A stretch of 64,000 bases of DNA from an uncultured bacterium (GTDB lineage Bacteria > Desulfobacterota > BSN033 > UBA1163): the NCBI GenBank assembly GCA_938002255.1, contig CALLAL010000038.1:1-64000 (forward strand). Reading direction: 5' to 3'. Shown here in pieces: positions 1 through 64,000 of the stretch (position 1 is its first letter; every line of letters begins with the position of its first letter). The notes beneath the pieces are model-generated. The model ran no database searches. It worked only from the letters and a program-made list of their open reading frames with translations, and was not told the origin of the DNA. The position numbers and the translations under genes are program-made.

Positions 1-8
1 CTGATCCC

Positions 9-185
9 TTAGTTTCCTTTTTTTACTTTTTCGAAAAGAAATTTTATAAGCACATCATCCCCATACCAGCTTTTTTCGGAAAATTCTTTAGAAACGAGCA
101 GAACTTTATTCATCCTGAACAGTTTTACCTCAAAGATCTCACCGGTTAATTTGTTTCTTAGATTATCTCCCATTTGGATTGTCAT
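9..185 (-). CDS. Small hypothetical protein downstream of a c-di-GMP riboswitch
   Basis: A 58-residue protein beginning MTIQMGDNLRNKL. I do not recognise the family; it is charged, has no obvious signal peptide or membrane segment and no Cys pairs. The ATG at 185 is preceded by a strong AAGGAGG about 8 nt upstream, which decides this start; the frame can be extended to a TTG at 320, but that lies in the terminator/leader and has no comparable ribosome site. It is the first gene after the riboswitch and terminator at 322-458, so its expression is probably controlled by cyclic di-GMP. Further genes of the same transcript may lie beyond the left edge. Function unknown. Confidence 0.6.
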   Translation of the reverse strand: MTIQMGDNLRNKLTGEIFEVKLFRMNKVLLVSKEFSEKSWYGDDVLIKFLFEKVKKGN

Positions 186-321
186 AGACCCCTTCCTCCT
201 TTTTCTCCTCCTGATTGTGATGGAATCATTTTCAGTCTGACGTCCTATAGGATATTCTTTAATCGAAACTACCCAAACTATTCGGAGGTCTTCTTTCTTT
301 TTCTTAGATCCAGCAGGCAAT

Positions 322-355
322 AAAAAAGCCCGTGATAATAATGAGCCACGGGCTT
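322..355 (-). terminator. Intrinsic terminator of the riboswitch expression platform
   Basis: On the - strand AAGCCCGTG (347-355) pairs perfectly with CACGGGCTT (326-334) across a 12-nt loop, followed by a run of U (A322-A327 on the + strand). Bases 344-352 can instead pair with aptamer bases 409-417, so the hairpin and the aptamer compete. It sits between the aptamer and the small gene starting at 185. Confidence 0.85.
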
Positions 356-375
356 GTATAGAGATATTTCCCCTC

Positions 376-458
376 TATTACTTCGGCAACCCGGCTATCC
401 CGGAGGGACCCGTGGCTTTCCGTCCCACGATTGCTCGTGGTTTGGCTTTATCGGTGTT
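376..458 (-). ncRNA. Cyclic-di-GMP-I (GEMM-I) riboswitch aptamer
   Basis: Read on the - strand, the conserved blocks of GEMM-I RNAs appear in order: GATAAAGCCAAACC, the P2 hairpin capped by GAGCAAT, GGGACGGAAAGCC, the P3 hairpin, then AGCCGGGTTGCCGAAG. The tetraloop (GNAAA-type block) and receptor-like AGCCGGG..CCGA segments are intact. Relative to the usual GGCAAACC/GACGCAAAGCC, two positions are changed together (G to C and C to G), as expected for a compensated base pair. The preceding G, which I align with G20 of the Vibrio Vc2 RNA, favours c-di-GMP over the cGAMP (A20) subclass. A terminator follows directly. P1 is weak, so the outer boundaries are approximate. Confidence 0.85.
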
Positions 459-960
459 TTTGTCAAATGTTAAAATAGGATGAAAGCAATGATGATGCCA
501 ATATCCATTTTACTGGAAACGACCGTAATTTAACAAATTATTTAGAATGAGGATTCAAAGAGTAGGATTCTCAATGGACTAATTGTCAAAGGACTACCAA
601 ATTTTGGAGTCTCTCAATCTATTTTTAATCTTATACACAGAATTAGGATGATAATGTGAATAAAGTTAGATGACACTTTAAGAGTGGTCTATCGAAGCCC
701 AAACTCAGAGTCCTTGAAGATTTACTGGAGGCAATATGGTCGCCCGGTTTAAAGAAAATCTTGATAAAAAGGACTGCTTCCGTCGAAAGAGAAAGGATTG
801 GTTAACACTATTCGAATGGGGTTTATATAATTTTGGGTATTCGATCAACAATTAAGTTTTACTCCAATCGCTCAGCTAAAGAGCGTCTTTGCGGCTGGGT
901 TTATAGGAGCAGAATGATCCGGTAAAATAGCCTTGCGTGCAGGATAAAGGCATGAGGGAA
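459..960. other. Intergenic stretch without recognised gene
   Basis: AT-rich sequence between the riboswitch and the 3' end of motB. Apart from the weak 39-codon frame at 736-855, I see no convincing coding potential, tRNA or rRNA. A short hairpin (CGCTC/GAGCG near 870-887) could serve as a weak bidirectional transcript end. The promoter driving the riboswitch transcript must lie here, upstream of 458 on the - strand, but no clear -35/-10 pair was identified. Confidence 0.4.
736..855 (+). CDS. Possible small protein (39 aa)
   Basis: An ATG at 736 preceded by GGAGG (727-731) opens a 39-codon frame rich in Lys/Arg and aromatics, starting MVARFKENLDKK and ending at TAA 853-855. Nothing else is annotated between the riboswitch and motB. 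The only support is the ribosome-binding site and isolation of the frame; it has no recognisable homology. It may be a chance ORF or a gene remnant. Confidence 0.25.
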   Translation: MVARFKENLDKKDCFRRKRKDWLTLFEWGLYNFGYSINN

Positions 961-1812
961 CTATTTCAGGTGGGATATTAAGTAATTGTCTTGGTTAAAT
1001 TGTCCCCTGTTTATATGCAAAATATCCTCATTCTCATCCTCTTCCTCATTCATAATGACGAAGTCGACTCTTCTATTCTTGAGCCTTCCTTCTGGAGTAT
1101 GGTTGGAGGCGATTGGGCGGAATTCAGCATAGCCAGAGGCTGAAAGGCGGTTTGGGTCTATCTTGAAATGATTCAGAAGGTAACGGACGATTCCCGTTGC
1201 CCTTTCAGTTGATAGCTCCCAGTTTGAGGGGAATCTCATGGTCTGAATGGGAACATTGTCAGTATGACCTTCAATACGAATGGAATTAGGGATTTTTTCA
1301 AAAGTTTGTCCAAGAATATTGAGGATGGGTTTTACCTCCGGTCGGATAAAGGCCTCTCCAGAAGAAAAAAAGACCCGTTCGGAGATTCGGATGACTAACC
1401 CTCTGTCTTCCAGAATGAATTTAATCTGATCGGCAAGGTTAAAATGGGTATTTGCTCCGTGTAGAGTTGAACTATTGTTAATTTCTTTATGAATTGTTTC
1501 GGCTGTTTTCAAAAGGGCCATTCTATTGTTTGATACTGGCTCTCCTTGGATTGGCGTAATACTAAAATGAATGGGAACATCTTTTTCTGGGAAAACACCG
1601 GGTTCTTTATGAGAGAATGCGATGGGGATAATGGAACCTAAAGCCTTCTGAAAGGATTCAAAAGCGGACCCCATTTTTTTCTCATCTGCCCTCGAGACAG
1701 CGTACATTGTCACAAAGAAAGCAAAAAGAAGAGTAATGAAGTCAGCATAAGAAACGAGCCATCTCTCATGATTATCATGCTCTTCTCCTGTGTGTCTTTT
1801 TCTTCTGGCCAT
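961..1812 (-). CDS. motB: MotB-like flagellar motor / OmpA-family protein
   Basis: A 283-residue inner-membrane protein with a basic cytoplasmic N terminus, a single transmembrane helix (about residues 20-42) carrying the conserved proton-pathway Asp (D24 in YADFITLLFAFF), and a C-terminal OmpA/MotB peptidoglycan-binding domain (IEGHTDNVPI, then NWELSTERA; about residues 160-260). This is the normal architecture of the stator subunit MotB, which anchors the MotA-MotB proton channel. The ATG at 1812 matches the usual MARRK-type start; a TTG at 1836 would add eight residues. No motA is adjacent on either side: the upstream 460 nt hold no gene, and the other members may be elsewhere. It could also be a MotB-like envelope protein outside the flagellum. 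Confidence 0.85.
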   Translation of the reverse strand: MARRKRHTGEEHDNHERWLVSYADFITLLFAFFVTMYAVSRADEKKMGSAFESFQKALGSIIPIAFSHKEPGVFPEKDVPIHFSITPIQGEPVSNNRMALLKTAETIHKEINNSSTLHGANTHFNLADQIKFILEDRGLVIRISERVFFSSGEAFIRPEVKPILNILGQTFEKIPNSIRIEGHTDNVPIQTMRFPSNWELSTERATGIVRYLLNHFKIDPNRLSASGYAEFRPIASNHTPEGRLKNRRVDFVIMNEEEDENEDILHINRGQFNQDNYLISHLK

Positions 1813-2275
1813 AATTAAAACAAAGGAATTCTGCAAACAATATGCCCATGAGCTTCAACAATTCTAATCTCTTTGAAAATGTTATATAAAACTAATATGC
1901 TTCGATATGAGATGAATAACTTCAAAATAACAAAATGTCATAAATAACAAATTTTTGTCAGTACCAAAGGAATATTTTAAGAAGTTTAAGCACGCCCACT
2001 TGTAATACGGGTCAAGTCTTTTTCTTCCTGTAAAAATGAATGGACATAAGGTTTTTTCAGAGCTTTGATGAAATGCCAACAGACAATAGAACGCCAGGAT
2101 GTGATGGAATCAACGATCTCCTCTCGGTAAAGTTTAGGGGAGATAATGGGGGGATATGGGTGGATCTGAGAGAATGGATTGTAGAGCATTATAGAGGACC
2201 TACTCCAATAAGTGTCCTATGTTTCCAGGAAGTTCGTCATTGACGGGTTGGCAAGGATTGGATACATTATGGGGT
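1813..2275. other. Divergent intergenic region, no recognised gene
   Basis: 463 nt between the divergent motB and sigma-54 activator genes. Short overlapping frames exist on both strands (1882-2243) but none has a ribosome site or recognisable domain. A possible promoter for the activator lies at its right end (2240-2268). Nothing else identified. Confidence 0.5.
2240..2268 (+). promoter_or_regulatory. Candidate sigma-70 promoter of the sigma-54 activator gene
   Basis: TTGACG (2240-2245), a 17-nt spacer, then TACATT (2263-2268). The predicted transcription start would fall next to the ATG at 2276, implying a leaderless or nearly leaderless mRNA. The -10 box is only moderate. Confidence 0.35.
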
Positions 2276-4219
2276 ATGAAAGAGATGAGCTCATCAATTG
2301 TTCCGGTTGCTCTGATGGCCCCTTACCCTGAAATGGCCAGTCTGGCCAGGACGATGATTAAAGAGTTTGATCGACCCATTCTTATTGAGGTGGGTGACCT
2401 TCAGCAAGGACTTCGAAAAGCAAGAGAGCTTCTGGGTCAAGGGATCGAAGTGATCATCAGTCGAGGAGGAACAGCGAAATTACTAAAGGATCATTTAAAC
2501 ATCCCCGTCGTTGAGATCAAAGTCACGGCTTATGATATTCTAAGAGCGCTTCAAAAGGTCAAAAAGAAAGACCAAAAAATAGGAATCGTCGGATTTGAAA
2601 ATGTTGTTCTGGGGGCAGAAAAATTAGGGGACTTATTGGACTTAAATCTCACGGTGTTTCCTATCCAAAAAGAAGAGGAAGTCCCAGCCCTCTTAGAGAC
2701 CGCTAATCGTCAGGGCATTGAAATCATCATTGGAGATAGAATCGTATTCTCTCAAGCCACTTCGTTAGGCCAACGCGCCATTCTGATCGAATCGGGGAGG
2801 GAGTCTCTTCTCCAATCTTTTCACGGAGCCTATGAAATTTTAAGTGTGGTTCGATCCGAAGCCCTAAAGGCAAAACAGCATCTCGATACGGTCACTCAGT
2901 TAAAAGCCGTCTTGAATGCTGTGGATGACCAGTTGATCATACTCGATTCAAACGATCGGATTCAATCCTGTAATCCGGCCGCCATGCAGATGTTCCATAA
3001 AAAAGAAACAGAATTGATCGGGTCGCCTCTCCCTTTATATCCAACCGGGCCACTCAAAGAGTTAAAAAAGAGACGGATCCCCCATAGAAATTACCTGGGT
3101 TATGTCCAGGGGAAGCATGTCCTGCTGGACTATGTGCCTATTGAAGCGGATGGGGAAAGGACCGGGACCCTCATTGTGGGGCGAAGTATTACCAAACTGC
3201 AGCAGGCCGAAAGAAAGATCCGGCATGAGCTCTATCTTAAAGGGCATGTGACCAAATATTCTTTCTCCGATATCCTCACAGGAAATCAAAATTTCAGAGC
3301 CATGATCAATCGAGCGAAGCGTTTCTCAAACTCTGAGTCAACGGTTCTGATCATCGGAGAAACAGGAACCGGAAAAGAAATGTTTGCCCAAAGTATCCAT
3401 CGCGAAAAATTTGGCTCGGAGAGCCCCTTTGTGGCCATTAACTGTGCTACCCTTCCGGAACCTTTACTGGAAAGCGAATTATTTGGATATGCCCCAGGTG
3501 CCTTCACCGGCGCCAGAAAGGAAGGAAAGAAAGGGTTATTTGAATTAGCCCACGGAGGAACCCTTCTCCTTGACGAGATCAGTGAATTACCTCTGAATTT
3601 ACAGAGCCGCCTGTTAAGAGTGATTGAAGAGAGAGAAGTTCAACCAATCGGTGACGACCGGGTGATTCCGATTGCTGTCCGAATTATTGTCACGACCAAT
3701 AAAGATCTATTGAGGGAAGTAAGAGAAAACCGATTCAGGGGAGATCTCTTTTACCGATTAAATGTCCTTCAACTCAATGTTCCACCCCTCCGAGAGAGGG
3801 GAAAAGATCCTTACCTTCTGTTCAGACATTTTATCTTGAGGATCAATCCAAAGTGTCCCGAAAGAGTTCTATTTCATCAAGAGATAGAAAGACTCCTTTG
3901 TCAATATTTTTGGCCAGGCAACGTGCGTGAGCTAAAAAATCTTGTAGAGAGATTGGCAAATCTTACGGAAAACTTTACACGTCCATTGAAGGACGTGCCA
4001 AAGTGGCTCGTTGAAGAACTTCAATCCTCAAAAGCCATAGACAGTCATCCGATGGATTTTAAAGAAAAGGTTTTGGACCTGAAAACCATCGAACAGGAAT
4101 GGATTAGAACATTATATGAATCCTATCCCTTCAATAAATCGGAATTAGCAAAGCGCCTTGGCATGAGCCGAACCACCCTCTGGAAAAGATTAAAAAGTCA
4201 CCCTCAACACCAAAAATAA
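2276..4219 (+). CDS. Sigma-54-dependent activator with PrpR N-terminal sensor and PAS domain
   Basis: A 647-residue enhancer-binding protein. Domains in order: PrpR_N ligand-sensing domain (about residues 8-190), a PAS domain (about 210-300), AAA+ domain with Walker A GETGTGKE (G361), the sigma-54-contacting GAFTGA loop (G408) and Walker B LLLDE, and a C-terminal Fis-type helix-turn-helix (SELAKRLGMSRTTLWKRLK). PrpR_N proteins sense small organic acids, such as 2-methylcitrate in PrpR, so this one likely senses a substrate or intermediate of the acid-sugar operon that follows. A near-perfect -24/-12 promoter lies 120 nt downstream, directly before that operon. The ATG at 2276 has little Shine-Dalgarno signal; an ATG at 2285 is a possible alternative. 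The ligand cannot be read from sequence. Confidence 0.93.
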   Translation: MKEMSSSIVPVALMAPYPEMASLARTMIKEFDRPILIEVGDLQQGLRKARELLGQGIEVIISRGGTAKLLKDHLNIPVVEIKVTAYDILRALQKVKKKDQKIGIVGFENVVLGAEKLGDLLDLNLTVFPIQKEEEVPALLETANRQGIEIIIGDRIVFSQATSLGQRAILIESGRESLLQSFHGAYEILSVVRSEALKAKQHLDTVTQLKAVLNAVDDQLIILDSNDRIQSCNPAAMQMFHKKETELIGSPLPLYPTGPLKELKKRRIPHRNYLGYVQGKHVLLDYVPIEADGERTGTLIVGRSITKLQQAERKIRHELYLKGHVTKYSFSDILTGNQNFRAMINRAKRFSNSESTVLIIGETGTGKEMFAQSIHREKFGSESPFVAINCATLPEPLLESELFGYAPGAFTGARKEGKKGLFELAHGGTLLLDEISELPLNLQSRLLRVIEEREVQPIGDDRVIPIAVRIIVTTNKDLLREVRENRFRGDLFYRLNVLQLNVPPLRERGKDPYLLFRHFILRINPKCPERVLFHQEIERLLCQYFWPGNVRELKNLVERLANLTENFTRPLKDVPKWLVEELQSSKAIDSHPMDFKEKVLDLKTIEQEWIRTLYESYPFNKSELAKRLGMSRTTLWKRLKSHPQHQK

Positions 4220-4264
4220 AGTTCATATTTTTAACATAAATGTTTATTATTTGAACTTTTTTTA
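4219..4264 (+). promoter_or_regulatory. AT-rich inverted repeat: activator binding site or terminator
   Basis: AAGTTCA (4219-4225) and TGAACTT (4252-4258) form the outer arms, AACAT/ATGTT (4233-4244) the core; the arms agree at most of 19 positions. It lies about 85 nt upstream of the -24 element, a normal distance for an enhancer-binding protein. It is also followed by seven Ts, so it may instead, or also, terminate the activator transcript. Confidence 0.5.
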
Positions 4265-4339
4265 TCTAAAAATCTCCTCCCTATTTCAGACAGGACGCTA
4301 TCCCTTTTAATTTATTAATCTTTTCAGACCAACTCCGCT

Positions 4340-4354
4340 TGGCATATCTATTGC
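4340..4354 (+). promoter_or_regulatory. Sigma-54 (-24/-12) promoter of the acid-sugar operon
   Basis: TGGCAT, five bases, TTGC: both invariant GG and GC dinucleotides have the correct spacing, and the flanking T before and after also match the consensus. It is adjacent to a gene for a sigma-54 activator. The predicted start is near 4366, only about 4 nt before the ATG at 4370. Confidence 0.85.
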
Positions 4355-4369
4355 TTTAATTACGTCAAC

Positions 4370-5680
4370 ATGTCTCAAAGATGTTTATTGATCGCAGATG
4401 ATCTGACAGGAGGGGCTGATGCGGGAGCCCAATTTGCCAAAAGAGGACTTCGTACATTTCTCGTATCCTTAGACTCTGATGAAAAACTCGATCTCAATAA
4501 GTTTCATCCATACGATGTGTTGGCCATCAATACAGATTCAAGGACATTAAATCCAGATCAGGCCTTTGGAAGAGTATTCAGATTACTCAACCACTATCGA
4601 GAAGTTTCCTTCCCCATCATTTATAAGAAAATCGATTCGACTCTTCGTGGAAATATCGGATATGAAATTGATGCTCTTTTAGAAAAAACCAACAGCGCTC
4701 TCTCTTTCGTGGCACCCTCTTACCCTGAACAGAACAGGAGACTGGTAGGAGGGATTCTGATTGTTGGAGAAAAACCTCTTGCTTTAACCGAAGTGGCAAG
4801 AAATACACCCTCACCGATTCAGGAATCTCATGTCTACAAGATCCTTCAAAACCAATCCCGAAATTCAGTGGGGTGGATCGATCTAACTCATGTGGCTTCT
4901 GCACCTGAAACGTTAAAGAAAATGGTAGAAGAGGCAGGGCGTCAAGGTCATCGGCTTATCATCTTTGATGCAGTCAGCCGTCAGGATTTAGCCAATATCG
5001 CTGAGGTTGGATTCTCCTTTAAGAAGAAGCCTATTTTTGTCGGTTCGGCGGGTTTGGCTGAAGAAGTAGCCAAAAAGATCGTTCCATCCGACAGGGCGCT
5101 TTCTCTCCCCTACTCCGGGCAGAAGGTATTTCAACACCTCTTTGTGGTAAGCGGAACAGCCTCCAGTATCACCCGGCAACAAATTCAAAAAATCGAACAG
5201 AATGGAATCCCATCTTACACGATTCCTCAAAAACTCCTTGAGGGTGAGGAAACAACGGGAAAGCTTGAAAGAAGGGACCTGATCCAGAACCTCTCAAAGG
5301 CGCTCTCTCAAGGGAAAGTAATTCTAAAAACAATCCCGGAGTTGGTTTCCCCTGATCCTTCTAAGGAACCCCTCATCCATCAAAAAATTGTAACGACCTT
5401 GGCTGGTCTGGCGGTTTCCTCCATGGAGGACTCTCAGTTGGATAGCCGCCATCTTGCCCTCATCCTGACAGGGGGGGAAACAGCCCAAAACGTGCTCAAT
5501 CGACTTGGAAACGAAGGAATGGAAATTGAGGGAGAGCTGTTGGGAGGAATTGTCAAAGGCGTCCTGGTTGGAGGAAAATGGGACGGTTTAACCGTTATCA
5601 CCAAAGCCGGAGCCTTTGGAAGAGAGGATGCGCTTGAGAAAATCGTGTCTTTCTTAGAAGGGAACTGTTCTATGGAATAG
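4370..5680 (+). CDS. Four-carbon acid-sugar kinase family protein (DUF1537)
   Basis: A 436-residue protein of the OtnK/DtnK family, which phosphorylates C4 sugar acids such as threonate and erythronate, or related acids, with ATP. The N-terminal substrate domain begins LIADDLTGGADAG (residues 7-19), has KIDSTLRGN and FVAPSYPEQNR, and the C-terminal nucleotide domain contains SGTASSIT and LTGGETAQNV. Length is normal. It is the first gene of the sigma-54-driven operon and is paired with a pdxA paralogue further on, the known kinase-dehydrogenase pair that converts D-threonate to dihydroxyacetone phosphate. There is no ribosome-binding site and the predicted leader is about 4 nt. Exact substrate uncertain. 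Confidence 0.93.
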   Translation: MSQRCLLIADDLTGGADAGAQFAKRGLRTFLVSLDSDEKLDLNKFHPYDVLAINTDSRTLNPDQAFGRVFRLLNHYREVSFPIIYKKIDSTLRGNIGYEIDALLEKTNSALSFVAPSYPEQNRRLVGGILIVGEKPLALTEVARNTPSPIQESHVYKILQNQSRNSVGWIDLTHVASAPETLKKMVEEAGRQGHRLIIFDAVSRQDLANIAEVGFSFKKKPIFVGSAGLAEEVAKKIVPSDRALSLPYSGQKVFQHLFVVSGTASSITRQQIQKIEQNGIPSYTIPQKLLEGEETTGKLERRDLIQNLSKALSQGKVILKTIPELVSPDPSKEPLIHQKIVTTLAGLAVSSMEDSQLDSRHLALILTGGETAQNVLNRLGNEGMEIEGELLGGIVKGVLVGGKWDGLTVITKAGAFGREDALEKIVSFLEGNCSME

Positions 5681-5690
5681 GAGATACAGC

Positions 5691-6725
5691 ATGGAAATGA
5701 AAGCCCTGATCAAAGAAAAACCCGTCCAAGGCGCTACTTTTCAAAACAGACCCATTCCTCAAATTGGAGAGAACGACCTTTTGGTCAGAGTGAGGGCAGC
5801 CGCGATTTGCGGGACCGACATCCATATTTACCAGTGGAATGAATATGCCGCTTCCAGGATTAAGCTCCCTCTTCTGTTCGGTCATGAATACTCTGGAGAG
5901 GTTATGGAGGTGGGAAAGAATGTGACAAACTTCAAGAGAGGAGACCGGGTCGCTGCAGAAACCCACGTTCCCTGTGGTCGCTGTTTTCAATGCACCACAG
6001 GTCTTCAGCACATCTGTCAGGACATGAAGATCCTTGGTGTCCATAGGGATGGAGCTTTTTCAGAATATACCATCCTCCCAGAGGTCTGCGCCTGGAAGTT
6101 GGATGCATCCATCACGTATGACATCGGGGCGACCATGGAGCCCTTCGGAATCGGTGTTCATGCCATGTCTAAAACAAAGCCTGCTGGCAAAAAGGTGATC
6201 ATCTTCGGTTGCGGGCCTATTGGCATCTACGCACAAATGGTAGCGAAGCTGAGCGGAGCAGAATACGTCATCGGTGTAGATGTGAGTCAGGAAAGGCTGG
6301 ATCTCGCCCGGAACATGGGAACGGACATCCTCCTTAATGCGAAGGAAGTCAATGTCGTTGACGAGGTCAACAAGATGACCAAAGGGTTGGGAGTGGACAT
6401 TGTGGTTGAGCTAACGGGGAACAAAAATGTTCTCAATGACGCAACCAAAACGTTGAGACGGGGTGGAGAGATCGTTCTGGTTGGACTCTTCTCCGGTCCG
6501 GTAGAGTGGGATGTCGTCAATAACGTCATCTACAAAGAAGCGAAGGTCTATGGGGTCACAGGTCGTATCATGTGGGAGACCTGGTGGAGTGCCCAGAGCA
6601 TGCTTCTCTCTGGAAAGATGGATGTTCGTCCAGTCATCACACACCGTTTTGGCCTGAAGGATTACGACCAGGCTTTTCAGATGGCTCAATCCGCCTCCAC
6701 AGGAAAGATTGTTTTTGAAATTTAA
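5691..6725 (+). CDS. Zinc-dependent medium-chain dehydrogenase, threonine 3-dehydrogenase-like
   Basis: A 344-residue MDR-family NAD(P)-dependent alcohol dehydrogenase, alignable along its length to L-threonine 3-dehydrogenase. Visible: catalytic zinc site (ICGTDIHIY, GHEY), structural zinc cysteines (CGRCFQCTTGLQHIC), Rossmann motif GCGPIGIYA, and the Tdh-like tail (MWETWWSAQSMLLSG, ITHRFGL). It starts at ATG 5691 behind GGAG, 10 nt after the kinase. In this operon the substrate is more likely a sugar acid or polyol intermediate than threonine; there is no adjacent kbl (2-amino-3-ketobutyrate CoA ligase), which normally accompanies tdh. Family assignment firm, substrate inferred. Confidence 0.9.
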   Translation: MEMKALIKEKPVQGATFQNRPIPQIGENDLLVRVRAAAICGTDIHIYQWNEYAASRIKLPLLFGHEYSGEVMEVGKNVTNFKRGDRVAAETHVPCGRCFQCTTGLQHICQDMKILGVHRDGAFSEYTILPEVCAWKLDASITYDIGATMEPFGIGVHAMSKTKPAGKKVIIFGCGPIGIYAQMVAKLSGAEYVIGVDVSQERLDLARNMGTDILLNAKEVNVVDEVNKMTKGLGVDIVVELTGNKNVLNDATKTLRRGGEIVLVGLFSGPVEWDVVNNVIYKEAKVYGVTGRIMWETWWSAQSMLLSGKMDVRPVITHRFGLKDYDQAFQMAQSASTGKIVFEI

Positions 6726-6751
6726 GAGGAGAAAGAAGAAAGGAGATCACC

Positions 6752-7609
6752 ATGAGTCAGGAAAAACATACGGTTCGCACCATCCAGGAAATGAAAGACC
6801 GTGGAGAAATCATCACCATGCTCACCGCCTATGACTATCCTATTGCGAAACAGATTAACGATGCAGGGATCGACATGATTCTTGTTGGAGACTCAGCAGC
6901 AATGGTCGTCCACGGCCATCCCAATACCTTAACAGCCACCATGGATATGATGGTGCTGCATTGTGCCGCTGTGGCGCGAGCCTGTACCCGCACAATGGTC
7001 ATCGCTGATATGCCGTTTGGTTCCTTTCAGTATTCTGTAGAGGAGACCATGCGTAATGCGGCCCGGTTTGTGACCGAGGCAAAGGTGGATGGCGTTAAAT
7101 TTGAGGCAACCCCCCATCACATTGAAAAGACCCGTGCCATCGTCCAGATGGGGATCCCGGTCGTCGGTCACGTCGGCCTTCACCCTCAAGCCGTTGGTGT
7201 ATTAGGAGGACTGACGGTCCAGGGAAAATCGATTGAGACTGCCCGAAAAGTTGTTTCGGAGGCCCTGGCTTTGGAAGAAGCAGGGGCCTTTGCGATTATC
7301 TTTGAGGCAGTCCCTGCCAAATTAGCCGCCTACACCACCCAAAAATTAAGAGTCCCTACCATTAGCATCGGCGGAGGTCCAGGGTGCAGCGGTCAATTGC
7401 TGGTGACCTACGATGTGTTAGGGATGTTCGAAGCCTTCACCCCTAAGTTTGCGAAGAAGTACACCCATCTCAATCAAATCATTCGTGACGCCATTGTCCA
7501 GTATCGTCAGGAGGTCATCAGTCGAAAATTTCCTGACGAGGACCATAGTTACGGCATGTTCGAGGAGGTCATGGAAGCCGTCATAAAGGAGTTTGGAAAG
7601 GTTGAATAA
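6752..7609 (+). CDS. PanB-like ketopantoate hydroxymethyltransferase in a catabolic operon
   Basis: A 285-residue (beta/alpha)8 enzyme of the PanB family, which reversibly transfers a hydroxymethyl group between methylene-tetrahydrofolate and 2-oxoisovalerate. Metal and catalytic residues are kept: D47 and S48 in LVGDSAAM, D86 in ADMPF, K116 and E118, E185 in FEAVP. The usual IEGG after K is replaced by FEAT, and the C-terminal half has GGGPGCSGQLLV rather than the common GAG form. It is surrounded by kinase, dehydrogenase and isomerase genes under a sigma-54 promoter, and no panC or panD is near. I infer a catabolic aldol or retro-aldol role on a related branched oxo-acid; biosynthesis of pantothenate remains possible. 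Confidence 0.85.
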   Translation: MSQEKHTVRTIQEMKDRGEIITMLTAYDYPIAKQINDAGIDMILVGDSAAMVVHGHPNTLTATMDMMVLHCAAVARACTRTMVIADMPFGSFQYSVEETMRNAARFVTEAKVDGVKFEATPHHIEKTRAIVQMGIPVVGHVGLHPQAVGVLGGLTVQGKSIETARKVVSEALALEEAGAFAIIFEAVPAKLAAYTTQKLRVPTISIGGGPGCSGQLLVTYDVLGMFEAFTPKFAKKYTHLNQIIRDAIVQYRQEVISRKFPDEDHSYGMFEEVMEAVIKEFGKVE

Positions 7610-7636
7610 AAGAGAAGCACAGGGGAGGGTACGAAC

Positions 7637-8599
7637 ATGGAAATCAAGCAAGCCATTATCACGGGGTTCATGGGCAAGTTAAAAGATCGATTCAGTGAGT
7701 ATCACGAGTCCAAAACTCCGGAGGAAAAAATTGCAGCGGTCGCTCAGGTCAAAGGAGCCAAAGGGGTAGAAATCGTCTATCCTTATGAGTTGCAGGATCT
7801 TGACTCCATCAAAAGAACTTTAAAAAAGCATCACCTCGGGGTAGCTGCCGTTAATGTTAACATCAAGGGAGAGCCCGAATTTGTCAACGGATCGTCCAGT
7901 GTGAACTCAAAAACGTTAAGAGATAAGGCCATTCAATTTATCTGTGAAGGAATGGACGTAGCCGCCCGACTCGGTGCGGATAAGATAACCTGTTGCCCTC
8001 TTAGTGACGGTTACGACTATCTCTTTCAGGTCGATTATCAGCAGGCCTGGAGGAATATGGTTTCCACCTTCAAAGAAGCCGCAAGATACCGAAAAGACAT
8101 TCTTCTCTTTCTTGAATACAAGGGATCGGAGACTCGAGTCAATTGTTATCTCGACACGGCAGCTAAAACGCTTTGCATGATCCGTGAAATTGGTGAACCC
8201 AATTTGGGAATCACAATTGATGTGGGTCATGCCCTTATGGTAGGTGAAACGGTGGCTGAATCGATCTGTTTAGCTCAAACCAGCACGACCCCTTATTACA
8301 TTCACATCAATGACAACAACCGAAGATGGGATTGGGACCTCATCCCCGCTACACGGAACTTATGGGATTATCTTGAAATGCTCTTCTATCTTAGAAAATT
8401 CAATTATCGCGGATGGGTCACCTCTGATATGAGCCCGGTGCGCCTCAACCCGATTCAGGCTTTTGAAAGAACCATTGCCACAACCGAAAAGATGATCCGG
8501 ATGGTGAATCGTCTCGATATGAAAAAGCTCCAAACAATGATGAAGGAAGGGCAAACGTTGGAAACCTTGAAATGGCTTGAGGAGCAAATGCTGCGTTAA
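7637..8599 (+). CDS. Sugar phosphate isomerase/epimerase (xylose-isomerase-like TIM barrel)
   Basis: A 320-residue AP-endonuclease-2/xylose-isomerase-like barrel. Putative metal ligands occur in the expected order: E in LEYKGSE, D and H in IDVGHAL, H in YIHINDNN, and an acidic residue in WVTSDMSP. Such enzymes isomerise or epimerise sugars, sugar acids or hydroxypyruvate-type intermediates; members of this fold (OtnI, LtnI) occur in threonate and erythronate operons. ATG 7637 follows GGGAGGG. The gene is tightly placed after the PanB-like gene and before the transporter. Substrate unknown. Confidence 0.88.
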   Translation: MEIKQAIITGFMGKLKDRFSEYHESKTPEEKIAAVAQVKGAKGVEIVYPYELQDLDSIKRTLKKHHLGVAAVNVNIKGEPEFVNGSSSVNSKTLRDKAIQFICEGMDVAARLGADKITCCPLSDGYDYLFQVDYQQAWRNMVSTFKEAARYRKDILLFLEYKGSETRVNCYLDTAAKTLCMIREIGEPNLGITIDVGHALMVGETVAESICLAQTSTTPYYIHINDNNRRWDWDLIPATRNLWDYLEMLFYLRKFNYRGWVTSDMSPVRLNPIQAFERTIATTEKMIRMVNRLDMKKLQTMMKEGQTLETLKWLEEQMLR

Positions 8600-8721
8600 C
8601 ACTCGGAATCGAAATGAGACGACAATCAAAGGAGGTGATCAAAGGCGTCATCAATGAAAGGGGAAGTGTCTGAAAGGTCTTGGTCTGATAACCCATTTGC
8701 TACAAAAGAAAGGAGGCAGTG

Positions 8722-9729
8722 ATGAAACGGTATGCTGTCATGGTTTTTTTGCTCGTGTTTGTTTGTGCAGGATTAGGCCTCGCTCAAGAGAAAAAATTTC
8801 CTGTCCGTGATATTACCAATGTCGTCGTATGGGCAGCAGGTGGTGGAACTGATGTCTGTAACCGCATTGTATCGGGCGAGATGGCTAAGCTTTTTAAGGT
8901 CAATATCAATGTGATCAATAAACCCGGTGGCGTAGGAGGTTCCATCGGAATGAACGACGTCTATTCGAGGCCTCACGACGGTTATACCTGGGCAGGGGTC
9001 TCTGAATCTTGCGTTACCGCAGGGGTTCAAGGAGGCTGGGATAAAAGAATGTATGTCTGGGATTACTTTATTGTAGGCGGTTCTCCAGATGTCCTTTCCG
9101 TGACGCCAAATGCCCCTTACAAAGATCTGAAAGAGCTGATTGAGGCGGCAAAAGCAAAGCCAGGCTCCATCCGGGCCGGCGCAAGCGCCTCAGGTTCGAT
9201 CCACCACCTCAACCTTTTAGCCCTTGAAAAAGGATCCGGAGCCAAGTTCAACTATATCCCCTACCCTGGTTCTGCGCCTGCTCAGACCGCAGCCATGACC
9301 GGAGAAGTTGCTGTCGTGGTGACCTCTGTGGCTGAGCAACAACAATTGATTCGTGCAGGGAAGCTGAGACCTCTGGCCATGCTTACCCCACAACCGTTCA
9401 CCATGAAAGATGTGGGATCGATCCCTTCTTCCTTCGGCCCTTATCCCGGACTTTCCACGTACCTTCCCATCATGCAAGCCATTGGTTTTGCCGTGCCGGC
9501 GAAGGTTCCTGAAAATGTAAAGGAGGCGATTGCTGAGGTTTTTAAGAAAGTCATAGCCTCCGACACCCTTAAAGTCTGGGCGGAACAAAACTACTATACG
9601 CTTTCTGGAAAAACTGGAAAGGAAGCAAAAGAGGAGTTCGAAAAATTGGAATCTCTGTTTGCCTGGACCCTCTGGGAGTTGGGAGCGGCCGAGGTCAATC
9701 CTGAGACTTTGAAGATTCCAAAACCCTAA
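8722..9729 (+). CDS. Tripartite tricarboxylate transporter substrate-binding protein (TctC/Bug family)
   Basis: A 335-residue periplasmic solute receptor with a signal peptide (about residues 1-22, hydrophobic core then AGLGLAQ). The Bug fold markers are visible: VVWAAGGGTD, INKPGGVGG, and the PGSAPAQTAAMTGEV segment. These proteins bind carboxylates such as tricarboxylates, dicarboxylates and sugar acids and hand them to TctAB. Start chosen at ATG 8722, 5 nt after AGGAGG; the in-frame GTG at 8719 is too close. A strong hairpin follows the gene and may allow more of this subunit than of the membrane parts. It probably imports the acid degraded by the surrounding enzymes. Confidence 0.93.
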   Translation: MKRYAVMVFLLVFVCAGLGLAQEKKFPVRDITNVVVWAAGGGTDVCNRIVSGEMAKLFKVNINVINKPGGVGGSIGMNDVYSRPHDGYTWAGVSESCVTAGVQGGWDKRMYVWDYFIVGGSPDVLSVTPNAPYKDLKELIEAAKAKPGSIRAGASASGSIHHLNLLALEKGSGAKFNYIPYPGSAPAQTAAMTGEVAVVVTSVAEQQQLIRAGKLRPLAMLTPQPFTMKDVGSIPSSFGPYPGLSTYLPIMQAIGFAVPAKVPENVKEAIAEVFKKVIASDTLKVWAEQNYYTLSGKTGKEAKEEFEKLESLFAWTLWELGAAEVNPETLKIPKP

Positions 9730-9734
9730 TTTAC

Positions 9735-9773
9735 TTGTCTCACCTCCTCTCTTGGGACGGGGAGGTGAGACAA
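9735..9773 (+). promoter_or_regulatory. Strong intergenic hairpin between tctC- and tctB-like genes
   Basis: TTGTCTCACCTCC (9735-9747) and GGAGGTGAGACAA (9761-9773) are perfect 13-bp complementary arms with a 13-nt loop. No U-run follows, so it is not a classical terminator. A stem at this place commonly stabilises the 3' end of binding-protein mRNA or causes partial termination. Confidence 0.7.
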
Positions 9774-9829
9774 AGGTTGAGTGATTTCATCCCCATCACT
9801 TTATTTGTATCGTTTTAAAAGGAAATCCG

Positions 9830-10576
9830 ATGGATAAAACCGAATTGAGAAGAAAGGATTTCGTCACCAGCCTTTTGTTAATTGCTTTTGGTTTCTTCTT
9901 GATCGTTTATACCGTTTCAGAAATCCCCATGAAGGACAGCTGGGGTGGGGTGATGAATGTCTGGTATGTTTCTCCCGGGCTTTTCCCGATCTGCATAGGC
10001 CTTCTCATCATGCTTATGGGAAGTATCCTCTGTCTCAGGGCGATCAAAGACGGCGGGGCAAAAAAGGTTTTAGACACCCTATTCTCTCGTGAAAAAAGAA
10101 TATCGGAAAAAACCTTCCGTTTTATGGGCATTTTACTCATCATCTTTACCTATGTTTACCTCTATATCCCGAGAGTGGATTATTTTCTTAGCACGATGTT
10201 GATTCTGATGGTCTTTATCTCGTTCTACTATCTGGATCGACAAGACCTTTTGAAAAAATTTTTTATGTTTTACCTCACGGGCTGTCTCGTATTTCTAATC
10301 CTTTTTGTCTCGGGCATCGATCACTACCTCAACCAGCAATTTCTCTACCTGACCGACGTTCTGGTGTTTGTCTTCTTTTTAATTTATCTGGCGTATAGCC
10401 GAATATTGATTCGGAGAGATGAAGCGTTGCGAAAGAAGTGGAGAATCTCTCTCCTCATGTCTGTTCTCCCCTCGCTTGTTTTAATCGCTTCATTTAAATA
10501 CTTTCTTCTTGTTCCCCTTCCCGTAGAGGGAGGATTTATTGAAATCATGAATATCTTTCGCTATGCATTACGATAA
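9830..10576 (+). CDS. TctB-family small permease subunit
   Basis: A 248-residue integral membrane protein. The first half has the TctB pattern: FVTSLLLIAFGFFLIVYT, then WYVSPGLFPICIGLLIMLMGS and a charged loop, followed by two more helices. The C-terminal part (about residues 160-248) adds further hydrophobic segments, making it longer than the typical TctB of about 150-180 residues. It is the small subunit of the tripartite transporter, lying between the binding protein and TctA. ATG 9830 follows AAAGGAAATCCG. Confidence 0.88.
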   Translation: MDKTELRRKDFVTSLLLIAFGFFLIVYTVSEIPMKDSWGGVMNVWYVSPGLFPICIGLLIMLMGSILCLRAIKDGGAKKVLDTLFSREKRISEKTFRFMGILLIIFTYVYLYIPRVDYFLSTMLILMVFISFYYLDRQDLLKKFFMFYLTGCLVFLILFVSGIDHYLNQQFLYLTDVLVFVFFLIYLAYSRILIRRDEALRKKWRISLLMSVLPSLVLIASFKYFLLVPLPVEGGFIEIMNIFRYALR

Positions 10577-10613
10577 TTCGAGGTAACCAGCACCGTCAAC
10601 AGAAAGGGAGCCG

Positions 10614-12158
10614 ATGTTCATCCTTCAACAAATCTGGGATTTCTATGCCACCGTTTTTCATACCGCTTTAAGCATAGAAAATATTCTTCTCTTATTCGGG
10701 TCAGTGATCCTCGGCATCACGTTTGGTGCCTTGCCTGGATTGACCGCAACCCTTGGCGTTGGCCTGCTGACAACCCTTACCTATGGATTTAGTACCAATG
10801 CCGCTATGATCACCCTTCTGGGGATGTATGTGGGAGCGGTGTATGGAGGATCCTACGGGTCCATTTGCGTCAACATTCCTGGAACAGCGGCTGCAGCGGC
10901 AACTGCCATGGATGGCTATCCTCTAGCTTGCAAGGGAGAAGCCGGGAGGGCTCTTGGTCTAACCACGACCGCCTCTTTTATTGGGACCATGGTAGGAATG
11001 TTCTTCCTTGCCCTTTTTGCACCCTTAATCGCCAAATTGGCTTTACAGTTTACGTCTTTCGAATTCTTTTTTCTTGCCTTCTTTGGAATTATGATTAGTG
11101 GAGGATTAACCGGCCAGGATCTGGTTTACAAAGGATGGATTGCTGGACTAATTGGCCTCTTTCTTTCAACCATCGGCAGGGACCATCTTCAGTTTTTCCC
11201 CCGTTTCACGTTTGGTCTTTCCGAACTGGATGGAGGGCTTGAGGTCGTCCCGGTCTTGATCGGTGCCTTCGGCATTCCTCAAATTATACAGGTCATCCGT
11301 GACCAATTATCCGTGGGGGAAGCGAAAAAGTTTCAACGCGTATTGCCCGAATTCGGAATCATTTTAAGACGCATCAAGACCATTATTCGATCTGCCCTTA
11401 TCGGTGTTGGGATTGGAGCAGTTCCTGGTATTGGAGAGGATATTGCCGCCTGGGTCTCCTATGGCACTGCAAAAAAGGCATCAAAACATCCTGAAATGTT
11501 TGGCAAGGGTGCTTACGAAGGAGTAATCGCCTCAGAAACAGCAAACAATGCCTGTATCGGAGGGGCGATTATTCCTCTTTTGACGTTGGGCATTCCAGGT
11601 AGCCCTCCTGCAGTCATGCTTCTTGGGGCGCTGATGATCCACAATGTCACCCCAGGCCCTATGATCTCCATAGAAAATCCTCACTTTATTATGGAGATGA
11701 CAGCCATCCTTTGCCTCGCATCTTTTGCCACCTTCATCAGTGGTCTTCTCCTCGCCAAACAGGTGGTGAAGGTCCTCAGGATTCCTCCACCGGTGTTTAT
11801 GCCCATCGTATTGGTTCTTTGTGTAATTGGCTCTTACTCTCTTGGGACAAAAGTCTTTAATCTTTATTTGATGGTTCCAATCGGGATCCTCGCCTATTAT
11901 ATGCAGTCCATGGGATATCCGATTGCCCCCCTCGTCATTGGAGTGATCTTAGGCCCCATGGCAGATGAGAATCTCAGGAGGGCTTTGATGGTTTCACAGG
12001 GCAGTTTTCTTCCCTTCTTTACGAGACCCGTTGCTTTGATTCTCTTTATCATCATTGTCTGGATGTTTATCAGTCAAACCCCATTCTATAAACGATTCGC
12101 AGGGGAGTTGAGGGGGAAGAGATTTAAAGGGAAAATGGCTAATCCCCCGACGGAGTGA
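10614..12158 (+). CDS. TctA-family large permease subunit
   Basis: A 514-residue polytopic permease with about 12 predicted membrane segments and the family motifs GALPGLTATLGVGLL (residues about 38-52), YGGSYGSICVNIPGTAAA and, in the inverted-repeat half, GAVPGIGEDIAAWVSYG and LTLGIPGSPPAVMLLGAL. It is the transport-channel subunit that works with the TctB and TctC proteins just upstream, using an ion gradient. Length and topology are normal for the family. The stop overlaps the ribosome site of the next, truncated gene. Confidence 0.95.
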   Translation: MFILQQIWDFYATVFHTALSIENILLLFGSVILGITFGALPGLTATLGVGLLTTLTYGFSTNAAMITLLGMYVGAVYGGSYGSICVNIPGTAAAAATAMDGYPLACKGEAGRALGLTTTASFIGTMVGMFFLALFAPLIAKLALQFTSFEFFFLAFFGIMISGGLTGQDLVYKGWIAGLIGLFLSTIGRDHLQFFPRFTFGLSELDGGLEVVPVLIGAFGIPQIIQVIRDQLSVGEAKKFQRVLPEFGIILRRIKTIIRSALIGVGIGAVPGIGEDIAAWVSYGTAKKASKHPEMFGKGAYEGVIASETANNACIGGAIIPLLTLGIPGSPPAVMLLGALMIHNVTPGPMISIENPHFIMEMTAILCLASFATFISGLLLAKQVVKVLRIPPPVFMPIVLVLCVIGSYSLGTKVFNLYLMVPIGILAYYMQSMGYPIAPLVIGVILGPMADENLRRALMVSQGSFLPFFTRPVALILFIIIVWMFISQTPFYKRFAGELRGKRFKGKMANPPTE

Positions 12159-12162
12159 AAGG

Positions 12163-12489
12163 ATGGAATACAAACAGCTCGGAAGATCAGGGTTAAAAAT
12201 CTCCTCTCTGGTTTTAGGAACCCTGAATTTTGGAAATCCAACTTCTAAAGAGGAAGCTTTCCGGATCATGGATCGGGCCATTGATGCTGAAATCCACCTG
12301 ATTGATTCCGCAGATGTCTATGCCGAAGGAGATAGCGAAAGAATGATGGGAGAGGCACTGGCACGAAATGGAAAAAGAAAAGAGGTTTTCCTCACTTCTG
12401 AAGTTTTTATGGAAAAAGGTCCGGGCCAACTGGTCCCTCCGGGGACGTATGTCTCCAACCATTTCAACACTTCCCGGTGGATGAAGTAA
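12163..12489 (+). pseudogene. Truncated aldo/keto reductase remnant
   Basis: 108 residues equal to the N-terminal third of an aldo/keto reductase (family length about 330-350). It begins MEYKQLGRSGLKISSLVLGTLNFG and keeps the catalytic Asp and Tyr (IDSADVYAEG), but the catalytic Lys position reads LTSEVF, i.e. Glu in place of Lys. The reading frame ends in unrelated sequence about 25 residues later, and the other frames do not continue the family. An intact paralogue lies at 13587-14630 with ASKCYF at the Lys site. I read this as a decayed duplicate left by an internal deletion; a shortened, still translated product is possible because it has a ribosome site. Confidence 0.75.
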
Positions 12490-12535
12490 GGTTCTTTTTG
12501 GAAGCCGGAAAGAGTTTTTGGAAACAGAGGATCCT

Positions 12536-13567
12536 ATGAATCGGCCTTTCATTGGAATCAGTGTCGGGGACCCTGCGGGAATAGGCCCGGAGATCACAGC
12601 AAAGGCACTCTCCCGCGCTGAAATTTATGAAATTTGTAGACCCATCGCTGTCGCTGAGACGGAGATGATGGAAGAGGCCATCCGGTTCTCTGGACTGAGT
12701 CTGAACATCAATGCCGTTTCTTCTCCAAAAGAAGGGCTCTATCAGCTGGGTAGAATCGACCTTATTGACCTGAAAAATGTTAAGGGAAAGTTGATCCAAC
12801 ACAAGACCATTTCTGCACAATATGGTCGTGCTTCTTTTGAATATGTTAAGAAACTTATCGAACTGGCTTTGGCAAAGGAGATTGATGCGACCGTCACCGG
12901 ACCCATCAGCAAAGAGGCAATCAACCTGGCTGGCTTTCGCTATTCCGGCCATACCGAGATCTACGCTGACCTGACCCGAACCAAAGATTACGCCATGATG
13001 CTCGTCCATGATCATTTTCGAGTCATCCACGTCTCAACTCATGTTTCCCTACGGGAAGCCTGTGATCGCGTGAAAAAGGATCGGATTTATCGGGTGATTC
13101 AATTGGGACAGGAGGCGGTTAAACGGTTGGGAGTCAAAAATCCAAGAATCGCTGTAGCAGGACTCAATCCTCACGCTGGAGAAGAAGGCCTTTTTGGCCG
13201 GGAGGAAATGGAAGAGATCAGGCCTGCCATCGAACAGGCCAAACAGGAGGGTCTGACCATAGAGGGCCCTATCCCGCCGGACACAGTCTTCTCAAAGATG
13301 CAGGGTGGGCAATACGACCTCGTCGTCGTCATGTACCATGACCAGGGGCATATTCCTACGAAACTGATTGGTTTTCAATATGATGATCAAACAAAAACCT
13401 GGGGGTCCATGTCTGGGGTTAATATCACCTGTGGCTTACCGATCATCCGAGTCTCCGTGGATCATGGAACTGCCTTTGGAAAAGCAGGGGAAGGTAGAGC
13501 AAACCCCGATAGTATGATCCAGGCAATAAAAATTGCTGCCCAATTGGCTTTGAACAAACCATCTTAA
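12536..13567 (+). CDS. PdxA2-type 4-phospho-acid dehydrogenase (4-hydroxythreonine-4-phosphate dehydrogenase family)
   Basis: A 343-residue PdxA-family NAD-dependent, metal-dependent oxidative decarboxylase. Visible: ISVGDPAGIGPEI at the N terminus, TGPISKEA, the metal His in GHTEIYADLT, and the second metal region YHDQGHIPTKLIG. The ATG at 12536 has AGAGG 5 nt upstream; the longer TTG start at 12518 is not needed. PdxA2 paralogues oxidise D-threonate 4-phosphate or D-erythronate 4-phosphate, the product of a DUF1537 kinase, to dihydroxyacetone phosphate and CO2. The kinase gene in the same operon makes that role far likelier than vitamin B6 synthesis. Precise epimer unknown. Confidence 0.92.
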   Translation: MNRPFIGISVGDPAGIGPEITAKALSRAEIYEICRPIAVAETEMMEEAIRFSGLSLNINAVSSPKEGLYQLGRIDLIDLKNVKGKLIQHKTISAQYGRASFEYVKKLIELALAKEIDATVTGPISKEAINLAGFRYSGHTEIYADLTRTKDYAMMLVHDHFRVIHVSTHVSLREACDRVKKDRIYRVIQLGQEAVKRLGVKNPRIAVAGLNPHAGEEGLFGREEMEEIRPAIEQAKQEGLTIEGPIPPDTVFSKMQGGQYDLVVVMYHDQGHIPTKLIGFQYDDQTKTWGSMSGVNITCGLPIIRVSVDHGTAFGKAGEGRANPDSMIQAIKIAAQLALNKPS

Positions 13568-13586
13568 TCAAGGGAGGTTAGAACAA

Positions 13587-14630
13587 ATGAAGTATCGCTT
13601 ACTGGGATCATCAGGGTTAATGGTCTCACGGATTGCTTTGGGAACCATGACGTTTGGTGTGCCCGATTGGGGGTGTGACGAAAAAGAAGCACACACCATC
13701 ATTCAAAGGTATCTGGACGCGGGTGGAAATTTCATTGACAGTGCCGATGTCTATGCAGGGGGAAAGGCGGAGGAGATCGTTGGTCGCATTCTTCCTGCTC
13801 TTCCGCGCGACCGCATCATCCTCGCCTCAAAATGTTACTTTCCAATGGGAGAAGCCCCCAATGCGTATGGCCTTTCAAGAAAGCATATCATGGACTCTTG
13901 CGAAGCAAGTCTGAAGCGTTTGAAGACCGACTACATTGATCTTTACTACCTTCATGGTCCAGATCCCTTAACTCCATTGGAGGAAACCATGCGGGCCCTC
14001 GACGACCTCGTCAGACAGGGGAAGACACGCTATCTTGGATGTAGCAATATCTTTAGCTGGCAAATCGTCAAGGCAAACGGAATAGCCGAACGAATCCACT
14101 TGGAAAAGCTTGTGGCGGGTCAGTACCTTTACAATTTGATCCACAGAGAGTTGGAAAGGGAAGTGATCCCAGCCGCGGTGGATCAAGGTTTGGGGATTAT
14201 TGGATACAGTCCTCTGGGAGGAGGGTTGCTTACTGGTAAATATCAGGGGATGTCCGAACCTGCCAAAGGAACACGCCTTGCTTTTCGAACCCAGGTCGAT
14301 GGCCCAAGATTCTGGCATCCACGAGGGTTCAAAACTGTGGAAATTCTGCAAGAAGTCTCTAACACCTTTGGAATTCCAATGTCCAAACTGGCAATCGCCT
14401 GGCCCTTAAAAAGGAGATTCGTCACTTCTGTCGTCATTGGAGTAAAAAACCAACAACAACTGGATGCCAATCTTGAAATGGGAGATTGGGATATACCGAT
14501 CGAGATCTGGAAGGTTCTCGAAGAGAAGACTCGACCCGAAGTAGAATATTTAAGCTGGTTTAGTAAAAAAAATTATGAACGGTTCTTCACGGCGGTAGAA
14601 TTCCATGAGGAAAAGACAGATCTCCCTTGA
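13587..14630 (+). CDS. Aldo/keto reductase
   Basis: A 347-residue intact aldo/keto reductase with all four catalytic residues: Asp and Tyr in FIDSADVYAGG, Lys in LASKCYF, His in YLHGPD. The NADP-binding tail motif region (VIGVKNQQQLDANL) is present. It likely interconverts an aldehyde or keto group of a pathway intermediate with the matching alcohol. ATG 13587 has GGGAGG upstream, 20 nt after pdxA2. The truncated relative at 12163 suggests that the pair arose by duplication. Confidence 0.92.
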   Translation: MKYRLLGSSGLMVSRIALGTMTFGVPDWGCDEKEAHTIIQRYLDAGGNFIDSADVYAGGKAEEIVGRILPALPRDRIILASKCYFPMGEAPNAYGLSRKHIMDSCEASLKRLKTDYIDLYYLHGPDPLTPLEETMRALDDLVRQGKTRYLGCSNIFSWQIVKANGIAERIHLEKLVAGQYLYNLIHRELEREVIPAAVDQGLGIIGYSPLGGGLLTGKYQGMSEPAKGTRLAFRTQVDGPRFWHPRGFKTVEILQEVSNTFGIPMSKLAIAWPLKRRFVTSVVIGVKNQQQLDANLEMGDWDIPIEIWKVLEEKTRPEVEYLSWFSKKNYERFFTAVEFHEEKTDLP

Positions 14631-14771
14631 GATAGAAAGAGGAAAAGATGGATGAATTGATCAATTTGTTATCGATGACCCATTCCAATCGGTTCTCAAA
14701 TGGATTATGATTTTTAATTGTCTGTATGGATTGCATCAACGCTTTGCCATGGAGTGAATCTGTTTTAAAAG

Positions 14772-15752
14772 ATGGGGAGATTCCTTTTCACCTTTGGACT
14801 CATTTTGTTTGGGTTATCCTTGGGGTATCTTCTCCAACGGATGATCGCTCGGAAAATCCTTCGCTTACCGGTCTCCCTTGAACAGCTCAGAAAGCTTTTA
14901 CTCAAATTGGCACTTCTCATTCTAAATCCCATCACGGTGGTTGGTGCGATTTGGGCTATTGAGCTTAATGATCCTCGCCTCATCACCCTTCCTTTTATCG
15001 GGATGGGGGCCATCTTTTTAGGGGGGCTTCTGGCTTACCTCGTCGCGCAATCACTTCATTTGGACAAGAAACAGACAGGCTCCCTTCTGGTCTGCGGTGC
15101 TTTTACAAACCTGGGAACCATGGGAGGATGGGTCTCCTACATCTTTTTGGGTGAACTGGGATTCGGGCTGGTTTGTATTTATAAATTATTCGAAGAATTT
15201 ATTTATTACGCAGTCGGTTTCCCTATTGCCAAGTGGTACGGTTCTGGATCAGAGGGACCTGAAAATTGGCTCATTCGAATCAGGAAATTGGTTTCCGATC
15301 CGTTTATCCTTGTTTCAACCGGAGCCCTTCTGTTAGGAGGTCTTTTCCACCTTTCCGGTTTGAAACGACCAGAACCCTATCAAGGAGTGAATGCCATTTT
15401 AATCCCTCTGGGAGCTCTCCTGCTGATTACCTCCATTGGGCTTGCCATGAGGTTAAGCAAGGTGAAAGACTACTGGAAAGAATGTTTACTTGTGTCTGCG
15501 ATTAAATTCCTCCTCATTCCCTTAGCAATCATCCTTTCAGCAATTGTGCTCGGATATCATGAGAGGGTTGATGGTACCCTATTAAAAGTTGTCATCCTCC
15601 TTTCCGCCATGCCAGTGGCGTTCAATGCACTGATCCCCCCATCTCTTTATCACCTCGATGTGGATCTTGCGAACTCATGCTGGCTGTTTTCAACTGCTGT
15701 CTTTATCGTACTCATTTTACCTATCCTCTATATTGTGATCAACCTCTTTTAA
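14772..15752 (+). CDS. AEC-family (auxin efflux carrier-like) membrane transporter
   Basis: A 326-residue protein with about ten hydrophobic helices arranged as two five-helix halves, characteristic of the AEC / Mem_trans family; markers are LILNPITVVGAIW early, CGAFTNLGTMGG in the middle (conserved Asn-rich crossover) and LSAMPVAFNALIP near the end. AEC members move organic acids or amino acids. It ends the acid-sugar cluster 141 nt after the aldo/keto reductase and converges with acetoacetyl-CoA synthetase, leaving only 16 nt between stops. It may export a product or give a second uptake route. Confidence 0.85.
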   Translation: MGRFLFTFGLILFGLSLGYLLQRMIARKILRLPVSLEQLRKLLLKLALLILNPITVVGAIWAIELNDPRLITLPFIGMGAIFLGGLLAYLVAQSLHLDKKQTGSLLVCGAFTNLGTMGGWVSYIFLGELGFGLVCIYKLFEEFIYYAVGFPIAKWYGSGSEGPENWLIRIRKLVSDPFILVSTGALLLGGLFHLSGLKRPEPYQGVNAILIPLGALLLITSIGLAMRLSKVKDYWKECLLVSAIKFLLIPLAIILSAIVLGYHERVDGTLLKVVILLSAMPVAFNALIPPSLYHLDVDLANSCWLFSTAVFIVLILPILYIVINLF

Positions 15753-15768
15753 AGGAAACACGAGAAAG

Positions 15769-17973
15769 TTAGGCCTTCTGTAATTCCGGAACAATACTCT
15801 CAAAATAGTCCAGGACCTGTGGGTTCATCAGGGCATCCCGGTTGAGCACCGGCCTTCCGTGGATAATGTTGGTCACTGCACTCTCCACCTTCTTCATATT
15901 CATCGTATAGGGAGCTTCCGGCATCTCCATGATGATGGCAGGTACATGGCGAGGAGAAGCTTTTTCTCTAAGAGTCTTCCGGATCGTATTTTTCAATTCC
16001 TCTGTTAACGCTACTCCTGGAGCGAGTTTGACAAAGAGGATGATGCGTTGATCACCTTCCCAGTTCTGGCCGATGGCGAGACTGTCCGCAACTCCTTCAA
16101 TCTTCTCCACCACGTTATAGATCTCAGCGGTCCCGATTCGAACCCCGGAAGGCTTCAGAACAGCATCTGACCGTCCATAGAAAGTGATACCTCCTGTATC
16201 ACTGTGCATCACCACATAGTCGCCATGACGCCAAACTCCAGGGTAGTGCTCAAAGTAAGCGGCCCGGTATTTCGATCCATCCGGATCGTTCCAGAAATAG
16301 AGAGGCATGCAAGGTGCAGGAGCCTCGCAAACCAACTCGCCCTCTTTATCCCAGACGGGCTTTCCGTTCTCATCATAGGCTTTCACCTTCATCCCAAGTC
16401 CTGGCCCTTGAAGTTCGCCTGCATAGACTCTTTGAATGGGACTCCCTATGGCAAAACAGCCATTGATGTCTGTACCGCCGGATATGGAGTTGAAATGGAT
16501 GTCCTGCTTCACCTCCTGATAGATCCATTTAAAACCATCTGCCGAAAGAACAGATCCTGTCTGAGAAATTTCCCTGAGCGAGGATAGATCATAATGCTTT
16601 CCAGGTTGAATGCCTTCACCCCGGAGGTAGTTGATATAGCTGGCACTCAGGCCAAAGAAGGTGATCTTCTCATCCTGGACCATCTTCCACATGGCATAGG
16701 CGTCCGGGTAGTTCGGATTGCCATCGTAGAGGACGATGGTAGCACCTACACCGAGTGTGCTCATCAACCAGTTCCACATCATCCAGCTGCAGGTGGTGAT
16801 GTAAAAAACCTTATCCTCACGCCTGAGATCGCTATGAAGGATCAACTCCTTCAGATGGTGAAGTAAGATGCCACCCGCTCCCTGAACCATGCATTTGGGC
16901 TTGCCAGTCGTCCCCGAGGAGAACATGATGTAGAGAGGATGGTCAAAGGGTAACTGTTCGAAGTTAAGGGCGGGTTCTTTCTCTGACGCGAGAAAGTCTT
17001 CATAATGGACGGCATTGGGAATCTGACTGATATCTGATTTTTCACCTAAGTAGGAAACGATGATCACCTTTTTGAGAGAGGGAATACCTTTTGCAACTTC
17101 AGCAACATTACCAAGCGTATGGAAGGGTTTTGCCTTGTAAAAATAACCATCTACCGACAATAAGACCTTGGGCTCTATCTGGCCAAGTCGATCCAGAGCC
17201 GCCTGTGGCCCGATATCTGTTGCACAGGAGGACCAGACCGCTCCCATACTCGTTGCCGCTAACATTCCAATGGCTGTTTCGATCATGTTCGGCATATAGC
17301 CAGCAATCCGATCTCCAGGTTGAATTCCGATTTCCCGGAGAGATTTTGCCAGTCTTGCCACGGTGTCATAGAGTTCTCGATAGGTCATCGTTGCAGTTTT
17401 TTGCGTTTCTCCTCTGAAGATAAAAGCAAGACGGTCATCTCGATATCGAAGAAGGTTTTCAGCAAAATTGAGTCTTGCCCCTGAAAACCATTTGGCCCCG
17501 GGCATCTTCGTCAGATCATCGACGATCTGGTCGTACGTCCTTGAATATTTGACTTCAACAAAGTCCCAGACGGCCGCCCAAAAATCGGGGATCGCCTCCA
17601 CTGACCACTGATATAGGTCAATAAAAGTCTTAAGCCTCTTTCCGTGCCTCTGATTGACGAAATGAATAAATCGAGTCATATTGGCATTCTTCATCTGATC
17701 TGGAGACGGCACCCAGAGTGGAATTTTCGAACTCTTAACCACCGGAAGTGTGACCGTCACAGGTTTAATCATAGCCTTCTTGATTGGCTTTTTAATGGGT
17801 TTTGCCACAGGTCTTTTCACAACTTTTTTAGGGGTTTTTTTAGCAGGTTTTTTAGCCATCTTTTTCAAAGGCTTCTTGATGCTTTTTTTCAACACCCTTT
17901 TAACTGCCTTCTTAACAGGTTTAACGGATTTTTTAGGACTCCTTTTCACTTTACTTTTAGAACTCTTTTTCAT
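15769..17973 (-). CDS. aacS: Acetoacetyl-CoA synthetase with Lys-rich N-terminal extension
   Basis: A 734-residue adenylate-forming ligase. From about residue 84 it matches acetoacetyl-CoA synthetase (IPLWVPSPDQ, NMTRFIHFVNQ), with ATP-binding FSSGTTGKPKCMV, the SGGTDINGCF core motif and a C-terminal acylation domain. It activates acetoacetate to acetoacetyl-CoA. The unusual part is residues 1-80: a low-complexity tract of KK-P/A/V repeats, like histone-H1-type tails, followed by the normal start. ATG 17973 has a G-rich ribosome site and a good promoter 40 nt further up, so the extension is probably translated; an internal ATG (MIKPVTV) is a weaker alternative. Possible roles for the tail are nucleic-acid, polyphosphate or membrane association, all inference. 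Confidence 0.93.
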   Translation of the reverse strand: MKKSSKSKVKRSPKKSVKPVKKAVKRVLKKSIKKPLKKMAKKPAKKTPKKVVKRPVAKPIKKPIKKAMIKPVTVTLPVVKSSKIPLWVPSPDQMKNANMTRFIHFVNQRHGKRLKTFIDLYQWSVEAIPDFWAAVWDFVEVKYSRTYDQIVDDLTKMPGAKWFSGARLNFAENLLRYRDDRLAFIFRGETQKTATMTYRELYDTVARLAKSLREIGIQPGDRIAGYMPNMIETAIGMLAATSMGAVWSSCATDIGPQAALDRLGQIEPKVLLSVDGYFYKAKPFHTLGNVAEVAKGIPSLKKVIIVSYLGEKSDISQIPNAVHYEDFLASEKEPALNFEQLPFDHPLYIMFSSGTTGKPKCMVQGAGGILLHHLKELILHSDLRREDKVFYITTCSWMMWNWLMSTLGVGATIVLYDGNPNYPDAYAMWKMVQDEKITFFGLSASYINYLRGEGIQPGKHYDLSSLREISQTGSVLSADGFKWIYQEVKQDIHFNSISGGTDINGCFAIGSPIQRVYAGELQGPGLGMKVKAYDENGKPVWDKEGELVCEAPAPCMPLYFWNDPDGSKYRAAYFEHYPGVWRHGDYVVMHSDTGGITFYGRSDAVLKPSGVRIGTAEIYNVVEKIEGVADSLAIGQNWEGDQRIILFVKLAPGVALTEELKNTIRKTLREKASPRHVPAIIMEMPEAPYTMNMKKVESAVTNIIHGRPVLNRDALMNPQVLDYFESIVPELQKA

Positions 17974-18024
17974 CTGACTTGCCCCCCCTTCCCCATAGGT
18001 TAATCATTCTCTTTTTGGGTTTAT

Positions 18025-18053
18025 TGCATATCATTCCCAGGAGGGTTAGTCAA
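18025..18053 (-). promoter_or_regulatory. Sigma-70-type promoter of aacS
   Basis: On the - strand TTGACT (18048-18053), 17-nt spacer, TATGCA (18025-18030). The predicted start near 18018 gives a leader of about 45 nt to ATG 17973, which fits and supports the long N terminus. Confidence 0.6.
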
Positions 18054-18142
18054 GTGATATTTACTTTTTAAAACCCGTCGGAGTAAGGGAAAGGTAAGGA
18101 GGCACCTTTTCTTTTAAAAACCAATATGTTATTTTAAAAAAA

Positions 18143-19342
18143 ATGAGTTCAAAAATAAAACCCATCAACGGGCCCTTAGCCGGCTTTAAAATGCTTGATC
18201 TTTCAAGACTTTTGCCAGGCCCTTACTGTTCTCTTCTCCTCGCTGACCTCGGAATGGAAGTGCTAAAAATCGAGGATCCTGAACAGGGCGACTATATGCG
18301 CCTGATGGGACCGATCCGAAAAAAGGATAGCGCCTATTTTCTTTCCCTGAACCGAAATAAAAAGAGTATGGTTTTAAATCTCAAAGTCAAAGAGGGAAAG
18401 GAAATTTTTTATCAGTTGATTAACACTTACGACATCATCTTAGAAGGTTTCAGACCCGGAGTGATAGATCGTCTTGGAATCGGATACGAAGAATTGAAAA
18501 AAAGAAACCCTGAAGTTATTCTTTGCTCCCTTTCTGGTTATGGACAGGATGGCCCTTACCGAGATAGGTCTGGACATGATATCAATTACATAGGCTTGGG
18601 AGGAGTCCTGGAATTGACCGGCACAAAGGAGATCGGACCGATCATTCCAGGTGTTCAGATTGCAGATATCGGTGGAGGAGCCCTGATGGCTGCTATTGCC
18701 ATTTTATCAGCGGTCATCCACCGGCAAAAGACTCATCAAGGGCAACATCTTGATATTGCGATGCATGATGGCGTTCTCTCATGGCTATCAATCCATGCAG
18801 GAAAATATTTAGCCGACCAAATCGTTCCCCAGCGGGGAGAGATGCATCTTTCAGGAAGGTATGCCTGTTATCAGGTTTATCCAACGAAGGATGAAAGATA
18901 CATGTCTTTGGGCGCTCTGGAACCCAAATTCTGGCAAAACTTTTGTGAAGCCATCGGGAAAAAAGACCTCATTTCAAAGCAATTCATAGAGGGAGAGGAA
19001 AGGATTCGAATCATTCATGAGATCAGAGATCTGTTTCGAACAAAAACGCTAACGGAGTGGGTAGATTTCTTTAAAGAGGTGGATGCGTGTTGTGAACCTG
19101 TCTTAACTCTTGATGAGGTGTTTAAACATCCCCAAGTCCTTCATCGGGGGATGCTCATCGAGTATGAGCATCCGACCGAGGGTCAGGTGCAACAGGTTGG
19201 CAACCCTATTAAATGTTCACTCTTCCCCTTTAAGTCCCCTACCCCATCGCCGAAACAGGGAGAACATACTCTCGAGGTTTTGAAAGAGATAGGATACTCT
19301 GATAGAGAAATCCAGAGGTTTAAGGAGGTAAAAGCCATTTGA
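18143..19342 (+). CDS. CaiB/BaiF-family CoA transferase
   Basis: A 399-residue family III CoA transferase. Family signatures: GFKMLDLSRLLPGPYCSLLLADLGMEVLKIE (residues 14-44), NRNKKSMVLNLK, the catalytic Asp in RSGHDINYIGL, and the GQHLDIAMHDGVLSW segment. These enzymes move CoA between carboxylates, or racemise 2-methylacyl-CoAs. It heads the 2-oxoacid oxidoreductase cluster; its substrate may be the 2-oxoacid's precursor or the acid imported by the LIV-type transporter. The ATG at 18143 lies in an A-run with no nearby ribosome site; an AAGGAGG 40 nt upstream lies inside a small hairpin (about 18090-18112). Confidence 0.9.
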   Translation: MSSKIKPINGPLAGFKMLDLSRLLPGPYCSLLLADLGMEVLKIEDPEQGDYMRLMGPIRKKDSAYFLSLNRNKKSMVLNLKVKEGKEIFYQLINTYDIILEGFRPGVIDRLGIGYEELKKRNPEVILCSLSGYGQDGPYRDRSGHDINYIGLGGVLELTGTKEIGPIIPGVQIADIGGGALMAAIAILSAVIHRQKTHQGQHLDIAMHDGVLSWLSIHAGKYLADQIVPQRGEMHLSGRYACYQVYPTKDERYMSLGALEPKFWQNFCEAIGKKDLISKQFIEGEERIRIIHEIRDLFRTKTLTEWVDFFKEVDACCEPVLTLDEVFKHPQVLHRGMLIEYEHPTEGQVQQVGNPIKCSLFPFKSPTPSPKQGEHTLEVLKEIGYSDREIQRFKEVKAI

Positions 19343-19434
19343 CGAAATGGAATACTGGATTAAGGGAAGACTGGACGGATGGATTTTTTAAAAAATAATT
19401 TTACCCGGAATTCCATCATTCCAATAGGTTTCCT

Positions 19435-19650
19435 ATGATAGCCAAAATCGAAATCGACAAAGAACGTTGCAAAGGTTGTGGGCTATGTACCATCTCCTGT
19501 CCAAAAGGATTGGTCAAGATTGGAAATGAAATCAACCGACAGGGATATTTTTATGTCGTCTGGGAGGGTGAGGAATCCTGCACCGGCTGTGCCCTCTGCG
19601 GCGAAATATGTCCGGACATAGCCATTCAGGTCTGGAGAGACAAAAAATAG
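19435..19650 (+). CDS. korD: 2-oxoacid:ferredoxin oxidoreductase, delta (ferredoxin) subunit
   Basis: A 71-residue dicluster ferredoxin with two 4Fe-4S motifs, CKGCGLCTISCPKG and CTGCALCGEICP. It is the small electron-transfer subunit of the four-part oxidoreductase encoded by this gene and the next three. Size and order (ferredoxin, alpha, beta, gamma) match the kor/vor operons of anaerobes. Whether the complex uses 2-oxoglutarate, 2-oxoisovalerate or another oxo-acid cannot be decided from the ferredoxin. Confidence 0.93.
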   Translation: MIAKIEIDKERCKGCGLCTISCPKGLVKIGNEINRQGYFYVVWEGEESCTGCALCGEICPDIAIQVWRDKK

Positions 19651-19685
19651 TTCGGATTACCGGATTATAGGAAGGCGAAGAAAGG

Positions 19686-20747
19686 ATGGATCAAGACTCT
19701 GAAAAAATTCTGGTGCGAGGAAATGAGGCGGTTGCCATGGGAGCCATTGACGCAGGATGCCGTCTCTTTTTTGGATATCCCATCACTCCACAAAATGAGA
19801 TCCCAGAATACCTCTCCAAACACCTTCCCCCTCTTGGCGGAGAATTTATCCAGGCAGAGAGCGAAATTGCCTCCATTAATCTCCTCTTGGGAGCTTCTGC
19901 CACAGGCGCCAGAGCCATGACCTCCTCTTCGAGCCCTGGAATCTCTCTCATGCAGGAAGGCATCTCCTATATGGCTGGGAGCGAACTTCCTGTGGTGATT
20001 GTTAACATCTCTCGGAGCGGACCTGGTCTAGGAGGTATCTCAGCCTCTCAGGGCGATTATTTTCAGGCCACCCGGGGCGGAGGACATGGAGATTATCGAA
20101 CGCTTGTTCTTGCTCCTTCGACGGTTCAAGAGATGTATGATCTGACCTACCTGGCCTTTGACCTCGCGGATAAGTACAGAAACCCGACCATCGTCCTTGG
20201 AGATGCTCTTATCGGTCAGATGAAGGAACCCCTTCTACGGAGAAAACCGGAAAAGATGACGCTACCCCAAAAGGATTGGGCATTGACCGGCGCGAAAGGA
20301 AGAAAACCGAACCGGATCAAATCGCTCTACCTACAAGAAGGCGAACTGACCGAACATAACTGGAAGCTTTATCAGAAATATGAGAGGATGAAAAAAGAGG
20401 AAATCCGTTTTGAAATGGTCCATACCGATGATGCCGAATTTATTTTGGTGGCTTTTGGAAGCATGGCAAGAGTCTCAAAAACAGCGCTAGAGCTGGCAAG
20501 AAACGAAAAGATGAAGGTGGGTCTCTTCCGTCCGATTACCCTCTTTCCCTATCCTGAGAAACCCCTCTATGATCTTTCAAAGCAGGCTAAGAAATTTTTA
20601 ACGGTTGAGCTGAATACCGGTCAGATGGTCGAGGACGTGAGACTCTCCGTCCATCGAGAGGCAGAGGTTTTCTTTTACGGAAAACCACCAGGTGCCTTGC
20701 CTCCTCCAGAAGAGATTCTGGAAGAGATAAAAAAATATTATGGATAA
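19686..20747 (+). CDS. korA: 2-oxoacid:ferredoxin oxidoreductase, alpha subunit
   Basis: A 353-residue alpha subunit (pyrimidine-binding/transketolase-like domain I plus domain II). Markers: FFGYPITPQNEIPEYL near residue 28, FIQAESEIASINLLLGAS, TSSSSPGISLM, and SRSGPGLGGISASQGDY. Together with the beta subunit it oxidatively decarboxylates a 2-oxoacid to acyl-CoA, reducing ferredoxin. It starts 36 nt after the ferredoxin gene. The substrate could be branched-chain or 2-oxoglutarate type; the neighbouring LIV-type ABC transporter is compatible with either, since that family also carries aromatic and fatty acids. Confidence 0.93.
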   Translation: MDQDSEKILVRGNEAVAMGAIDAGCRLFFGYPITPQNEIPEYLSKHLPPLGGEFIQAESEIASINLLLGASATGARAMTSSSSPGISLMQEGISYMAGSELPVVIVNISRSGPGLGGISASQGDYFQATRGGGHGDYRTLVLAPSTVQEMYDLTYLAFDLADKYRNPTIVLGDALIGQMKEPLLRRKPEKMTLPQKDWALTGAKGRKPNRIKSLYLQEGELTEHNWKLYQKYERMKKEEIRFEMVHTDDAEFILVAFGSMARVSKTALELARNEKMKVGLFRPITLFPYPEKPLYDLSKQAKKFLTVELNTGQMVEDVRLSVHREAEVFFYGKPPGALPPPEEILEEIKKYYG

Positions 20748-20770
20748 AATTGCAAAATAATCACTCCCCC

Positions 20771-20800
20771 CTCGCCCCTCTTATTTAAGAGATAGGGGAA
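20771..20800 (+). repeat. Small hairpin between korA and korB
   Basis: CCCCTCTTATTTAAGAGATAGGGG folds into an interrupted stem (outer CCCC/GGGG, inner CTT/AAG). It lies in the 73-nt gap before the beta-subunit gene; no U-run follows. Probably an mRNA structure of unknown importance. Confidence 0.35.
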
Positions 20801-20820
20801 GAACGTTAGACGAGGTTCAA

Positions 20821-21573
20821 ATGGAACTTGTTTTTAAACGGCCCGAATGCTTGAAAGATGTCCCTTTTCATTTCTGTCCAGGATGTCATCATGGGATTGT
20901 CCATCGTCTGGTTGCGGAAGCCATCGATCATTTTAAAATTAGAGAGAAGACGATTGGGGTGGCGTCAGTAGGTTGTTCTGTCTTCATGTATGATTACTTT
21001 AATATCGATGTTCTCGAAGCTCCTCATGGAAGGGCATCAGCCGTTGCCTCAGGTGTGAAACGAGCTAAAAAGGACGCCATTGTCTTCACCATTCAGGGAG
21101 ACGGGGATCTCGGTGCCATAGGAATTGCGGAGGGAATCCACACGGCCAATCGAGGTGAAAACATCACGCTTATTTTTGCCAACAATGGGATCTATGGAAT
21201 GACCGGAGGCCAGATGGCTCCAACCACACTTCTGGGTCAAAAGACAACCACCAGTCCCTATGGCCGGGATTTTACTTATGATGGCTATCCCATCCGCATG
21301 GCGGAGATGATGGCCACCCTTGAAGGAAGTGCCTTTGTGGCTCGTGTGGCGGTAAACAATCCAAGCCATCTCATGAAAGCAAAGAAAGCCGTGAGAAAGG
21401 CTTTTCAGATGCAGATAGAAGGAATGGGATTTTCATTTGTTGAAGTCTTAATGTCTTGCCCCACCAATTGGGGCCTTCCGTCCCTTGAAGCCAATCGTCG
21501 TGTTGAGGAAGAGATGATCCCCTACTTTCCGCTGGGGATTTTAAAAGAGAGGAAAATGGCAGATTACCTCTAA
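20821..21573 (+). CDS. korB: 2-oxoacid:ferredoxin oxidoreductase, beta (TPP-binding) subunit
   Basis: A 250-residue thiamine-diphosphate subunit. It begins with the cluster-linked HFCPGCHHGIVHRL, then VGCSVFMYDYFNIDVLEAPHGRA and the TPP/Mg motif GDGDLGAIG ... NNGIYGMTGGQ. It provides the active-site cofactor of the oxidoreductase. GAGG lies 6 nt before the ATG. A long structured spacer separates it from the gamma subunit gene. Confidence 0.94.
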   Translation: MELVFKRPECLKDVPFHFCPGCHHGIVHRLVAEAIDHFKIREKTIGVASVGCSVFMYDYFNIDVLEAPHGRASAVASGVKRAKKDAIVFTIQGDGDLGAIGIAEGIHTANRGENITLIFANNGIYGMTGGQMAPTTLLGQKTTTSPYGRDFTYDGYPIRMAEMMATLEGSAFVARVAVNNPSHLMKAKKAVRKAFQMQIEGMGFSFVEVLMSCPTNWGLPSLEANRRVEEEMIPYFPLGILKERKMADYL

Positions 21574-21600
21574 TCGAAATGGTATAAACGTAATGCTGTC

Positions 21601-21635
21601 CTGCTGTGCTGCAGTTTAAAACACTGGCACAGCAG
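21601..21635 (+). repeat. Intergenic hairpin between korB and korC
   Basis: CTGCTGTGC (21601-21609) pairs with GCACAGCAG (21627-21635); inside, CAGT pairs with ACTG, leaving a 7-nt AT-rich loop. A second small dyad (GACGTC-type, 21661-21676) follows. There is no U-run. The 118-nt spacer is unusual inside an operon whose other gaps are short, and may modulate gamma-subunit expression. Confidence 0.55.
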
Positions 21636-21690
21636 CGCTGCAACACCGCAACATAAAGAGCGACGTCTGACGTTCTGCTGGATCATCGTT

Positions 21691-22257
21691 ATGTCAACCA
21701 ATCCTTTTTACTATGATGTCATTGTCGCTGGATTTGGCGGTCAGGGCGTTCTGGCCATCGGAAACCTCCTTGCCTATGCGGCCATGAAGGAAGGAAGGCA
21801 TGTCACTTATCTACCCACTTATGGCGTTGAGATGAGAGGAGGAACGGCCAACTGTACAGTCGTCATCTCATCTAAAGAAATCGGCTCTCCCATTGTCCAT
21901 CGCCCCCATGCGGTGATTTCTATGAATTTACCTTCCCTGCTCAAATATGGAGTCAGGGTTCAGCCGAATGGGCTCTTGATGGTCAATTCCTCTTTAATCG
22001 ATCTGAAAGAAGTCTCTCGAAACGATGTGGATCTCCTTGCCATTCCGGTCAATGACATGGCCATCGAAAACGGAAATCCACGGATGGCCAATATGATCGC
22101 ATTGGGAGCATTTGTTGAGAAGACGAAGTTGGTGGAGGCAACCTCGGTCTTCGATTCTCTTGAAAAGGTCTTTGACGAAAGACATCATTCTCTTATTCCT
22201 TCCAATATTAAGGCGATTCAGATTGGCATGGAATATGTCAAAGCACTTCAGAAATAG
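21691..22257 (+). CDS. korC: 2-oxoacid:ferredoxin oxidoreductase, gamma subunit
   Basis: A 188-residue gamma subunit with the hallmark VAGFGGQGVLAIGNLLAYAA (residues 12-31), YLPTYGVEMRGGTANCTVVIS and a C-terminal helix region. It completes the four-subunit ferredoxin-dependent enzyme. No clear ribosome site precedes ATG 21691, so expression may depend on the upstream structured spacer or on low-level initiation. Confidence 0.93.
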   Translation: MSTNPFYYDVIVAGFGGQGVLAIGNLLAYAAMKEGRHVTYLPTYGVEMRGGTANCTVVISSKEIGSPIVHRPHAVISMNLPSLLKYGVRVQPNGLLMVNSSLIDLKEVSRNDVDLLAIPVNDMAIENGNPRMANMIALGAFVEKTKLVEATSVFDSLEKVFDERHHSLIPSNIKAIQIGMEYVKALQK

Positions 22258-22332
22258 TTGAAGAACCTCCATCCCATACAAGGTGGGGGAGATTCTCTGA
22301 ATCTTTCTAGGTTCAGGACGGAGGGAAAAGCA

Positions 22333-22926
22333 ATGGAAGAAGAGAAAAGAGAAGTCGAAGAGGTTCGGGTTGGAGAAAAGATCAAGGCGCTAAGAGAGAC
22401 ACGGGGGCTTTCCCTTAAAGATCTGGCTGATTTAACTGGATTTTCTACGGCCCTCCTCTCCCAGATGGAAAATCACCTTGTCTCGCCTTCTCTCGGGACC
22501 CTCATCAAACTGGCAGGAGCCCTTGGGGTTAAGGTGGGAGACTTTTGGGGAGAGACAGAAGGTGAACCATTCACCATTGTCAGAAAGGATGAGCGGAAAA
22601 AGATTTCTCGGTTTGCTTCAAAAGATGGGGTGAAGTATGGCTACGCTTATGAATCTTTAGGCTTCGAAAAGAAAAATCGCCATATGGAACCTTTTATTGT
22701 CACCCTCGAACCCGCAACCGTTCCAACGACGAAAACCTCGGTCCATGAGGGAGAAGAATTTATCTTCGTCCTCGAAGGAGAGATGGAGGTAATTTTGGGA
22801 AATCACACGGATGTCCTTTACCCGGGTGACTCCATCTATTATGATTCCACCATTCCCCACCGGGTGCAGTGTCATCAGGATAAGATCACACGGATTCTGG
22901 CTGTGCTTTATACACATAGTACCTAA
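22333..22926 (+). CDS. XRE-family regulator with C-terminal cupin sensor domain
   Basis: A 197-residue transcription factor: an XRE helix-turn-helix (about residues 12-66, LKDLADLTGFSTALLSQMENHLVSPSLGTLIKLA) and a cupin ligand domain (about 115-195, HEGEEFIFVLEGEMEV ... LYPGDSIYYDSTIPH) with metal- or ligand-type His residues. Start at ATG 22333, which has GGAGGG about 8 nt upstream; the longer in-frame start at 22258 is not supported. It lies between the oxidoreductase and the ABC transporter genes and is the likely local regulator of both. Confidence 0.92.
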   Translation: MEEEKREVEEVRVGEKIKALRETRGLSLKDLADLTGFSTALLSQMENHLVSPSLGTLIKLAGALGVKVGDFWGETEGEPFTIVRKDERKKISRFASKDGVKYGYAYESLGFEKKNRHMEPFIVTLEPATVPTTKTSVHEGEEFIFVLEGEMEVILGNHTDVLYPGDSIYYDSTIPHRVQCHQDKITRILAVLYTHST

Positions 22927-22968
22927 TAGGTTTAGGGTAGATGTTCGAATAGTTTTAGGAAATTGAAA

Positions 22969-24129
22969 ATGAAAACACTCCTTAGCTTGGCCATCTTCAT
23001 CCTATCCCTCTCTTTATTCCCAGGCCTTGCTTTTAGCCAAGAGTCTATCAAGATTGGGGCATTGGTTCCTTTTACCGGTCGATGGGGAGAATCGGGAAGG
23101 GAGGTTGCAAGAGGGATTCTTGATGCCACGAAATGGCTTAACCAACAGACAGGGGTCTTTGGCAAAAAGGTGGAGATCATCCTCATTGATGACTTTTCAC
23201 AACCTGCAGAATGGATCGCTGCCTTTCGTAAATTGAATGAGACTGATCGAATTCTTCTCCTCTATCTCTATTCGTCTGATACTGGACTGGCCCTCAAGCC
23301 TTATGTCAATCTCCACCGACTTCCCACGCTCACCAGCTCTTTTTTGACCAATCTTAGAGATCCCACGAAAACTCCCTATCTCTTTTCAATCACCCCCACG
23401 CCGCTGGATCTAACTAAAATCGCCATGAAATTTATTTCAGAACGCTCCGAGATCAAAGCAAGAAAACCAAAAGTCCTCTTCGTCAGCGTCTCCGACCCTT
23501 CTCTTAAACACTTTTTAGACGAGGGGAAAGCTTATGCGAAATCCCTTGACTTAGACATCGGACCTGATATCTTTATCCCAGACCTCCCTTCCCTCAAGCC
23601 CCCTTCTTTGGTTCTTTCCCCTTTGAAATCTTTTCAGCCTGACTTCGCCTATTTGAGCATGACCCCAAAAGAAGCAGCGGGATTCCTCCAGGAAGTCCGC
23701 CCCATGGATTTGAAAACCCGATGGATCTGTAGCAAACAGGCTTTTGATGAAACCCTTTCCTCCTTTGATGGCGTCTTGGGAGTCCAGCCAGTGGCTCCTT
23801 TTGGAGAAGATGTCCCAGGGATGGCTGAAATCAAAGAGGCCCATCAGAGATGGCACCCACTGGATTCCCATACTCTCTCCTATGTGGAGGGCTGGGTTTC
23901 CGTGAAAGTGATGGCAGAAGCTCTGGGCCGATCTCTTCCGGAACATGGATTATCCCGTGAACGAGTCAAAATGGCTTTTGAAGGTTTTAGAAATGTCGTG
24001 GTCGGAGGTCTTCTCCCTCCGCTTACCTTCACCGCACAGGACCATCGCCCCAGTGTGGAATCCAGAATCTTTATTGTTCGAAATGGGAAATTAGTCAGAT
24101 ATACAGGCTTCATCGCCGTGGGAAGATAA
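22969..24129 (+). CDS. LIV-type ABC transporter substrate-binding protein (first of two)
   Basis: A 386-residue periplasmic binding protein of the leucine/branched-chain-type family (Peripla_BP_6) with a signal peptide (residues 1-21, ending AFSQ) and the start motif IKIGALVPFTGRWGESGREVARG. ATG 22969 has AGGA 8 nt upstream. It captures a small amphipathic acid or amino acid for the permease encoded below. It is diverged from the second binding protein at 24254 and separated from it by a promoter, so the two may serve different ligands with one permease. Confidence 0.9.
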   Translation: MKTLLSLAIFILSLSLFPGLAFSQESIKIGALVPFTGRWGESGREVARGILDATKWLNQQTGVFGKKVEIILIDDFSQPAEWIAAFRKLNETDRILLLYLYSSDTGLALKPYVNLHRLPTLTSSFLTNLRDPTKTPYLFSITPTPLDLTKIAMKFISERSEIKARKPKVLFVSVSDPSLKHFLDEGKAYAKSLDLDIGPDIFIPDLPSLKPPSLVLSPLKSFQPDFAYLSMTPKEAAGFLQEVRPMDLKTRWICSKQAFDETLSSFDGVLGVQPVAPFGEDVPGMAEIKEAHQRWHPLDSHTLSYVEGWVSVKVMAEALGRSLPEHGLSRERVKMAFEGFRNVVVGGLLPPLTFTAQDHRPSVESRIFIVRNGKLVRYTGFIAVGR

Positions 24130-24167
24130 ATTAGAAAAAATCCTCCCAAAAATTTCGTAAGTTTGAC

Positions 24168-24196
24168 TTGACACTGCTCATGATTTTAAGTAGACT
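24168..24196 (+). promoter_or_regulatory. Sigma-70-type promoter before the second binding-protein gene
   Basis: TTGACA (24168-24173), exactly 17 nt, TAGACT (24191-24196). The predicted start near 24203 leaves a 50-nt leader before ATG 24254. The -35 box is a perfect consensus match. Confidence 0.65.
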
Positions 24197-24253
24197 AAAC
24201 CACACTTCGCAAAAACTGTGGGGGGAATATACCATAATTAAGGAGGGCGGCAT

Positions 24254-25543
24254 ATGAAAGGGAAACGGTCTATTTTACTCGTCGGTATTTCTTTTTTATT
24301 AATTGGTTTATTGAGCATCCCAACATTTAGCGCCACTGCCTATGCCCAGGGAAAACCCATCGTCCTCGGAGCCCCGTTAGCAACGGCCTTTCTTTATGGC
24401 TGGACGGCAGAGAAAGGCTTGAAATTGGCCGTGGAGGAAATCAACGCCGCTGGGGGAGTGACCGTGGGAAGAGAGAAACGTCCCTTCAAGGTTGAAGTCA
24501 TGGATACTCGGGACCTTGAACCAGGTGTCCCTGTGAGCGATGCTCTCCTGGTGGTGGAGAAACTCATCCTTGAAAAGAATGCTGATTTTATTGCAGGAGG
24601 TCCGGTACGATCTGAGGCAGCTCTAGCCGCCATGGATTTGTTATCGAAATATAAAAAGGTCTCGATTCTGTCCACAGGTGCACTGACTCCGGCTTATCAT
24701 AAAAGAGTCGAAGCGGAATATGATAAATTTAAATATTGCTTCAGAATCTCCGGAGAAGTGGGCTGGTTGGTCACTGGAGAATTCATTCCAAAGTTGATGG
24801 ATATCAAAGCAAAACTCGGCCTCAACAAACTTTTTATCATGGTTCAGGATGTTGCCCATGCCCGGGCTACAGGCGATCTGACAGCCAAACTGGCAGGTGA
24901 AAAAGGATGGGAAATCATCGGCAAGGAGATTTATCCCACTGGAACCACGGACTTCTCTGTGGGGTTGTTAAAGGCAAGGAAAGATAATGCTCAGGTTATC
25001 TTGATTGTCATGGATATGCCAGAGAGTTCGGTTTTATTGAAACAGTGGTTCGATCTTAAAATCCCCGCCCTTCCCTTTGGGACGATCATTGCGGCTGCTG
25101 AACAACCTGGCTTCTGGAAAGCGACAGAAGGAAAAGGGGAATATTGCATGGCGAGTGTGGTCAATGCAGGCAATGCTCCCTCGAATGCCACACCCTGGAC
25201 CATGAAATTCGTCGATGCTTATACGAAAAAGTATGGACTGGAACCTGAAGGTTACGGTGCTTCTTCGAGTTATATGATCCCTTACGTCCTAAAAGACGCC
25301 ATCGAACGAACGGGCTCTCTTAAATCAGAGGACATCATCGCAGCACTTGAAAAAACAGATTTGATGGGAGTCTATGGAAGAATTAAATTCCATCCGAAAA
25401 ACCATCAAGTGATCCCAAGTGTTGATCCGGCTGAAGGGGCAGTAGGAACCATATTCCAGTGGCAAGCAGGCAAAAGGGTAGTGGTCTTTCCGTCCAAGAT
25501 CGCCATGGGTGAGATTAAGCTTCCTCCCTGGATGAAGAAATAG
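24254..25543 (+). CDS. LIV-type ABC transporter substrate-binding protein (second of two)
   Basis: A 429-residue periplasmic binding protein with a signal peptide (about residues 1-33, ending TAYAQ) and the family core KPIVLGAPLATAFLYGWTAEKG, then VMDTRDLEPGV and GGPVRSEAALAAM. It has its own promoter and a strong AGGAGG ribosome site, so it is probably the main receptor for the permease and ATPase genes that follow. Ligand unknown; LIV-family receptors in anaerobes bind branched-chain amino acids, aromatic acids or short fatty acids. Confidence 0.92.
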   Translation: MKGKRSILLVGISFLLIGLLSIPTFSATAYAQGKPIVLGAPLATAFLYGWTAEKGLKLAVEEINAAGGVTVGREKRPFKVEVMDTRDLEPGVPVSDALLVVEKLILEKNADFIAGGPVRSEAALAAMDLLSKYKKVSILSTGALTPAYHKRVEAEYDKFKYCFRISGEVGWLVTGEFIPKLMDIKAKLGLNKLFIMVQDVAHARATGDLTAKLAGEKGWEIIGKEIYPTGTTDFSVGLLKARKDNAQVILIVMDMPESSVLLKQWFDLKIPALPFGTIIAAAEQPGFWKATEGKGEYCMASVVNAGNAPSNATPWTMKFVDAYTKKYGLEPEGYGASSSYMIPYVLKDAIERTGSLKSEDIIAALEKTDLMGVYGRIKFHPKNHQVIPSVDPAEGAVGTIFQWQAGKRVVVFPSKIAMGEIKLPPWMKK

Positions 25544-25647
25544 TGGCATAGGGCAGAGCGTATAGCGCAAAGGGAAAAACATCACTCATTTGAACCTAAT
25601 GACTTTACGCTCTATGCCCTTAACGCTATGCGTTTCTCATAAGAACT
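25544..25647. repeat. Dyad-symmetric word repeat between binding protein and livH
   Basis: GGCATAGGGCAGAGCGTATAGC on the left and the near-complement TTACGCTCTATGCCC on the right form an imperfect inverted repeat, with further copies of CGCTATGCG. It resembles the other short-word repeats in this window's intergenic gaps in layout, not in sequence. Confidence 0.5.
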
Positions 25648-26514
25648 ATGGATATCCTGATCTACGGTATCATCAATAGCTTTTCTCTTGCGCTGATGGC
25701 GATTGGTTTTACGCTGGTGTATGGCATCAGCCGCCTTCCTAATTTTGCCCACGGAGCCCTTTATGTCATCACGGGATTTCTCGTTTGGAGTTTAATTCAT
25801 CTCCTGAAACTCAATTACGTGATCTCTATTCTGTTAGCCCTGGTGATTATGGGATTGATTGGGGCAGCGATCTATCGGTTTATTCTCATCCGAGTCCGTG
25901 GAATGGCTACGTCGGAAATTATCGCCACGTACGCCCTTGGACTGGCAATCCTTGAATTCCTCCGGTGGGGTGGATTCAAAGGAATGACCTATACGCTTCC
26001 GGTTTTTATCGAAGGAAGCGTCAATATTGTCGGCATTCCTGTCGATTTTCAAAGGATCATTGTGATCGCTGTCGGAATCGTCGTGGTCTCTTTTATGTGG
26101 ATCTTTACTCATTTTAATAAGACCGGATTAGCCTTAAGAGGAATGGCGCAGGACGAGCATGCAGCAATGATGCTCGGGATCGATTCGGATTGGATGGCGG
26201 TCATTGCCATGGCAATGGGATCCATATTGGCTGGTATCGCTGCCATCACCCTGCTCCCTCTGGGAAACATCGTGGTCGAAGCAGGATACAATGTTCTCAT
26301 CCTTTCCATCGCTGTCTGTATCGTGGGAGGATTGGGAAGTTGGGTGGGAGCGATTCTTGCTGCTTTCATGATTGGATTTCTCCAGATCATCACCGTGGCT
26401 TACATCCAGTCCCACTTCCATATGGTCGTGGCTCTTCTGGCAATCATTGTTACCTTGATCTTAAGGCCCTCAGGGCTCTTTGGCAGGCAAAAGGAATTGG
26501 AGGAGCGGGTTTAA
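25648..26514 (+). CDS. livH: LIV-type ABC transporter permease, LivH-like
   Basis: A 288-residue inner-membrane permease with about eight helices. Family markers: ALMAIGFTLVYGISRLPNFAHGALYV near the N terminus, GLALRGMAQDEHAAMMLGID (the coupling EAA-like loop) and GGLGSWVGAILAAFMIG near the C terminus. It forms the channel with the LivM-like protein encoded next. The ribosome site is weak. Confidence 0.93.
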   Translation: MDILIYGIINSFSLALMAIGFTLVYGISRLPNFAHGALYVITGFLVWSLIHLLKLNYVISILLALVIMGLIGAAIYRFILIRVRGMATSEIIATYALGLAILEFLRWGGFKGMTYTLPVFIEGSVNIVGIPVDFQRIIVIAVGIVVVSFMWIFTHFNKTGLALRGMAQDEHAAMMLGIDSDWMAVIAMAMGSILAGIAAITLLPLGNIVVEAGYNVLILSIAVCIVGGLGSWVGAILAAFMIGFLQIITVAYIQSHFHMVVALLAIIVTLILRPSGLFGRQKELEERV

Positions 26515-26581
26515 CAAGTAAACAATCATAAGCGTCTCAGAATACCAGTTATTTTCGATCGTCATACGAAAGGAAACCAGT

Positions 26582-27595
26582 TTGGAGACAACCGATAAGC
26601 GTAAAGAGAGACTCGACCGCGGCATTAAAGTCCGCACCGAGGGAATTTATGCTATCTCTTCCTGGGAGGAAATGAGCTATCTTCTCCTTCCGAGACTGGT
26701 TCTCATTGTCGGACTCCTCCTCCTCCCCCTTTTGATGCCCTCCCTTTACTGGAACCGGGTCATCTCTATCGTTGGCATCTATGCCCTTCTGGCGCTTGGC
26801 TTTGATTTTTTAGCTCATTTTGTTGGCCTTGTTTCATTGGGTGGAGCCTTCTTTGTTGGGGTTGGGGGCTATACAGCTGCCATCCTCAATAAATCGCTTG
26901 GACTCCCTCCGCTGTTATCCATCCCCATTGCTACTATAGTCGGGGCAACCGTCTGTACCTTGCTCCTTCTTCCGGCACTTCCCCTCAGGGGAGTCTATTT
27001 TGCCATTGTCACCCTGATGTACCCACTTGTTTTTCTAAGAATTATCGAGGCCCTCAACATCTTAGGTGGAACGGATGGAATCCTTGGGGTAGCCAGTTTC
27101 CCCAGCACATGGATGGAACAGTATCTTATTTTATTCATCGTGATTATTGCTCTCTTTGGCCTCAGGAGGTTGGTCAACGAAGACATCGGACTCGTTTTCC
27201 GCGGAGTCAAAGATAACGATCAAGCGGTCAGAGCCTCTGGTTTAAGCATCACCCTTTATAAAGCCATTGCTGTCTTTATCACTTCTGCACTTGGCTGTTT
27301 GGGGGGCGCCTATTTCGTCCACATCTATATGGTGGCTGGCATCTCCCTTTTTGCCCTGGACTACTCTGTTATTCCTATAGCCGCAACAGTCATCGGCGGT
27401 GGAGGAACCCTGGTGGGGCCTCTCTTGGGATGTTTTATCCTCGTGCCAATCTCAGAACTCTTACGAGCTTTTGGAACCCTGAGAATTGTCTTCTATTCTG
27501 TCATCTTGTTGGCTTTCATTATGTTTCGAAGCGAAGGGATTATGGTCTATGCTCAGAGGAAATATCATCAATTCGAGAGGTGGGTCAAGGTATGA
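26582..27595 (+). CDS. livM: LIV-type ABC transporter permease, LivM-like
   Basis: A 337-residue permease with about nine helices; LivM markers are LLALGFDFLAHFVGLVSLGGAFFVGVGGYTAA and GLVFRGVKDNDQAVRASGLSITLYKAIAVFITSALGCLGGAYF. The start is a TTG at 26582 with AAAGGA 7 nt upstream; the charged N-terminal extension before the first helix (about 35 residues) depends on this choice. Its stop overlaps the next start (ATGA at 27592-27595), indicating translational coupling. Confidence 0.9.
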   Translation: METTDKRKERLDRGIKVRTEGIYAISSWEEMSYLLLPRLVLIVGLLLLPLLMPSLYWNRVISIVGIYALLALGFDFLAHFVGLVSLGGAFFVGVGGYTAAILNKSLGLPPLLSIPIATIVGATVCTLLLLPALPLRGVYFAIVTLMYPLVFLRIIEALNILGGTDGILGVASFPSTWMEQYLILFIVIIALFGLRRLVNEDIGLVFRGVKDNDQAVRASGLSITLYKAIAVFITSALGCLGGAYFVHIYMVAGISLFALDYSVIPIAATVIGGGGTLVGPLLGCFILVPISELLRAFGTLRIVFYSVILLAFIMFRSEGIMVYAQRKYHQFERWVKV

Positions 27596-28380
27596 ATGAA
27601 GAGCCAATCCTCCAGGTGGCCAATGCCAATAAGTCTTTTGGAGGTGTTCAGGCTCTAAGGGATGTCAGCTTTTCCGTACAGCAGGGGCAGGTCTTTGGCA
27701 TCATAGGACCCAACGGATCGGGTAAGACGACGCTGATCAATTGCATCACCGGCTTCATCAAAATGGATTCCGGAAAAGTCCTCTATAAGGGAAAGGAAAT
27801 CAGCAACAAATCACCCAACCATATTGCCAATCTGGGCTTGACCCGAACCTTCCAAATTATGAGACCCTACTACAGCCTTCCTGCCTATAAGAATCTGATC
27901 GTTCCTCTATTCTCTCCCCGGGCAAGAAAGATGGGAGGTTGGCGTGGAGGAGGGAAATTAGGAGACCGAGGAACAGTCAGTATCGATATTCTCGAAGAGA
28001 TTGGATTCGAAAGAGATTCCTTCGTTCCGTATAAACTGGCATCCAGTTTACCCACAGGATATCTCAAGCGACTTGAGCTCGCCAGATGTCTTGCTCTGAG
28101 ACCTGATCTGATCCTCTGTGATGAAGTTTTCTCTGGGTTAAGTATGAGTGAAATTGCCAGTATGGTCCCCTTAATCGAAAAATTGCAGATGGATGGAATC
28201 ACTCTGGTGATGATTGAGCATCGTCTGAGAGAACTCTTCCGGGTGGCCAGCCGGGTGATGGTTTTGAACTTTGGAGAAAAATTGACCGAAGGAACCCCTG
28301 ATGAGGTGATGGCAGACGAGAGAGTCAAAGAGGCCTACCTCGGATCAGAGAAACTGCTCGATTATACATTTGAAGCATAA
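27592..28380 (+). CDS. livG: LIV-type ABC transporter ATPase, LivG-like
   Basis: A 262-residue ABC ATPase: Walker A GPNGSGKTTL (about residue 41), Q-loop, a degenerate signature region LPTGYLKRLELARCLA where the usual LSGG is replaced by LPTG, Walker B LILCDEVFSG and the switch His in MIEHRLREL. The D-loop/Walker B reads CDEVFSGLS rather than LDEPxAGL, an uncommon variant. It energises the transporter with the LivF-like partner at 30216. Start at 27592 overlaps livM; a longer frame beginning inside livM is not used. Confidence 0.92.
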   Translation: MNEEPILQVANANKSFGGVQALRDVSFSVQQGQVFGIIGPNGSGKTTLINCITGFIKMDSGKVLYKGKEISNKSPNHIANLGLTRTFQIMRPYYSLPAYKNLIVPLFSPRARKMGGWRGGGKLGDRGTVSIDILEEIGFERDSFVPYKLASSLPTGYLKRLELARCLALRPDLILCDEVFSGLSMSEIASMVPLIEKLQMDGITLVMIEHRLRELFRVASRVMVLNFGEKLTEGTPDEVMADERVKEAYLGSEKLLDYTFEA

Positions 28381-28495
28381 TAGAAAACAGGGTTCAAAGG
28401 ATCAAGGATTCAAAGTACTTTTTGAAATAGGTGACCCCTCAAACCCTACGATCCTCGACCCAATTTTGATGGGTCCTCTATAGAATTTGAGATGA
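28381..28495. repeat. Word-repeat intergenic element (GGTTCAAAGGATCAAGG type)
   Basis: Left half has GGGTTCAAAGGATCAAGGAT and TTCAAAG; right half has CCCTCAAACCCTACGATCCTCGACCC, an approximate complement. Similar words recur at 35657-35750 and 45785-45888. It forms a loose long-range dyad; no protein or terminator features. Confidence 0.5.
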
Positions 28496-28501
28496 TTGGT
28501 A

Positions 28502-30169
28502 ATGAGTAAGGTTAATAATCATACCATGGAACCCGAACTGATCTTCACCCAATTCGAAAAGATGTGTGAAAAGTACCCAGAACGGGCGGCGGTCATCTAT
28601 TTAGGGGAAAAATTTACCTATGCCCGATTGCGAGATCTCATAAACAGGTTTGCCACAGCTTTAAATCGCCTGGGCGTTCGAAAAGGAGATAAAGTCCTTC
28701 TCTATCTCTCCAACTCCATTCAATGGGTGATCGCCTTTTTTGGGATTCAAAAAGTTGGAGCGGTCGTTGTACCAGTTGCTCCCATTTACACCTCTTATGA
28801 AATTGAATATATGATCAAGGATTCAGGCGCTGAGACAATCATCTGCCTCGACACCAATTTTGGTTATGTTCAGGACGTCTTTTCTAAAACCAATTTAAAA
28901 AGAGCTATTGTTACCAACTTGGTCGACCTCCTTCCTTTCTGGAAACGTGCTGTAGGTTTTCTATTTGATAAAATCCCCACTGGCATTGTTAAAAAAAGTG
29001 AAAAAGTCTATTTCTTCAAAGAGTTGTTGAAACAGTCGCCTGAGCCATTAAAGGTTGACATTGATCCCTATCAAGACCTCTCTTACATTCTCTATACAGG
29101 GGGAACGACAGGTTTTCCCAAAGGGGTTCCCGGAAATCATATGGGGATGGTCTCCTACGTCAGAGATGTGATGGAGGATGTTGCCGGAGGATACATCGAG
29201 GAAGGAAAAGACACCTACATCGCCATCAATCCACTTTTCCATATCATGGCTCTCGGGTTATTTGTCGCCATCGGATTAAATTATGGCAATACCACGATCA
29301 TTATGCCCGTCCCCCAGGTCGATTCCATTTTGCGAGCAATCGAAAAATATCGGGTGCGATGGATGCTTGGAGTTCCAGCCCTCTACCGGATGATTCTCGA
29401 AAACGACCGATTGAACCAATATGACTTGAGTTCTCTGAAATACTGTTACTGCGGTGGAGATGTGCTTCCCATCGAGGTCTTTAAGAGATGGAAGGAGCAC
29501 CTTGGAGTTTCCATCTTTCAGGTCTATGGTTCTACAGAAGCAGGCCACGTGACTTACAGTCGCTTGGATCGGGAACCCGATCTTTCATCCATCGGACTTC
29601 CTCTCAAAAGTAGAGAATGCAAGGTGGTGGACCCCGACACCCTCGAAGCTGTGCCTATTGGCGAAGTAGGAGAACTGGTTGTCACGTCTGACACTACTTT
29701 GAAATATTACTGGAACAAACCTGATGAAACAAAGCGATCTTATGTGGAGATTGATGGAAAGGTTTACTACCGGATGGGTGATTTTGTTCGCCTGGGGGAG
29801 AAGGGAGATATCTACTATGTTGAACGTTCCGCCGATGTGATCAAGCATAAAGCTTATCGGGTCTCTGCATCTGAAATCGAGGCTGTGTTACAGGACCATC
29901 CGACCGTCGTCGGAGCCTGTGTGGTTGGTGTGCCGGATCCAAAGGTGGGAGAGCGGATTAAAGCGATCGTCGTTTTGAAAGAGGATGCACGAGGAGTCGA
30001 TGCCTCTGAATTGATTCGGTGGTGTCGCGAGAGACTTGCCCCTTACAAAATTCCTCAGTACATCGAATTTAGGGATATGTTACCTAAATCAAAAGTTGGA
30101 AAACTCCTGAGAAGGGAAATCAGAAGTGAGGAACAACGGAAGGTTTCCCAGGAGAAGACTAAGTGGTAA
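28502..30169 (+). CDS. AMP-forming acyl-CoA ligase
   Basis: A 555-residue adenylate-forming ligase (fatty-acyl/aryl-CoA synthetase type). Motifs: P-loop YILYTGGTTGFPKG (about residue 195), IFQVYGSTEAGHVTYS, MGDFVRLGEKGDIYYVERSADVIKHKAYRVSASEIE and the C-terminal acylation Lys in LPKSKVGKLLRREI. It activates a carboxylic acid to acyl-CoA. Encoded between livG and livF, it probably activates the acid brought in by that transporter. ATG 28502 is used; a TTG 6 nt earlier and an ATG at 28526 are alternatives. Chain length or ring preference is unknown. Confidence 0.9.
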   Translation: MSKVNNHTMEPELIFTQFEKMCEKYPERAAVIYLGEKFTYARLRDLINRFATALNRLGVRKGDKVLLYLSNSIQWVIAFFGIQKVGAVVVPVAPIYTSYEIEYMIKDSGAETIICLDTNFGYVQDVFSKTNLKRAIVTNLVDLLPFWKRAVGFLFDKIPTGIVKKSEKVYFFKELLKQSPEPLKVDIDPYQDLSYILYTGGTTGFPKGVPGNHMGMVSYVRDVMEDVAGGYIEEGKDTYIAINPLFHIMALGLFVAIGLNYGNTTIIMPVPQVDSILRAIEKYRVRWMLGVPALYRMILENDRLNQYDLSSLKYCYCGGDVLPIEVFKRWKEHLGVSIFQVYGSTEAGHVTYSRLDREPDLSSIGLPLKSRECKVVDPDTLEAVPIGEVGELVVTSDTTLKYYWNKPDETKRSYVEIDGKVYYRMGDFVRLGEKGDIYYVERSADVIKHKAYRVSASEIEAVLQDHPTVVGACVVGVPDPKVGERIKAIVVLKEDARGVDASELIRWCRERLAPYKIPQYIEFRDMLPKSKVGKLLRREIRSEEQRKVSQEKTKW

Positions 30170-30215
30170 GAGGAGAGGTTGAGTAAGGACATTGCCTTAA
30201 AATAGAGGTGTTGAA

Positions 30216-30962
30216 GTGCTGGAAATCAAAAACCTGATGGTCTTTTACGAAAATGCCGTTGCCATTAATAACATCAATATGACATGCCAAGGGGGAAAAG
30301 TGACTGGCATTTTCGGTGCGAACAGCGCGGGCAAATCTACCTTGATGTACACCATCTCTGGAATCATCTTGGATATCAAAAAAAAGGAAGAGATGAAGGG
30401 AGGAGAAAGAATTACAGTTCTGGGCCAGATGACATTTGAAGGAATGGACATCACCTCCATGAAGCCCAGCGAGAGAGCCAAAAAGGGGATCATCCTCTGT
30501 CCAGAAAGACGAAGAATTTTTGCGGAGAGCAGTACTCTTGAAAATTTAAAAATTGGCGGTTATTTGGCAACGAAGACTCAAGCAAAAAAGACCCTGGACT
30601 ATGTCTTCCACATTTTTCCAGCCTTAAACAACTTGAAAGGCAGAGAAGGAGGATTCCTCAGCGGTGGAGAACAACAGATGCTTGCTATCGGAAGAGCCTT
30701 AATGGCACAACCCAAATTGCTTCTCCTCGACGAACCCCTCTTGGGCTTGAGCCCTCTGATGGAGGCAATGCTCGCCAGAGCTGTTCGTGACATTAATCGC
30801 CAGACAGGCATCACAATTCTCATCTCCGAACAATATGCCCGTCCTATTTTACCGATCGTCGATTATGGATATATCCTGGAAAATGGGGGAGCGGTCCTGG
30901 AAGGAAATTCACAAGAATTGATGGATAACCCTGATGTAAAATCCGCCTATTTTGGATTATGA
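30216..30962 (+). CDS. livF: LIV-type ABC transporter ATPase, LivF-like
   Basis: A 248-residue ABC ATPase with Walker A GANSAGKSTL, signature LSGGEQQMLAIGRAL, Walker B LLLLDEPLLGLSP and switch region LISEQYARP. The canonical GANGAGKST is altered to GANSAGKST, still a valid P-loop. About 12 extra charged residues (KKKEEMKGGERIT) lie between the P-loop and the Q-loop. GTG start at 30216 behind AGGTG. Completes the first LIV transporter. Confidence 0.92.
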   Translation: MLEIKNLMVFYENAVAINNINMTCQGGKVTGIFGANSAGKSTLMYTISGIILDIKKKEEMKGGERITVLGQMTFEGMDITSMKPSERAKKGIILCPERRRIFAESSTLENLKIGGYLATKTQAKKTLDYVFHIFPALNNLKGREGGFLSGGEQQMLAIGRALMAQPKLLLLDEPLLGLSPLMEAMLARAVRDINRQTGITILISEQYARPILPIVDYGYILENGGAVLEGNSQELMDNPDVKSAYFGL

Positions 30963-30978
30963 GGCAAGGAGGAATCTC

Positions 30979-31551
30979 GTGGATCTTTTTACAGCCATAA
31001 AAGGAAGACGGAGTTGCCGGAATTTTCTTCCCGAACCCATCGATCAAGCCACAATTGAAAAACTTCTGGAAGCTGCAACCTGGGCCCCTTCCCCTCTTAA
31101 TACCCAACCCTGGGAATTTATAGTCATCACCAATCCTGAAGTGAAAGAAAAAATTTTTTCTGAAGGAGAGAGATGCCGAAAGTGGGCGCTTGAGAAAACG
31201 GGCTGGAAGTGGCTGGGTGCCTATTCGATCGATTTTTTAAAAATTGCTCCGGTGATCATTGCGGTGATTGGAGATCCGAAAAAGAGCGGAGTGGATATGT
31301 TTACTGAAGAAGGCCCGATGGGATATCAGGCAGCCTGTGCCGCTGCCATCCAGAACATGCACCTTGCTGCCCACAGCCTTGGATTGAGCAGTCTCTGGTT
31401 TACCCTGTTCGATAAGAAAGTCCTGAGAGAAATCCTTGGCATTGCTTTTGAGAAGATGCCTCTGGCATTAGTCTGCATCGGAAAGCCGGAAAGCTCTTCC
31501 GCCTCTCCCCCCCGAAAAGATTATAAAGAGAAAACCACCTATCTCTATTAG
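30979..31551 (+). CDS. Nitroreductase-family flavoprotein
   Basis: A 190-residue FMN-dependent oxidoreductase: KGRRSCRNFLPEPI with the typical RRSxRxF FMN-phosphate site, APSPLNTQPWEFIVI, and the C-terminal GLSSLWF segment. The GTG at 30979 directly follows AGGAGG, which decides the start; it is 16 nt after livF. Members reduce nitro groups, quinones, flavins or enoates, or act in dehalogenation. Its place after a transporter and CoA ligase suggests a reductive step on the imported compound. Confidence 0.88.
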   Translation: MDLFTAIKGRRSCRNFLPEPIDQATIEKLLEAATWAPSPLNTQPWEFIVITNPEVKEKIFSEGERCRKWALEKTGWKWLGAYSIDFLKIAPVIIAVIGDPKKSGVDMFTEEGPMGYQAACAAAIQNMHLAAHSLGLSSLWFTLFDKKVLREILGIAFEKMPLALVCIGKPESSSASPPRKDYKEKTTYLY

Positions 31552-31672
31552 GCTCTCTCTTCAGTGGGCCAATCCCTTCCAAGAATGAGAAAACCTTCTG
31601 CCTTGACACATTGCTTCTCTTCTCCTATGATTTTCACTGTTATTCATTTTCAAAGATATGAGGATCAGACCA

Positions 31673-32497
31673 ATGGAGATTATCGATTTTCACACTCATT
31701 ATGTAAGAAAGGAATTCCTCAACCCTACCTGGCGAAATTATTTAGAGTCCATTAACCCTGATTTTTATACAAGGATCGAAGAATTCAGTCAGAGACCCGA
31801 CCTCTTCGCTGCTTATTTAAAATCCCAGGGGGTCCAATATGCCGTGGTCCTGGCTGAAGTCGCTCCGGCTACCAGCGGTCATGTCCCGACAGAAGAGGTC
31901 ATCGAATTTTGTCGAGGGCAGGAGATGCTCATCCCTTTTGCCTCTTTGAATCCGAATCTTCATGGAGATTTAGTGGGAATGCTCGAAGAACAGGTAAAAA
32001 ACGGAGGGATCAGAGGGATAAAATTTCTTCCCTCATACCAGTTCTATTACCCGAATGAAGCCAGGCTTTATCCCCTCTATCAGAAGGCTCAGGAGTTAGG
32101 ACTACCGGTGATCTATCATATCGGAACATCGATCTTTAAGGGAACAAGATTGAAATATTGTGATCCGATCCATCTCGATGATGTTGCCGTTGACTTCCCC
32201 TATCTCAAAATCGTCATGGCTCACAGTGGTCGGAGTTTTTGGTATGACAAATGTTTTTATCTCTCCCGCCTTCATAAAAACCTTTACATGGATATCACTG
32301 GATTACCCCCTCAAAATCTTCTCAACTACTTTCCTGAACTGGAAAAAAACAGTGAAAAGATTATCTTCGGATCGGATTGGCCCACCATGCCTGTAAGCAT
32401 TACAAAAAATGTTGATACCATCAAATCTCTTCCCCTAAAAGATAAAACGATCGAATCCATTCTTTATCGGAATGCTTATAGGATCCTCTTTGATTGA
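31673..32497 (+). CDS. Amidohydrolase-family (amidohydrolase-2) metal-dependent hydrolase or decarboxylase
   Basis: A 274-residue TIM-barrel protein with the N-terminal metal motif DFHTH (residues 5-9), a central H in YHIGTS, the MAHSGRSFW segment and catalytic Asp in FGSDWPTMP. This is the amidohydrolase-2 layout shared by aromatic-acid decarboxylases (ACMSD and gamma-resorcylate types) and lactone or C-C hydrolases. ATG 31673 follows AGGATCAG; an in-frame ATG at 31658 has no ribosome site. It ends the cluster at a hairpin. It may cleave or decarboxylate a ring or ring-derived acid; function not fixed. Confidence 0.88.
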   Translation: MEIIDFHTHYVRKEFLNPTWRNYLESINPDFYTRIEEFSQRPDLFAAYLKSQGVQYAVVLAEVAPATSGHVPTEEVIEFCRGQEMLIPFASLNPNLHGDLVGMLEEQVKNGGIRGIKFLPSYQFYYPNEARLYPLYQKAQELGLPVIYHIGTSIFKGTRLKYCDPIHLDDVAVDFPYLKIVMAHSGRSFWYDKCFYLSRLHKNLYMDITGLPPQNLLNYFPELEKNSEKIIFGSDWPTMPVSITKNVDTIKSLPLKDKTIESILYRNAYRILFD

Positions 32498-32515
32498 ATC
32501 AAAGAGATCCTTTGG
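32481..32515 (+). terminator. Hairpin overlapping the amidohydrolase stop codon
   Basis: GGATC-TCTTTGATT and AATCAAAGA-GATCC pair around a one- to three-base turn, with one bulged base, followed by TTTGG. The arms span the last five codons and the TGA. The U-run is short, so termination is plausible but not strong. Confidence 0.45.
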
Positions 32516-32928
32516 CCCTTCAAAAGACTCTTATTCCAAATCTATAAGATTTTTAACAAGAATCTGCTCAACAAATGATTTTTTTCACATTTTACGTAAA
32601 CTGGCATTTTTTTCTTGACAAAATTTTTTTCTTTTGATAAGAAGAGGGGGCGTTTTCAGGGTGGTGCTTTCCGGCTCAATTTTTCACATCTCGTTTTCCA
32701 TAAATATGTACGGGTTGGACCGAGACTTACCAAAGGGTCTCTAATAAAAAGAGAGGCAGAGCCAAATAAAGATGAAGGGAAAACACATGGGCCTTCTCCT
32801 TGGCGAATCAAGTCTTCTCTGCAGGTCTTTCCTTTCTCTCTTTCCCTCTCAACCGTTTCCCATCAAAGAATCTGATTTACAACCCTATGATCAATCGCGA
32901 GTCATCTCTTTTGCGAAAGGAGTCCTTG
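32498..32928 (+). other. Long leader and promoter region before the second LIV operon
   Basis: 431 nt without a credible gene: a 43-codon frame running into livG from 32800 lacks a ribosome site. It holds the operator-like site at 32584-32604, a candidate promoter TTGACA (32615-32620) with TAAGAA (32638-32643), and a small hairpin GAGAC/GTCTC (32721-32740). If transcription starts near 32650, the leader is about 280 nt and could carry further control. No known riboswitch was recognised. Confidence 0.5.
32584..32604 (+). promoter_or_regulatory. Putative MerR-type operator, site A
   Basis: TTCACA, one base, then palindrome TTTACGTAAA (32591-32600) and CTGG. The same arrangement recurs at 43281-43301 and 63454-63474. 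It is upstream of the second LIV transporter and CoA-ligase operon. The likely binder is the MerR protein encoded at 43314. Confidence 0.6.
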
Positions 32929-33738
32929 ATGGCTGTCACCAATGAAGTTCAACTAAAAGTGGAGAACATCCATATGGCTTTCGGCGGTGTCCAAGCCTTA
33001 TTGGGTGTCAGTTTTGAGGTAAAAAAAGGGGAGATCTTTTCCATCATCGGCCCAAACGGTGCGGGTAAAACTGTGCTGTTAAATTGTATCAATGGACTGT
33101 ATACGCCTCAGAAGGGTAAGGTCAGCTTCGAGGGAGAAGATATCTCCCGATTAAAGCCCTATCAAAGGGCTCAGTGGGGCATTTCAAGAACTTTTCAGAA
33201 GCTGGAACTCTTTAGGGGAGCGACGGTACTTGACAATATCAGATTAGGTCGTCATATCCACATGAAATCTGGACTTCTGAGTTGTTCCCTCTATTTCGGG
33301 AAAACGGCGCGTGAGGAAATCGAACACAGAGATTTCATCGAAAGAGAGATCATCGACCTCCTCGAAATAGAACACATTCGCCATAAAGTCGTTGGCATGC
33401 TTCCTTATGGATTGCAAAAACGCGTTGAGTTGGCAAGAGCCCTGGCTCTCAACCCAAAGGTCATTCTCTTAGACGAACCTCTGGCTGGGCTCAATCTCGA
33501 AGAAGTTGAAGATATGGCCAGGTTTATTCTTGACATCAATGAAGAAGAGCGATGGCAGACGACCTGTGTTTTAGTGGAACATGATATGGGGGTTGTCATG
33601 GATATTTCTCATCGGGTCATGGCCCTCAATTTCGGAGAAAAAATTGCCGAGGGAACACCACCCGAGGTACAGAAAAACCCCAATGTGATTAAAGCCTATT
33701 TAGGAGAGGCGGAGGATCTCTATGTCACACGTCGGTAA
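32929..33738 (+). CDS. livG: LIV-type ABC transporter ATPase, LivG-like (second system)
   Basis: A 269-residue ABC ATPase: Walker A GPNGAGKTVLLN (about residue 44), signature region LPYGLQKRVELARAL (LPYG in place of LSGG, common in LivG), Walker B VILLDEPLAGLN and switch LVEHDMGVVMDI. ATG 32929 has GGAG 6 nt upstream. The gene overlaps the following CoA-ligase gene by 17 nt, tying uptake and activation together translationally. Confidence 0.94.
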   Translation: MAVTNEVQLKVENIHMAFGGVQALLGVSFEVKKGEIFSIIGPNGAGKTVLLNCINGLYTPQKGKVSFEGEDISRLKPYQRAQWGISRTFQKLELFRGATVLDNIRLGRHIHMKSGLLSCSLYFGKTAREEIEHRDFIEREIIDLLEIEHIRHKVVGMLPYGLQKRVELARALALNPKVILLDEPLAGLNLEEVEDMARFILDINEEERWQTTCVLVEHDMGVVMDISHRVMALNFGEKIAEGTPPEVQKNPNVIKAYLGEAEDLYVTRR

Positions 33739-35656
33739 CCGTCGAGAAATCGAAATCACCAAAGATCTCACCATTCCCAAACTCTGGTTGCAGGCTGCAA
33801 AAAAGTACGGCGATAAGAAGGTAGCTATGCGTGAAAAGGAGTTTGGGATTTGGGTCCCGATCACTTGGAAGCAATATTATGAGAACGTAAAATATATCGC
33901 CTTGGGGATGATCGCTTTAGGCCTCGAACGCGGAGACAAAGTGGCCATGATCGGGGATAACCGGCCCGAAGCCCTCTGGGCAGAAATGGCTGCTATGTGC
34001 GTGGGAGGCATTGGCGTGTGGTTGTTTCAGGATTCCTTAATTGATGAAGTCCAGTATATCATTGACCATGCTGACGCAAAATTGATGGTTGGAGAGGGTC
34101 AAGAAGAAGTGGACAAGTGCTTGATGATCAAAGATAAATGCCCAAAGTTAAAAAAGATGCTCTGGGACGATCCAAAGGGTTTAAGGGATTACACCGATCC
34201 CATTCTCATCAGCCTTAAAGAAGTAATGAAGATGGGGCAGGAAGTAGAACGAAAAGAGCCAGGACTCTTCGAAGATACAATCTCCAAGGGAAAAGCAGAC
34301 GATATCTGCCTCCTTTTTTATACCTCAGGAACGACAGCCCTTCCCAAGGGGGCTCTTTTGAGCCACTACAACATGCTTACCATGGGTCAGAATCTGATGA
34401 GGGTGGATCCTTATTTTGAGACAGATGATTTTGTGTCTTATCTGCCCTTTGCATGGATTGGTGAACAGATGATGTCCATCTCCTGCGGGATTCAAGCAGG
34501 GTTTACCCTAAATTTTCCTGAGGAGCCGGAAACAGCCCAGGAGAATATTAGAGAAATTGGTCCGCACGTCATGTTCGCTCCCCCTCGGGTCTATGAACAG
34601 ATGGTGCGTAATGTCCAGGTGAAATATCTTGATGCTTCCTGGTCAAAACGAAAAGCCTATGAACTGGCGATGAAGATTGGTTACCACGTTGCTGAGTTGA
34701 AATTTACCAAAAAACCCGTTCCCCTTCATTGGAAACTTCTCAACTACTTAGCTTACCTGGGAGTCCATAAAAAATTGAAAGACCATCTTGGACTTTCAAG
34801 GATTAGGGATACCTACACCGGGGGGGCCGCCATGGGCCCGGATCATTTTCGATTTTTTCACGCTATCGGTGTAAACCTGAAACAGATTTATGGTCAAACC
34901 GAAATCGCAGGGATCTCAGTCCTTCACCGAGATGGAGATATTAAATTTGACACCGTTGGCATCCCTATTCCTGAGACAGAAGTGAAGATCACTCCAGAAG
35001 GAGAAATCATCTCCAAGAGCCCTTCTGTATTTCAAGGGTATTACAAGATGCCCGAAGAAACAGCAAAAACCCTTAGAGAGGGATGGCTCCACTCAGGAGA
35101 TACGGGATTCATCGATGCCGATGGTCATCTCGTCGTCTTTGACCGGACCAAGGATGTGATGACCTTAAGTGATGGAACAAAATTCGCTCCACAATATTTG
35201 GAAACTCGACTCAAATTTAGTCCCTTTATTAAAGATGTGTGGGCCATTGGAGACAAAAGGCCTTTTGTTACCACGGTGATCTGCATTGACTACAACGTGG
35301 TGGGGAAATGGGCAGAAGATCGAAACATCGTCTATTCCAGCTATCCTGAACTTTCGCAAATCCCTCAGGTTTATGAACTCATTCAAAAAGAGATCGTCAA
35401 AATGAATCGGGATCTTCCGCCTGTCGCACGAGTGAAGAAGTTTGTCAACCTTTTTAAGGAATTTGATGCAGATGACGACGAGTTAACCCGAACACGAAAA
35501 CTGAGAAGAGCGTTTGTTGAAGAGCGTTACAAAGACATTGTAAATGGCCTTTATTCTGATGTTCATACCGTCCATATGGACACTAATATCACTTACGAAG
35601 ACGGGCGGGTCGTTCACATCAAAACAGACATGAAAGTCATGGAAGTTCCGCAGTAA
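33722..35656 (+). CDS. Long-chain-type acyl-CoA synthetase (AMP-forming)
   Basis: A 644-residue ligase of the FAA1/FadD15-like class, larger than bacterial FadD. Motifs: LLFYTSGTTALPKGALLSH (about residue 200), TYTGGAAMGPDHFRFFHAIG, IYGQTEIAGISVLH, GWLHSGDTGFIDADGHLVVFDRTKDVMTLSDGTKFAP and a long C-terminal tail. It forms acyl-CoA from a fatty or other hydrophobic acid. It lies between livG and livH of the second transporter, and the start overlaps livG, so it probably primes the imported substrate. Confidence 0.92.
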   Translation: MSHVGNRREIEITKDLTIPKLWLQAAKKYGDKKVAMREKEFGIWVPITWKQYYENVKYIALGMIALGLERGDKVAMIGDNRPEALWAEMAAMCVGGIGVWLFQDSLIDEVQYIIDHADAKLMVGEGQEEVDKCLMIKDKCPKLKKMLWDDPKGLRDYTDPILISLKEVMKMGQEVERKEPGLFEDTISKGKADDICLLFYTSGTTALPKGALLSHYNMLTMGQNLMRVDPYFETDDFVSYLPFAWIGEQMMSISCGIQAGFTLNFPEEPETAQENIREIGPHVMFAPPRVYEQMVRNVQVKYLDASWSKRKAYELAMKIGYHVAELKFTKKPVPLHWKLLNYLAYLGVHKKLKDHLGLSRIRDTYTGGAAMGPDHFRFFHAIGVNLKQIYGQTEIAGISVLHRDGDIKFDTVGIPIPETEVKITPEGEIISKSPSVFQGYYKMPEETAKTLREGWLHSGDTGFIDADGHLVVFDRTKDVMTLSDGTKFAPQYLETRLKFSPFIKDVWAIGDKRPFVTTVICIDYNVVGKWAEDRNIVYSSYPELSQIPQVYELIQKEIVKMNRDLPPVARVKKFVNLFKEFDADDDELTRTRKLRRAFVEERYKDIVNGLYSDVHTVHMDTNITYEDGRVVHIKTDMKVMEVPQ

Positions 35657-35764
35657 AAAAAAAGAGGGTTCCAGGACCTAACGGATCAAGGGATCAGGTT
35701 TAAAAACCCTCACAACCTTGAATCCTCGAAACCGAGAATCCTTCGAGATTAAGGGGGAAAAAAT
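35657..35764. repeat. Word-repeat intergenic element (GGGTTC...GGATCAAGG type)
   Basis: GAGGGTT (35664-35670) and AACCCTC form outer arms; between and after them are GGATCAAGGGATCAGG and CCTTGAATCCTCGAAACCGAGAATCC, echoing the elements at 28381 and 45785. Noncoding; no U-run placed as in a terminator. Confidence 0.5.
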
Positions 35765-36649
35765 ATGGAGATCTTTTTACAGCTACTCATCACGGGGATT
35801 TTAGTGGGCAGTATCTATGCCCTGGTGGCGCTTGGATGGACCCTGATCTACAAATGTTCTGGGGTCCTCAACCTCGCCATGGGCGAATTGACCCTTATCG
35901 GAGCTTACGTCTGCCTGACACTTTATCATTGGGGGATCCCCTTCATCTTTGCCCTTTTGCTCACCTTGTTGATTGGATTTATTCTTGGAATCCTGACGGA
36001 GGTCCTTTTTTTGAGACCCATGGTGGGTGAGCCCGTCCTCACGGTGATTATGGTAACCGTGGGTCTTGCGTTCTTTTTCAAAGGCCTTGTCATGCTCGTA
36101 TGGGGAACCGATACGGTGGTCTTCTCTCCACCTGTCTTTCCAATGCAGCCAATTTTTATTGGAAAGATTGTGATCGGACAAGTGTTTTTGTGGGCTTTTG
36201 TGGCTTCTCTCGTCCTTCTGGTGGCTTTTGTTTCATTCTTTAAATTTACCAAGTGGGGCCTTTCCATGCAGGCCACCGCTGATGATGAAATGGCTGCCCT
36301 CTCTCTCGGGGTAAATGCAAAAGTTGTTTACGCTCTGGCGTGGGCGATCGCCTTTATGGCTGCCGGGGTAGGAGGAACATTGCTGGGAAATATCAATGGC
36401 CTTAATATCTCTGTAGGGTATCTTGGCCTTCTGGTCTTACCTGCCGTTGTCTTGGGTGGTCTTAATTCGATTCCTGGTGCTATTGTTGGAGGCTTAATCA
36501 TCGGGATTTTACAGAACCTTGCTGATGGATATCTCAGCCGATATACCCCCGGTGGAGTCAAAGATGTCTTTCCATTTGCTGTCATGGTTATCATTCTGCT
36601 CTTTAAACCTTATGGGCTTTGGGGTTGGGTCCGGATCGAACGCGTCTAA
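35765..36649 (+). CDS. livH: LIV-type ABC transporter permease, LivH-like (second system)
   Basis: A 294-residue permease, about eight helices; GSIYALVALGWTLIYKCSGVLNLAMGELTLIGAY near the N terminus, MQATADDEMAALSLGV as the ATPase-coupling loop, and GGLNSIPGAIVGGLIIGILQ. GGGG precedes ATG 35765. Partner of the LivM-like protein at 36788. Confidence 0.93.
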   Translation: MEIFLQLLITGILVGSIYALVALGWTLIYKCSGVLNLAMGELTLIGAYVCLTLYHWGIPFIFALLLTLLIGFILGILTEVLFLRPMVGEPVLTVIMVTVGLAFFFKGLVMLVWGTDTVVFSPPVFPMQPIFIGKIVIGQVFLWAFVASLVLLVAFVSFFKFTKWGLSMQATADDEMAALSLGVNAKVVYALAWAIAFMAAGVGGTLLGNINGLNISVGYLGLLVLPAVVLGGLNSIPGAIVGGLIIGILQNLADGYLSRYTPGGVKDVFPFAVMVIILLFKPYGLWGWVRIERV

Positions 36650-36787
36650 ATGAATCGTAAAAAGAGTAAGGCGTTAGGCACAAAGCCTCAACAAAAGAAA
36701 CAGATGCAAGATGAAAGATCTTGATGTTGTCATTCAACCCTTGCACCTCAGCAATTTGAGCCTTACGGTACCAATTAGGAGGTGAGT

Positions 36788-37882
36788 ATGAGTTATCGGC
36801 CTTGCGGTGTATACCATCAATTCTACCGGCAGGACCACGCCTGGTGGCAAACCAAATTTGTTTGGGGGAAAATGATCTTCCTGGGCATCTTTATCTTTGT
36901 CCTCTTTCCAAAATTTGCGGGGATGTATCTCATTTCGGTGGCCAATGTGGTAGGCTATACCATCCTATCGGCCATGGGAGTTCAATTGTTGATTGGTTAT
37001 TGTGGGCAAATTACCCTTGGCCATGCAGCCTTTCTTGCCATGGGAGCCTATACTTGTACGCTCTTAATGCTCCAACTCCATATCCCCTACCCCATTGCCA
37101 TGATTTTTGGGGGAGTTGTAGGAGGAATATGGTCTGTTCTGTTCGGATTGCCGTCTGCCCGAGTTAAAGGGTTTTATCTGATCATGACGACTATGGCGGC
37201 CCAATTTCTTACCGTCGAATTTTTCATCACCCAATATGTGAGTCAGATCGGTGGTCGTGGAGTTGCCTTCTCTATTCCTCCAGGAACGGTCAAGATTGGC
37301 CCCTGGATGATTCGAAACGACTTAGATGTCTATTACCTGATGGCCATCCTGGTTGTTATTTTCACATTTATTATGGCAAATCTTGGAAGGTCGAAGATCG
37401 GCCGGGCCTGGATTGCTATACGGGATAATGATATCGCCGCTGAAACCATGGGGGTGAATATCGTCTATTACAAATTACTGGCTTTTTTTGTGGCAGGTTT
37501 CTTTGGCGGGATTGCAGGCGCTTTTTGGGTGACCTCTCTTGCCGCGGTGAGTCCAGAGCATTTCCATTTCGGCTGGTCTCTCTGGCTTGTGGGGGTCATC
37601 TTAATCGGTGGCGTTGGAAACATTCACGGAGTGATTTTTGGTTCCCTTTTTATGACGCTCATCCCAGAAGGGCTTAAATTTTTCATATTTATATTAACCC
37701 AGAATCCATTCTTCGTAAACATCATGCCTTTTTTACCCCTTTTACTGGAGAAGTTTTTGTTCGTAAAAGAAGCAGCCTTTGGGTTGGCCATTGTTCTCTT
37801 TCTCATCTACGAACCGAATGGTTTGTCTTATCGCTGGTGGCAAATTAAGAATTATTTCAATTTATGGCCGTTTTCATATTAA
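36788..37882 (+). CDS. livM: LIV-type ABC transporter permease, LivM-like (second system)
   Basis: A 364-residue permease with about ten helices; GVQLLIGYCGQITLGHAAFLAMGAYTCT, GRAWIAIRDNDIAAETMGVNIVYYKLLAFFVAGFFGGIAGAFW and GGVGNIHGVIFGSLFMTLIPEG are LivM hallmarks. ATG 36788 is 6 nt after GGAGG; an in-frame GTG at 36782 lies within the ribosome site. The N terminus (YRPCGVYHQFYRQDHAWWQTK) is an unusual aromatic cytoplasmic segment. Confidence 0.93.
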   Translation: MSYRPCGVYHQFYRQDHAWWQTKFVWGKMIFLGIFIFVLFPKFAGMYLISVANVVGYTILSAMGVQLLIGYCGQITLGHAAFLAMGAYTCTLLMLQLHIPYPIAMIFGGVVGGIWSVLFGLPSARVKGFYLIMTTMAAQFLTVEFFITQYVSQIGGRGVAFSIPPGTVKIGPWMIRNDLDVYYLMAILVVIFTFIMANLGRSKIGRAWIAIRDNDIAAETMGVNIVYYKLLAFFVAGFFGGIAGAFWVTSLAAVSPEHFHFGWSLWLVGVILIGGVGNIHGVIFGSLFMTLIPEGLKFFIFILTQNPFFVNIMPFLPLLLEKFLFVKEAAFGLAIVLFLIYEPNGLSYRWWQIKNYFNLWPFSY

Positions 37883-38047
37883 CACAGTGACAGTGTGATT
37901 GGGTCGGTGTTTACTCCTTTTGATTGAAAGCACAGACTCCTTACACTGACATGGAATGACAGAGGAGGTGATGCTCGTCAATGGATGGTGGGAGTAACTT
38001 TGGGGAAGCCATTGATTATCTTTCAACGCATTACAGGAGGTGAGAAA

Positions 38048-39292
38048 ATGAGAATTAGAATGATCATTTTGACATGTTTAATCTTGTGTTTTATTGCTTC
38101 TTGGGCGATTGGACAGGAAGTAAGATTGGGTGCCCTTCAGGATACGACAGGAGCCACTTCCGATGTGGGTAAAGATGAAGCCCTTGGCGTTCGGGAAGCC
38201 ATTCAATATTTTAATGATACCGGTGGAATCAACGGTAAAAGGATCCGGCTGTTTCAGTATGACTATGGATATCGGGTGCCTGAAGCCATTACGACCTACA
38301 AGCGTTTCCGTGATTATGACAAGGTTGTCATGGTGTTAGGCTGGGGGACAGGCGATACAGAAGCACTCTCTCCGACGATCAATGCTGACAAAATGCCCTA
38401 TCTTTCCAGTTCCTTCTCGGGTCATCTTTGTGATCCTAAAAAAACCCCATACAATTTTGTTTATGGGACCGATTATTCAACCAATGCCCGAGGGGCTATT
38501 CAATATTGGTTTGATGAAGTGTGGAAAAAGGATCCCAAATGGAAGGAATTAAGGGACAAAGGTGTGAAGCCAAAGTTTGTCTGCTTTATGGATACAGCCT
38601 CGCCTTATGCTACAGCGCCCATCAAAGCGATCAAAGAACAGGCAACCATTCTTGGATTTGAAATTGGCCCTGATCAACATGTGGGTCTGACCGCTCTGGA
38701 TACAAAGAGCCAGGTCATTGCCGCAAGGGGATTTGGAGCCAATCTGGTATGGCATGGAAATACCACCATGTCGGTGTCTGCAGCACTCAAAGACTCAATG
38801 GCGCTGGGCCTTGGGGCAGACCATATTATTAATAACTGGGGATTTGATGAAAACCTTCCTAAATTGGCCGGACCAGCCGCAGAAGGAGCGATAGGTTTGC
38901 TCGGTTGTGCACTCTTTATCGATGAATATCCTGCAAAGAGCAGAGTGGTTGAATATTGTAAAAAGCTCAATCCTGGTATCCCGTTGGAGAACCGCCTCAT
39001 CCGAACGGTTCAGGGATGGGTCAAAGTGGCAATGGCGGTTGAGGCAATGAAGCGAGCTGACAAAGCAGGAAAGTTGAATGGTCCTGGCATTAAAGAAGCC
39101 TTTGAGACATTCAAGGATTGGCCAGGCTTGAAAGAGTACGGGGGACAATTGGTCACTCTCACCCCAACAGATCACCGTTATAGTTCCATCGTCCGAGTCG
39201 GCAGGGTCATTAAGGGAAGACCCCAGACCGTTGCTGAAATTGATATGCGTGCAAAATATCCTGACAAATGGATGTCCTGGTTAGGGTATTAA
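38048..39292 (+). CDS. LIV-type ABC transporter substrate-binding protein (second system)
   Basis: A 414-residue Peripla_BP_6 receptor with signal peptide (residues 1-23, ending SWAIGQ) then EVRLGALQDTTGATSDVGKDEALGVREAIQYFNDTGGINGK. ATG 38048 follows AGGAGGTGAGAAA; the longer frame from 37985 lacks a signal-peptide-like start. It captures the ligand for the second transporter. Confidence 0.94.
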   Translation: MRIRMIILTCLILCFIASWAIGQEVRLGALQDTTGATSDVGKDEALGVREAIQYFNDTGGINGKRIRLFQYDYGYRVPEAITTYKRFRDYDKVVMVLGWGTGDTEALSPTINADKMPYLSSSFSGHLCDPKKTPYNFVYGTDYSTNARGAIQYWFDEVWKKDPKWKELRDKGVKPKFVCFMDTASPYATAPIKAIKEQATILGFEIGPDQHVGLTALDTKSQVIAARGFGANLVWHGNTTMSVSAALKDSMALGLGADHIINNWGFDENLPKLAGPAAEGAIGLLGCALFIDEYPAKSRVVEYCKKLNPGIPLENRLIRTVQGWVKVAMAVEAMKRADKAGKLNGPGIKEAFETFKDWPGLKEYGGQLVTLTPTDHRYSSIVRVGRVIKGRPQTVAEIDMRAKYPDKWMSWLGY

Positions 39293-39323
39293 ACAAAATC
39301 CCTCACATTCAGGAGGAACCATC

Positions 39324-40142
39324 TTGGAACAGAAATCAAATCATATCATCCTCAAGTTAAATAACGTTGAGGTGATGTATCACGAGGTCATTCTCGTCTT
39401 GAAGGGAGTTTCCATTGAAGTGCCCCACGGAGGGATTGTAGCCCTTCTCGGAGCCAATGGAGCAGGCAAATCAACTACCCTTAAATCCATTTCAGGATTA
39501 TTGAAACATGAAGATGGCGAGGTAACAGACGGAAGCATCGAATTTATGGGCGAGCGGATTCATCATCTCTCAGCCGAAGAAATTGCTAAAAGAGGGATCT
39601 TCCAGATCATTGAGGGGAGAAGAGTCTTCGGCCACCTCACCGTTGAAGAAAATCTGAAGGTCGGTGCTCACCTCAGAGGAGGCGCCTCTGCCTCAAAAGA
39701 GCGACTCGAAATGGTTTACCATTATTTTCCAAGGCTGGTGGAGCGACGAAATGTAATGGCAGGTTTTATCAGCGGTGGAGAGCAACAGATGACCGTCATT
39801 GGTAGGGCTCTGATGGCCCAACCTAAGCTGATGCTTCTCGATGAACCCTCCATGGGTCTTGCTCCTCTTCTGATCAAGGAGATTTTTGAAATCATTACCA
39901 AATTGAATAAAGAAGAAAAGATTCCTCTGCTTCTGGTCGAACAAAATGTGAAGTTAGCTTTGACCGTTGCCCCTTATGCCTATGTTTTGGAAAATGGAAG
40001 GCTGGTCATGCACGACACCTCGGAAAAATTGAGGGAAAATCCTGATATCCGAGACTTCTATTTAGGTCTGTCAGATCTGGGTGAACGGAAAAGTTTCAGA
40101 CAGGTTAAACATTACAAACGACGCAAAAGATGGCTCACTTAA
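39324..40142 (+). CDS. livF: LIV-type ABC transporter ATPase, LivF-like (second system)
   Basis: A 272-residue ABC ATPase: Walker A GANGAGKSTTLKSISG, signature ISGGEQQMTVIGRAL, Walker B LMLLDEPSMGLAPLL, switch LVEQNVKLAL. TTG start at 39324 with AGGAGG 7 nt upstream. A basic C-terminal tail (about 20 residues ending KRRKRWLT) is beyond the usual length of about 240. Completes the second transporter. Confidence 0.93.
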   Translation: MEQKSNHIILKLNNVEVMYHEVILVLKGVSIEVPHGGIVALLGANGAGKSTTLKSISGLLKHEDGEVTDGSIEFMGERIHHLSAEEIAKRGIFQIIEGRRVFGHLTVEENLKVGAHLRGGASASKERLEMVYHYFPRLVERRNVMAGFISGGEQQMTVIGRALMAQPKLMLLDEPSMGLAPLLIKEIFEIITKLNKEEKIPLLLVEQNVKLALTVAPYAYVLENGRLVMHDTSEKLRENPDIRDFYLGLSDLGERKSFRQVKHYKRRKRWLT

Positions 40143-40246
40143 ACCCAACTTTGCAAATTGCAAAATGGATCAGGACCCATGAGCATGGCTAATTTGCATG
40201 GCCTATTTTGCATTTTGCATTGATCTCTTTTCAGAAGGAGGTTGAT
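40143..40246. repeat. Word-repeat intergenic element (TTGCAAATTGC type)
   Basis: TTGCAAATTGCAAAATGG on the left and CCTATTTTGCATTTTGCAT on the right are imperfect complements separated by about 40 nt. The right arm ends just before the ribosome site of the lipoprotein gene. Same architecture as the other word-repeat gaps. Confidence 0.5.
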
Positions 40247-40813
40247 ATGCGAAAAATATTATTAATCCTATTGATAAGTTCTCTTGCTGTTTGGGGATTC
40301 GCCTGCAAACCAGGCCTACTCCCTACGGAAGAAGCAGGAAAACCGAAAATCACTCTTGATCGGGTCGAGATAGCAAGTTATTTCCCTTGGGTTGACCTTC
40401 CAGCAGCCACGCCTTTAGGGCTTGCCTTTATCTTTAATGTCGAAAATCCAAGTGGATACAATATCATGTTGGATAACATCAAATTTTCCTTCTCTTTCGA
40501 AGCCGCACCTGGTAAATACATCGAAATCGCCACTCCAACCGTATATGACAGAATCTATTTCCCTCCAAAAACAACAAGCCAGTACCGTGTTGTTAGTGTC
40601 TTAAGCTCTGGCACCATCCGTTTAACCCTTCTGGTCGCTCAGGCACCAAAAGTTCAGGCATTGAATGCGAACCCTGCCGAACTGATTAAGGACTGGTTTG
40701 CCAAAATTGGTGATTTCAAATTTGGAATCAAAATCCATGAAGGGATGGCTGTTTTTCAGACCGAGAAAGGGGATGTCTTTGTTCCCTTCGAAGGGACCTT
40801 CCCCAAGAAGTGA
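40247..40813 (+). CDS. LEA-type-2-like (WHy-domain) lipoprotein or exported protein
   Basis: A 188-residue protein with a signal peptide ending in a probable lipobox Cys (AVWGFAC, about residue 20) followed by a beta-rich domain: FIFNVENPSGYNIMLDNIKFSFSFE is the LEA_2/WHy pattern (NP-S/N and the following beta strands). ATG 40247 follows AGGAGG. Such envelope proteins are usually of unknown role; genes like this are found beside LIV transporters and CoA ligases. The lipobox is imperfect at -3, so secretion without lipidation is possible. Confidence 0.75.
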   Translation: MRKILLILLISSLAVWGFACKPGLLPTEEAGKPKITLDRVEIASYFPWVDLPAATPLGLAFIFNVENPSGYNIMLDNIKFSFSFEAAPGKYIEIATPTVYDRIYFPPKTTSQYRVVSVLSSGTIRLTLLVAQAPKVQALNANPAELIKDWFAKIGDFKFGIKIHEGMAVFQTEKGDVFVPFEGTFPKK

Positions 40814-40850
40814 GAAAACCGATTTGATTTTCCATAAACCCTTCTACCTC

Positions 40851-40890
40851 CCTCTGTAGGGAACGCTTATAGGCGTTCCCTACGGGGGGA
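40851..40890 (+). repeat. REP-like perfect hairpin before the CoA-ligase gene
   Basis: GTAGGGAACGC (40856-40866) and GCGTTCCCTAC (40873-40883) are perfect 11-bp arms around TTATAG; G-U and C-G pairs extend the stem by about five. The G-run that could serve as ribosome site for ATG 40891 is in the outer stem. It has the look of a small repetitive palindrome. Confidence 0.65.
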
Positions 40891-42213
40891 ATGGGGGATT
40901 ATGAAATGAATCCTCGAATGCCTAAAACAGACCCTATGGACCGAACTTCCGGCTTTCTCAAAAAGAATCTCGAGACCATGCCCCGCAAGAAACGTCTTGA
41001 CTATCTGAATCAAAAATTGAGAGGCATTATCCAATACGCTTATAAACATTCCATTGCCTTCAAGGCCAAGATGGATTCTGCTGGCCTTAAACCTAAAGAT
41101 ATCCAGAGCATCAAAGATTTGGAAAAAATTCCCATCACCAAGAAGGCGGACTTGGTTGAACTCCAGAAGAAAAACCCTCCCTTCGGTGGCTTTGAAGGGG
41201 TTCCCATAACCGAATTGAAGAGAATCTATGTCTCTCCAGGTCCCATCTACGAACCAGGAGAGATGGAATATAACGAATTGGGGTGGGCACAAGGAATGTA
41301 CGCTGGAGGATTTCGCCCCGGAGATATTGTCATCAATACCTTCAGTTATCACATGGTTCCTTTTGCCCTTCATATGGTGGATAACTCTCTCCAGCGAGTT
41401 GGATGCATCATCATCCCTACCGGGGTTGGGAACACGGAACAACAGGTCAATATCTTGAAAACTTTTAAAGCAACAGGCTTCTGCGGTACTCCCAGTTTTC
41501 TCCTGAACATTTCAGAAAAAGCGATGGAAATGGGCTTGGATCCGAAAAAAGATCTCAACCTCAAGGTAGGATTTGTTGCCGCAGAAATGCTTCCTGAGTC
41601 TCTCCGCGCTCGACTCGAAGAGGCTTTTGGAATGGTCATTCGCCAAACCTATGGGACTGCGGATGTTGGGTGTCTCGGATATGAATGCCTTCAAAAAAGT
41701 GGGATGCATATCCCCGATGACAAAATCGTTGAAATTGTCGACCCGGAGACAGGGAAACAATTAGGACCTGGAAAAACAGGGGAGATTGTCGCGACCAGTT
41801 TTAATAAGGTCTATCCGCTTATCCGATTTGGGACAGGAGATCTTTCGATTTTGACTGAAACGCCCTGCTCTTGTGGAAGGACGTCATCACGATTGATCAA
41901 GATCTTGGGGAGAGTGGATCAGGTGACTAAAGTACGGGGGCTCTTTGTTCACCCCGGTCAGGTGGACGAAATTGCATCAAGATTTCCCCAGATTCAAAGA
42001 TATCAGATTGTTGTGACAAGAAAAGCGCATAAGGATGAGATGACCTTCCGAATCGAACTAAAGGAGGGAGAAACCTCCTCGGAAAAGCTAAAAGAGGAAG
42101 TAGAACGAACCATCCGTGAGGTGATTCAGGTGAGGGGAGAAGTCGTGTTTATCCCACAAGGGACCCTTCCGGAAGGCGCGCGAAAGATCGATGATCAACG
42201 GACATGGGAGTAA
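40891..42213 (+). CDS. Phenylacetate-CoA ligase-family (PaaK-like) AMP-forming ligase
   Basis: A 440-residue ligase of the PaaK type, about the family's length. Visible: YAYKHSIAFKAKMDSAGL at the N terminus, the ATP-site variant around FCGTPSFLL, RQTYGTADVGCLGYEC (the YGxxE-like motif, with D), CSCGRTSSRLIKILGRVDQVTKVRGLFVHPGQVDEI at the hinge, and an ACT-like C-terminal subdomain. PaaK enzymes activate aryl acids. The canonical SSGTTG loop is not visible; the matching region reads VSPGPIYEPGE, which is typical for a subgroup and may change activity. Start 40891; ATG 40906 (MNPRMPK) is equally possible. Confidence 0.88.
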   Translation: MGDYEMNPRMPKTDPMDRTSGFLKKNLETMPRKKRLDYLNQKLRGIIQYAYKHSIAFKAKMDSAGLKPKDIQSIKDLEKIPITKKADLVELQKKNPPFGGFEGVPITELKRIYVSPGPIYEPGEMEYNELGWAQGMYAGGFRPGDIVINTFSYHMVPFALHMVDNSLQRVGCIIIPTGVGNTEQQVNILKTFKATGFCGTPSFLLNISEKAMEMGLDPKKDLNLKVGFVAAEMLPESLRARLEEAFGMVIRQTYGTADVGCLGYECLQKSGMHIPDDKIVEIVDPETGKQLGPGKTGEIVATSFNKVYPLIRFGTGDLSILTETPCSCGRTSSRLIKILGRVDQVTKVRGLFVHPGQVDEIASRFPQIQRYQIVVTRKAHKDEMTFRIELKEGETSSEKLKEEVERTIREVIQVRGEVVFIPQGTLPEGARKIDDQRTWE

Positions 42214-42468
42214 ACCCTTAAAGAAGTAATCCCTCAGTTAAAGAAATAAAAAGGGTTGGGAGGCTCCTTCGGAAAAACCTTGAAGCGAAACCTTTGTTCG
42301 TCAAACGACCCAATCTGATTTTAAAAAATCCGATTCAAAGGGCATGAGGGCTTCGATGAGGATAACCTTTTATAACCGCTCTTCAAGGTTTTGGAGGAGG
42401 AACGTTCCAACCCTTTTAAACCGAACACACCCCATCACTGACGGGTTACTTAAAGAAATTAAATTTCA
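42214..42468. repeat. Large imperfect inverted-repeat element flanked by direct repeats
   Basis: The arms are AAAAGGGTTGG...AAAACCTTGAAG (about 42250-42285) and CTTCAAGGTTTT...CCAACCCTTTT (about 42381-42418), with an inner dyad GATTTT/AAAATC (42318-42333). TTAAAGAAAT occurs on both sides, at 42238-42247 and 42450-42459, with a variant at 42217. This could be a small nonautonomous insertion (MITE-like) with target duplication, or a structured RNA. No coding capacity. Confidence 0.5.
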
Positions 42469-42497
42469 TTGACCCTAACAGAGAAATGTGATAATAA
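42469..42497 (+). promoter_or_regulatory. Sigma-70-type promoter of the CBS-ACT gene
   Basis: TTGACC (42469-42474), 17-nt spacer, TAATAA (42492-42497); predicted start about 42504, a 25-nt leader and a GGAG ribosome site before ATG 42529. Confidence 0.7.
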
Positions 42498-42528
42498 AAA
42501 AGCAAACTGACGGAAAGGAGTGGAGGCT

Positions 42529-43206
42529 ATGAAAATACACTACAAAGGGTTCATGAGAGAAAAGATTCGGAGGAATCCCATTACGATTAGTCCGGAGGCC
42601 AATTTTTTTGAAGCCAGGGCATTGATCCACGATAAGGGGATAAGACACCTTCCTGTTGTTGACAAAGACAATAATCTCATAGGAATTGTTACGGATCGGG
42701 ATATTCGTGAAGCATCACCTTCAGACGCCACGCTTCTCAGCGTCCAAGAACTGAACTACCTTCTGGGAAAGCTGAAGGTCTCTTCCTTTATGACCCCCAG
42801 AGAAAAACTGATTACGATTACTCCGAACACATTGATTGAAGAAGCCGTCAAACTGATGAGAGATCATAAGATTGGTTGCCTCCCGGTTGTGGAGGAGGGG
42901 AAACTATACGGTATCTTCACAGAAACCGATGCCCTCGACCACCTGGTAGACGTTTTTGGAGTCAACCAGAAAGGAACCCGAATTACCATCGCACTCGAAG
43001 ACAAACCCGGAACCATGCTTGGAGCCTTTGAAATCTTTAAAAAACATAACATCAATATCATCAGCGTGGTAACGCCTTCCTTTATGGTAGAGGGAAAACG
43101 AATTGCCGCCATACGACTTCAAACCGATGACGTGAAAGAGGTCGTCAAAGATCTGGAAAAAGCAGGCTACGATGTTCTCTCCATCGGACACTGGCCTTCT
43201 GTATAA
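42529..43206 (+). CDS. CBS-domain pair with C-terminal ACT domain
   Basis: A 225-residue soluble sensor protein: two CBS domains (about residues 10-60, HLPVVDKDNNLIGIVTDRDI; about 82-135, GCLPVVEEGKLYGIFTETD) and an ACT domain (about 145-220, ITIALEDKPGTMLGAFEIFKKHNINIISV). CBS pairs bind adenine nucleotides, ACT domains bind amino acids or other small ligands. It has its own promoter and terminator, so it is monocistronic between the transporter operon and the MerR operon. It may regulate an enzyme or report energy state; target unknown. Confidence 0.9.
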   Translation: MKIHYKGFMREKIRRNPITISPEANFFEARALIHDKGIRHLPVVDKDNNLIGIVTDRDIREASPSDATLLSVQELNYLLGKLKVSSFMTPREKLITITPNTLIEEAVKLMRDHKIGCLPVVEEGKLYGIFTETDALDHLVDVFGVNQKGTRITIALEDKPGTMLGAFEIFKKHNINIISVVTPSFMVEGKRIAAIRLQTDDVKEVVKDLEKAGYDVLSIGHWPSV

Positions 43207-43215
43207 ATAGGAATG

Positions 43216-43269
43216 GGATGATGGAAGGCCGGAATCATCACCTATTCCAGTCTTCCATCATCCTTTTTT
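43216..43269 (+). terminator. Intrinsic terminator after the CBS-ACT gene
   Basis: GGATGATGGAAG (43216-43227) pairs with CTTCCATCATCC (43252-43263); inside, GGAAT pairs with ATTCC; then TTTTTTC. Perfect 12-bp outer stem with U-run. Confidence 0.88.
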
Positions 43270-43280
43270 CTTTTTGAGGC

Positions 43281-43301
43281 TTCTCAGTTTACGTTAAGTG
43301 G
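43281..43301 (+). promoter_or_regulatory. Putative MerR-type operator, site B (autoregulatory)
   Basis: TTCTCA, one base, TTTACGTTAA (43288-43297), GTGG. It is 13-30 nt before the merR start codon and matches sites A and C. A promoter with a 19-nt spacer would put transcription start at the merR ATG. Confidence 0.65.
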
Positions 43302-43313
43302 TTAATTCTATTT

Positions 43314-43733
43314 ATGGAAATTGATGGAACAAAATACTATAAGATTGGGGAGCTTGCTCATTTTTTGAATTTAAGTCCTCGCACCATTCGTTATTATGAA
43401 GAGATCGGGCTCCTCAATTCGGTGAAGAGGATTGAAGGGGGCAAACGAGTCTATACCGATATGGATTTAAAACGCCTCAAATTTATTCAGCGACTCAAAT
43501 ATCTTGGCCTTACGCTATCCGAGATGCACGAGTTAGAGGATATTTACCAGATTCATCGAACCAATAAAAAAGTGCTCCCCAGACTGTTAGAGCTGCTGGA
43601 AAACCACAGCAATAAGATCGACGAACGGATCAACAACCTGCTGAAATTAAAAAAAGAGATCCAAAGTTATGGAGAAAAAATTCGGCACAAATTAAATCAT
43701 GAAGAAGAGACTCAAAAAGGGAGGAAAACTTGA
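43314..43733 (+). CDS. MerR-family transcriptional regulator of the beta-oxidation cluster
   Basis: A 139-residue MerR protein: winged helix-turn-helix YYKIGELAHFLNLSPRTIRYYEEIGLL (residues 8-34), wing RIEGGKRVYTDMDLKRLKFIQRLKYLGLTLSEM, then a coiled-coil dimerisation helix (about 75-130). No Cys metal site; it resembles the regulators of fatty-acid and branched-chain catabolism (LiuR type) rather than metal sensors. There is no ribosome site before ATG 43314. Its stop overlaps the TTG start of the thiolase gene (TTGA at 43730-43733). Likely sensor: an acyl-CoA or similar; inference. Confidence 0.9.
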   Translation: MEIDGTKYYKIGELAHFLNLSPRTIRYYEEIGLLNSVKRIEGGKRVYTDMDLKRLKFIQRLKYLGLTLSEMHELEDIYQIHRTNKKVLPRLLELLENHSNKIDERINNLLKLKKEIQSYGEKIRHKLNHEEETQKGRKT

Positions 43734-44920
43734 CAAGGGAAGTCATTATTACCAGCGCGGTACGGACGCCCATCGGCAATTTCTTAGGAGCCCTTAGCTC
43801 CTTTAGCGCCACAGAGTTAGGAGGAAAAGTCATTGAGGAAGCGATCAAACGCTCCCAGATCCGCAAAGAGGATATAGATGAAGTCATCATGGGGAATGTG
43901 CTTCCTTTTGGCCTTGGACAAAACCCTGCCCGTCAAGCCATGATTAAGGCTGGACTTCCCATGGCAGGGGGAGCCATCACTGTGAACAAGGTCTGTGGCT
44001 CCGGCCTGAAAGCAGTGATGTTAGCAGCTCAGGTGATTCAGGCGGGGGATGCAGAGGTGATTGTCGCGGGTGGAATGGAAAGTATGAGCCGTGTTCCCTA
44101 TTATCTTGAAAATGCCAGAACGGGATATCGGCTCTGGGATGGGAAACTGGTGGACGGAATGGTACACGACGGACTCTGGGATGTGGTCAACGACTACCAT
44201 ATGGGATTTACCGCTGAAATCCAATCCATGAAATTTAATATCAGCCGTGAGGAGCAGGACCAATTTGCCTACGAATCGAACCAAAAGGCAATGAAAGCCA
44301 TCCGTGAGGGGAAGTTCAAAGAGGAGATCCTTCCCATTTCCCTTCCCTCTAAAAAAGGAGAGCCAACTCTCTTCGATACCGATGAAGGCCCAAGGGACAC
44401 GGACCTCCAGGCGCTTCTTAAATTAAAATCTGTTTTTAAAGAAGGGGGAGTGGTGACCGCAGGAAACTCTTCCAAAATCAGTGATGGCGCAAGTGCCCTG
44501 GTCCTTATGTCTCTTGAGGAGGCAAAACGATTGGGAGTTAAGCCTATCGCAAAAGTAGGAGCCCAGGCTGCTGCAGGCGTGGAGTTGGAAGACGTTTTGG
44601 TCGCTCCCATTCAATCAATTCCAAAAGTCCTCAAAAAAGCAGGGTTGACTCTCGAAGAGATCGATCTCTTTGAAATCAACGAAGCTTTTTCAGCCACGAC
44701 GGTTGCCATCATCAAGACGTTGGGAATAGATCGTGAAAAAGTGAACGTAAAGGGAGGAGCGGTCGCCCTGGGTCATCCCATTGGAGCCAGTGGAGCGAGA
44801 ATCTTAACGACACTCCTCTATGCCATGAAGGAGAGAGGGGCAAACCGAGGGATGGCCTCCCTCTGCCTCGGAGGCGCAGAAGCTGTGAGCCTTATTGTAG
44901 AACGTATCGATTCACTCTAA
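43730..44920 (+). CDS. Acetyl-CoA C-acetyltransferase (thiolase)
   Basis: A 396-residue thiolase with the full catalytic set: nucleophile C89 in NKVCGSGLKAV, H349 in GGAVALGHPIGASGARIL, C379 in CLGGAEA. It splits 3-ketoacyl-CoA with CoA, or condenses two acetyl-CoA. TTG start at 43730 behind GGAGG, overlapping merR. It is followed in order by the dehydrogenases of the same spiral. Acetoacetyl-CoA-type substrate is likeliest from the neighbours. Confidence 0.95.
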   Translation: MTREVIITSAVRTPIGNFLGALSSFSATELGGKVIEEAIKRSQIRKEDIDEVIMGNVLPFGLGQNPARQAMIKAGLPMAGGAITVNKVCGSGLKAVMLAAQVIQAGDAEVIVAGGMESMSRVPYYLENARTGYRLWDGKLVDGMVHDGLWDVVNDYHMGFTAEIQSMKFNISREEQDQFAYESNQKAMKAIREGKFKEEILPISLPSKKGEPTLFDTDEGPRDTDLQALLKLKSVFKEGGVVTAGNSSKISDGASALVLMSLEEAKRLGVKPIAKVGAQAAAGVELEDVLVAPIQSIPKVLKKAGLTLEEIDLFEINEAFSATTVAIIKTLGIDREKVNVKGGAVALGHPIGASGARILTTLLYAMKERGANRGMASLCLGGAEAVSLIVERIDSL

Positions 44921-44932
44921 AAGGAGGGGAAG

Positions 44933-45781
44933 ATGGGGATGAACACCATTGGGGTTGTGGGAGCAGGACAGATGGGCAATGGCATTGCTCAGGTCGCTGC
45001 CCAATCTGGATTTCAGGTTGTGATGAGTGACATTGCAGACTCGTTTATTCAGAAAGGGCTTGCGACGATCTCCAAAAACCTGGATCGGATGGTGGAGAAA
45101 GGAAAACTTTCCTCTCAAAAAAGGGATGAAATCTTTGGAAGGATTCGAGGAACAATCCAGATCAAAGAGATGGCAGAGGTCGATTTTGTTGTGGAAGCCG
45201 CCACAGAGAATGAATCTCTCAAATTGAATATTTTCAAGGAGCTGGATCAGTGTTGTCAAAAAGACGTCATTCTCTCCAGCAACACTTCTTCCATTTCCAT
45301 TACGAAAATTGCCTCCGCCACTCAGAGACCTTCCCGGGTGATCGGAATGCATTTTATGAACCCGGTCCCTGTCATGCAATTGGTTGAAATTATTCGTGGC
45401 CTCCAGACCTCTCAAGAAACATTTGACCAGGTCAAATCCCTTTCCATCCAGATGGGGAAAACCCCTGTTGAAGCCAATGATTTTCCAGGGTTCATTTCCA
45501 ATCGAATTTTGATGCCCATGATCAATGAAGCCATCTACGCTCTTTTTGAAGGCGTTGGAACTCCTGAAGCTATTGATACCGTGATGAAATTAGGAATGAA
45601 TCATCCCATGGGGCCTCTGGCCCTCGCCGACCTCATAGGTCTCGATACCTGTCTGGCCATTATGGAAGTACTCTATCAAGGGTTTGGAGACTCAAAATAT
45701 CGACCCTGCCCTCTTCTAAAAAAATATGTTGATGCAGGCTACTTGGGAAGAAAAACAGGGCGAGGATTCTATCAATATTAA
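44933..45781 (+). CDS. 3-hydroxybutyryl-CoA dehydrogenase
   Basis: A 282-residue single-function 3-hydroxyacyl-CoA dehydrogenase: Rossmann [14 protein letters not shown] (residues 7-20), VVEAATEN, catalytic H140 in [16 protein letters not shown] with its partner Glu, and C-terminal domain [17 protein letters not shown]. It oxidises 3-hydroxyacyl-CoA with NAD. Thirteen nt after thiolase, ribosome site AAGGAGGGG. No crotonase gene is present in this operon, so the hydratase must come from elsewhere. Confidence 0.95.
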
Positions 45782-45890
45782 AGGGAGTGAAGGAGTCGAA
45801 ATCTCAAGGGGCCCAGAGAAAAAAAGATTTTAAAGCAGTTAAATCCTTGAACCATGAATCCTCAAACCCTCAACCCCTTTGAGTAGAGAG
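45782..45890. repeat. Word-repeat intergenic element (CTCAAGGGG type)
   Basis: CTCAAGGGG near the left and CCCCTTTGAG near the right are complementary; inside are AATCCTTGAACC and GAATCCTCAAACCCTCAACC, recalling the elements at 28381 and 35657. Noncoding. Confidence 0.5.
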
Positions 45891-47036
45891 ATGGATTTCA
45901 AACTTACTTCAGAACAAGAAATGATTCGGGACATGGTGAGGGACTTTACCGAAAAAAACATCAAGCCCGTTGCAGCTCTCCATGACGAAGAAAAACACTT
46001 TCCTTACGAGAACATCAAGCGAATGGCAGAACTGGGACTGATGGGCATGAATATTCCTGTCGAATATGGAGGCTCTGAGGTTGGAGTCATTGCCTACAGC
46101 CTTGCCATTACCGAGATTGCAAAAGGATGCGCTTCCCATGCAGTCACCACCTCCGTTACCAACATGGTGGCTGAGGTCATCTGTGAATTTGGAAAAGAAG
46201 AAATTAAACGAAAGCATTTACCAAAGATATGCTGTGGGGACTACCCTGCCGGTGCCTTTGCCCTTACAGAACCTCATACAGGTTCCGATGCTGCCAACAT
46301 CCGAACCACTGCGGTCCGGAAGAATGACACCTATATTCTCAATGGGTCCAAAACCTTGATCACCAGTGGAGAGGTCGCAGGGGTTACCGTCGTATGGGCA
46401 GTGACCGATAAAACAGCCAAAAAGGGGAAAGGTATCACCGCCTTTGCAGTTGAAAAAGGAACCCCGGGCTTTCTCGTGGGCAAAGCCGAAGAGAAGATGG
46501 GGCATCGTGCTTCGACCACCAACGAGTTAATTTTTGATCAGTGTGTGGTTCCAGCGAATTGTGTTTTAGGGAATGAGGGCGAAGGGTTTAAGATTGCTAT
46601 GATGGAGCTTGACGGTGGACGAATTGGTATTGGTTCCCTCGCAATAGGGGTTGGTTTTTCAGCCATCGAATTTGCCACTCAGTATGTCAAGGAACGGGAG
46701 GCCTTTGGGAAACCACTTTCCAGCTTTGAAGCGATCCAGTGGATGATCGCTGACTCTTATACATCCTTAGAAGCCGCTCAACTTCTCGTTCTACGCGCAG
46801 CCTATTTAAAGGAGAATAAACTTCCATTTACCAAAGAAGCCTCCATGGCGAAACTCTTCGCCACTGAGACTGCACGAACCGTGGCCCTCCGGGCAGTTCA
46901 GATGCTCGGGGGCTATGGTTATACCCGCGATTACCCGGTAGAACGTTACCTCAGAGATATCATTGGGACAACCCTCTATGAAGGGACATCAGAAGTTCAG
47001 AGGATTGTCATCTCAAGAGAAATACTTGAAAGATAA
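45891..47036 (+). CDS. Acyl-CoA dehydrogenase (first)
   Basis: A 381-residue FAD-dependent acyl-CoA dehydrogenase of the short/medium-chain type. N-terminal helical domain (MDFKLTSEQEMIRDMVRDF), middle domain AFALTEPHTGSDAANIRT and the C-terminal catalytic base E364 in LYEGTSEVQRIVISREIL, preceded by QMLGGYGYTRDYPVERYLRD. It introduces the 2,3 double bond and passes electrons to EtfAB, which is encoded 6 kb on. ATG 45891 chosen; a TTG at 45879 is possible. Confidence 0.95.
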   Translation: MDFKLTSEQEMIRDMVRDFTEKNIKPVAALHDEEKHFPYENIKRMAELGLMGMNIPVEYGGSEVGVIAYSLAITEIAKGCASHAVTTSVTNMVAEVICEFGKEEIKRKHLPKICCGDYPAGAFALTEPHTGSDAANIRTTAVRKNDTYILNGSKTLITSGEVAGVTVVWAVTDKTAKKGKGITAFAVEKGTPGFLVGKAEEKMGHRASTTNELIFDQCVVPANCVLGNEGEGFKIAMMELDGGRIGIGSLAIGVGFSAIEFATQYVKEREAFGKPLSSFEAIQWMIADSYTSLEAAQLLVLRAAYLKENKLPFTKEASMAKLFATETARTVALRAVQMLGGYGYTRDYPVERYLRDIIGTTLYEGTSEVQRIVISREILER

Positions 47037-47047
47037 AAAACCTACTA

Positions 47048-47077
47048 TTGAAAGCTTAAATCAATTCTGTTAGGAAT
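47048..47077 (+). promoter_or_regulatory. Weak candidate promoter before the Hdr-like gene
   Basis: TTGAAA (47048-47053), 18-nt spacer, TAGGAA (47072-47077). It lies in an AT-rich 87-nt gap that separates the beta-oxidation genes from the electron-transfer supercluster. Boxes are only moderate. Confidence 0.3.
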
Positions 47078-47123
47078 AAGATTGTGAATAATATCTCAAT
47101 CAACAATTCAAGGAGTCTTCTGA

Positions 47124-48272
47124 ATGGAAATCACAGAGCAGACTTTTGCCAGCCAATATGACCTTTACGGTTGTTATCAATGCGGAAAATGCACGGCGGG
47201 ATGCCCGGTCTCCCTGAAATCGAAATTGAATATCAGGCGACTGATGATCGAAGGGATCCTCGGGAAACACCTCGACCGTATTGGTGAAAAAGAAGAGCTC
47301 TGGGATTGCACGACTTGCAAGACCTGTACATTGAGATGCCCGAGAGGTTTGAAGCCCATGGACCTGGTGATCGGGATGAGAGGAACGATGGTCGAAGAAG
47401 GCCATCTCCCCAAAACCATCATTGAAGCGATGGAAAATGCCTATAAACATCGAAACCCTTGGGGAAAGCAGAAAAATAAAAGAACCGAATGGCTGAAGGG
47501 ACTACCAGAAGACGTAAAGGTTAAAGATTTTTCTCAGGGAGATCGTGCAGAATATCTTTATTTCGTGGGATGTACAGCTGCTTCTGATCCAAGAATTCAA
47601 GAGATTGCTAAATCGACCGTCTTCGTCTTTCAGCAGATCGGCGTTGACTTTGCGATCCTCGGAAATGAGGAACAATGTTGTGGAAATGAAATACGGAGAA
47701 TGGGAGAAGCAGGCCTTTTTGAAGAGTTAAGAGACGGAAACGTGGAGCGTTTTGAATCATACGGAATTACCCGTATTGTTACAACCTGCCCTCACGGATT
47801 TAATGCTTTTAAGAATGAATATCCTCAGGGAAAGTTTGAAGTCCTTCATACGACCGAGGTGCTATCAAAAGCGTTGATGGAAGGCAAACTTTCATTCCAA
47901 CAAGAGATTAAAAAGATTGTCACCTATCACGATCCATGTTTTTTAGGCAAGCAGAATAACATTTTTGATGAGCCCCGTTCTCTGTTGACGGCTATCCCTG
48001 GAATCACTTTCAAAGAAATGGATCGTTCTCGTGAACGAAGCCTTTGTTGTGAAGGTGGGGGAGGCAAGATGTGGGCAGAATCCTCGTCAGATACAGGCCA
48101 ACGGTTAGCGGAAATTCGTGTTCAGGACGCCGTGGCGCTGGGCGCAGAAATATTGGCCACTGCCTGCCCGCTCTGCGTCCTCACTCTCGAAGATGCAGTA
48201 AAAACATCAGGTCATGAAGAGAAGATACGCGTCATGGATCTCATGGAATTGTTGTCAGAGGCCATAGCCTAA
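47124..48272 (+). CDS. HdrC-HdrB fused heterodisulfide-reductase-like Fe-S protein
   Basis: A 382-residue soluble protein. N-terminal HdrC-like ferredoxin part with CYQCGKCTAGCP (about residue 14) and CTTCKTCTLRCPRGL (about 57), then two CCG domains of HdrB type: GCTAASDPR...EEQCCGNEIRRM...TCPHG and YHDPCFLG...LCCEGGGGKMW...ACPLC, the pattern that binds noncubane 4Fe-4S clusters. In methanogens this arrangement (HdrD/HdrBC) reduces heterodisulfide; in Desulfobacterota such proteins accept or donate electrons for HdrA-, Etf- or quinone-linked reactions. It is 1 nt from nuoE and begins the electron-transfer supercluster. Confidence 0.9.
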   Translation: MEITEQTFASQYDLYGCYQCGKCTAGCPVSLKSKLNIRRLMIEGILGKHLDRIGEKEELWDCTTCKTCTLRCPRGLKPMDLVIGMRGTMVEEGHLPKTIIEAMENAYKHRNPWGKQKNKRTEWLKGLPEDVKVKDFSQGDRAEYLYFVGCTAASDPRIQEIAKSTVFVFQQIGVDFAILGNEEQCCGNEIRRMGEAGLFEELRDGNVERFESYGITRIVTTCPHGFNAFKNEYPQGKFEVLHTTEVLSKALMEGKLSFQQEIKKIVTYHDPCFLGKQNNIFDEPRSLLTAIPGITFKEMDRSRERSLCCEGGGGKMWAESSSDTGQRLAEIRVQDAVALGAEILATACPLCVLTLEDAVKTSGHEEKIRVMDLMELLSEAIA

Positions 48273-48273
48273 G

Positions 48274-48753
48274 ATGAGATGGGTGGATATCATTACCAAA
48301 GATGAATGGGATAAAATCGATCACGTGATTGCCACGTATAAAGGAAGACACGGAGCCCTGATCCCTGTGCTGAAAGAGGTTCAGGAGATTTGCGGTTACC
48401 TCCCTAAAAAAGTTCAGCATCGAATTGCAGACGGCCTTCACCTTTCCACTTCACAGGTCTATAGTGTGGTCTCCTTTTATGCTTTCTTCACCACCATTCC
48501 AAGGGGAAAGCATATCATTCGTGTCTGCATGGGAACCGCTTGCTATGTTCGTGGCTCGAAACAGATTCTTGAAAACCTTCAGTCTATGTTAAACGTAGAA
48601 ATCGGCGGCATCACAAAGGACAGGAAGTTTTCTCTTGAAGCGGTCCGTTGCCTGGGCGCCTGTGGATTGGCTCCGGTGATGATTATTGGACATGAGACCT
48701 ATGGGATGCTGACTCCCGGTAAGGCAATCGAGGTAGTAAGACAGTTTCCATAA
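48274..48753 (+). CDS. nuoE: NuoE-like 2Fe-2S thioredoxin-fold subunit
   Basis: A 159-residue homologue of complex I NuoE and of HndA/HydC. The 2Fe-2S ligands are in RVCMGTACYVRGS and CLGACGLAPVM. It works with the NuoF-like flavoprotein next to it to pass electrons between NAD(H) and the rest of a soluble complex. It follows the Hdr-like gene with no gap. Confidence 0.95.
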   Translation: MRWVDIITKDEWDKIDHVIATYKGRHGALIPVLKEVQEICGYLPKKVQHRIADGLHLSTSQVYSVVSFYAFFTTIPRGKHIIRVCMGTACYVRGSKQILENLQSMLNVEIGGITKDRKFSLEAVRCLGACGLAPVMIIGHETYGMLTPGKAIEVVRQFP

Positions 48754-48810
48754 TCAAGAGGACGATTCTTTCAGAACACTTCTCACCCATTGGACAGAAT
48801 AGGCTAAAGG

Positions 48811-50661
48811 ATGACTCAGATCACCATTGAAACCCTCCCAGAAATAAAAGAAAAGGCGCTTTCATTGACCCTGCTCAAAGAAGGAGAGTTTCGCTGCATG
48901 GTCTGTGCAGGAACTGGGTGTGTTGCATGTAATTCCCTCAAGGTGCGAGATCGTCTTGAGTCAGAACTAAACGATCGGGGCCTTTCTGAGAAGGTGAAAA
49001 TTGTCTTGACAGGATGTAACGGTTTCTGTGCTGAAGGCCCCATTGTGGTCGTCTATCCAGGCGGCATCTTTTATAACCGACTTACTCCTGAAAACATCCC
49101 TGAATTTGTAGAGGAACAGTTTGTTAAAGGGCAACCTGCAGAAAAATTTCTCTATCATAACCCTTCCACCAAAGAAAAGATTCCCCTGATGCAGGATATC
49201 CCATTTTTTCACTATCAGGTTCTTAGGGCTTTGAAGAATCGTAGCCTTATCCATGCCGAAAGGATCGAAGACTATATCGCTCGAGACGGATACGCGGCAC
49301 TTGCCAAAGTCTTGTCCTCCATGACCCCTGAACAGGTGATCGAAGAGGTTAAACGGTCTGGATTAAGAGGCCGTGGGGGAGCGGGTTTTCCCACAGGTCG
49401 CAAATGGGAGGAAGGACGCCGCTACACCTCCTTTCCAAAATTTGTCATCTGCAATGGCGACGAAGGCGATCCAGGTGCCTTTATGGATCGCTCCATTCTT
49501 GAGGCAGACCCTCATGCCGTCCTGGAAGGAATGGCGATTTGTGGTTTTGCGATTGACTCCCATCAGGGCTATATCTATGTGAGAGCAGAATACCCTCTGG
49601 CGATCCATCGGTTGAACATCGCAATCGAGCAGGCAAGAAGTTATGGCCTTCTTGGGAAAAATATCATGGGCACGGGTTTCGATTTTGATATCACCATCTA
49701 TCCAGGTGCAGGAGCCTTTGTTTGCGGAGAATCCACCGCTCTGATGTATTCCCTGGAGGGGAAACGGGGTATGCCTCGGATTAAACCTCCTCGATCAACA
49801 GAGTCTGGTCTGTGGAATCAACCCACCGTTCTTAATAATGTGGAGACCTTTGCTAACATCCCCCTCATTCTCTTAAAAGGCGGTGACTGGTTTGCCTCAT
49901 TAGGGACGAAAGGCTCTAAAGGAACGAAGGTCTTTGCCCTCACAGGCACCGTCCAGAATGTGGGTCTGATTGAAGTTCCCATGGGCACAACCCTCAGGTC
50001 GATCGTCTTCGATATCGGGGGTGGCATTCCTGATAAGAGGGAGTTTAAAGCGGTTCAAATCGGAGGGCCTTCAGGAGCCTGTCTCCCGGCCTCGTTGTTA
50101 GATACGGAGGTGGATTTCGATTCTCTCGATGAAGCAGGAGCCATGATGGGCTCAGGCGGGTTGGTTGTGATGAATGATTCTACCTGTATGGTGGACACGG
50201 CTCGCTTTTTCACCGATTTTTCAGTGGACGAGTCCTGCGGCAAATGTGTCCCCTGTCGAATCGGCATGAAAGTCATGCTCAACATCCTGAATCGTATCGT
50301 CATCGGCCAGGGGAAGATGGAGGATATCAACCTTCTGGAACAACTCGGAAACCACATCAAAGAAACGTCTCATTGCGGTTTAGGAAAAACCGCTCCGAAC
50401 CCTGTCCTGTCGACGATCCGTTATTTCCGCGAGGAATATGAAGCTCATATCCGGGATAAACATTGTCCAGCCCTCGTCTGTCCAGATTTGATTCACTTTC
50501 GAGTCATTCCTGAAAAATGTAAGATGTGTGGCCTTTGCAAAAAGGCGTGCCCTGCAGAAGCCATTACGTGGGAGAAGAAAACGGTCGCTCTTATTGATCA
50601 CGATAAATGCATTCGTTGTCGCTCCTGCATTCAGGCATGTAAGTTTGGAGCGATTGAATAA
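48811..50661 (+). CDS. nuoF: NuoF-like NADH-binding flavoprotein with extra ferredoxin domain (HndC/HydB type)
   Basis: A 616-residue subunit larger than complex I NuoF. N-terminal thioredoxin-like 2Fe-2S domain (FRCMVCAGTGCVACNS, GCNGFCAEGP; residues about 25-125), FMN/NADH core GLRGRGGAGFPTGRKWE and GAGAFVCGESTAL, SLBB region, 4Fe-4S site ESCGKCVPCRIG, and a C-terminal two-cluster ferredoxin (CKMCGLCKKACP, CIRCRSCIQACK). This is the layout of bifurcating hydrogenase and NADH:ferredoxin enzymes rather than respiratory complex I. No hydrogenase catalytic subunit is nearby. Confidence 0.95.
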   Translation: MTQITIETLPEIKEKALSLTLLKEGEFRCMVCAGTGCVACNSLKVRDRLESELNDRGLSEKVKIVLTGCNGFCAEGPIVVVYPGGIFYNRLTPENIPEFVEEQFVKGQPAEKFLYHNPSTKEKIPLMQDIPFFHYQVLRALKNRSLIHAERIEDYIARDGYAALAKVLSSMTPEQVIEEVKRSGLRGRGGAGFPTGRKWEEGRRYTSFPKFVICNGDEGDPGAFMDRSILEADPHAVLEGMAICGFAIDSHQGYIYVRAEYPLAIHRLNIAIEQARSYGLLGKNIMGTGFDFDITIYPGAGAFVCGESTALMYSLEGKRGMPRIKPPRSTESGLWNQPTVLNNVETFANIPLILLKGGDWFASLGTKGSKGTKVFALTGTVQNVGLIEVPMGTTLRSIVFDIGGGIPDKREFKAVQIGGPSGACLPASLLDTEVDFDSLDEAGAMMGSGGLVVMNDSTCMVDTARFFTDFSVDESCGKCVPCRIGMKVMLNILNRIVIGQGKMEDINLLEQLGNHIKETSHCGLGKTAPNPVLSTIRYFREEYEAHIRDKHCPALVCPDLIHFRVIPEKCKMCGLCKKACPAEAITWEKKTVALIDHDKCIRCRSCIQACKFGAIE

Positions 50662-50669
50662 GGAGACTT

Positions 50670-50813
50670 ATGTCAAATTTCAAAATTCAAATGGAAAAGG
50701 AATATCAACGTATAAAAAAGACTTTTGAAACGTGTTGCTTTGAAATTCCTTTGACCGTTGACATGTCTAATGAGATCACAGATGAGCACCCAAACCATAA
50801 CACTAACCATTGA
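50670..50813 (+). CDS. Possible small protein (47 aa) between nuoF- and nuoG-like genes
   Basis: ATG 50670 with AGGAG 4 nt upstream, starting 8 nt after the nuoF stop and running 47 codons into the first 32 nt of the next gene in another frame. It begins MSNFKIQMEKEYQRIKKTFE and carries two adjacent Cys. Part of it is the word repeat CAAATTTCAAAATTCAAATGG. No family recognised. It may be a coupling leader: its stop (50811) lies just past the next start, which itself has a poor ribosome site. Confidence 0.35.
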   Translation: MSNFKIQMEKEYQRIKKTFETCCFEIPLTVDMSNEITDEHPNHNTNH

Positions 50814-53280
50814 TGGTATCCGGGTGGAGGTCGAAAAAGGAAAGACCCTTCTTGAAGCTGCGCAATCAGCAGATATCCGAGTCCCCTCCCTCTGCCATGA
50901 TCGGAGATTGGTTCCTTTTGGGGCATGTAGACTATGCGTCGTTGAGGAAAAGGGAAAATCCGAACTCCTCCCTTCCTGTTTCACTCCCGCCCGGAATGGA
51001 ATGGAAATTCTCACCGTTTCTCCTAAAATCATGGAGGCAAGAAGGACTCAACTCCAGCTGATCCTTCTCAACCATCCAATGATCTGCCCTCGTTGTGAAA
51101 AAGAGGGAGAATGTGAGCTGCAGCGTTTGGTTTATGAATATGGTCTTAAAGAAGAACCGCTTCCCTGGGATCTCATTACATTTCCCCAGGATCATGCCAC
51201 TCCCCTGTTGCAAAGGGATGGTAACAAATGTATCCTCTGCGGCCGTTGTGTAAGGATTTGCGACGAGGTCCAAGGTGTGGGAGAACTTTCCTTCATGGGA
51301 AGGGGAATCCGAACCGTTATTGATACAGATTTCCATCGACCGATGGATTGTGAATTCTGCGGACAATGTCTCGATACCTGCCCTGTGGGGGCCATTACAA
51401 GTGACTGCTTTGATTACAAAACCAAAGCGTGGGAATTAATAGAGACCACAAGTCCCTGCCCTTACTGCAGTGTAGGGTGTTTGCTTACCATCGGATCCAA
51501 AGACGGGGACATCAAACGAGTTTTCTCTGAACCTCATGAGGGACCCAATGATGGAAACCTTTGCGTTCGAGGCCGTTTCGGTTGGGACTTTATTGACTCC
51601 CCTGAGCGGCTGACTTCTCCTCTGTTGAGAAAAAACGGAACGTTCGAACCCATTTCCTGGGAGGAAGCCTTCGATTTTATGGTGAAGAGGCTTGAAGATT
51701 TGAAGGAGAAATATGGTCCAGAACACATCGGAGCAATTCTCTCAAGCCGCCTGACCAATGAAGAGTATTTCCTCTTTAAAAAACTTTTTCGTGAGGCCAT
51801 CCAAAGTGATCAGATCGGTGTGGACAGTGATCGAGAAAAAGGATTGGCCAATGGACTTTTAAAAACCTTGGGAGTTCCATCCTCTACGAACTCCATCCAG
51901 GAAATTCGGAGTGCAGATTGCATTCTCATGATTGGAGTGGATCCGGCACAGACTCATCCCATCATCAAAAATGAAATTCATCTGGCCCTTCGAAAAAATC
52001 GGGCTCAACTGATCGTCATTGGAAATCAGGATATTGGTCTCAGTCGCAACACCCGGCTCTCCCCTCTCTCCCTTCCCTCGCTTCTTCTCCTCACCCAACC
52101 AGGAAAGGAAGTTTCCTTGATTTACGGAATGATTGGAGTTCTTCTCAGGGAGGGCTTAGAGGATCAAGATTTTGTGGCCCGAAATACAGAGGGGATGGAA
52201 AGTTTGAAAGAAATGCAGGAACGCCATCTATGCGACTTTCCCGAAGAAAAGGCTACGATAGAGAGAGCAGCGCGAGTGTATGCTCAGTCAAAGAGATCGA
52301 TGATCCTCATCGGCCCAGGTCCCTGGTCATCTACAGAGTCAGAAGAGTTAGCCAAAGCCGCTTCGAACCTGGCCCTCTTGACCGGACACGTTGGTAAGGC
52401 ATCTTCGGGGATTCTTCTCCTCCACGAAAAATCAAACACTCAGGGAGCGGTAGACTCAGGAATTCTCTTAAACGGCAAAGACGCAACGGATCTCCTGAAG
52501 AAGAGTGAAGAAGGTGGTCTGAAGGCGCTCTACATTGTCGGAGGAAATCCTCTCCTCTCCTCGAAGGCTCTGGAACAGTTAGAACTTCTAATCGTGCAAG
52601 ATCTCTTTATGACCGAAGCCGCTAAAGGGGCTCACCTTGTCCTTCCAGTTTGTTCTTTTGTTGAAAAAACAGGAACCTATACCAATTTGGAACGGAGAAT
52701 TCAGAGGCTGAAACCTCTACGAAAGCCGACAGGTCAGACGAAATCAGATTTTGAAATCTTTCGGAGACTGCTTCACCTCTTCGAAGTATCGGTTCCGGGG
52801 GAGACTCCAGAAGAAATATTCGACCAAATGCAAAAAGTCATTCCCTCCTATCAATCGATGGAGATCGGAAAACAATGGCCCAGGGGACTCCACTATCTCT
52901 ACCAGGATGGATTTCCCCTTGGAAAAGCAAGATTCGTCTCTCTTGCTCAACCCGAGCCGCAACCTCAATCTAAAGATTTTCCTTTCTCACTGGTCCAATT
53001 TCCTTTACCTTTTCAATCAGGTAATCTCAGCCTGAAAAGTGAGAATCTTAAAAAGGTGGCAAAGAAGCCAACCTTGAGAATGAACCTTGAAGATGCTCAG
53101 TCCCTTAAGATCGAAGAAGGAGAGACGGTCAGGATTTCTACCCCTAAAGGGGAAACATTTGAGATGCAGGTCACTCTGTCTTCGCTTCCGGCACGTGGAG
53201 TGCTGATTGCCTTTTCCGCCCAAATGATGGAGAACCAGAGACACGGTTTCGTCAGGATAAAAAGGTTAAAAGAGAATTAA
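50782..53280 (+). CDS. NuoG-like molybdopterin-oxidoreductase-fold Fe-S subunit
   Basis: An 832-residue protein. N-terminal 2Fe-2S domain (PSLCHDRRLVPFGACRLCVVE), His/Cys cluster domain (NHPMICPRCEKEGECELQ), dicluster ferredoxin (CILCGRCVRICDE, CEFCGQCLDTCP), then a MopB domain with its 4Fe-4S motif CPYCSVGCLL...NLCVRGRFG. Compared with formate dehydrogenase alpha chains, the segment that carries Sec or Cys (xxARxCH) reads GVDSDREKG here, without Cys, just before GVPSSTNSIQEIRSADC. So the molybdenum-ligand residue is missing and an electron-relay (NuoG-like) role is more likely. Start ATG 50782. Confidence 0.9.
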   Translation: MSTQTITLTIDGIRVEVEKGKTLLEAAQSADIRVPSLCHDRRLVPFGACRLCVVEEKGKSELLPSCFTPARNGMEILTVSPKIMEARRTQLQLILLNHPMICPRCEKEGECELQRLVYEYGLKEEPLPWDLITFPQDHATPLLQRDGNKCILCGRCVRICDEVQGVGELSFMGRGIRTVIDTDFHRPMDCEFCGQCLDTCPVGAITSDCFDYKTKAWELIETTSPCPYCSVGCLLTIGSKDGDIKRVFSEPHEGPNDGNLCVRGRFGWDFIDSPERLTSPLLRKNGTFEPISWEEAFDFMVKRLEDLKEKYGPEHIGAILSSRLTNEEYFLFKKLFREAIQSDQIGVDSDREKGLANGLLKTLGVPSSTNSIQEIRSADCILMIGVDPAQTHPIIKNEIHLALRKNRAQLIVIGNQDIGLSRNTRLSPLSLPSLLLLTQPGKEVSLIYGMIGVLLREGLEDQDFVARNTEGMESLKEMQERHLCDFPEEKATIERAARVYAQSKRSMILIGPGPWSSTESEELAKAASNLALLTGHVGKASSGILLLHEKSNTQGAVDSGILLNGKDATDLLKKSEEGGLKALYIVGGNPLLSSKALEQLELLIVQDLFMTEAAKGAHLVLPVCSFVEKTGTYTNLERRIQRLKPLRKPTGQTKSDFEIFRRLLHLFEVSVPGETPEEIFDQMQKVIPSYQSMEIGKQWPRGLHYLYQDGFPLGKARFVSLAQPEPQPQSKDFPFSLVQFPLPFQSGNLSLKSENLKKVAKKPTLRMNLEDAQSLKIEEGETVRISTPKGETFEMQVTLSSLPARGVLIAFSAQMMENQRHGFVRIKRLKEN

Positions 53281-53308
53281 GTCACTTAAGAAACGAGGAG
53301 GGATGGAA

Positions 53309-54100
53309 ATGAATATTATTGTTTGTATCAAAAGGGTACCGGATACAGCCGATGCGGATATCTCGATCGACAAATCCGGCAAGGATATTGACAAGAGTGG
53401 GTTGGCGTTTGACCTGAACGAATGGGATAGTTATGCGATTGAAGAGGCCATTCTCCTCAAAGAAAAATTTGGAGGAACAGTCACGGTCTACTCGTTGGGA
53501 GGCGAAGATTCCAATGAATCTCTGAGAAAATGTCTTGCCATGGGTGCCGATGATGCGATTCGTCTGTCCGATCCTGCCTTCGCGGGAGGGGATGGCTATG
53601 CCACAGCACGGGCACTGGCTGAAGCGCTTCGTCAAAAGCCCTTCGATCTCATTCTCACAGGCACTCAAGCAGAAGATGATGGATTTGGGCAGGTTGGAGC
53701 GGTGATTGCAGAGATGCTTTCCATTCCTCATGTTTCCATCGTCAACCGGATTGAAGTTCAAGAGAAAAAGGTGAAGGCCCATCGCGAACTGGAAGGAGGG
53801 CTCGAGGAAGTGGTTGAGGTTGACCTCCCTGCCCTATTGACGATCCAGACCGGAATCAATGAGCCCCGATATGTCTCGATTATGGGTATCCGAAAAGTTG
53901 CTAAAAAAGAAATTAAAGTCCTGGGCCTTTCCGATCTCAACCTGAAACCTGAAGAGGTAGGCCTTTCCGGTTCCGATATTCAACTGGAGAATCTCTTTCT
54001 CCCTCCCGTGGGTGAGGGAGCAGAGATGATGGAAGGGAAGCCAGAAGAGATCGCCCAGAAAGTTTTCGAGATTCTGAAGGATAAAGGAGGGATGGCCTGA
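53309..54100 (+). CDS. etfB: Electron transfer flavoprotein, beta subunit
   Basis: A 263-residue EtfB: VCIKRVPDTADADI, DLNEWDSYAIEEA, TGTQAEDDGFGQVG and the AMP/FAD loop region. ATG 53309 is 6 nt after GAGGAGGG, better than ATG 53303 that touches it. EtfAB collects electrons from acyl-CoA dehydrogenases. The NuoEFG- and Hdr-like genes upstream make coupling to NAD or ferredoxin plausible. Its TGA overlaps the etfA start by 1 nt. Confidence 0.96.
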   Translation: MNIIVCIKRVPDTADADISIDKSGKDIDKSGLAFDLNEWDSYAIEEAILLKEKFGGTVTVYSLGGEDSNESLRKCLAMGADDAIRLSDPAFAGGDGYATARALAEALRQKPFDLILTGTQAEDDGFGQVGAVIAEMLSIPHVSIVNRIEVQEKKVKAHRELEGGLEEVVEVDLPALLTIQTGINEPRYVSIMGIRKVAKKEIKVLGLSDLNLKPEEVGLSGSDIQLENLFLPPVGEGAEMMEGKPEEIAQKVFEILKDKGGMA

Positions 54101-55080
54101 TGAAAGAGATTATGATTGTTGCAGAACATCGGCGGGGTGAACTCAGGGATGTGACATGGGAACTGATCTCCAAAGGGCGACAACTTTCAGAAGCCATCCA
54201 GGGGGAACTCTCTGTGGCTCTTCTCGGAAAAGGAGTAACGTCTCTGGCAGAAGCGCTTAAGTTCAAGGCCAACCGCGTGCTGCTCATTGAGGATGACCGT
54301 CTCGAATATTACAATTCCGAGACTTACGAAAGAGTCCTCACCCAGTTGATCACAGAGAGAAAACCTGTGCTCACGATGATCGGTCACACGGCAACCGGAA
54401 TGGACTTTGCACCAGGCCTTGCTGCCCATTTGAAACTCCCTCTGGCCACGGATTGCATCGGCATCGATGCAAAAGAGGATACCTTTTCGGTCATTCGCCA
54501 GATTTACGGCGGGAAAATCAATGCTGCTGTCTCTTTTCTGAAAAAAGGACCTTCGTATATGGTGACGGTTCGAGCAGGAGCCTTTCCCTTCGTTGAGAAA
54601 GAACCTCTGCCCGGCGAGGTGATTTCTATCCCTTCTCCACTAACAGACGAAGGATTGGCCAGGCGTTTTCTTCAGTATGTAGAAGCTGCAACAGGAGAGG
54701 TGGATATCACCCAGGCGGACATCCTTGTTGCTGTTGGAAGGGGGATTAAAGATGCGGACAGTATCCCCATGGTGAAAGAACTGGCTGACACGATAGGAGG
54801 GGTCCTTGCGTGTTCCCGCCCAGTGGTGGATAAAAAATGGCTTCCCAAAGGATGTCAGGTTGGAACTTCTGGAAAGACGGTTAAGCCAAAAGTTTACATC
54901 GCGATAGGGATCAGCGGTGCCTTTCAACATGTGGCAGGAATGAAAGGATCAGGAACGATCATTGCCATCAACAAAGACCCCAAGGCTCCAATCTTCAGCG
55001 TAGCACAGTATGGCATTGTGGCTGACCTGTTTAAAATCGTGCCGGTGATCAAGGATAAGATCAAGGAACTGAAAAAATAA
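54100..55080 (+). CDS. etfA: Electron transfer flavoprotein, alpha subunit
   Basis: A 326-residue EtfA with a standard C-terminal FAD domain: VAVGRGIKDADSI, GGVLACSRPVVDKKWLPKGCQVGTSGKTVKPKVYIAIGISGAFQHVAGM. No N-terminal ferredoxin insertion. Translationally coupled to etfB (TGATG). Confidence 0.96.
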   Translation: MKEIMIVAEHRRGELRDVTWELISKGRQLSEAIQGELSVALLGKGVTSLAEALKFKANRVLLIEDDRLEYYNSETYERVLTQLITERKPVLTMIGHTATGMDFAPGLAAHLKLPLATDCIGIDAKEDTFSVIRQIYGGKINAAVSFLKKGPSYMVTVRAGAFPFVEKEPLPGEVISIPSPLTDEGLARRFLQYVEAATGEVDITQADILVAVGRGIKDADSIPMVKELADTIGGVLACSRPVVDKKWLPKGCQVGTSGKTVKPKVYIAIGISGAFQHVAGMKGSGTIIAINKDPKAPIFSVAQYGIVADLFKIVPVIKDKIKELKK

Positions 55081-55090
55081 GGGGTAGACC

Positions 55091-56245
55091 ATGGACTTCG
55101 AATTGACGCAAGAACAGAAAGATATTCAAAAGGCAGCAAGGGAATTTATTCAGGGAGAATACGATAAGGAAAAGATTCTTGAATGGGAAAAGAACCATAC
55201 CTTCCCGAAAGAGGTATGGAAAAAAGCCTGCAAACTCGGGTTCATTGGCATCCATTTCCCTGAAGAATATGGAGGGCAAGGGTATGGGATTACAGAAAAC
55301 ATCCTGGTTGTAGAAGAGTTCTGCCGAAAAGATTCAGGGGTCGGCATTGCTGTAACACTGGCCGATTTCTCATCAGAGGTCATTCTCCGTTTCGGTACAC
55401 CTGAACAGAAGAAAAAATATCTTGTCCCTGTTGCGCGAGGAGAATTCATCTCAGGAGGGGCTTATACCGAACCCAATCATGGAAGCGACATTACGTTGAT
55501 GGGAACAACGGCGGTAAGACAGGGAGATTCTTTTGTTATTAACGGAACAAAAACCTTTATCACGAACGGGACCCTTGCGGACTTCTTCGTCGTTCTCTGT
55601 CAGACCGATCCCCATGCAAAACCGTCCTACCGGGGTCAATGCACCATACTCGTCGAAAAAGGGACAAAGGGATTGGATGCCACAGAAATCACACCCAAAA
55701 TGGGAATTCGATTGACCTCAACCGCTGAGCTCTCCTTTAGCGATGTGAGGGTTCCTCTGACGAATCTGATTGGTGAGGAGAACAAAGGGTTCTATCAGGT
55801 TCTCGAATTCTTCGACGAGAGTAGAATCGAAATTGCGGCACAAGGGCTTGGGATCGCCCAGGGAGCTTTTGACCGAGCTTTAGACTATGCAAAGCAGAGA
55901 GAACAGTTTGGAAGAAAGATCGTTGATTTTCAAATTACCCAGCACAAATTGGCAGACATGGCCACTAAGATAGAGACAGCCAGACTCCTGACTTACAAAG
56001 CGGCCTGGAACTATGATCAGGGCCGGATCGATCCGAAACTAACCTCTATGGCAAAGATGTTTGCAGGAAAGGTGGCCGTAGAAGTAGCGGATGAAGCCAT
56101 CCAGATCTTCGGGGGCTACGGATATATCACCGAATATGAAGTCGAACGATTTTATCGCGACGCCAAAATCACAGAAATTTATGAGGGCACCAAAGAGATC
56201 CAGAAGAATACGATCGCCAGTGCATTGATTGGGAAGCTAAAATAA
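55091..56245 (+). CDS. Acyl-CoA dehydrogenase (second)
   Basis: A 384-residue acyl-CoA dehydrogenase: AYTEPNHGSDITLM in the middle domain, catalytic base E365 in IYEGTKEIQKNTIASALIG, QIFGGYGYITEYEVERFYRDAKI before it. Ten nt after etfA, so it probably delivers electrons straight to this EtfAB. Differs clearly from the first paralogue at 45891; the two may handle straight and branched substrates. Confidence 0.95.
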   Translation: MDFELTQEQKDIQKAAREFIQGEYDKEKILEWEKNHTFPKEVWKKACKLGFIGIHFPEEYGGQGYGITENILVVEEFCRKDSGVGIAVTLADFSSEVILRFGTPEQKKKYLVPVARGEFISGGAYTEPNHGSDITLMGTTAVRQGDSFVINGTKTFITNGTLADFFVVLCQTDPHAKPSYRGQCTILVEKGTKGLDATEITPKMGIRLTSTAELSFSDVRVPLTNLIGEENKGFYQVLEFFDESRIEIAAQGLGIAQGAFDRALDYAKQREQFGRKIVDFQITQHKLADMATKIETARLLTYKAAWNYDQGRIDPKLTSMAKMFAGKVAVEVADEAIQIFGGYGYITEYEVERFYRDAKITEIYEGTKEIQKNTIASALIGKLK

Positions 56246-56299
56246 CGGAAAAATTCTAAATTCGAAATCGGAAACACGAAACAATAAAGGGACCTTGAA

Positions 56300-58561
56300 G
56301 TGTTGGAAGAAGAAAAGGAAAAAGTGATTCCTGAAGCCCTTATTATCGGTGCCGGGATAGCCGGGATGCAGGCTGCCCTTGACATTGCTGATAAGGGATT
56401 CAAAGTCCATCTGGTGGAAAAGGACCCATCCATCGGTGGCCATATGGCCCAGCTGGATAAGACCTTCCCTACCCTTGACTGCTCGGCCTGCATCATCACC
56501 CCGAAAATGGTGGATACAGCCAATCATCCCAACATCAACCTTCTCACCTACTCTGAAGTGGTTGACATTGAAGGAAAAGCTGGTCATTTTAAGGTCACCG
56601 TTCGAAAGAAACCCCGTTACGTTGATGTCACCAAATGCACCGCCTGCGCGGACTGTGTGGCCCAGTGTCCAGTCACACTACCCAATGAATTCGATATGGG
56701 CCTTGGAACCAGAAAAGCGATTTACATCCCTTTCCCCCAGGCTGTTCCTCTCAAATACACGATGGATCGAAGGGGCATTCCACCTTGCACAGCGGCTTGC
56801 CCACTTCACTGCAATGCCCAGGGTTATGTGGCTCTCATTTCCCAAGGAAAGTTTAAAGAGGCCCTGGCTTTGGTGAGAAAGACCCTTCCCTTTCCGGGCA
56901 TTCTCGGATATGTTTGCGCTCATCCCTGTGAATGGGAATGCAAACGAATAGAAGTCGATCGACCTGTTTCCATCTGCGCTCTGAAAAGGTTTCTGGTCGA
57001 TCACGTGGAAGAACCTGAAATCCATCTTTCCCCTGTGGAAGAAAAACCACAAAAGGTAGCTATTGTTGGGGCAGGCCCTGCCGGTTTAACAGCGGCCTTT
57101 GATCTCCGGCTCAAAGGATATCAGGTGACCCTTTTCGAATCGAAAGAGCAATTGGGCGGGCTTCTCATCTATGGATTCCCTTCCTATCGTCTTCCGAGAG
57201 AAGTGGTGAAAAAAGACCTCTCTGTGATTGAAAGAATGGGGATAGAAATCCGTTTCAATACCCAGGTGGGAAAGGATTTATCCTTCGATGAAATTTTAAA
57301 GACCTATGATGCCATCTTTTTATCCGTTGGCTCAACTGGAGCTGAAACCATCATCCAATCCTCATCAGGTTTAAAAAGGGACAGACGGGGAATGATTCAG
57401 GTTGAACCGCTTACTCTCGAAACAGGCCTTCAGAAGGTCTTTGCAGGCGGTGACGGGGTGACCGGACCTGGGACCATCATCGAGGCCATGGCACAGGGAA
57501 GAAAAGGAGCCATCTCCATTGACCGATATCTTCGGGGAGAAGACCTCCGCTGCGAAAGAACAACGGAAGGGAGACAGTTCTCCCCGATGCAGAACATTCT
57601 CCCTGATTCAAAACGGATAGAACGGGAGACGCTTCCCCATATGGTCAAACCCATCGAACCGGGTTTAACTCTTGAGGAGGCGATCGAAGAGGCGAAACGC
57701 TGTCTGAGCTGTGGGGGATGTTCAGACTGCGGGGAGTGTGCCAAATATTGCCAACCTAAAGCCATTGCCTATGACATGGAAGAAGAAACGATTGAACTTC
57801 ACGTCGGAGCAATTATTCTTGCAACAGGATTCGATCCTTTTAATCCAACTTTAAAACCGGAATTTGGCTATGGCCTTTATCCAAACGTCCTTCATGGCAT
57901 TGAGATGGAGCGACTCTGTTCTGCCTCGGGTCCGACGAAAGGAGAAATCCTGATTCAGGGTAAGAAGCCCAAGGAGATCATCTTTATTCACTGTGTGGGG
58001 TCGAGAGATAAAACCGTGGGCAATGAATACTGTTCACGGGTCTGCTGTATGTACACGGCCAAGCAGGCCCATCTGGTGCGGGATAAAATCCCGGACGCCC
58101 ATATCACCGTGCTCTACATGGATGTGAGAGCCTTCGGGAAAGGATTTGAGGAATTCTATGAACGAGTCCAGAAAGAGCAAATCATTTATCGGAGAGCCAA
58201 TCCCTCTGAGGTCTATCGAAAAAACGGAAAATTGGTGGTAAGGGCTGAAGATACACTCCTTGGAGAACCGGTGGAACTGGAAGCAGATCTCGTCGTTCTT
58301 GCTTCAGGTCTGATCCCCAGGCGAGAAGACGATCTTTTGAAAAAGAGGCTCGGCATGGAAAGTTCCTCAGACCGATTCTATGCAGAGGCTCCAGGGCTGG
58401 ATCCCATTCTCACAGGGGTAGAAGGAATCTTTTTAGCGGGATGCTGCCAGGGCCCCAAGGATATCCCGGACACCGTTGCCCAGGCTAGCGGCGCAGCGGC
58501 TCTCGCCTGCGCCCTATTGGCCAAAGGAAGGAAAACAACCGTTCCGAGTTCGGAGTCATGA
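56300..58561 (+). CDS. HdrA-like flavoprotein with inserted GltD/NfnB-like module
   Basis: A 753-residue chimera. Residues 1-150 are the start of an HdrA FAD domain (GAGIAGMQAAL from G17, GGHMAQLDKTFPTLDCSACI, ferredoxin CTACADCVAQCP). Residues about 155-480 are a complete GltD-type insert: CTAACPLHCNAQGYVALI (C163), CAHPCEWECKR, FAD motif GAGPAGLTAAFDL (G257), FAGGDGVTGPGTIIEAMAQGRKGA, ending near CLSCGGCSDCGECAKYC (C468). Then HdrA resumes (GAIILATGFDPFNP, HCVGSRDKTVGNEYCSRVCCMYTAKQA). The GltD module normally takes electrons from NAD(P)H. GTG start at 56300. Two flavins plus several clusters suggest a bifurcating role; inference. Confidence 0.92.
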   Translation: MLEEEKEKVIPEALIIGAGIAGMQAALDIADKGFKVHLVEKDPSIGGHMAQLDKTFPTLDCSACIITPKMVDTANHPNINLLTYSEVVDIEGKAGHFKVTVRKKPRYVDVTKCTACADCVAQCPVTLPNEFDMGLGTRKAIYIPFPQAVPLKYTMDRRGIPPCTAACPLHCNAQGYVALISQGKFKEALALVRKTLPFPGILGYVCAHPCEWECKRIEVDRPVSICALKRFLVDHVEEPEIHLSPVEEKPQKVAIVGAGPAGLTAAFDLRLKGYQVTLFESKEQLGGLLIYGFPSYRLPREVVKKDLSVIERMGIEIRFNTQVGKDLSFDEILKTYDAIFLSVGSTGAETIIQSSSGLKRDRRGMIQVEPLTLETGLQKVFAGGDGVTGPGTIIEAMAQGRKGAISIDRYLRGEDLRCERTTEGRQFSPMQNILPDSKRIERETLPHMVKPIEPGLTLEEAIEEAKRCLSCGGCSDCGECAKYCQPKAIAYDMEEETIELHVGAIILATGFDPFNPTLKPEFGYGLYPNVLHGIEMERLCSASGPTKGEILIQGKKPKEIIFIHCVGSRDKTVGNEYCSRVCCMYTAKQAHLVRDKIPDAHITVLYMDVRAFGKGFEEFYERVQKEQIIYRRANPSEVYRKNGKLVVRAEDTLLGEPVELEADLVVLASGLIPRREDDLLKKRLGMESSSDRFYAEAPGLDPILTGVEGIFLAGCCQGPKDIPDTVAQASGAAALACALLAKGRKTTVPSSES

Positions 58562-58633
58562 GTTCGGAGTTAACGATTTAGTTTGTATTGATATTGGGCG
58601 CTATGCGCTTTGCCCGATGCCTGATGCGGTAAA
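58562..58633. repeat. Word-repeat gap between the two hdrA-like genes
   Basis: GAGTTCGGAGT occurs twice (one copy encodes the last residues of the upstream gene), followed by GGGCGCTATGCGCTTTGCCC, a small hairpin. Same style as the other repeat-filled gaps. Confidence 0.45.
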
Positions 58634-60571
58634 ATGATGAAGATCGGTGTGTATATCTGCCATTGCGGAATCAACATTGCAGCCACAGTCGATGTGGAAA
58701 AGGTCACTGCCTTTGCCCGAACCCTTCCTCATGTGGCTATTGCCCGGAACTATCAGTATATGTGTTCAGATCCCGGTCAGGACCTGATTAAGAATGATAT
58801 CAAAAATGAGAAATTAGATCGCATTGTGGTAGCTGCCTGTTCTCCAAGAATGCATGAAGTGACCTACCGAAAAGCCTGTCGTAGCGCAGGCCTAAATCCC
58901 TATTTCTTCGAAATGGCCAATATTCGAGAACAGTGCAGTTGGGTTCATCCCGATAAAGAGGAAGGGACCCAAAAGGCCATGGATCTAATCGCCTCCGCAG
59001 TAGCAAAAGTCTCCCTCCATGAACCCTTAGAGGAGAATGAAGTTGGAGTCACTCCCTCGGTTCTGGTGATTGGGGGAGGCATCGCGGGCATCCAGGCAAG
59101 CCTGGATATCGCCGAATCAGGCTTTGAGGTTTTTCTGGTTGAAAAAGCTCCATCTCCTGGAGGACATCTGGCTCAGATTGATCGAACGTTTCCTGATCTC
59201 GCGGAAACCTCCACCACATTGCTTCCAAAATTGAAGGCCCTTCAAGCCCATCCGCAGATCCACCTTCTTACCCAAAGCGAGGTAGAAGGGGTTGAAGGTT
59301 TTGTCGGAAACTTTAAGGTGAGAATCCGGCACCTTCCCAGATACGTCAATCATGAGAAATGTACCTGTTGTAAAAAATGTGAAGAAGTTTGTCCGGTTCG
59401 CGTTCCAAACGAATTGAATATGGGACTGGATCAGAGGCCTGCGATCTATCTCCCCTTCCCGAACGCCATTCCGCATAGTTACACGATCGATTCAAAAAAT
59501 TGCCTCTTCTTCCAATCCGGAGAGTGTGGGAAATGCCGTGAGATCTGCCCTGAATCTGCCGTTCAATTTGAAGAGATCGGAATGGAATTTGAGGCAAAGG
59601 TTGGGACGATCCTCGTGGCCACAGGTTACGATCCTTTTGACCCGAAGTTAAAACCGGAATTGGGATATGGTCGCTACAGGAATGTGATCACCAGCCTTGA
59701 ATTGGAGAGACTCCTTTCATCGGAGGGACCGACTCAGGGCAAACTTCTGGTTGATGGTAAGGAACCCCGACATATCGTCTTCATCCAGTGCGTCGGCTCA
59801 CGAGATAAGACGGTAAACAATGAGTACTGTTCAAGAGTCTGCTGTATGTATACGGCAAAACACGCCTACCTGGTGAAAGACCGGATTCCTGATGCCCGTG
59901 TCACCATCTGTTACATCGATATCCGGGCCTTTGGTAAAGGATATGAACAGTTTTACGAAACTGTTCAGAAAAAGGGCGTCTTCTATCGTAAGGGGGTCCC
60001 TTCTGAAATCTATGAGAGAAATGGAAAATTAATCGTGAAAGCCGATGATGAACTCCTGGGCGAACCTTACGAGGAGGAAGCAGATCTGGTGGTTCTTGCC
60101 GTGGGACTAACACAGAGACAGGATGCAGATCATTTGAGAAGTCTTCTCAAGCTCTCTCTTTCCCCGGACCGGTTCTACCTCGAGGCCCATCCCAAATTGC
60201 GACCTCTCGATACTGCTACCGATGGAATCTTTCTCGCAGGAACCTGCCAGGGGCCAAAAGACATCTACGATACGATCTCTCAAGCTCACGGGGCAGCCTC
60301 CAGGGCAACCATTCCGCTGTTTTCTGGAAAGGTAAAAATCGAACCCATCACCGCTTGGGTCGATGAACTGATGTGTGCCGGATGCGGTCTCTGTGAGCAG
60401 ATCTGTGAATATCGGGCACTTAAAATCGATCCCTATCGAAAGGTGATGACGGTGAATGAAGCCCTCTGTAAGGGATGTGGAGCCTGTAATGCCACCTGTC
60501 CTTCGAGTGCCATCACCTTAAGGCATTTCAAGACGGAACAAATCATGGCCCAACTCCGTGAAGTTTGTTGA
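58634..60571 (+). CDS. hdrA: HdrA-like FAD/Fe-S oxidoreductase
   Basis: A 645-residue HdrA. N-terminal Cys motifs (YICHCGINI, MCSDPGQ, ACSPRMHEVTYRKAC), FAD-binding GGGIAGIQASLDIAESGFEVFLVEK (G147), ferredoxin CTCCKKCEEVCP, QCVGSRDKTVNNEYCSRVCCMYTAKHA and C-terminal two-cluster ferredoxin (CAGCGLCEQICE, CKGCGACNATCP). HdrA is the flavin-bifurcating core that pairs with HdrBC and with NAD-, F420- or H2-linked modules. Here the partners available are the HdrCB-like protein at 47124 and the NuoEFG-like proteins. Confidence 0.95.
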   Translation: MMKIGVYICHCGINIAATVDVEKVTAFARTLPHVAIARNYQYMCSDPGQDLIKNDIKNEKLDRIVVAACSPRMHEVTYRKACRSAGLNPYFFEMANIREQCSWVHPDKEEGTQKAMDLIASAVAKVSLHEPLEENEVGVTPSVLVIGGGIAGIQASLDIAESGFEVFLVEKAPSPGGHLAQIDRTFPDLAETSTTLLPKLKALQAHPQIHLLTQSEVEGVEGFVGNFKVRIRHLPRYVNHEKCTCCKKCEEVCPVRVPNELNMGLDQRPAIYLPFPNAIPHSYTIDSKNCLFFQSGECGKCREICPESAVQFEEIGMEFEAKVGTILVATGYDPFDPKLKPELGYGRYRNVITSLELERLLSSEGPTQGKLLVDGKEPRHIVFIQCVGSRDKTVNNEYCSRVCCMYTAKHAYLVKDRIPDARVTICYIDIRAFGKGYEQFYETVQKKGVFYRKGVPSEIYERNGKLIVKADDELLGEPYEEEADLVVLAVGLTQRQDADHLRSLLKLSLSPDRFYLEAHPKLRPLDTATDGIFLAGTCQGPKDIYDTISQAHGAASRATIPLFSGKVKIEPITAWVDELMCAGCGLCEQICEYRALKIDPYRKVMTVNEALCKGCGACNATCPSSAITLRHFKTEQIMAQLREVC

Positions 60572-60635
60572 CCCTTTGCCCTATCCCCGCTCCTCGAGGG
60601 GGAAGGGGTGATCATTTGAAATTGAGTTTTTCCAT
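60572..60635 (+). repeat. Short hairpin after hdrA
   Basis: CCCC...TCCTCGAGGG...GGGG at about 60583-60609 forms a GC-rich stem with no U-run, in the 64-nt gap before the adenosyltransferase gene. Confidence 0.4.
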
Positions 60636-61160
60636 ATGGAAAAAGGCCTCATTCAGGTTTATACAGGCAACGGCAAAGGGAAAACCACAGCAGCCCTGGG
60701 GTTGGCGTTCAGGGCAGCAGGACACGGGTTGAAAACACTGATGATCCAGTTTATGAAGGGGAATATTCAATATGGTGAACTGGAATCGGCTAAAAAGCTC
60801 TCTCCCTATCTCACCATCCAACAGATGGGCAGAGAGACGTTTGTTTCCAAAACCAATCCTGACCCAGTAGACATCGAATGGGCGAACAAGGGACTGGCTC
60901 TGGCAAAAGAAGCAATGTTCAGTGGAATGTACGACATCCTCATTCTCGACGAAATCAATGTAGCGGTTGATTTCAATTTAATTTCACTCTCCGAGGTTCT
61001 TCAGCTATTAGACTCTAAACCTGCATCTATTGAGCTCATTCTTACCGGAAGAAATGCCTCTCCGGAAATCGTAGAAAAAGCGGATTTGGTCACGGAAATG
61101 GTGGAACGAAAGCATCACTATCAGAAAGGAGTAAAAGCACGAAAGGGAGTCGAATTTTAA
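60636..61160 (+). CDS. cobO: Cob(I)yrinic acid a,c-diamide adenosyltransferase (CobA/CobO type)
   Basis: A 174-residue ATP:corrinoid adenosyltransferase with P-loop YTGNGKGKTTAALGLAFRAAGHG (residues 9-31), GMYDILILDEINVA and TGRNASPEIVEKADLVTEM. It makes adenosylcobalamin. Placed just before the B12-dependent mutase genes, it likely supplies or repairs their cofactor, though mutases more often pair with MeaB and PduO-type enzymes. No MeaB-type GTPase chaperone gene is in the window. Confidence 0.95.
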   Translation: MEKGLIQVYTGNGKGKTTAALGLAFRAAGHGLKTLMIQFMKGNIQYGELESAKKLSPYLTIQQMGRETFVSKTNPDPVDIEWANKGLALAKEAMFSGMYDILILDEINVAVDFNLISLSEVLQLLDSKPASIELILTGRNASPEIVEKADLVTEMVERKHHYQKGVKARKGVEF

Positions 61161-61239
61161 CGATTTAAGTTTTTAATGCCCTGCAAGCCATCGCTATATT
61201 TCATCAAACCTTGAGCTTTGAATAAAGGGGGTGGGGTCC

Positions 61240-62913
61240 ATGTTCAAAGAAGATCAACTCAAGAAGGTCGGAGAGGAGAAGAAAAGATGGGTGAACGACC
61301 TTTCAAAACTACTCTCCGAAACGCCTGAACGTCTGCCCCGTTTCACCACCGTTTCAGATCTCGAGATCAAGGGTCTTTACACTCCAGAAGATATCAAGGA
61401 TCTCGATTACGCCAGAGATATCGGCTTTCCTGGAATCTACCCCTTCACACGAGGCGTTCAACCTTCCATGTACAGAGGAAGGCTCTGGACGATGAGAATG
61501 TTTTCGGGTCTGGGAGGACCGGAAGAGACCAATCAACGTTTTCACTATCTTCTTAACCACGGCGAGACAGGACTCTCTATCGCTTTTCATTACCCTACCT
61601 TGATGGGCTACGACAGCGACTCTCCCATGGCAAGGGGAGAAATCGGAAAATGTGGTGTGGCTGTGGATACCCTGAAGGACATGGAGATTCTCTTCGAGGG
61701 AATCCCCCTCGATAAGGTCACGACATCGATGACGATCAACCCTCCTGCGTCCATTCTTCTGGCGATGTATATTGTCGTTGCAGAAAAACAGGGAGTGAGC
61801 AAAAGGGAAATTGGAGGGACAATTCAGAACGACATGCTGAAGGAATTCATCGCTCAGAAGACCTTCATGCTTCCTCCCAAGCCTTCCCTCCGGATTATTG
61901 TGGATACCATCGAATATTGCACCAAGGAAGTTCCCCGTTGGAACACCATCAGCATCAGTGGCTATCACATTCGCGAGGCAGGCTCCACGGCAGTCCAGGA
62001 ATTAGCCTTTACTCTGGCGGATGGGATTGCCTACGTGGAAGCGGCTATGGAAAGAGGCTTGGACGTGGATGAGTTTGCTCCAAGGCTTTCCTTCTTCTTC
62101 GATTCACACATCGACTTCTTTGAAGAAATTGCAAAATTCAGAGCGGCCCGAAGGATCTGGGCAAAAGTGATGAGAGAGCGTTTTATGGCTAAAAAACCCC
62201 GATCCTGGATGCTAAGGTTCCACACCCAAACCGCTGGCTGTTCCTTAACGGCTCAGCAACCTTTTAATAATGTAGTTCGAACCGCCTACGAAGCTCTGGC
62301 AGCTGTTCTGGGAGGAACACAATCCCTCCATACCAACTCCCTCGATGAGACCTATGCGATTCCTACAGAGGAAGCCGTAACCATTGCCCTTCGAACACAG
62401 CAGATCCTTGCCGAAGAAACGGGCGTGGCAAATACCATCGACCCCCTGGCTGGCTCTTATTTTGTGGAAGCCCTGACCAATGAGATGGAAGAAAAAGCAT
62501 GGGAGTATATTCGTAAAATCGATGACATGGGAGGCATGCTGAAAGCGATCGAAAGGGGTTATCCACAGATGGAGATTGCAGAGGCCGCCTACCGATATCA
62601 ACGCCAGATCGACTCCAGGGAGAAAGTCATTGTCGGGGTCAACAAATATGTAACAGATCATCCACCCATCACCATATGGAGAATGCGACCCGAAATTGAA
62701 GAGAGGCAACTAAATAGGCTTCAGGAGGTCCGAAGGACACGCAATCATGCTCGGGTCAAAGACTGTCTTGAACAAATCCGAAAAGCCTCTCTGACAAACG
62801 AAAACCTGATGCCTCATATTATCAATGCTGTGAGAGAATATGCCACGATCCAAGAAATCTGCGATGTCTGGCGTGAGGTCTTTGGAAGATACACCGATCC
62901 GGGATACTTTTAA
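61240..62913 (+). CDS. Acyl-CoA mutase large subunit, isobutyryl-CoA-mutase-like
   Basis: A 557-residue catalytic subunit of the methylmalonyl-CoA mutase family, split from its B12 domain. It keeps the family core ([60 protein letters not shown]-like [14 protein letters not shown]). At the substrate sites, aligned by eye to Propionibacterium MutB, Tyr89 is Phe (F88 in MRMFSGLG), the carboxylate-binding Arg207 is Gln (Q206 in IAQKTFM), and the position of Hcm Asp117 is Ala (A115). F plus Q is the isobutyryl-CoA mutase signature; the following AFHYPTLMG (usually AFDLPTHRG) is distinct. Likely substrate: an uncharged acyl-CoA. ATG 61240 after a G-rich ribosome site. Confidence 0.9.
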
Positions 62914-63016
62914 ATAGAGGATGGAGAGATAAAAATTCCTGGGGTGTTAAATTTTAATTTTCTCAATCCGAATTTCCCATGCCGAAATCTGTAATCTGAG
63001 AATGAGGGAGGAATCC
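62914..63016. repeat. Gap with AATCCGAATTTCCC-type words
   Basis: About 100 nt between mutase subunits with CAATCCGAATTTCCCATGCCGAAATC words and GTAATCTGAGAATGAG; related in style to 56246-56299 (AATTCGAAATCGGAAAC). No gene. Confidence 0.4.
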
Positions 63017-63418
63017 ATGGAACGAAAAGTTCGCATCCTGATCGCCAAGCCTGGATTGGACGGACATGATCGTGGAGCGAAAGTGATTGCAAGAGGATTT
63101 CGCGATGCAGGATTCGAAGTGATCTATACAGGGCTTCATCAAACCCCGGAACAGATCGTGGCTGCTGCCATTCAGGAGGATGTGGACGGCATCGGCCTGT
63201 CTATCCTTTCCGGAGCCCATGATTATATCTTTCCGCAGGTCATCCAATTACTGAAAGAAAAAGGGGCAAATGATATTGTGGTATTTGGTGGAGGCATCAT
63301 CCCTGAAGAAGATATACCTTCTTTGAAAGCATGCGGTGTGAAAGCGATCTTTGTGCCGGGAACATCCATTGAAGAAGCGATCAAATGGGTTCGGGAAAAT
63401 ATCAAGCCGAGGAGGTAG
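63017..63418 (+). CDS. Acyl-CoA mutase small subunit (B12-binding)
   Basis: A 133-residue cobalamin-binding domain: [32 protein letters not shown] with the DxHxxG motif (D15, H17, G20) whose His ligates cobalt, then [14 protein letters not shown] and [13 protein letters not shown]. It pairs with the large subunit encoded 100 nt upstream to make a two-subunit mutase of the Icm/Hcm/archaeal Mcm layout. ATG 63017 is 6 nt after GGGAGG. Confidence 0.95.
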
Positions 63419-63447
63419 CTTCAGCAGAAGCCTTCATTATTTTTTAA
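63418..63447 (+). terminator. Weak hairpin and T-run after the mutase small subunit
   Basis: GCTTC (63418-63422) and GAAGC (63427-63431) around AGCA, followed by TTCATTATTTTTT. The 5-bp stem is short, so only partial termination is likely. Confidence 0.35.
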
Positions 63448-63453
63448 ATAAAC

Positions 63454-63484
63454 TTTACAGTTTACGTAAAGTGGCTTTTATGGT
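63454..63484 (+). promoter_or_regulatory. Putative MerR-type operator and promoter, site C
   Basis: TTTACA (63454-63459), one base, palindrome TTTACGTAAA (63461-63470), GTGG, and TATGGT at 63479-63484. The -35/-10 spacing is 19 nt, the stretched geometry of MerR-controlled promoters, with the palindrome inside the spacer. It drives the thiolase-like gene at 63596. Confidence 0.7.
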
Positions 63485-63595
63485 AGGATAGGCTAATTTT
63501 TCAAAACGCAACACATTTCATAAAACCGAGGAAGGGAGGTGAAGATTGAATAAGCGGTTAGAAATTTACCATTATAGAAAGGAGGCAAGGATCAC

Positions 63596-64000
63596 ATGGC
63601 AAAACGAGTTGCGATTATTGGTATAGGAACCACAGGATTCCGGGCTACCACGCCTGATGTTTCCTATCGAGAACTGACGTATGAAGCGGCGATGAAAGCC
63701 TATTTGGATGCTGGCATTGAACCGAAAGATGTCGACTCTTTCGTGGCGACGTCTGAAGACTTTTTTGAGGGCTATAGCATTGCTGACGAATATTCTCCAG
63801 ATCAATTGGGCGCTGTACTCAAACCCATCTATACCGTACCGGGAGATTTCATCCATTCTCTGGCATCAGCCTATATGATGATTCTCTCTGGAATCGGTCC
63901 GATCTCCGTGGCTCAGGGAATGAGCAAGGCTTCGAACATGTTAACCCTTTCAGAGATGGTGACGTTTGCAATGGATCCCATCTACAATCGGCCGCTGCGG
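63596..64000 (+). CDS. Thiolase-like acetyl-CoA acetyltransferase (partial, cut by window end)
   Basis: The first 135 residues of a thiolase-superfamily protein of the SCP-X/thiolase-like group: AKRVAIIGIGTTGFRATTPDVSYRELTYEAAMKAYLDAGI, then VDSFVATSEDFFEGYSIADEYSP. The segment normally holding the nucleophilic Cys is not yet clearly reached. ATG 63596 follows GGAGGCAAGGATCAC. It has its own operator-promoter (site C) and opens a new operon. Such proteins often pair with a DUF35 OB-fold partner, which would be just beyond the edge. Confidence 0.85.
   Translation, partial: MAKRVAIIGIGTTGFRATTPDVSYRELTYEAAMKAYLDAGIEPKDVDSFVATSEDFFEGYSIADEYSPDQLGAVLKPIYTVPGDFIHSLASAYMMILSGIGPISVAQGMSKASNMLTLSEMVTFAMDPIYNRPLR

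Follow-up and report, generated by a model that had tools for sequence, protein, structure and literature searches.

Close to one edge of the window (the whole 64-kb stretch of DNA analysed here, taken from the start of contig C38), a putative sigma-54 promoter, an aptamer for c-di-GMP and an antiterminator that uses the 5' strand of aptamer helix P3 are likely to act together as a transcriptional OFF switch for a gene encoding 58 amino acids. The elements follow one another on the minus strand: a MotB-like gene upstream, which provides context (961-1836; PF13677 MotB_plug, PF00691 OmpA), a sigma-54-type promoter motif (500-485), the aptamer (455-381), an intrinsic terminator (355-322), and the 58-aa ORF (185-9).

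The aptamer and its predicted ligand

The region at 455-381 (minus strand), with helices P1, P2 and P3, matches the covariance model of the c-di-GMP-I-GGC riboswitch (RF03167) with 71.0 bits (E 8.3e-15; gathering cut-off 59 bits), which bears out the GEMM-I aptamer that an initial annotation had read on this strand. The Rfam model covers the aptamer only, and the match spans all of it (model positions 1-80 of 80). The search with the c-di-GMP-I model (RF01051) that the annotation had proposed is also significant (456-382, minus strand; 68.8 bits, E 2.7e-13; cut-off 35); as RF03167 outscores it, the element is best assigned to the GGC sub-class of c-di-GMP-I. Matches to RF03167 were found in 9 of the 10 genomes of the genus, 15 of the 17 of the family and 177 of the 395 of the phylum that were searched.

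The intrinsic terminator said to follow the aptamer is present in the full-length minimum free energy and centroid folds, with a 10-bp stem (355-346 with 335-326) and a U-tract. It was not listed by a simple terminator scan of the window, because its loop of 10 exceeds the limit of 8 in that scan. It begins 26 nt past the end of the aptamer and shares no base with it, so that both coexist in the fold. The element originally placed at 322-458 thus keeps its parts and acquires more precise bounds, 455-381 for the aptamer and 355-322 for the terminator.

The core pair at model positions 11-36 is G-C in the RF03167 consensus and C-G in the window. This swap had been correctly described, but is not the unusual state it was taken for: C-G is a common variant carried by 14 of 24 phylum matches (G-C by 10), and the exact C-G core pattern occurs in at least 117 genome stretches from several phyla. 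We thus rejected it as a remarkable feature. In the crystallised Geobacter cGAMP riboswitch, P2 spans C15-G40 (PMC6274999).

The base directly preceding this pair (model position 10) sets the specificity. The covariance-model alignment places it opposite G20 of Vc2, as previously proposed, and the window has G there, like all 24 phylum matches; the Watson-Crick contact to the ligand (Vc2 C92; model position 75) is C. In Hypr cyclases, the Asp of the GHxxGD motif is replaced by Ser. The genome of the window encodes three complete GGDEF domains with GHxxGD, together with two degenerate ones. The specificity G and these three domains support the earlier preference for c-di-GMP over cGAMP as the ligand, from sequence evidence. 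We consider it highly improbable that the riboswitch is specific for cGAMP or some other dinucleotide instead: cGAMP riboswitches do share this architecture, relatives of Desulfobacterota type such as Geobacter use cGAMP (PMC8835794), and RF03167 describes a variant sub-class, but cGAMP riboswitches have an A at the specificity position (A14; PMC6274999), and the three intact GGDEF domains keep the GHxxGD motif.

Some aptamers of the family carry inserts. A structured insert of ~50-56 nt separates GGGACG from GGGAAAGC in the core of 11 riboswitches that were read over their full length (L216, L218-L227) and also of L012, L019, L024 and L028. It gave 13 matches in 10 of the 17 family genomes. 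The genes that follow it are unrelated, and no copy was found in these genomes other than in riboswitches. A second insert (~99-115 nt, CCTGC...GCAGG) follows immediately after AAAGCCACG in P3 of L002 (G000:C2:30366-30544), L025 and L027, as well as L219, L222 and L225. The copy of L002 is the only one in the genome of the window, and in L025 and L027 the insert is followed by CACG, in the manner of a target-site duplication. Following an ACG, both types open with CCTGC or a sequence close to it. In L015, L022, L018 and others (7 places in the genus), the P3 loop is extended by 79 nt that have the look of three hairpins; the copies that could be placed lie in riboswitches. An origin of the inserts as dispersed repeats is unsupported, since the placed matches are all inside riboswitches.

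A proposed antiterminator built on the 5' strand of P3

The switching segment CCCGTGGCT (352-344, minus strand), which spans parts of the 5' arm and of the loop of the terminator, is exactly complementary over 9 nt to the P3 5' strand AGCCACGGG (417-409, minus strand), as the initial annotation had pointed out. Both copies were located: the 64-kb window contains AGCCACGGG two times and no more, on the plus strand at 344-352 and on the minus strand at 409-417, for a chance expectation of 0.3 matches, and two or more occurrences anywhere in the window were obtained in 3 of 100 shuffles.

We computed the partition function of transcripts of increasing length. P3 has a probability of 0.92 before the segment CCCGUGGCU emerges. 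The antiterminator then reaches 0.98 in transcripts of 123 to 135 nt, and at 123 nt it is 8.3 kcal/mol better than P3 in the model with no ligand. Once its 3' arm is made, the terminator has a probability of 0.81 (141 nt). The two full-length forms have nearly equal energies (aptamer plus terminator -47.1, antiterminator -47.5 kcal/mol), so the outcome must be kinetic. Since without ligand the antiterminator outcompetes P3 until the 3' arm of the terminator is made, the ligand should favour termination. The sign of the response originally suggested (OFF) is thus supported, as something we infer from comparison and modelled folding.

The switch would work as follows. The RNA would start near 474, from the promoter at 500-485 (minus strand), and its first structured element would be the c-di-GMP-I-GGC aptamer (455-381). 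RNA polymerase would then make the segment CCCGUGGCU (352-344) which, with no ligand bound, would invade the aptamer and pair with the P3 5' strand (417-409). This pairing would destroy P3 and occupy the 5' arm of the terminator, so that polymerase would read on into the 58-aa gene. Bound c-di-GMP would lock P3 and leave the segment free, the 5' arm would pair with 335-326, and transcription would stop near 322. Expression of the gene would need both active sigma-54 transcription and low c-di-GMP.

The exclusive pairings are conserved. At ~30 loci of the GTDB family of the window, the 5' arm of the terminator (CCGTGG[CT]) complements the P3 strand ([AG]C[CT]A[CT]GG). Among 24 distinct family sequences, 97.4% of the antiterminator cells are paired, compared with 29-47% when the alignment is slid, and the pair between the purine of P3 and the pyrimidine of the terminator is GC in 10, GU in 9, AU in 5 and never A-C. 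Over 30 loci, the association at this pair has a Fisher P of 0.024 (for related loci and with kinship uncorrected). It is the only antiterminator pair with changes on both sides, the terminator stem by itself demands part of the conservation of CCCGTG, and the kinship of the family sequences makes covariation statistics overstate independence. In 25 of 26 family loci the antiterminator has a probability of 0.63-0.98, which falls to means of 0-0.31 when the arm is shuffled. The strongest argument for the switch is a qualitative one: L171, L176 and L028 have a distinct terminator stem (ACCGG.TTACC/GGTAATCCGGT) and keep the complement CCGTGGCT in the loop, where termination does not need it. Conservation, the coupled changes at one pair, these loop-borne complements and ensemble folding together uphold the initial claim that the terminator and an aptamer-disrupting antiterminator exclude each other.

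These data also bear on whether the aptamer is in control at all. The terminator might be constitutive, or belong to the motB operon, with the P3 complement resulting from the repetition of a CCACGGG motif. The MotB-like gene does lie upstream on the same strand, and 9-nt complements can arise by chance, as the shuffles indicate. We regard this as unlikely, because the arrangement recurs at ~30 loci that precede unrelated genes across the family genomes, the complement is kept even with a different stem, and a separate promoter motif stands between motB and the aptamer.

The sigma-54 promoter motif and the downstream genes

The initial annotation had missed a near-perfect sigma-54 promoter motif at 500-485 (minus strand), TGGCATCATCATTGCT, with a predicted start near 474. 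It has the form TGGCA-N6-TTGC with the -24/-12 spacing of sigma-54 promoters, and RpoN is encoded in the genome. Searching for the consensus TGGCAYN5TTGCW gave 2 sites in the window, where 0.06 would be expected, and 27 sites across the 3.27-Mb genome, where reversing the pattern gave 5; two of these 27 precede the two riboswitches of the genome. The other site in the window (4340-4355, plus strand) lies shortly before an acid-sugar kinase-like gene (4370-5680) and adjoins the gene of a PrpR-type sigma-54 activator (2219-4219). In the family, 34 of 36 riboswitches have the motif TGG[CT][AC]-N6-[TA]TGC at a distance of 43-59 nt before the aptamer, compared with 13 of 2340 random windows (0.6%) from other loci; matches to sigma-70 promoters exceed chance by at most ~1 standard deviation. 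Hence, to judge from these motifs, nearly every such riboswitch in the family sits behind a putative sigma-54-type promoter, which is new and would stack two control systems on the same genes. A literature search conducted mostly outside subscription journals returned no paper on the coupling of a c-di-GMP riboswitch to a sigma-54 promoter.

Outside the family, the motif is present at 3 of the 7 loci with the terminator platform of the window and at 3 of the 122 others (Fisher P = 0.002, kinship uncorrected). The link between motif and platform is not strict: L026 has the motif and a platform of ON type, and L175 and L179 lack the motif.

The presumed regulated gene is the 58-aa ORF (ATG 185-183, stop 11-9, minus strand), which has a ribosome-binding site, GGAGGAAGGGG, before its start codon. 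As the window opens contig C38, the ORF ends at the contig edge. Contigs C37 and C38 share 141 terminal bases, beyond which C37 (G000:C37:1-2038) runs into the gene of a DDE transposase, encoded on the other strand. The 58-aa gene is therefore probably the last or only gene of its transcript, and the transposase gene, or insertion sequence, is probably the cause of the contig break at position 1; the overlapping contig suggests that an insertion sequence follows the gene. The protein has no match in Pfam or NCBIfam, and its structure predicted alone is an unreliable all-helix model (mean pLDDT 71, pTM 0.40). In another genus (G012:C56), the gene of a homologue with 35% identity comes directly after a riboswitch; a third such protein is encoded behind a sigma-54-like motif with no recognised riboswitch. 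Judging from the neighbouring targets, our guess is that the protein may act in surface behaviour or motility needed by the cell when c-di-GMP is low.

The riboswitches of the family precede genes of small Cys proteins, type IV pilins or pseudopilins, and kinases or response regulators; the C-terminal part of one target is PilZ-like by eye. Small proteins with four Cys (CxxFYR...CDLD...CxGDxxxC) are encoded downstream of L043, L045, L052 and others, often two in tandem. They match no Pfam or NCBIfam family and are candidates for a family under c-di-GMP control.

Probable ON and OFF platforms of one aptamer class

The OFF logic proposed for the window has a precedent in the Cd1 riboswitch of Clostridioides difficile, a c-di-GMP OFF switch in which aptamer and terminator coexist and the antiterminator unfolds the binding pocket (PMC9262584). 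In the modelled structures of the window, and by conservation, the terminator likewise coexists with the aptamer and the antiterminator excludes both. The strands differ: the antiterminator of Cd1 uses the 3' strand that stabilises the aptamer (strand A) and sequesters C87 (PMC9262584), whereas that of the window pairs with the P3 5' strand (417-409) rather than with the 3' stabilising strand.

Relatives outside the family are mostly organised otherwise. At ~69 of 129 loci, the terminator contains the 3' half of the aptamer itself (AGCCGGGTTGCC...GGYAAYCCGGCT-UUUU), which makes ligand binding and termination mutually exclusive, and 7 of the 129 have the type of the window. The commonest platform outside the family in our sample is thus of ON type. 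It resembles that of the pilM riboswitch of Geobacter metallireducens, a cGAMP ON switch whose terminator includes strand A and excludes the aptamer (PMC9262584). The window shares the aptamer architecture of pilM, but has G rather than A as the specificity base and a terminator that does not overlap the aptamer. One could suppose from these relatives, pilM being a characterised example, that the window also holds a c-di-GMP ON switch in which the ligand prevents the terminator from forming. The separation of terminator and aptamer by 26 nt, and their coexistence in the fold, make this very unlikely.

An OFF switch remains our preferred reading for the window, and both signs are expected in its family. 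The terminators of L175, L179, L023 and L026 are built on the 3' end of the aptamer (GCCGAA...TTCGGC), so that opposite signs should coexist within the family and even within a single genome, G004. In L171, L176, L120 and L028, the 3' arm of the terminator can pair with a dedicated copy or with the 3' half of the aptamer. Because the 3' arm GGTAATCCGGT allows both pairings, L171, L176 and L028 could be transitional forms between the ON and the OFF type.

We tentatively propose, with a little less than even confidence, that the family has a regulon of sigma-54-transcribed genes shut off by c-di-GMP. The means would be a GEMM-I platform with inverted logic and with the P3 5' strand as its antiterminator, and this platform may derive from the common ON platform through a duplicated switching strand. 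The regulon would take in the small four-Cys proteins, type IV pilins and pseudopilins, PilZ-like and kinase genes, and the 58-aa protein of the window, some members having structured aptamer inserts.

By sequence comparison, a familiar aptamer is combined with a predicted OFF platform that uses P3 and with a sigma-54 promoter motif, and this combination is conserved across a family. One aptamer class would act with opposite signs in genomes that are related, and there are candidate intermediates, which makes the inversion of riboswitch logic directly testable. The coupling to sigma-54 would create a two-input gate, of which we found no description for these riboswitches in the papers searched: expression would require both the firing of an enhancer-binding protein and a low level of c-di-GMP. 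The arrangement also indicates uncharacterised small proteins as putative targets of c-di-GMP.
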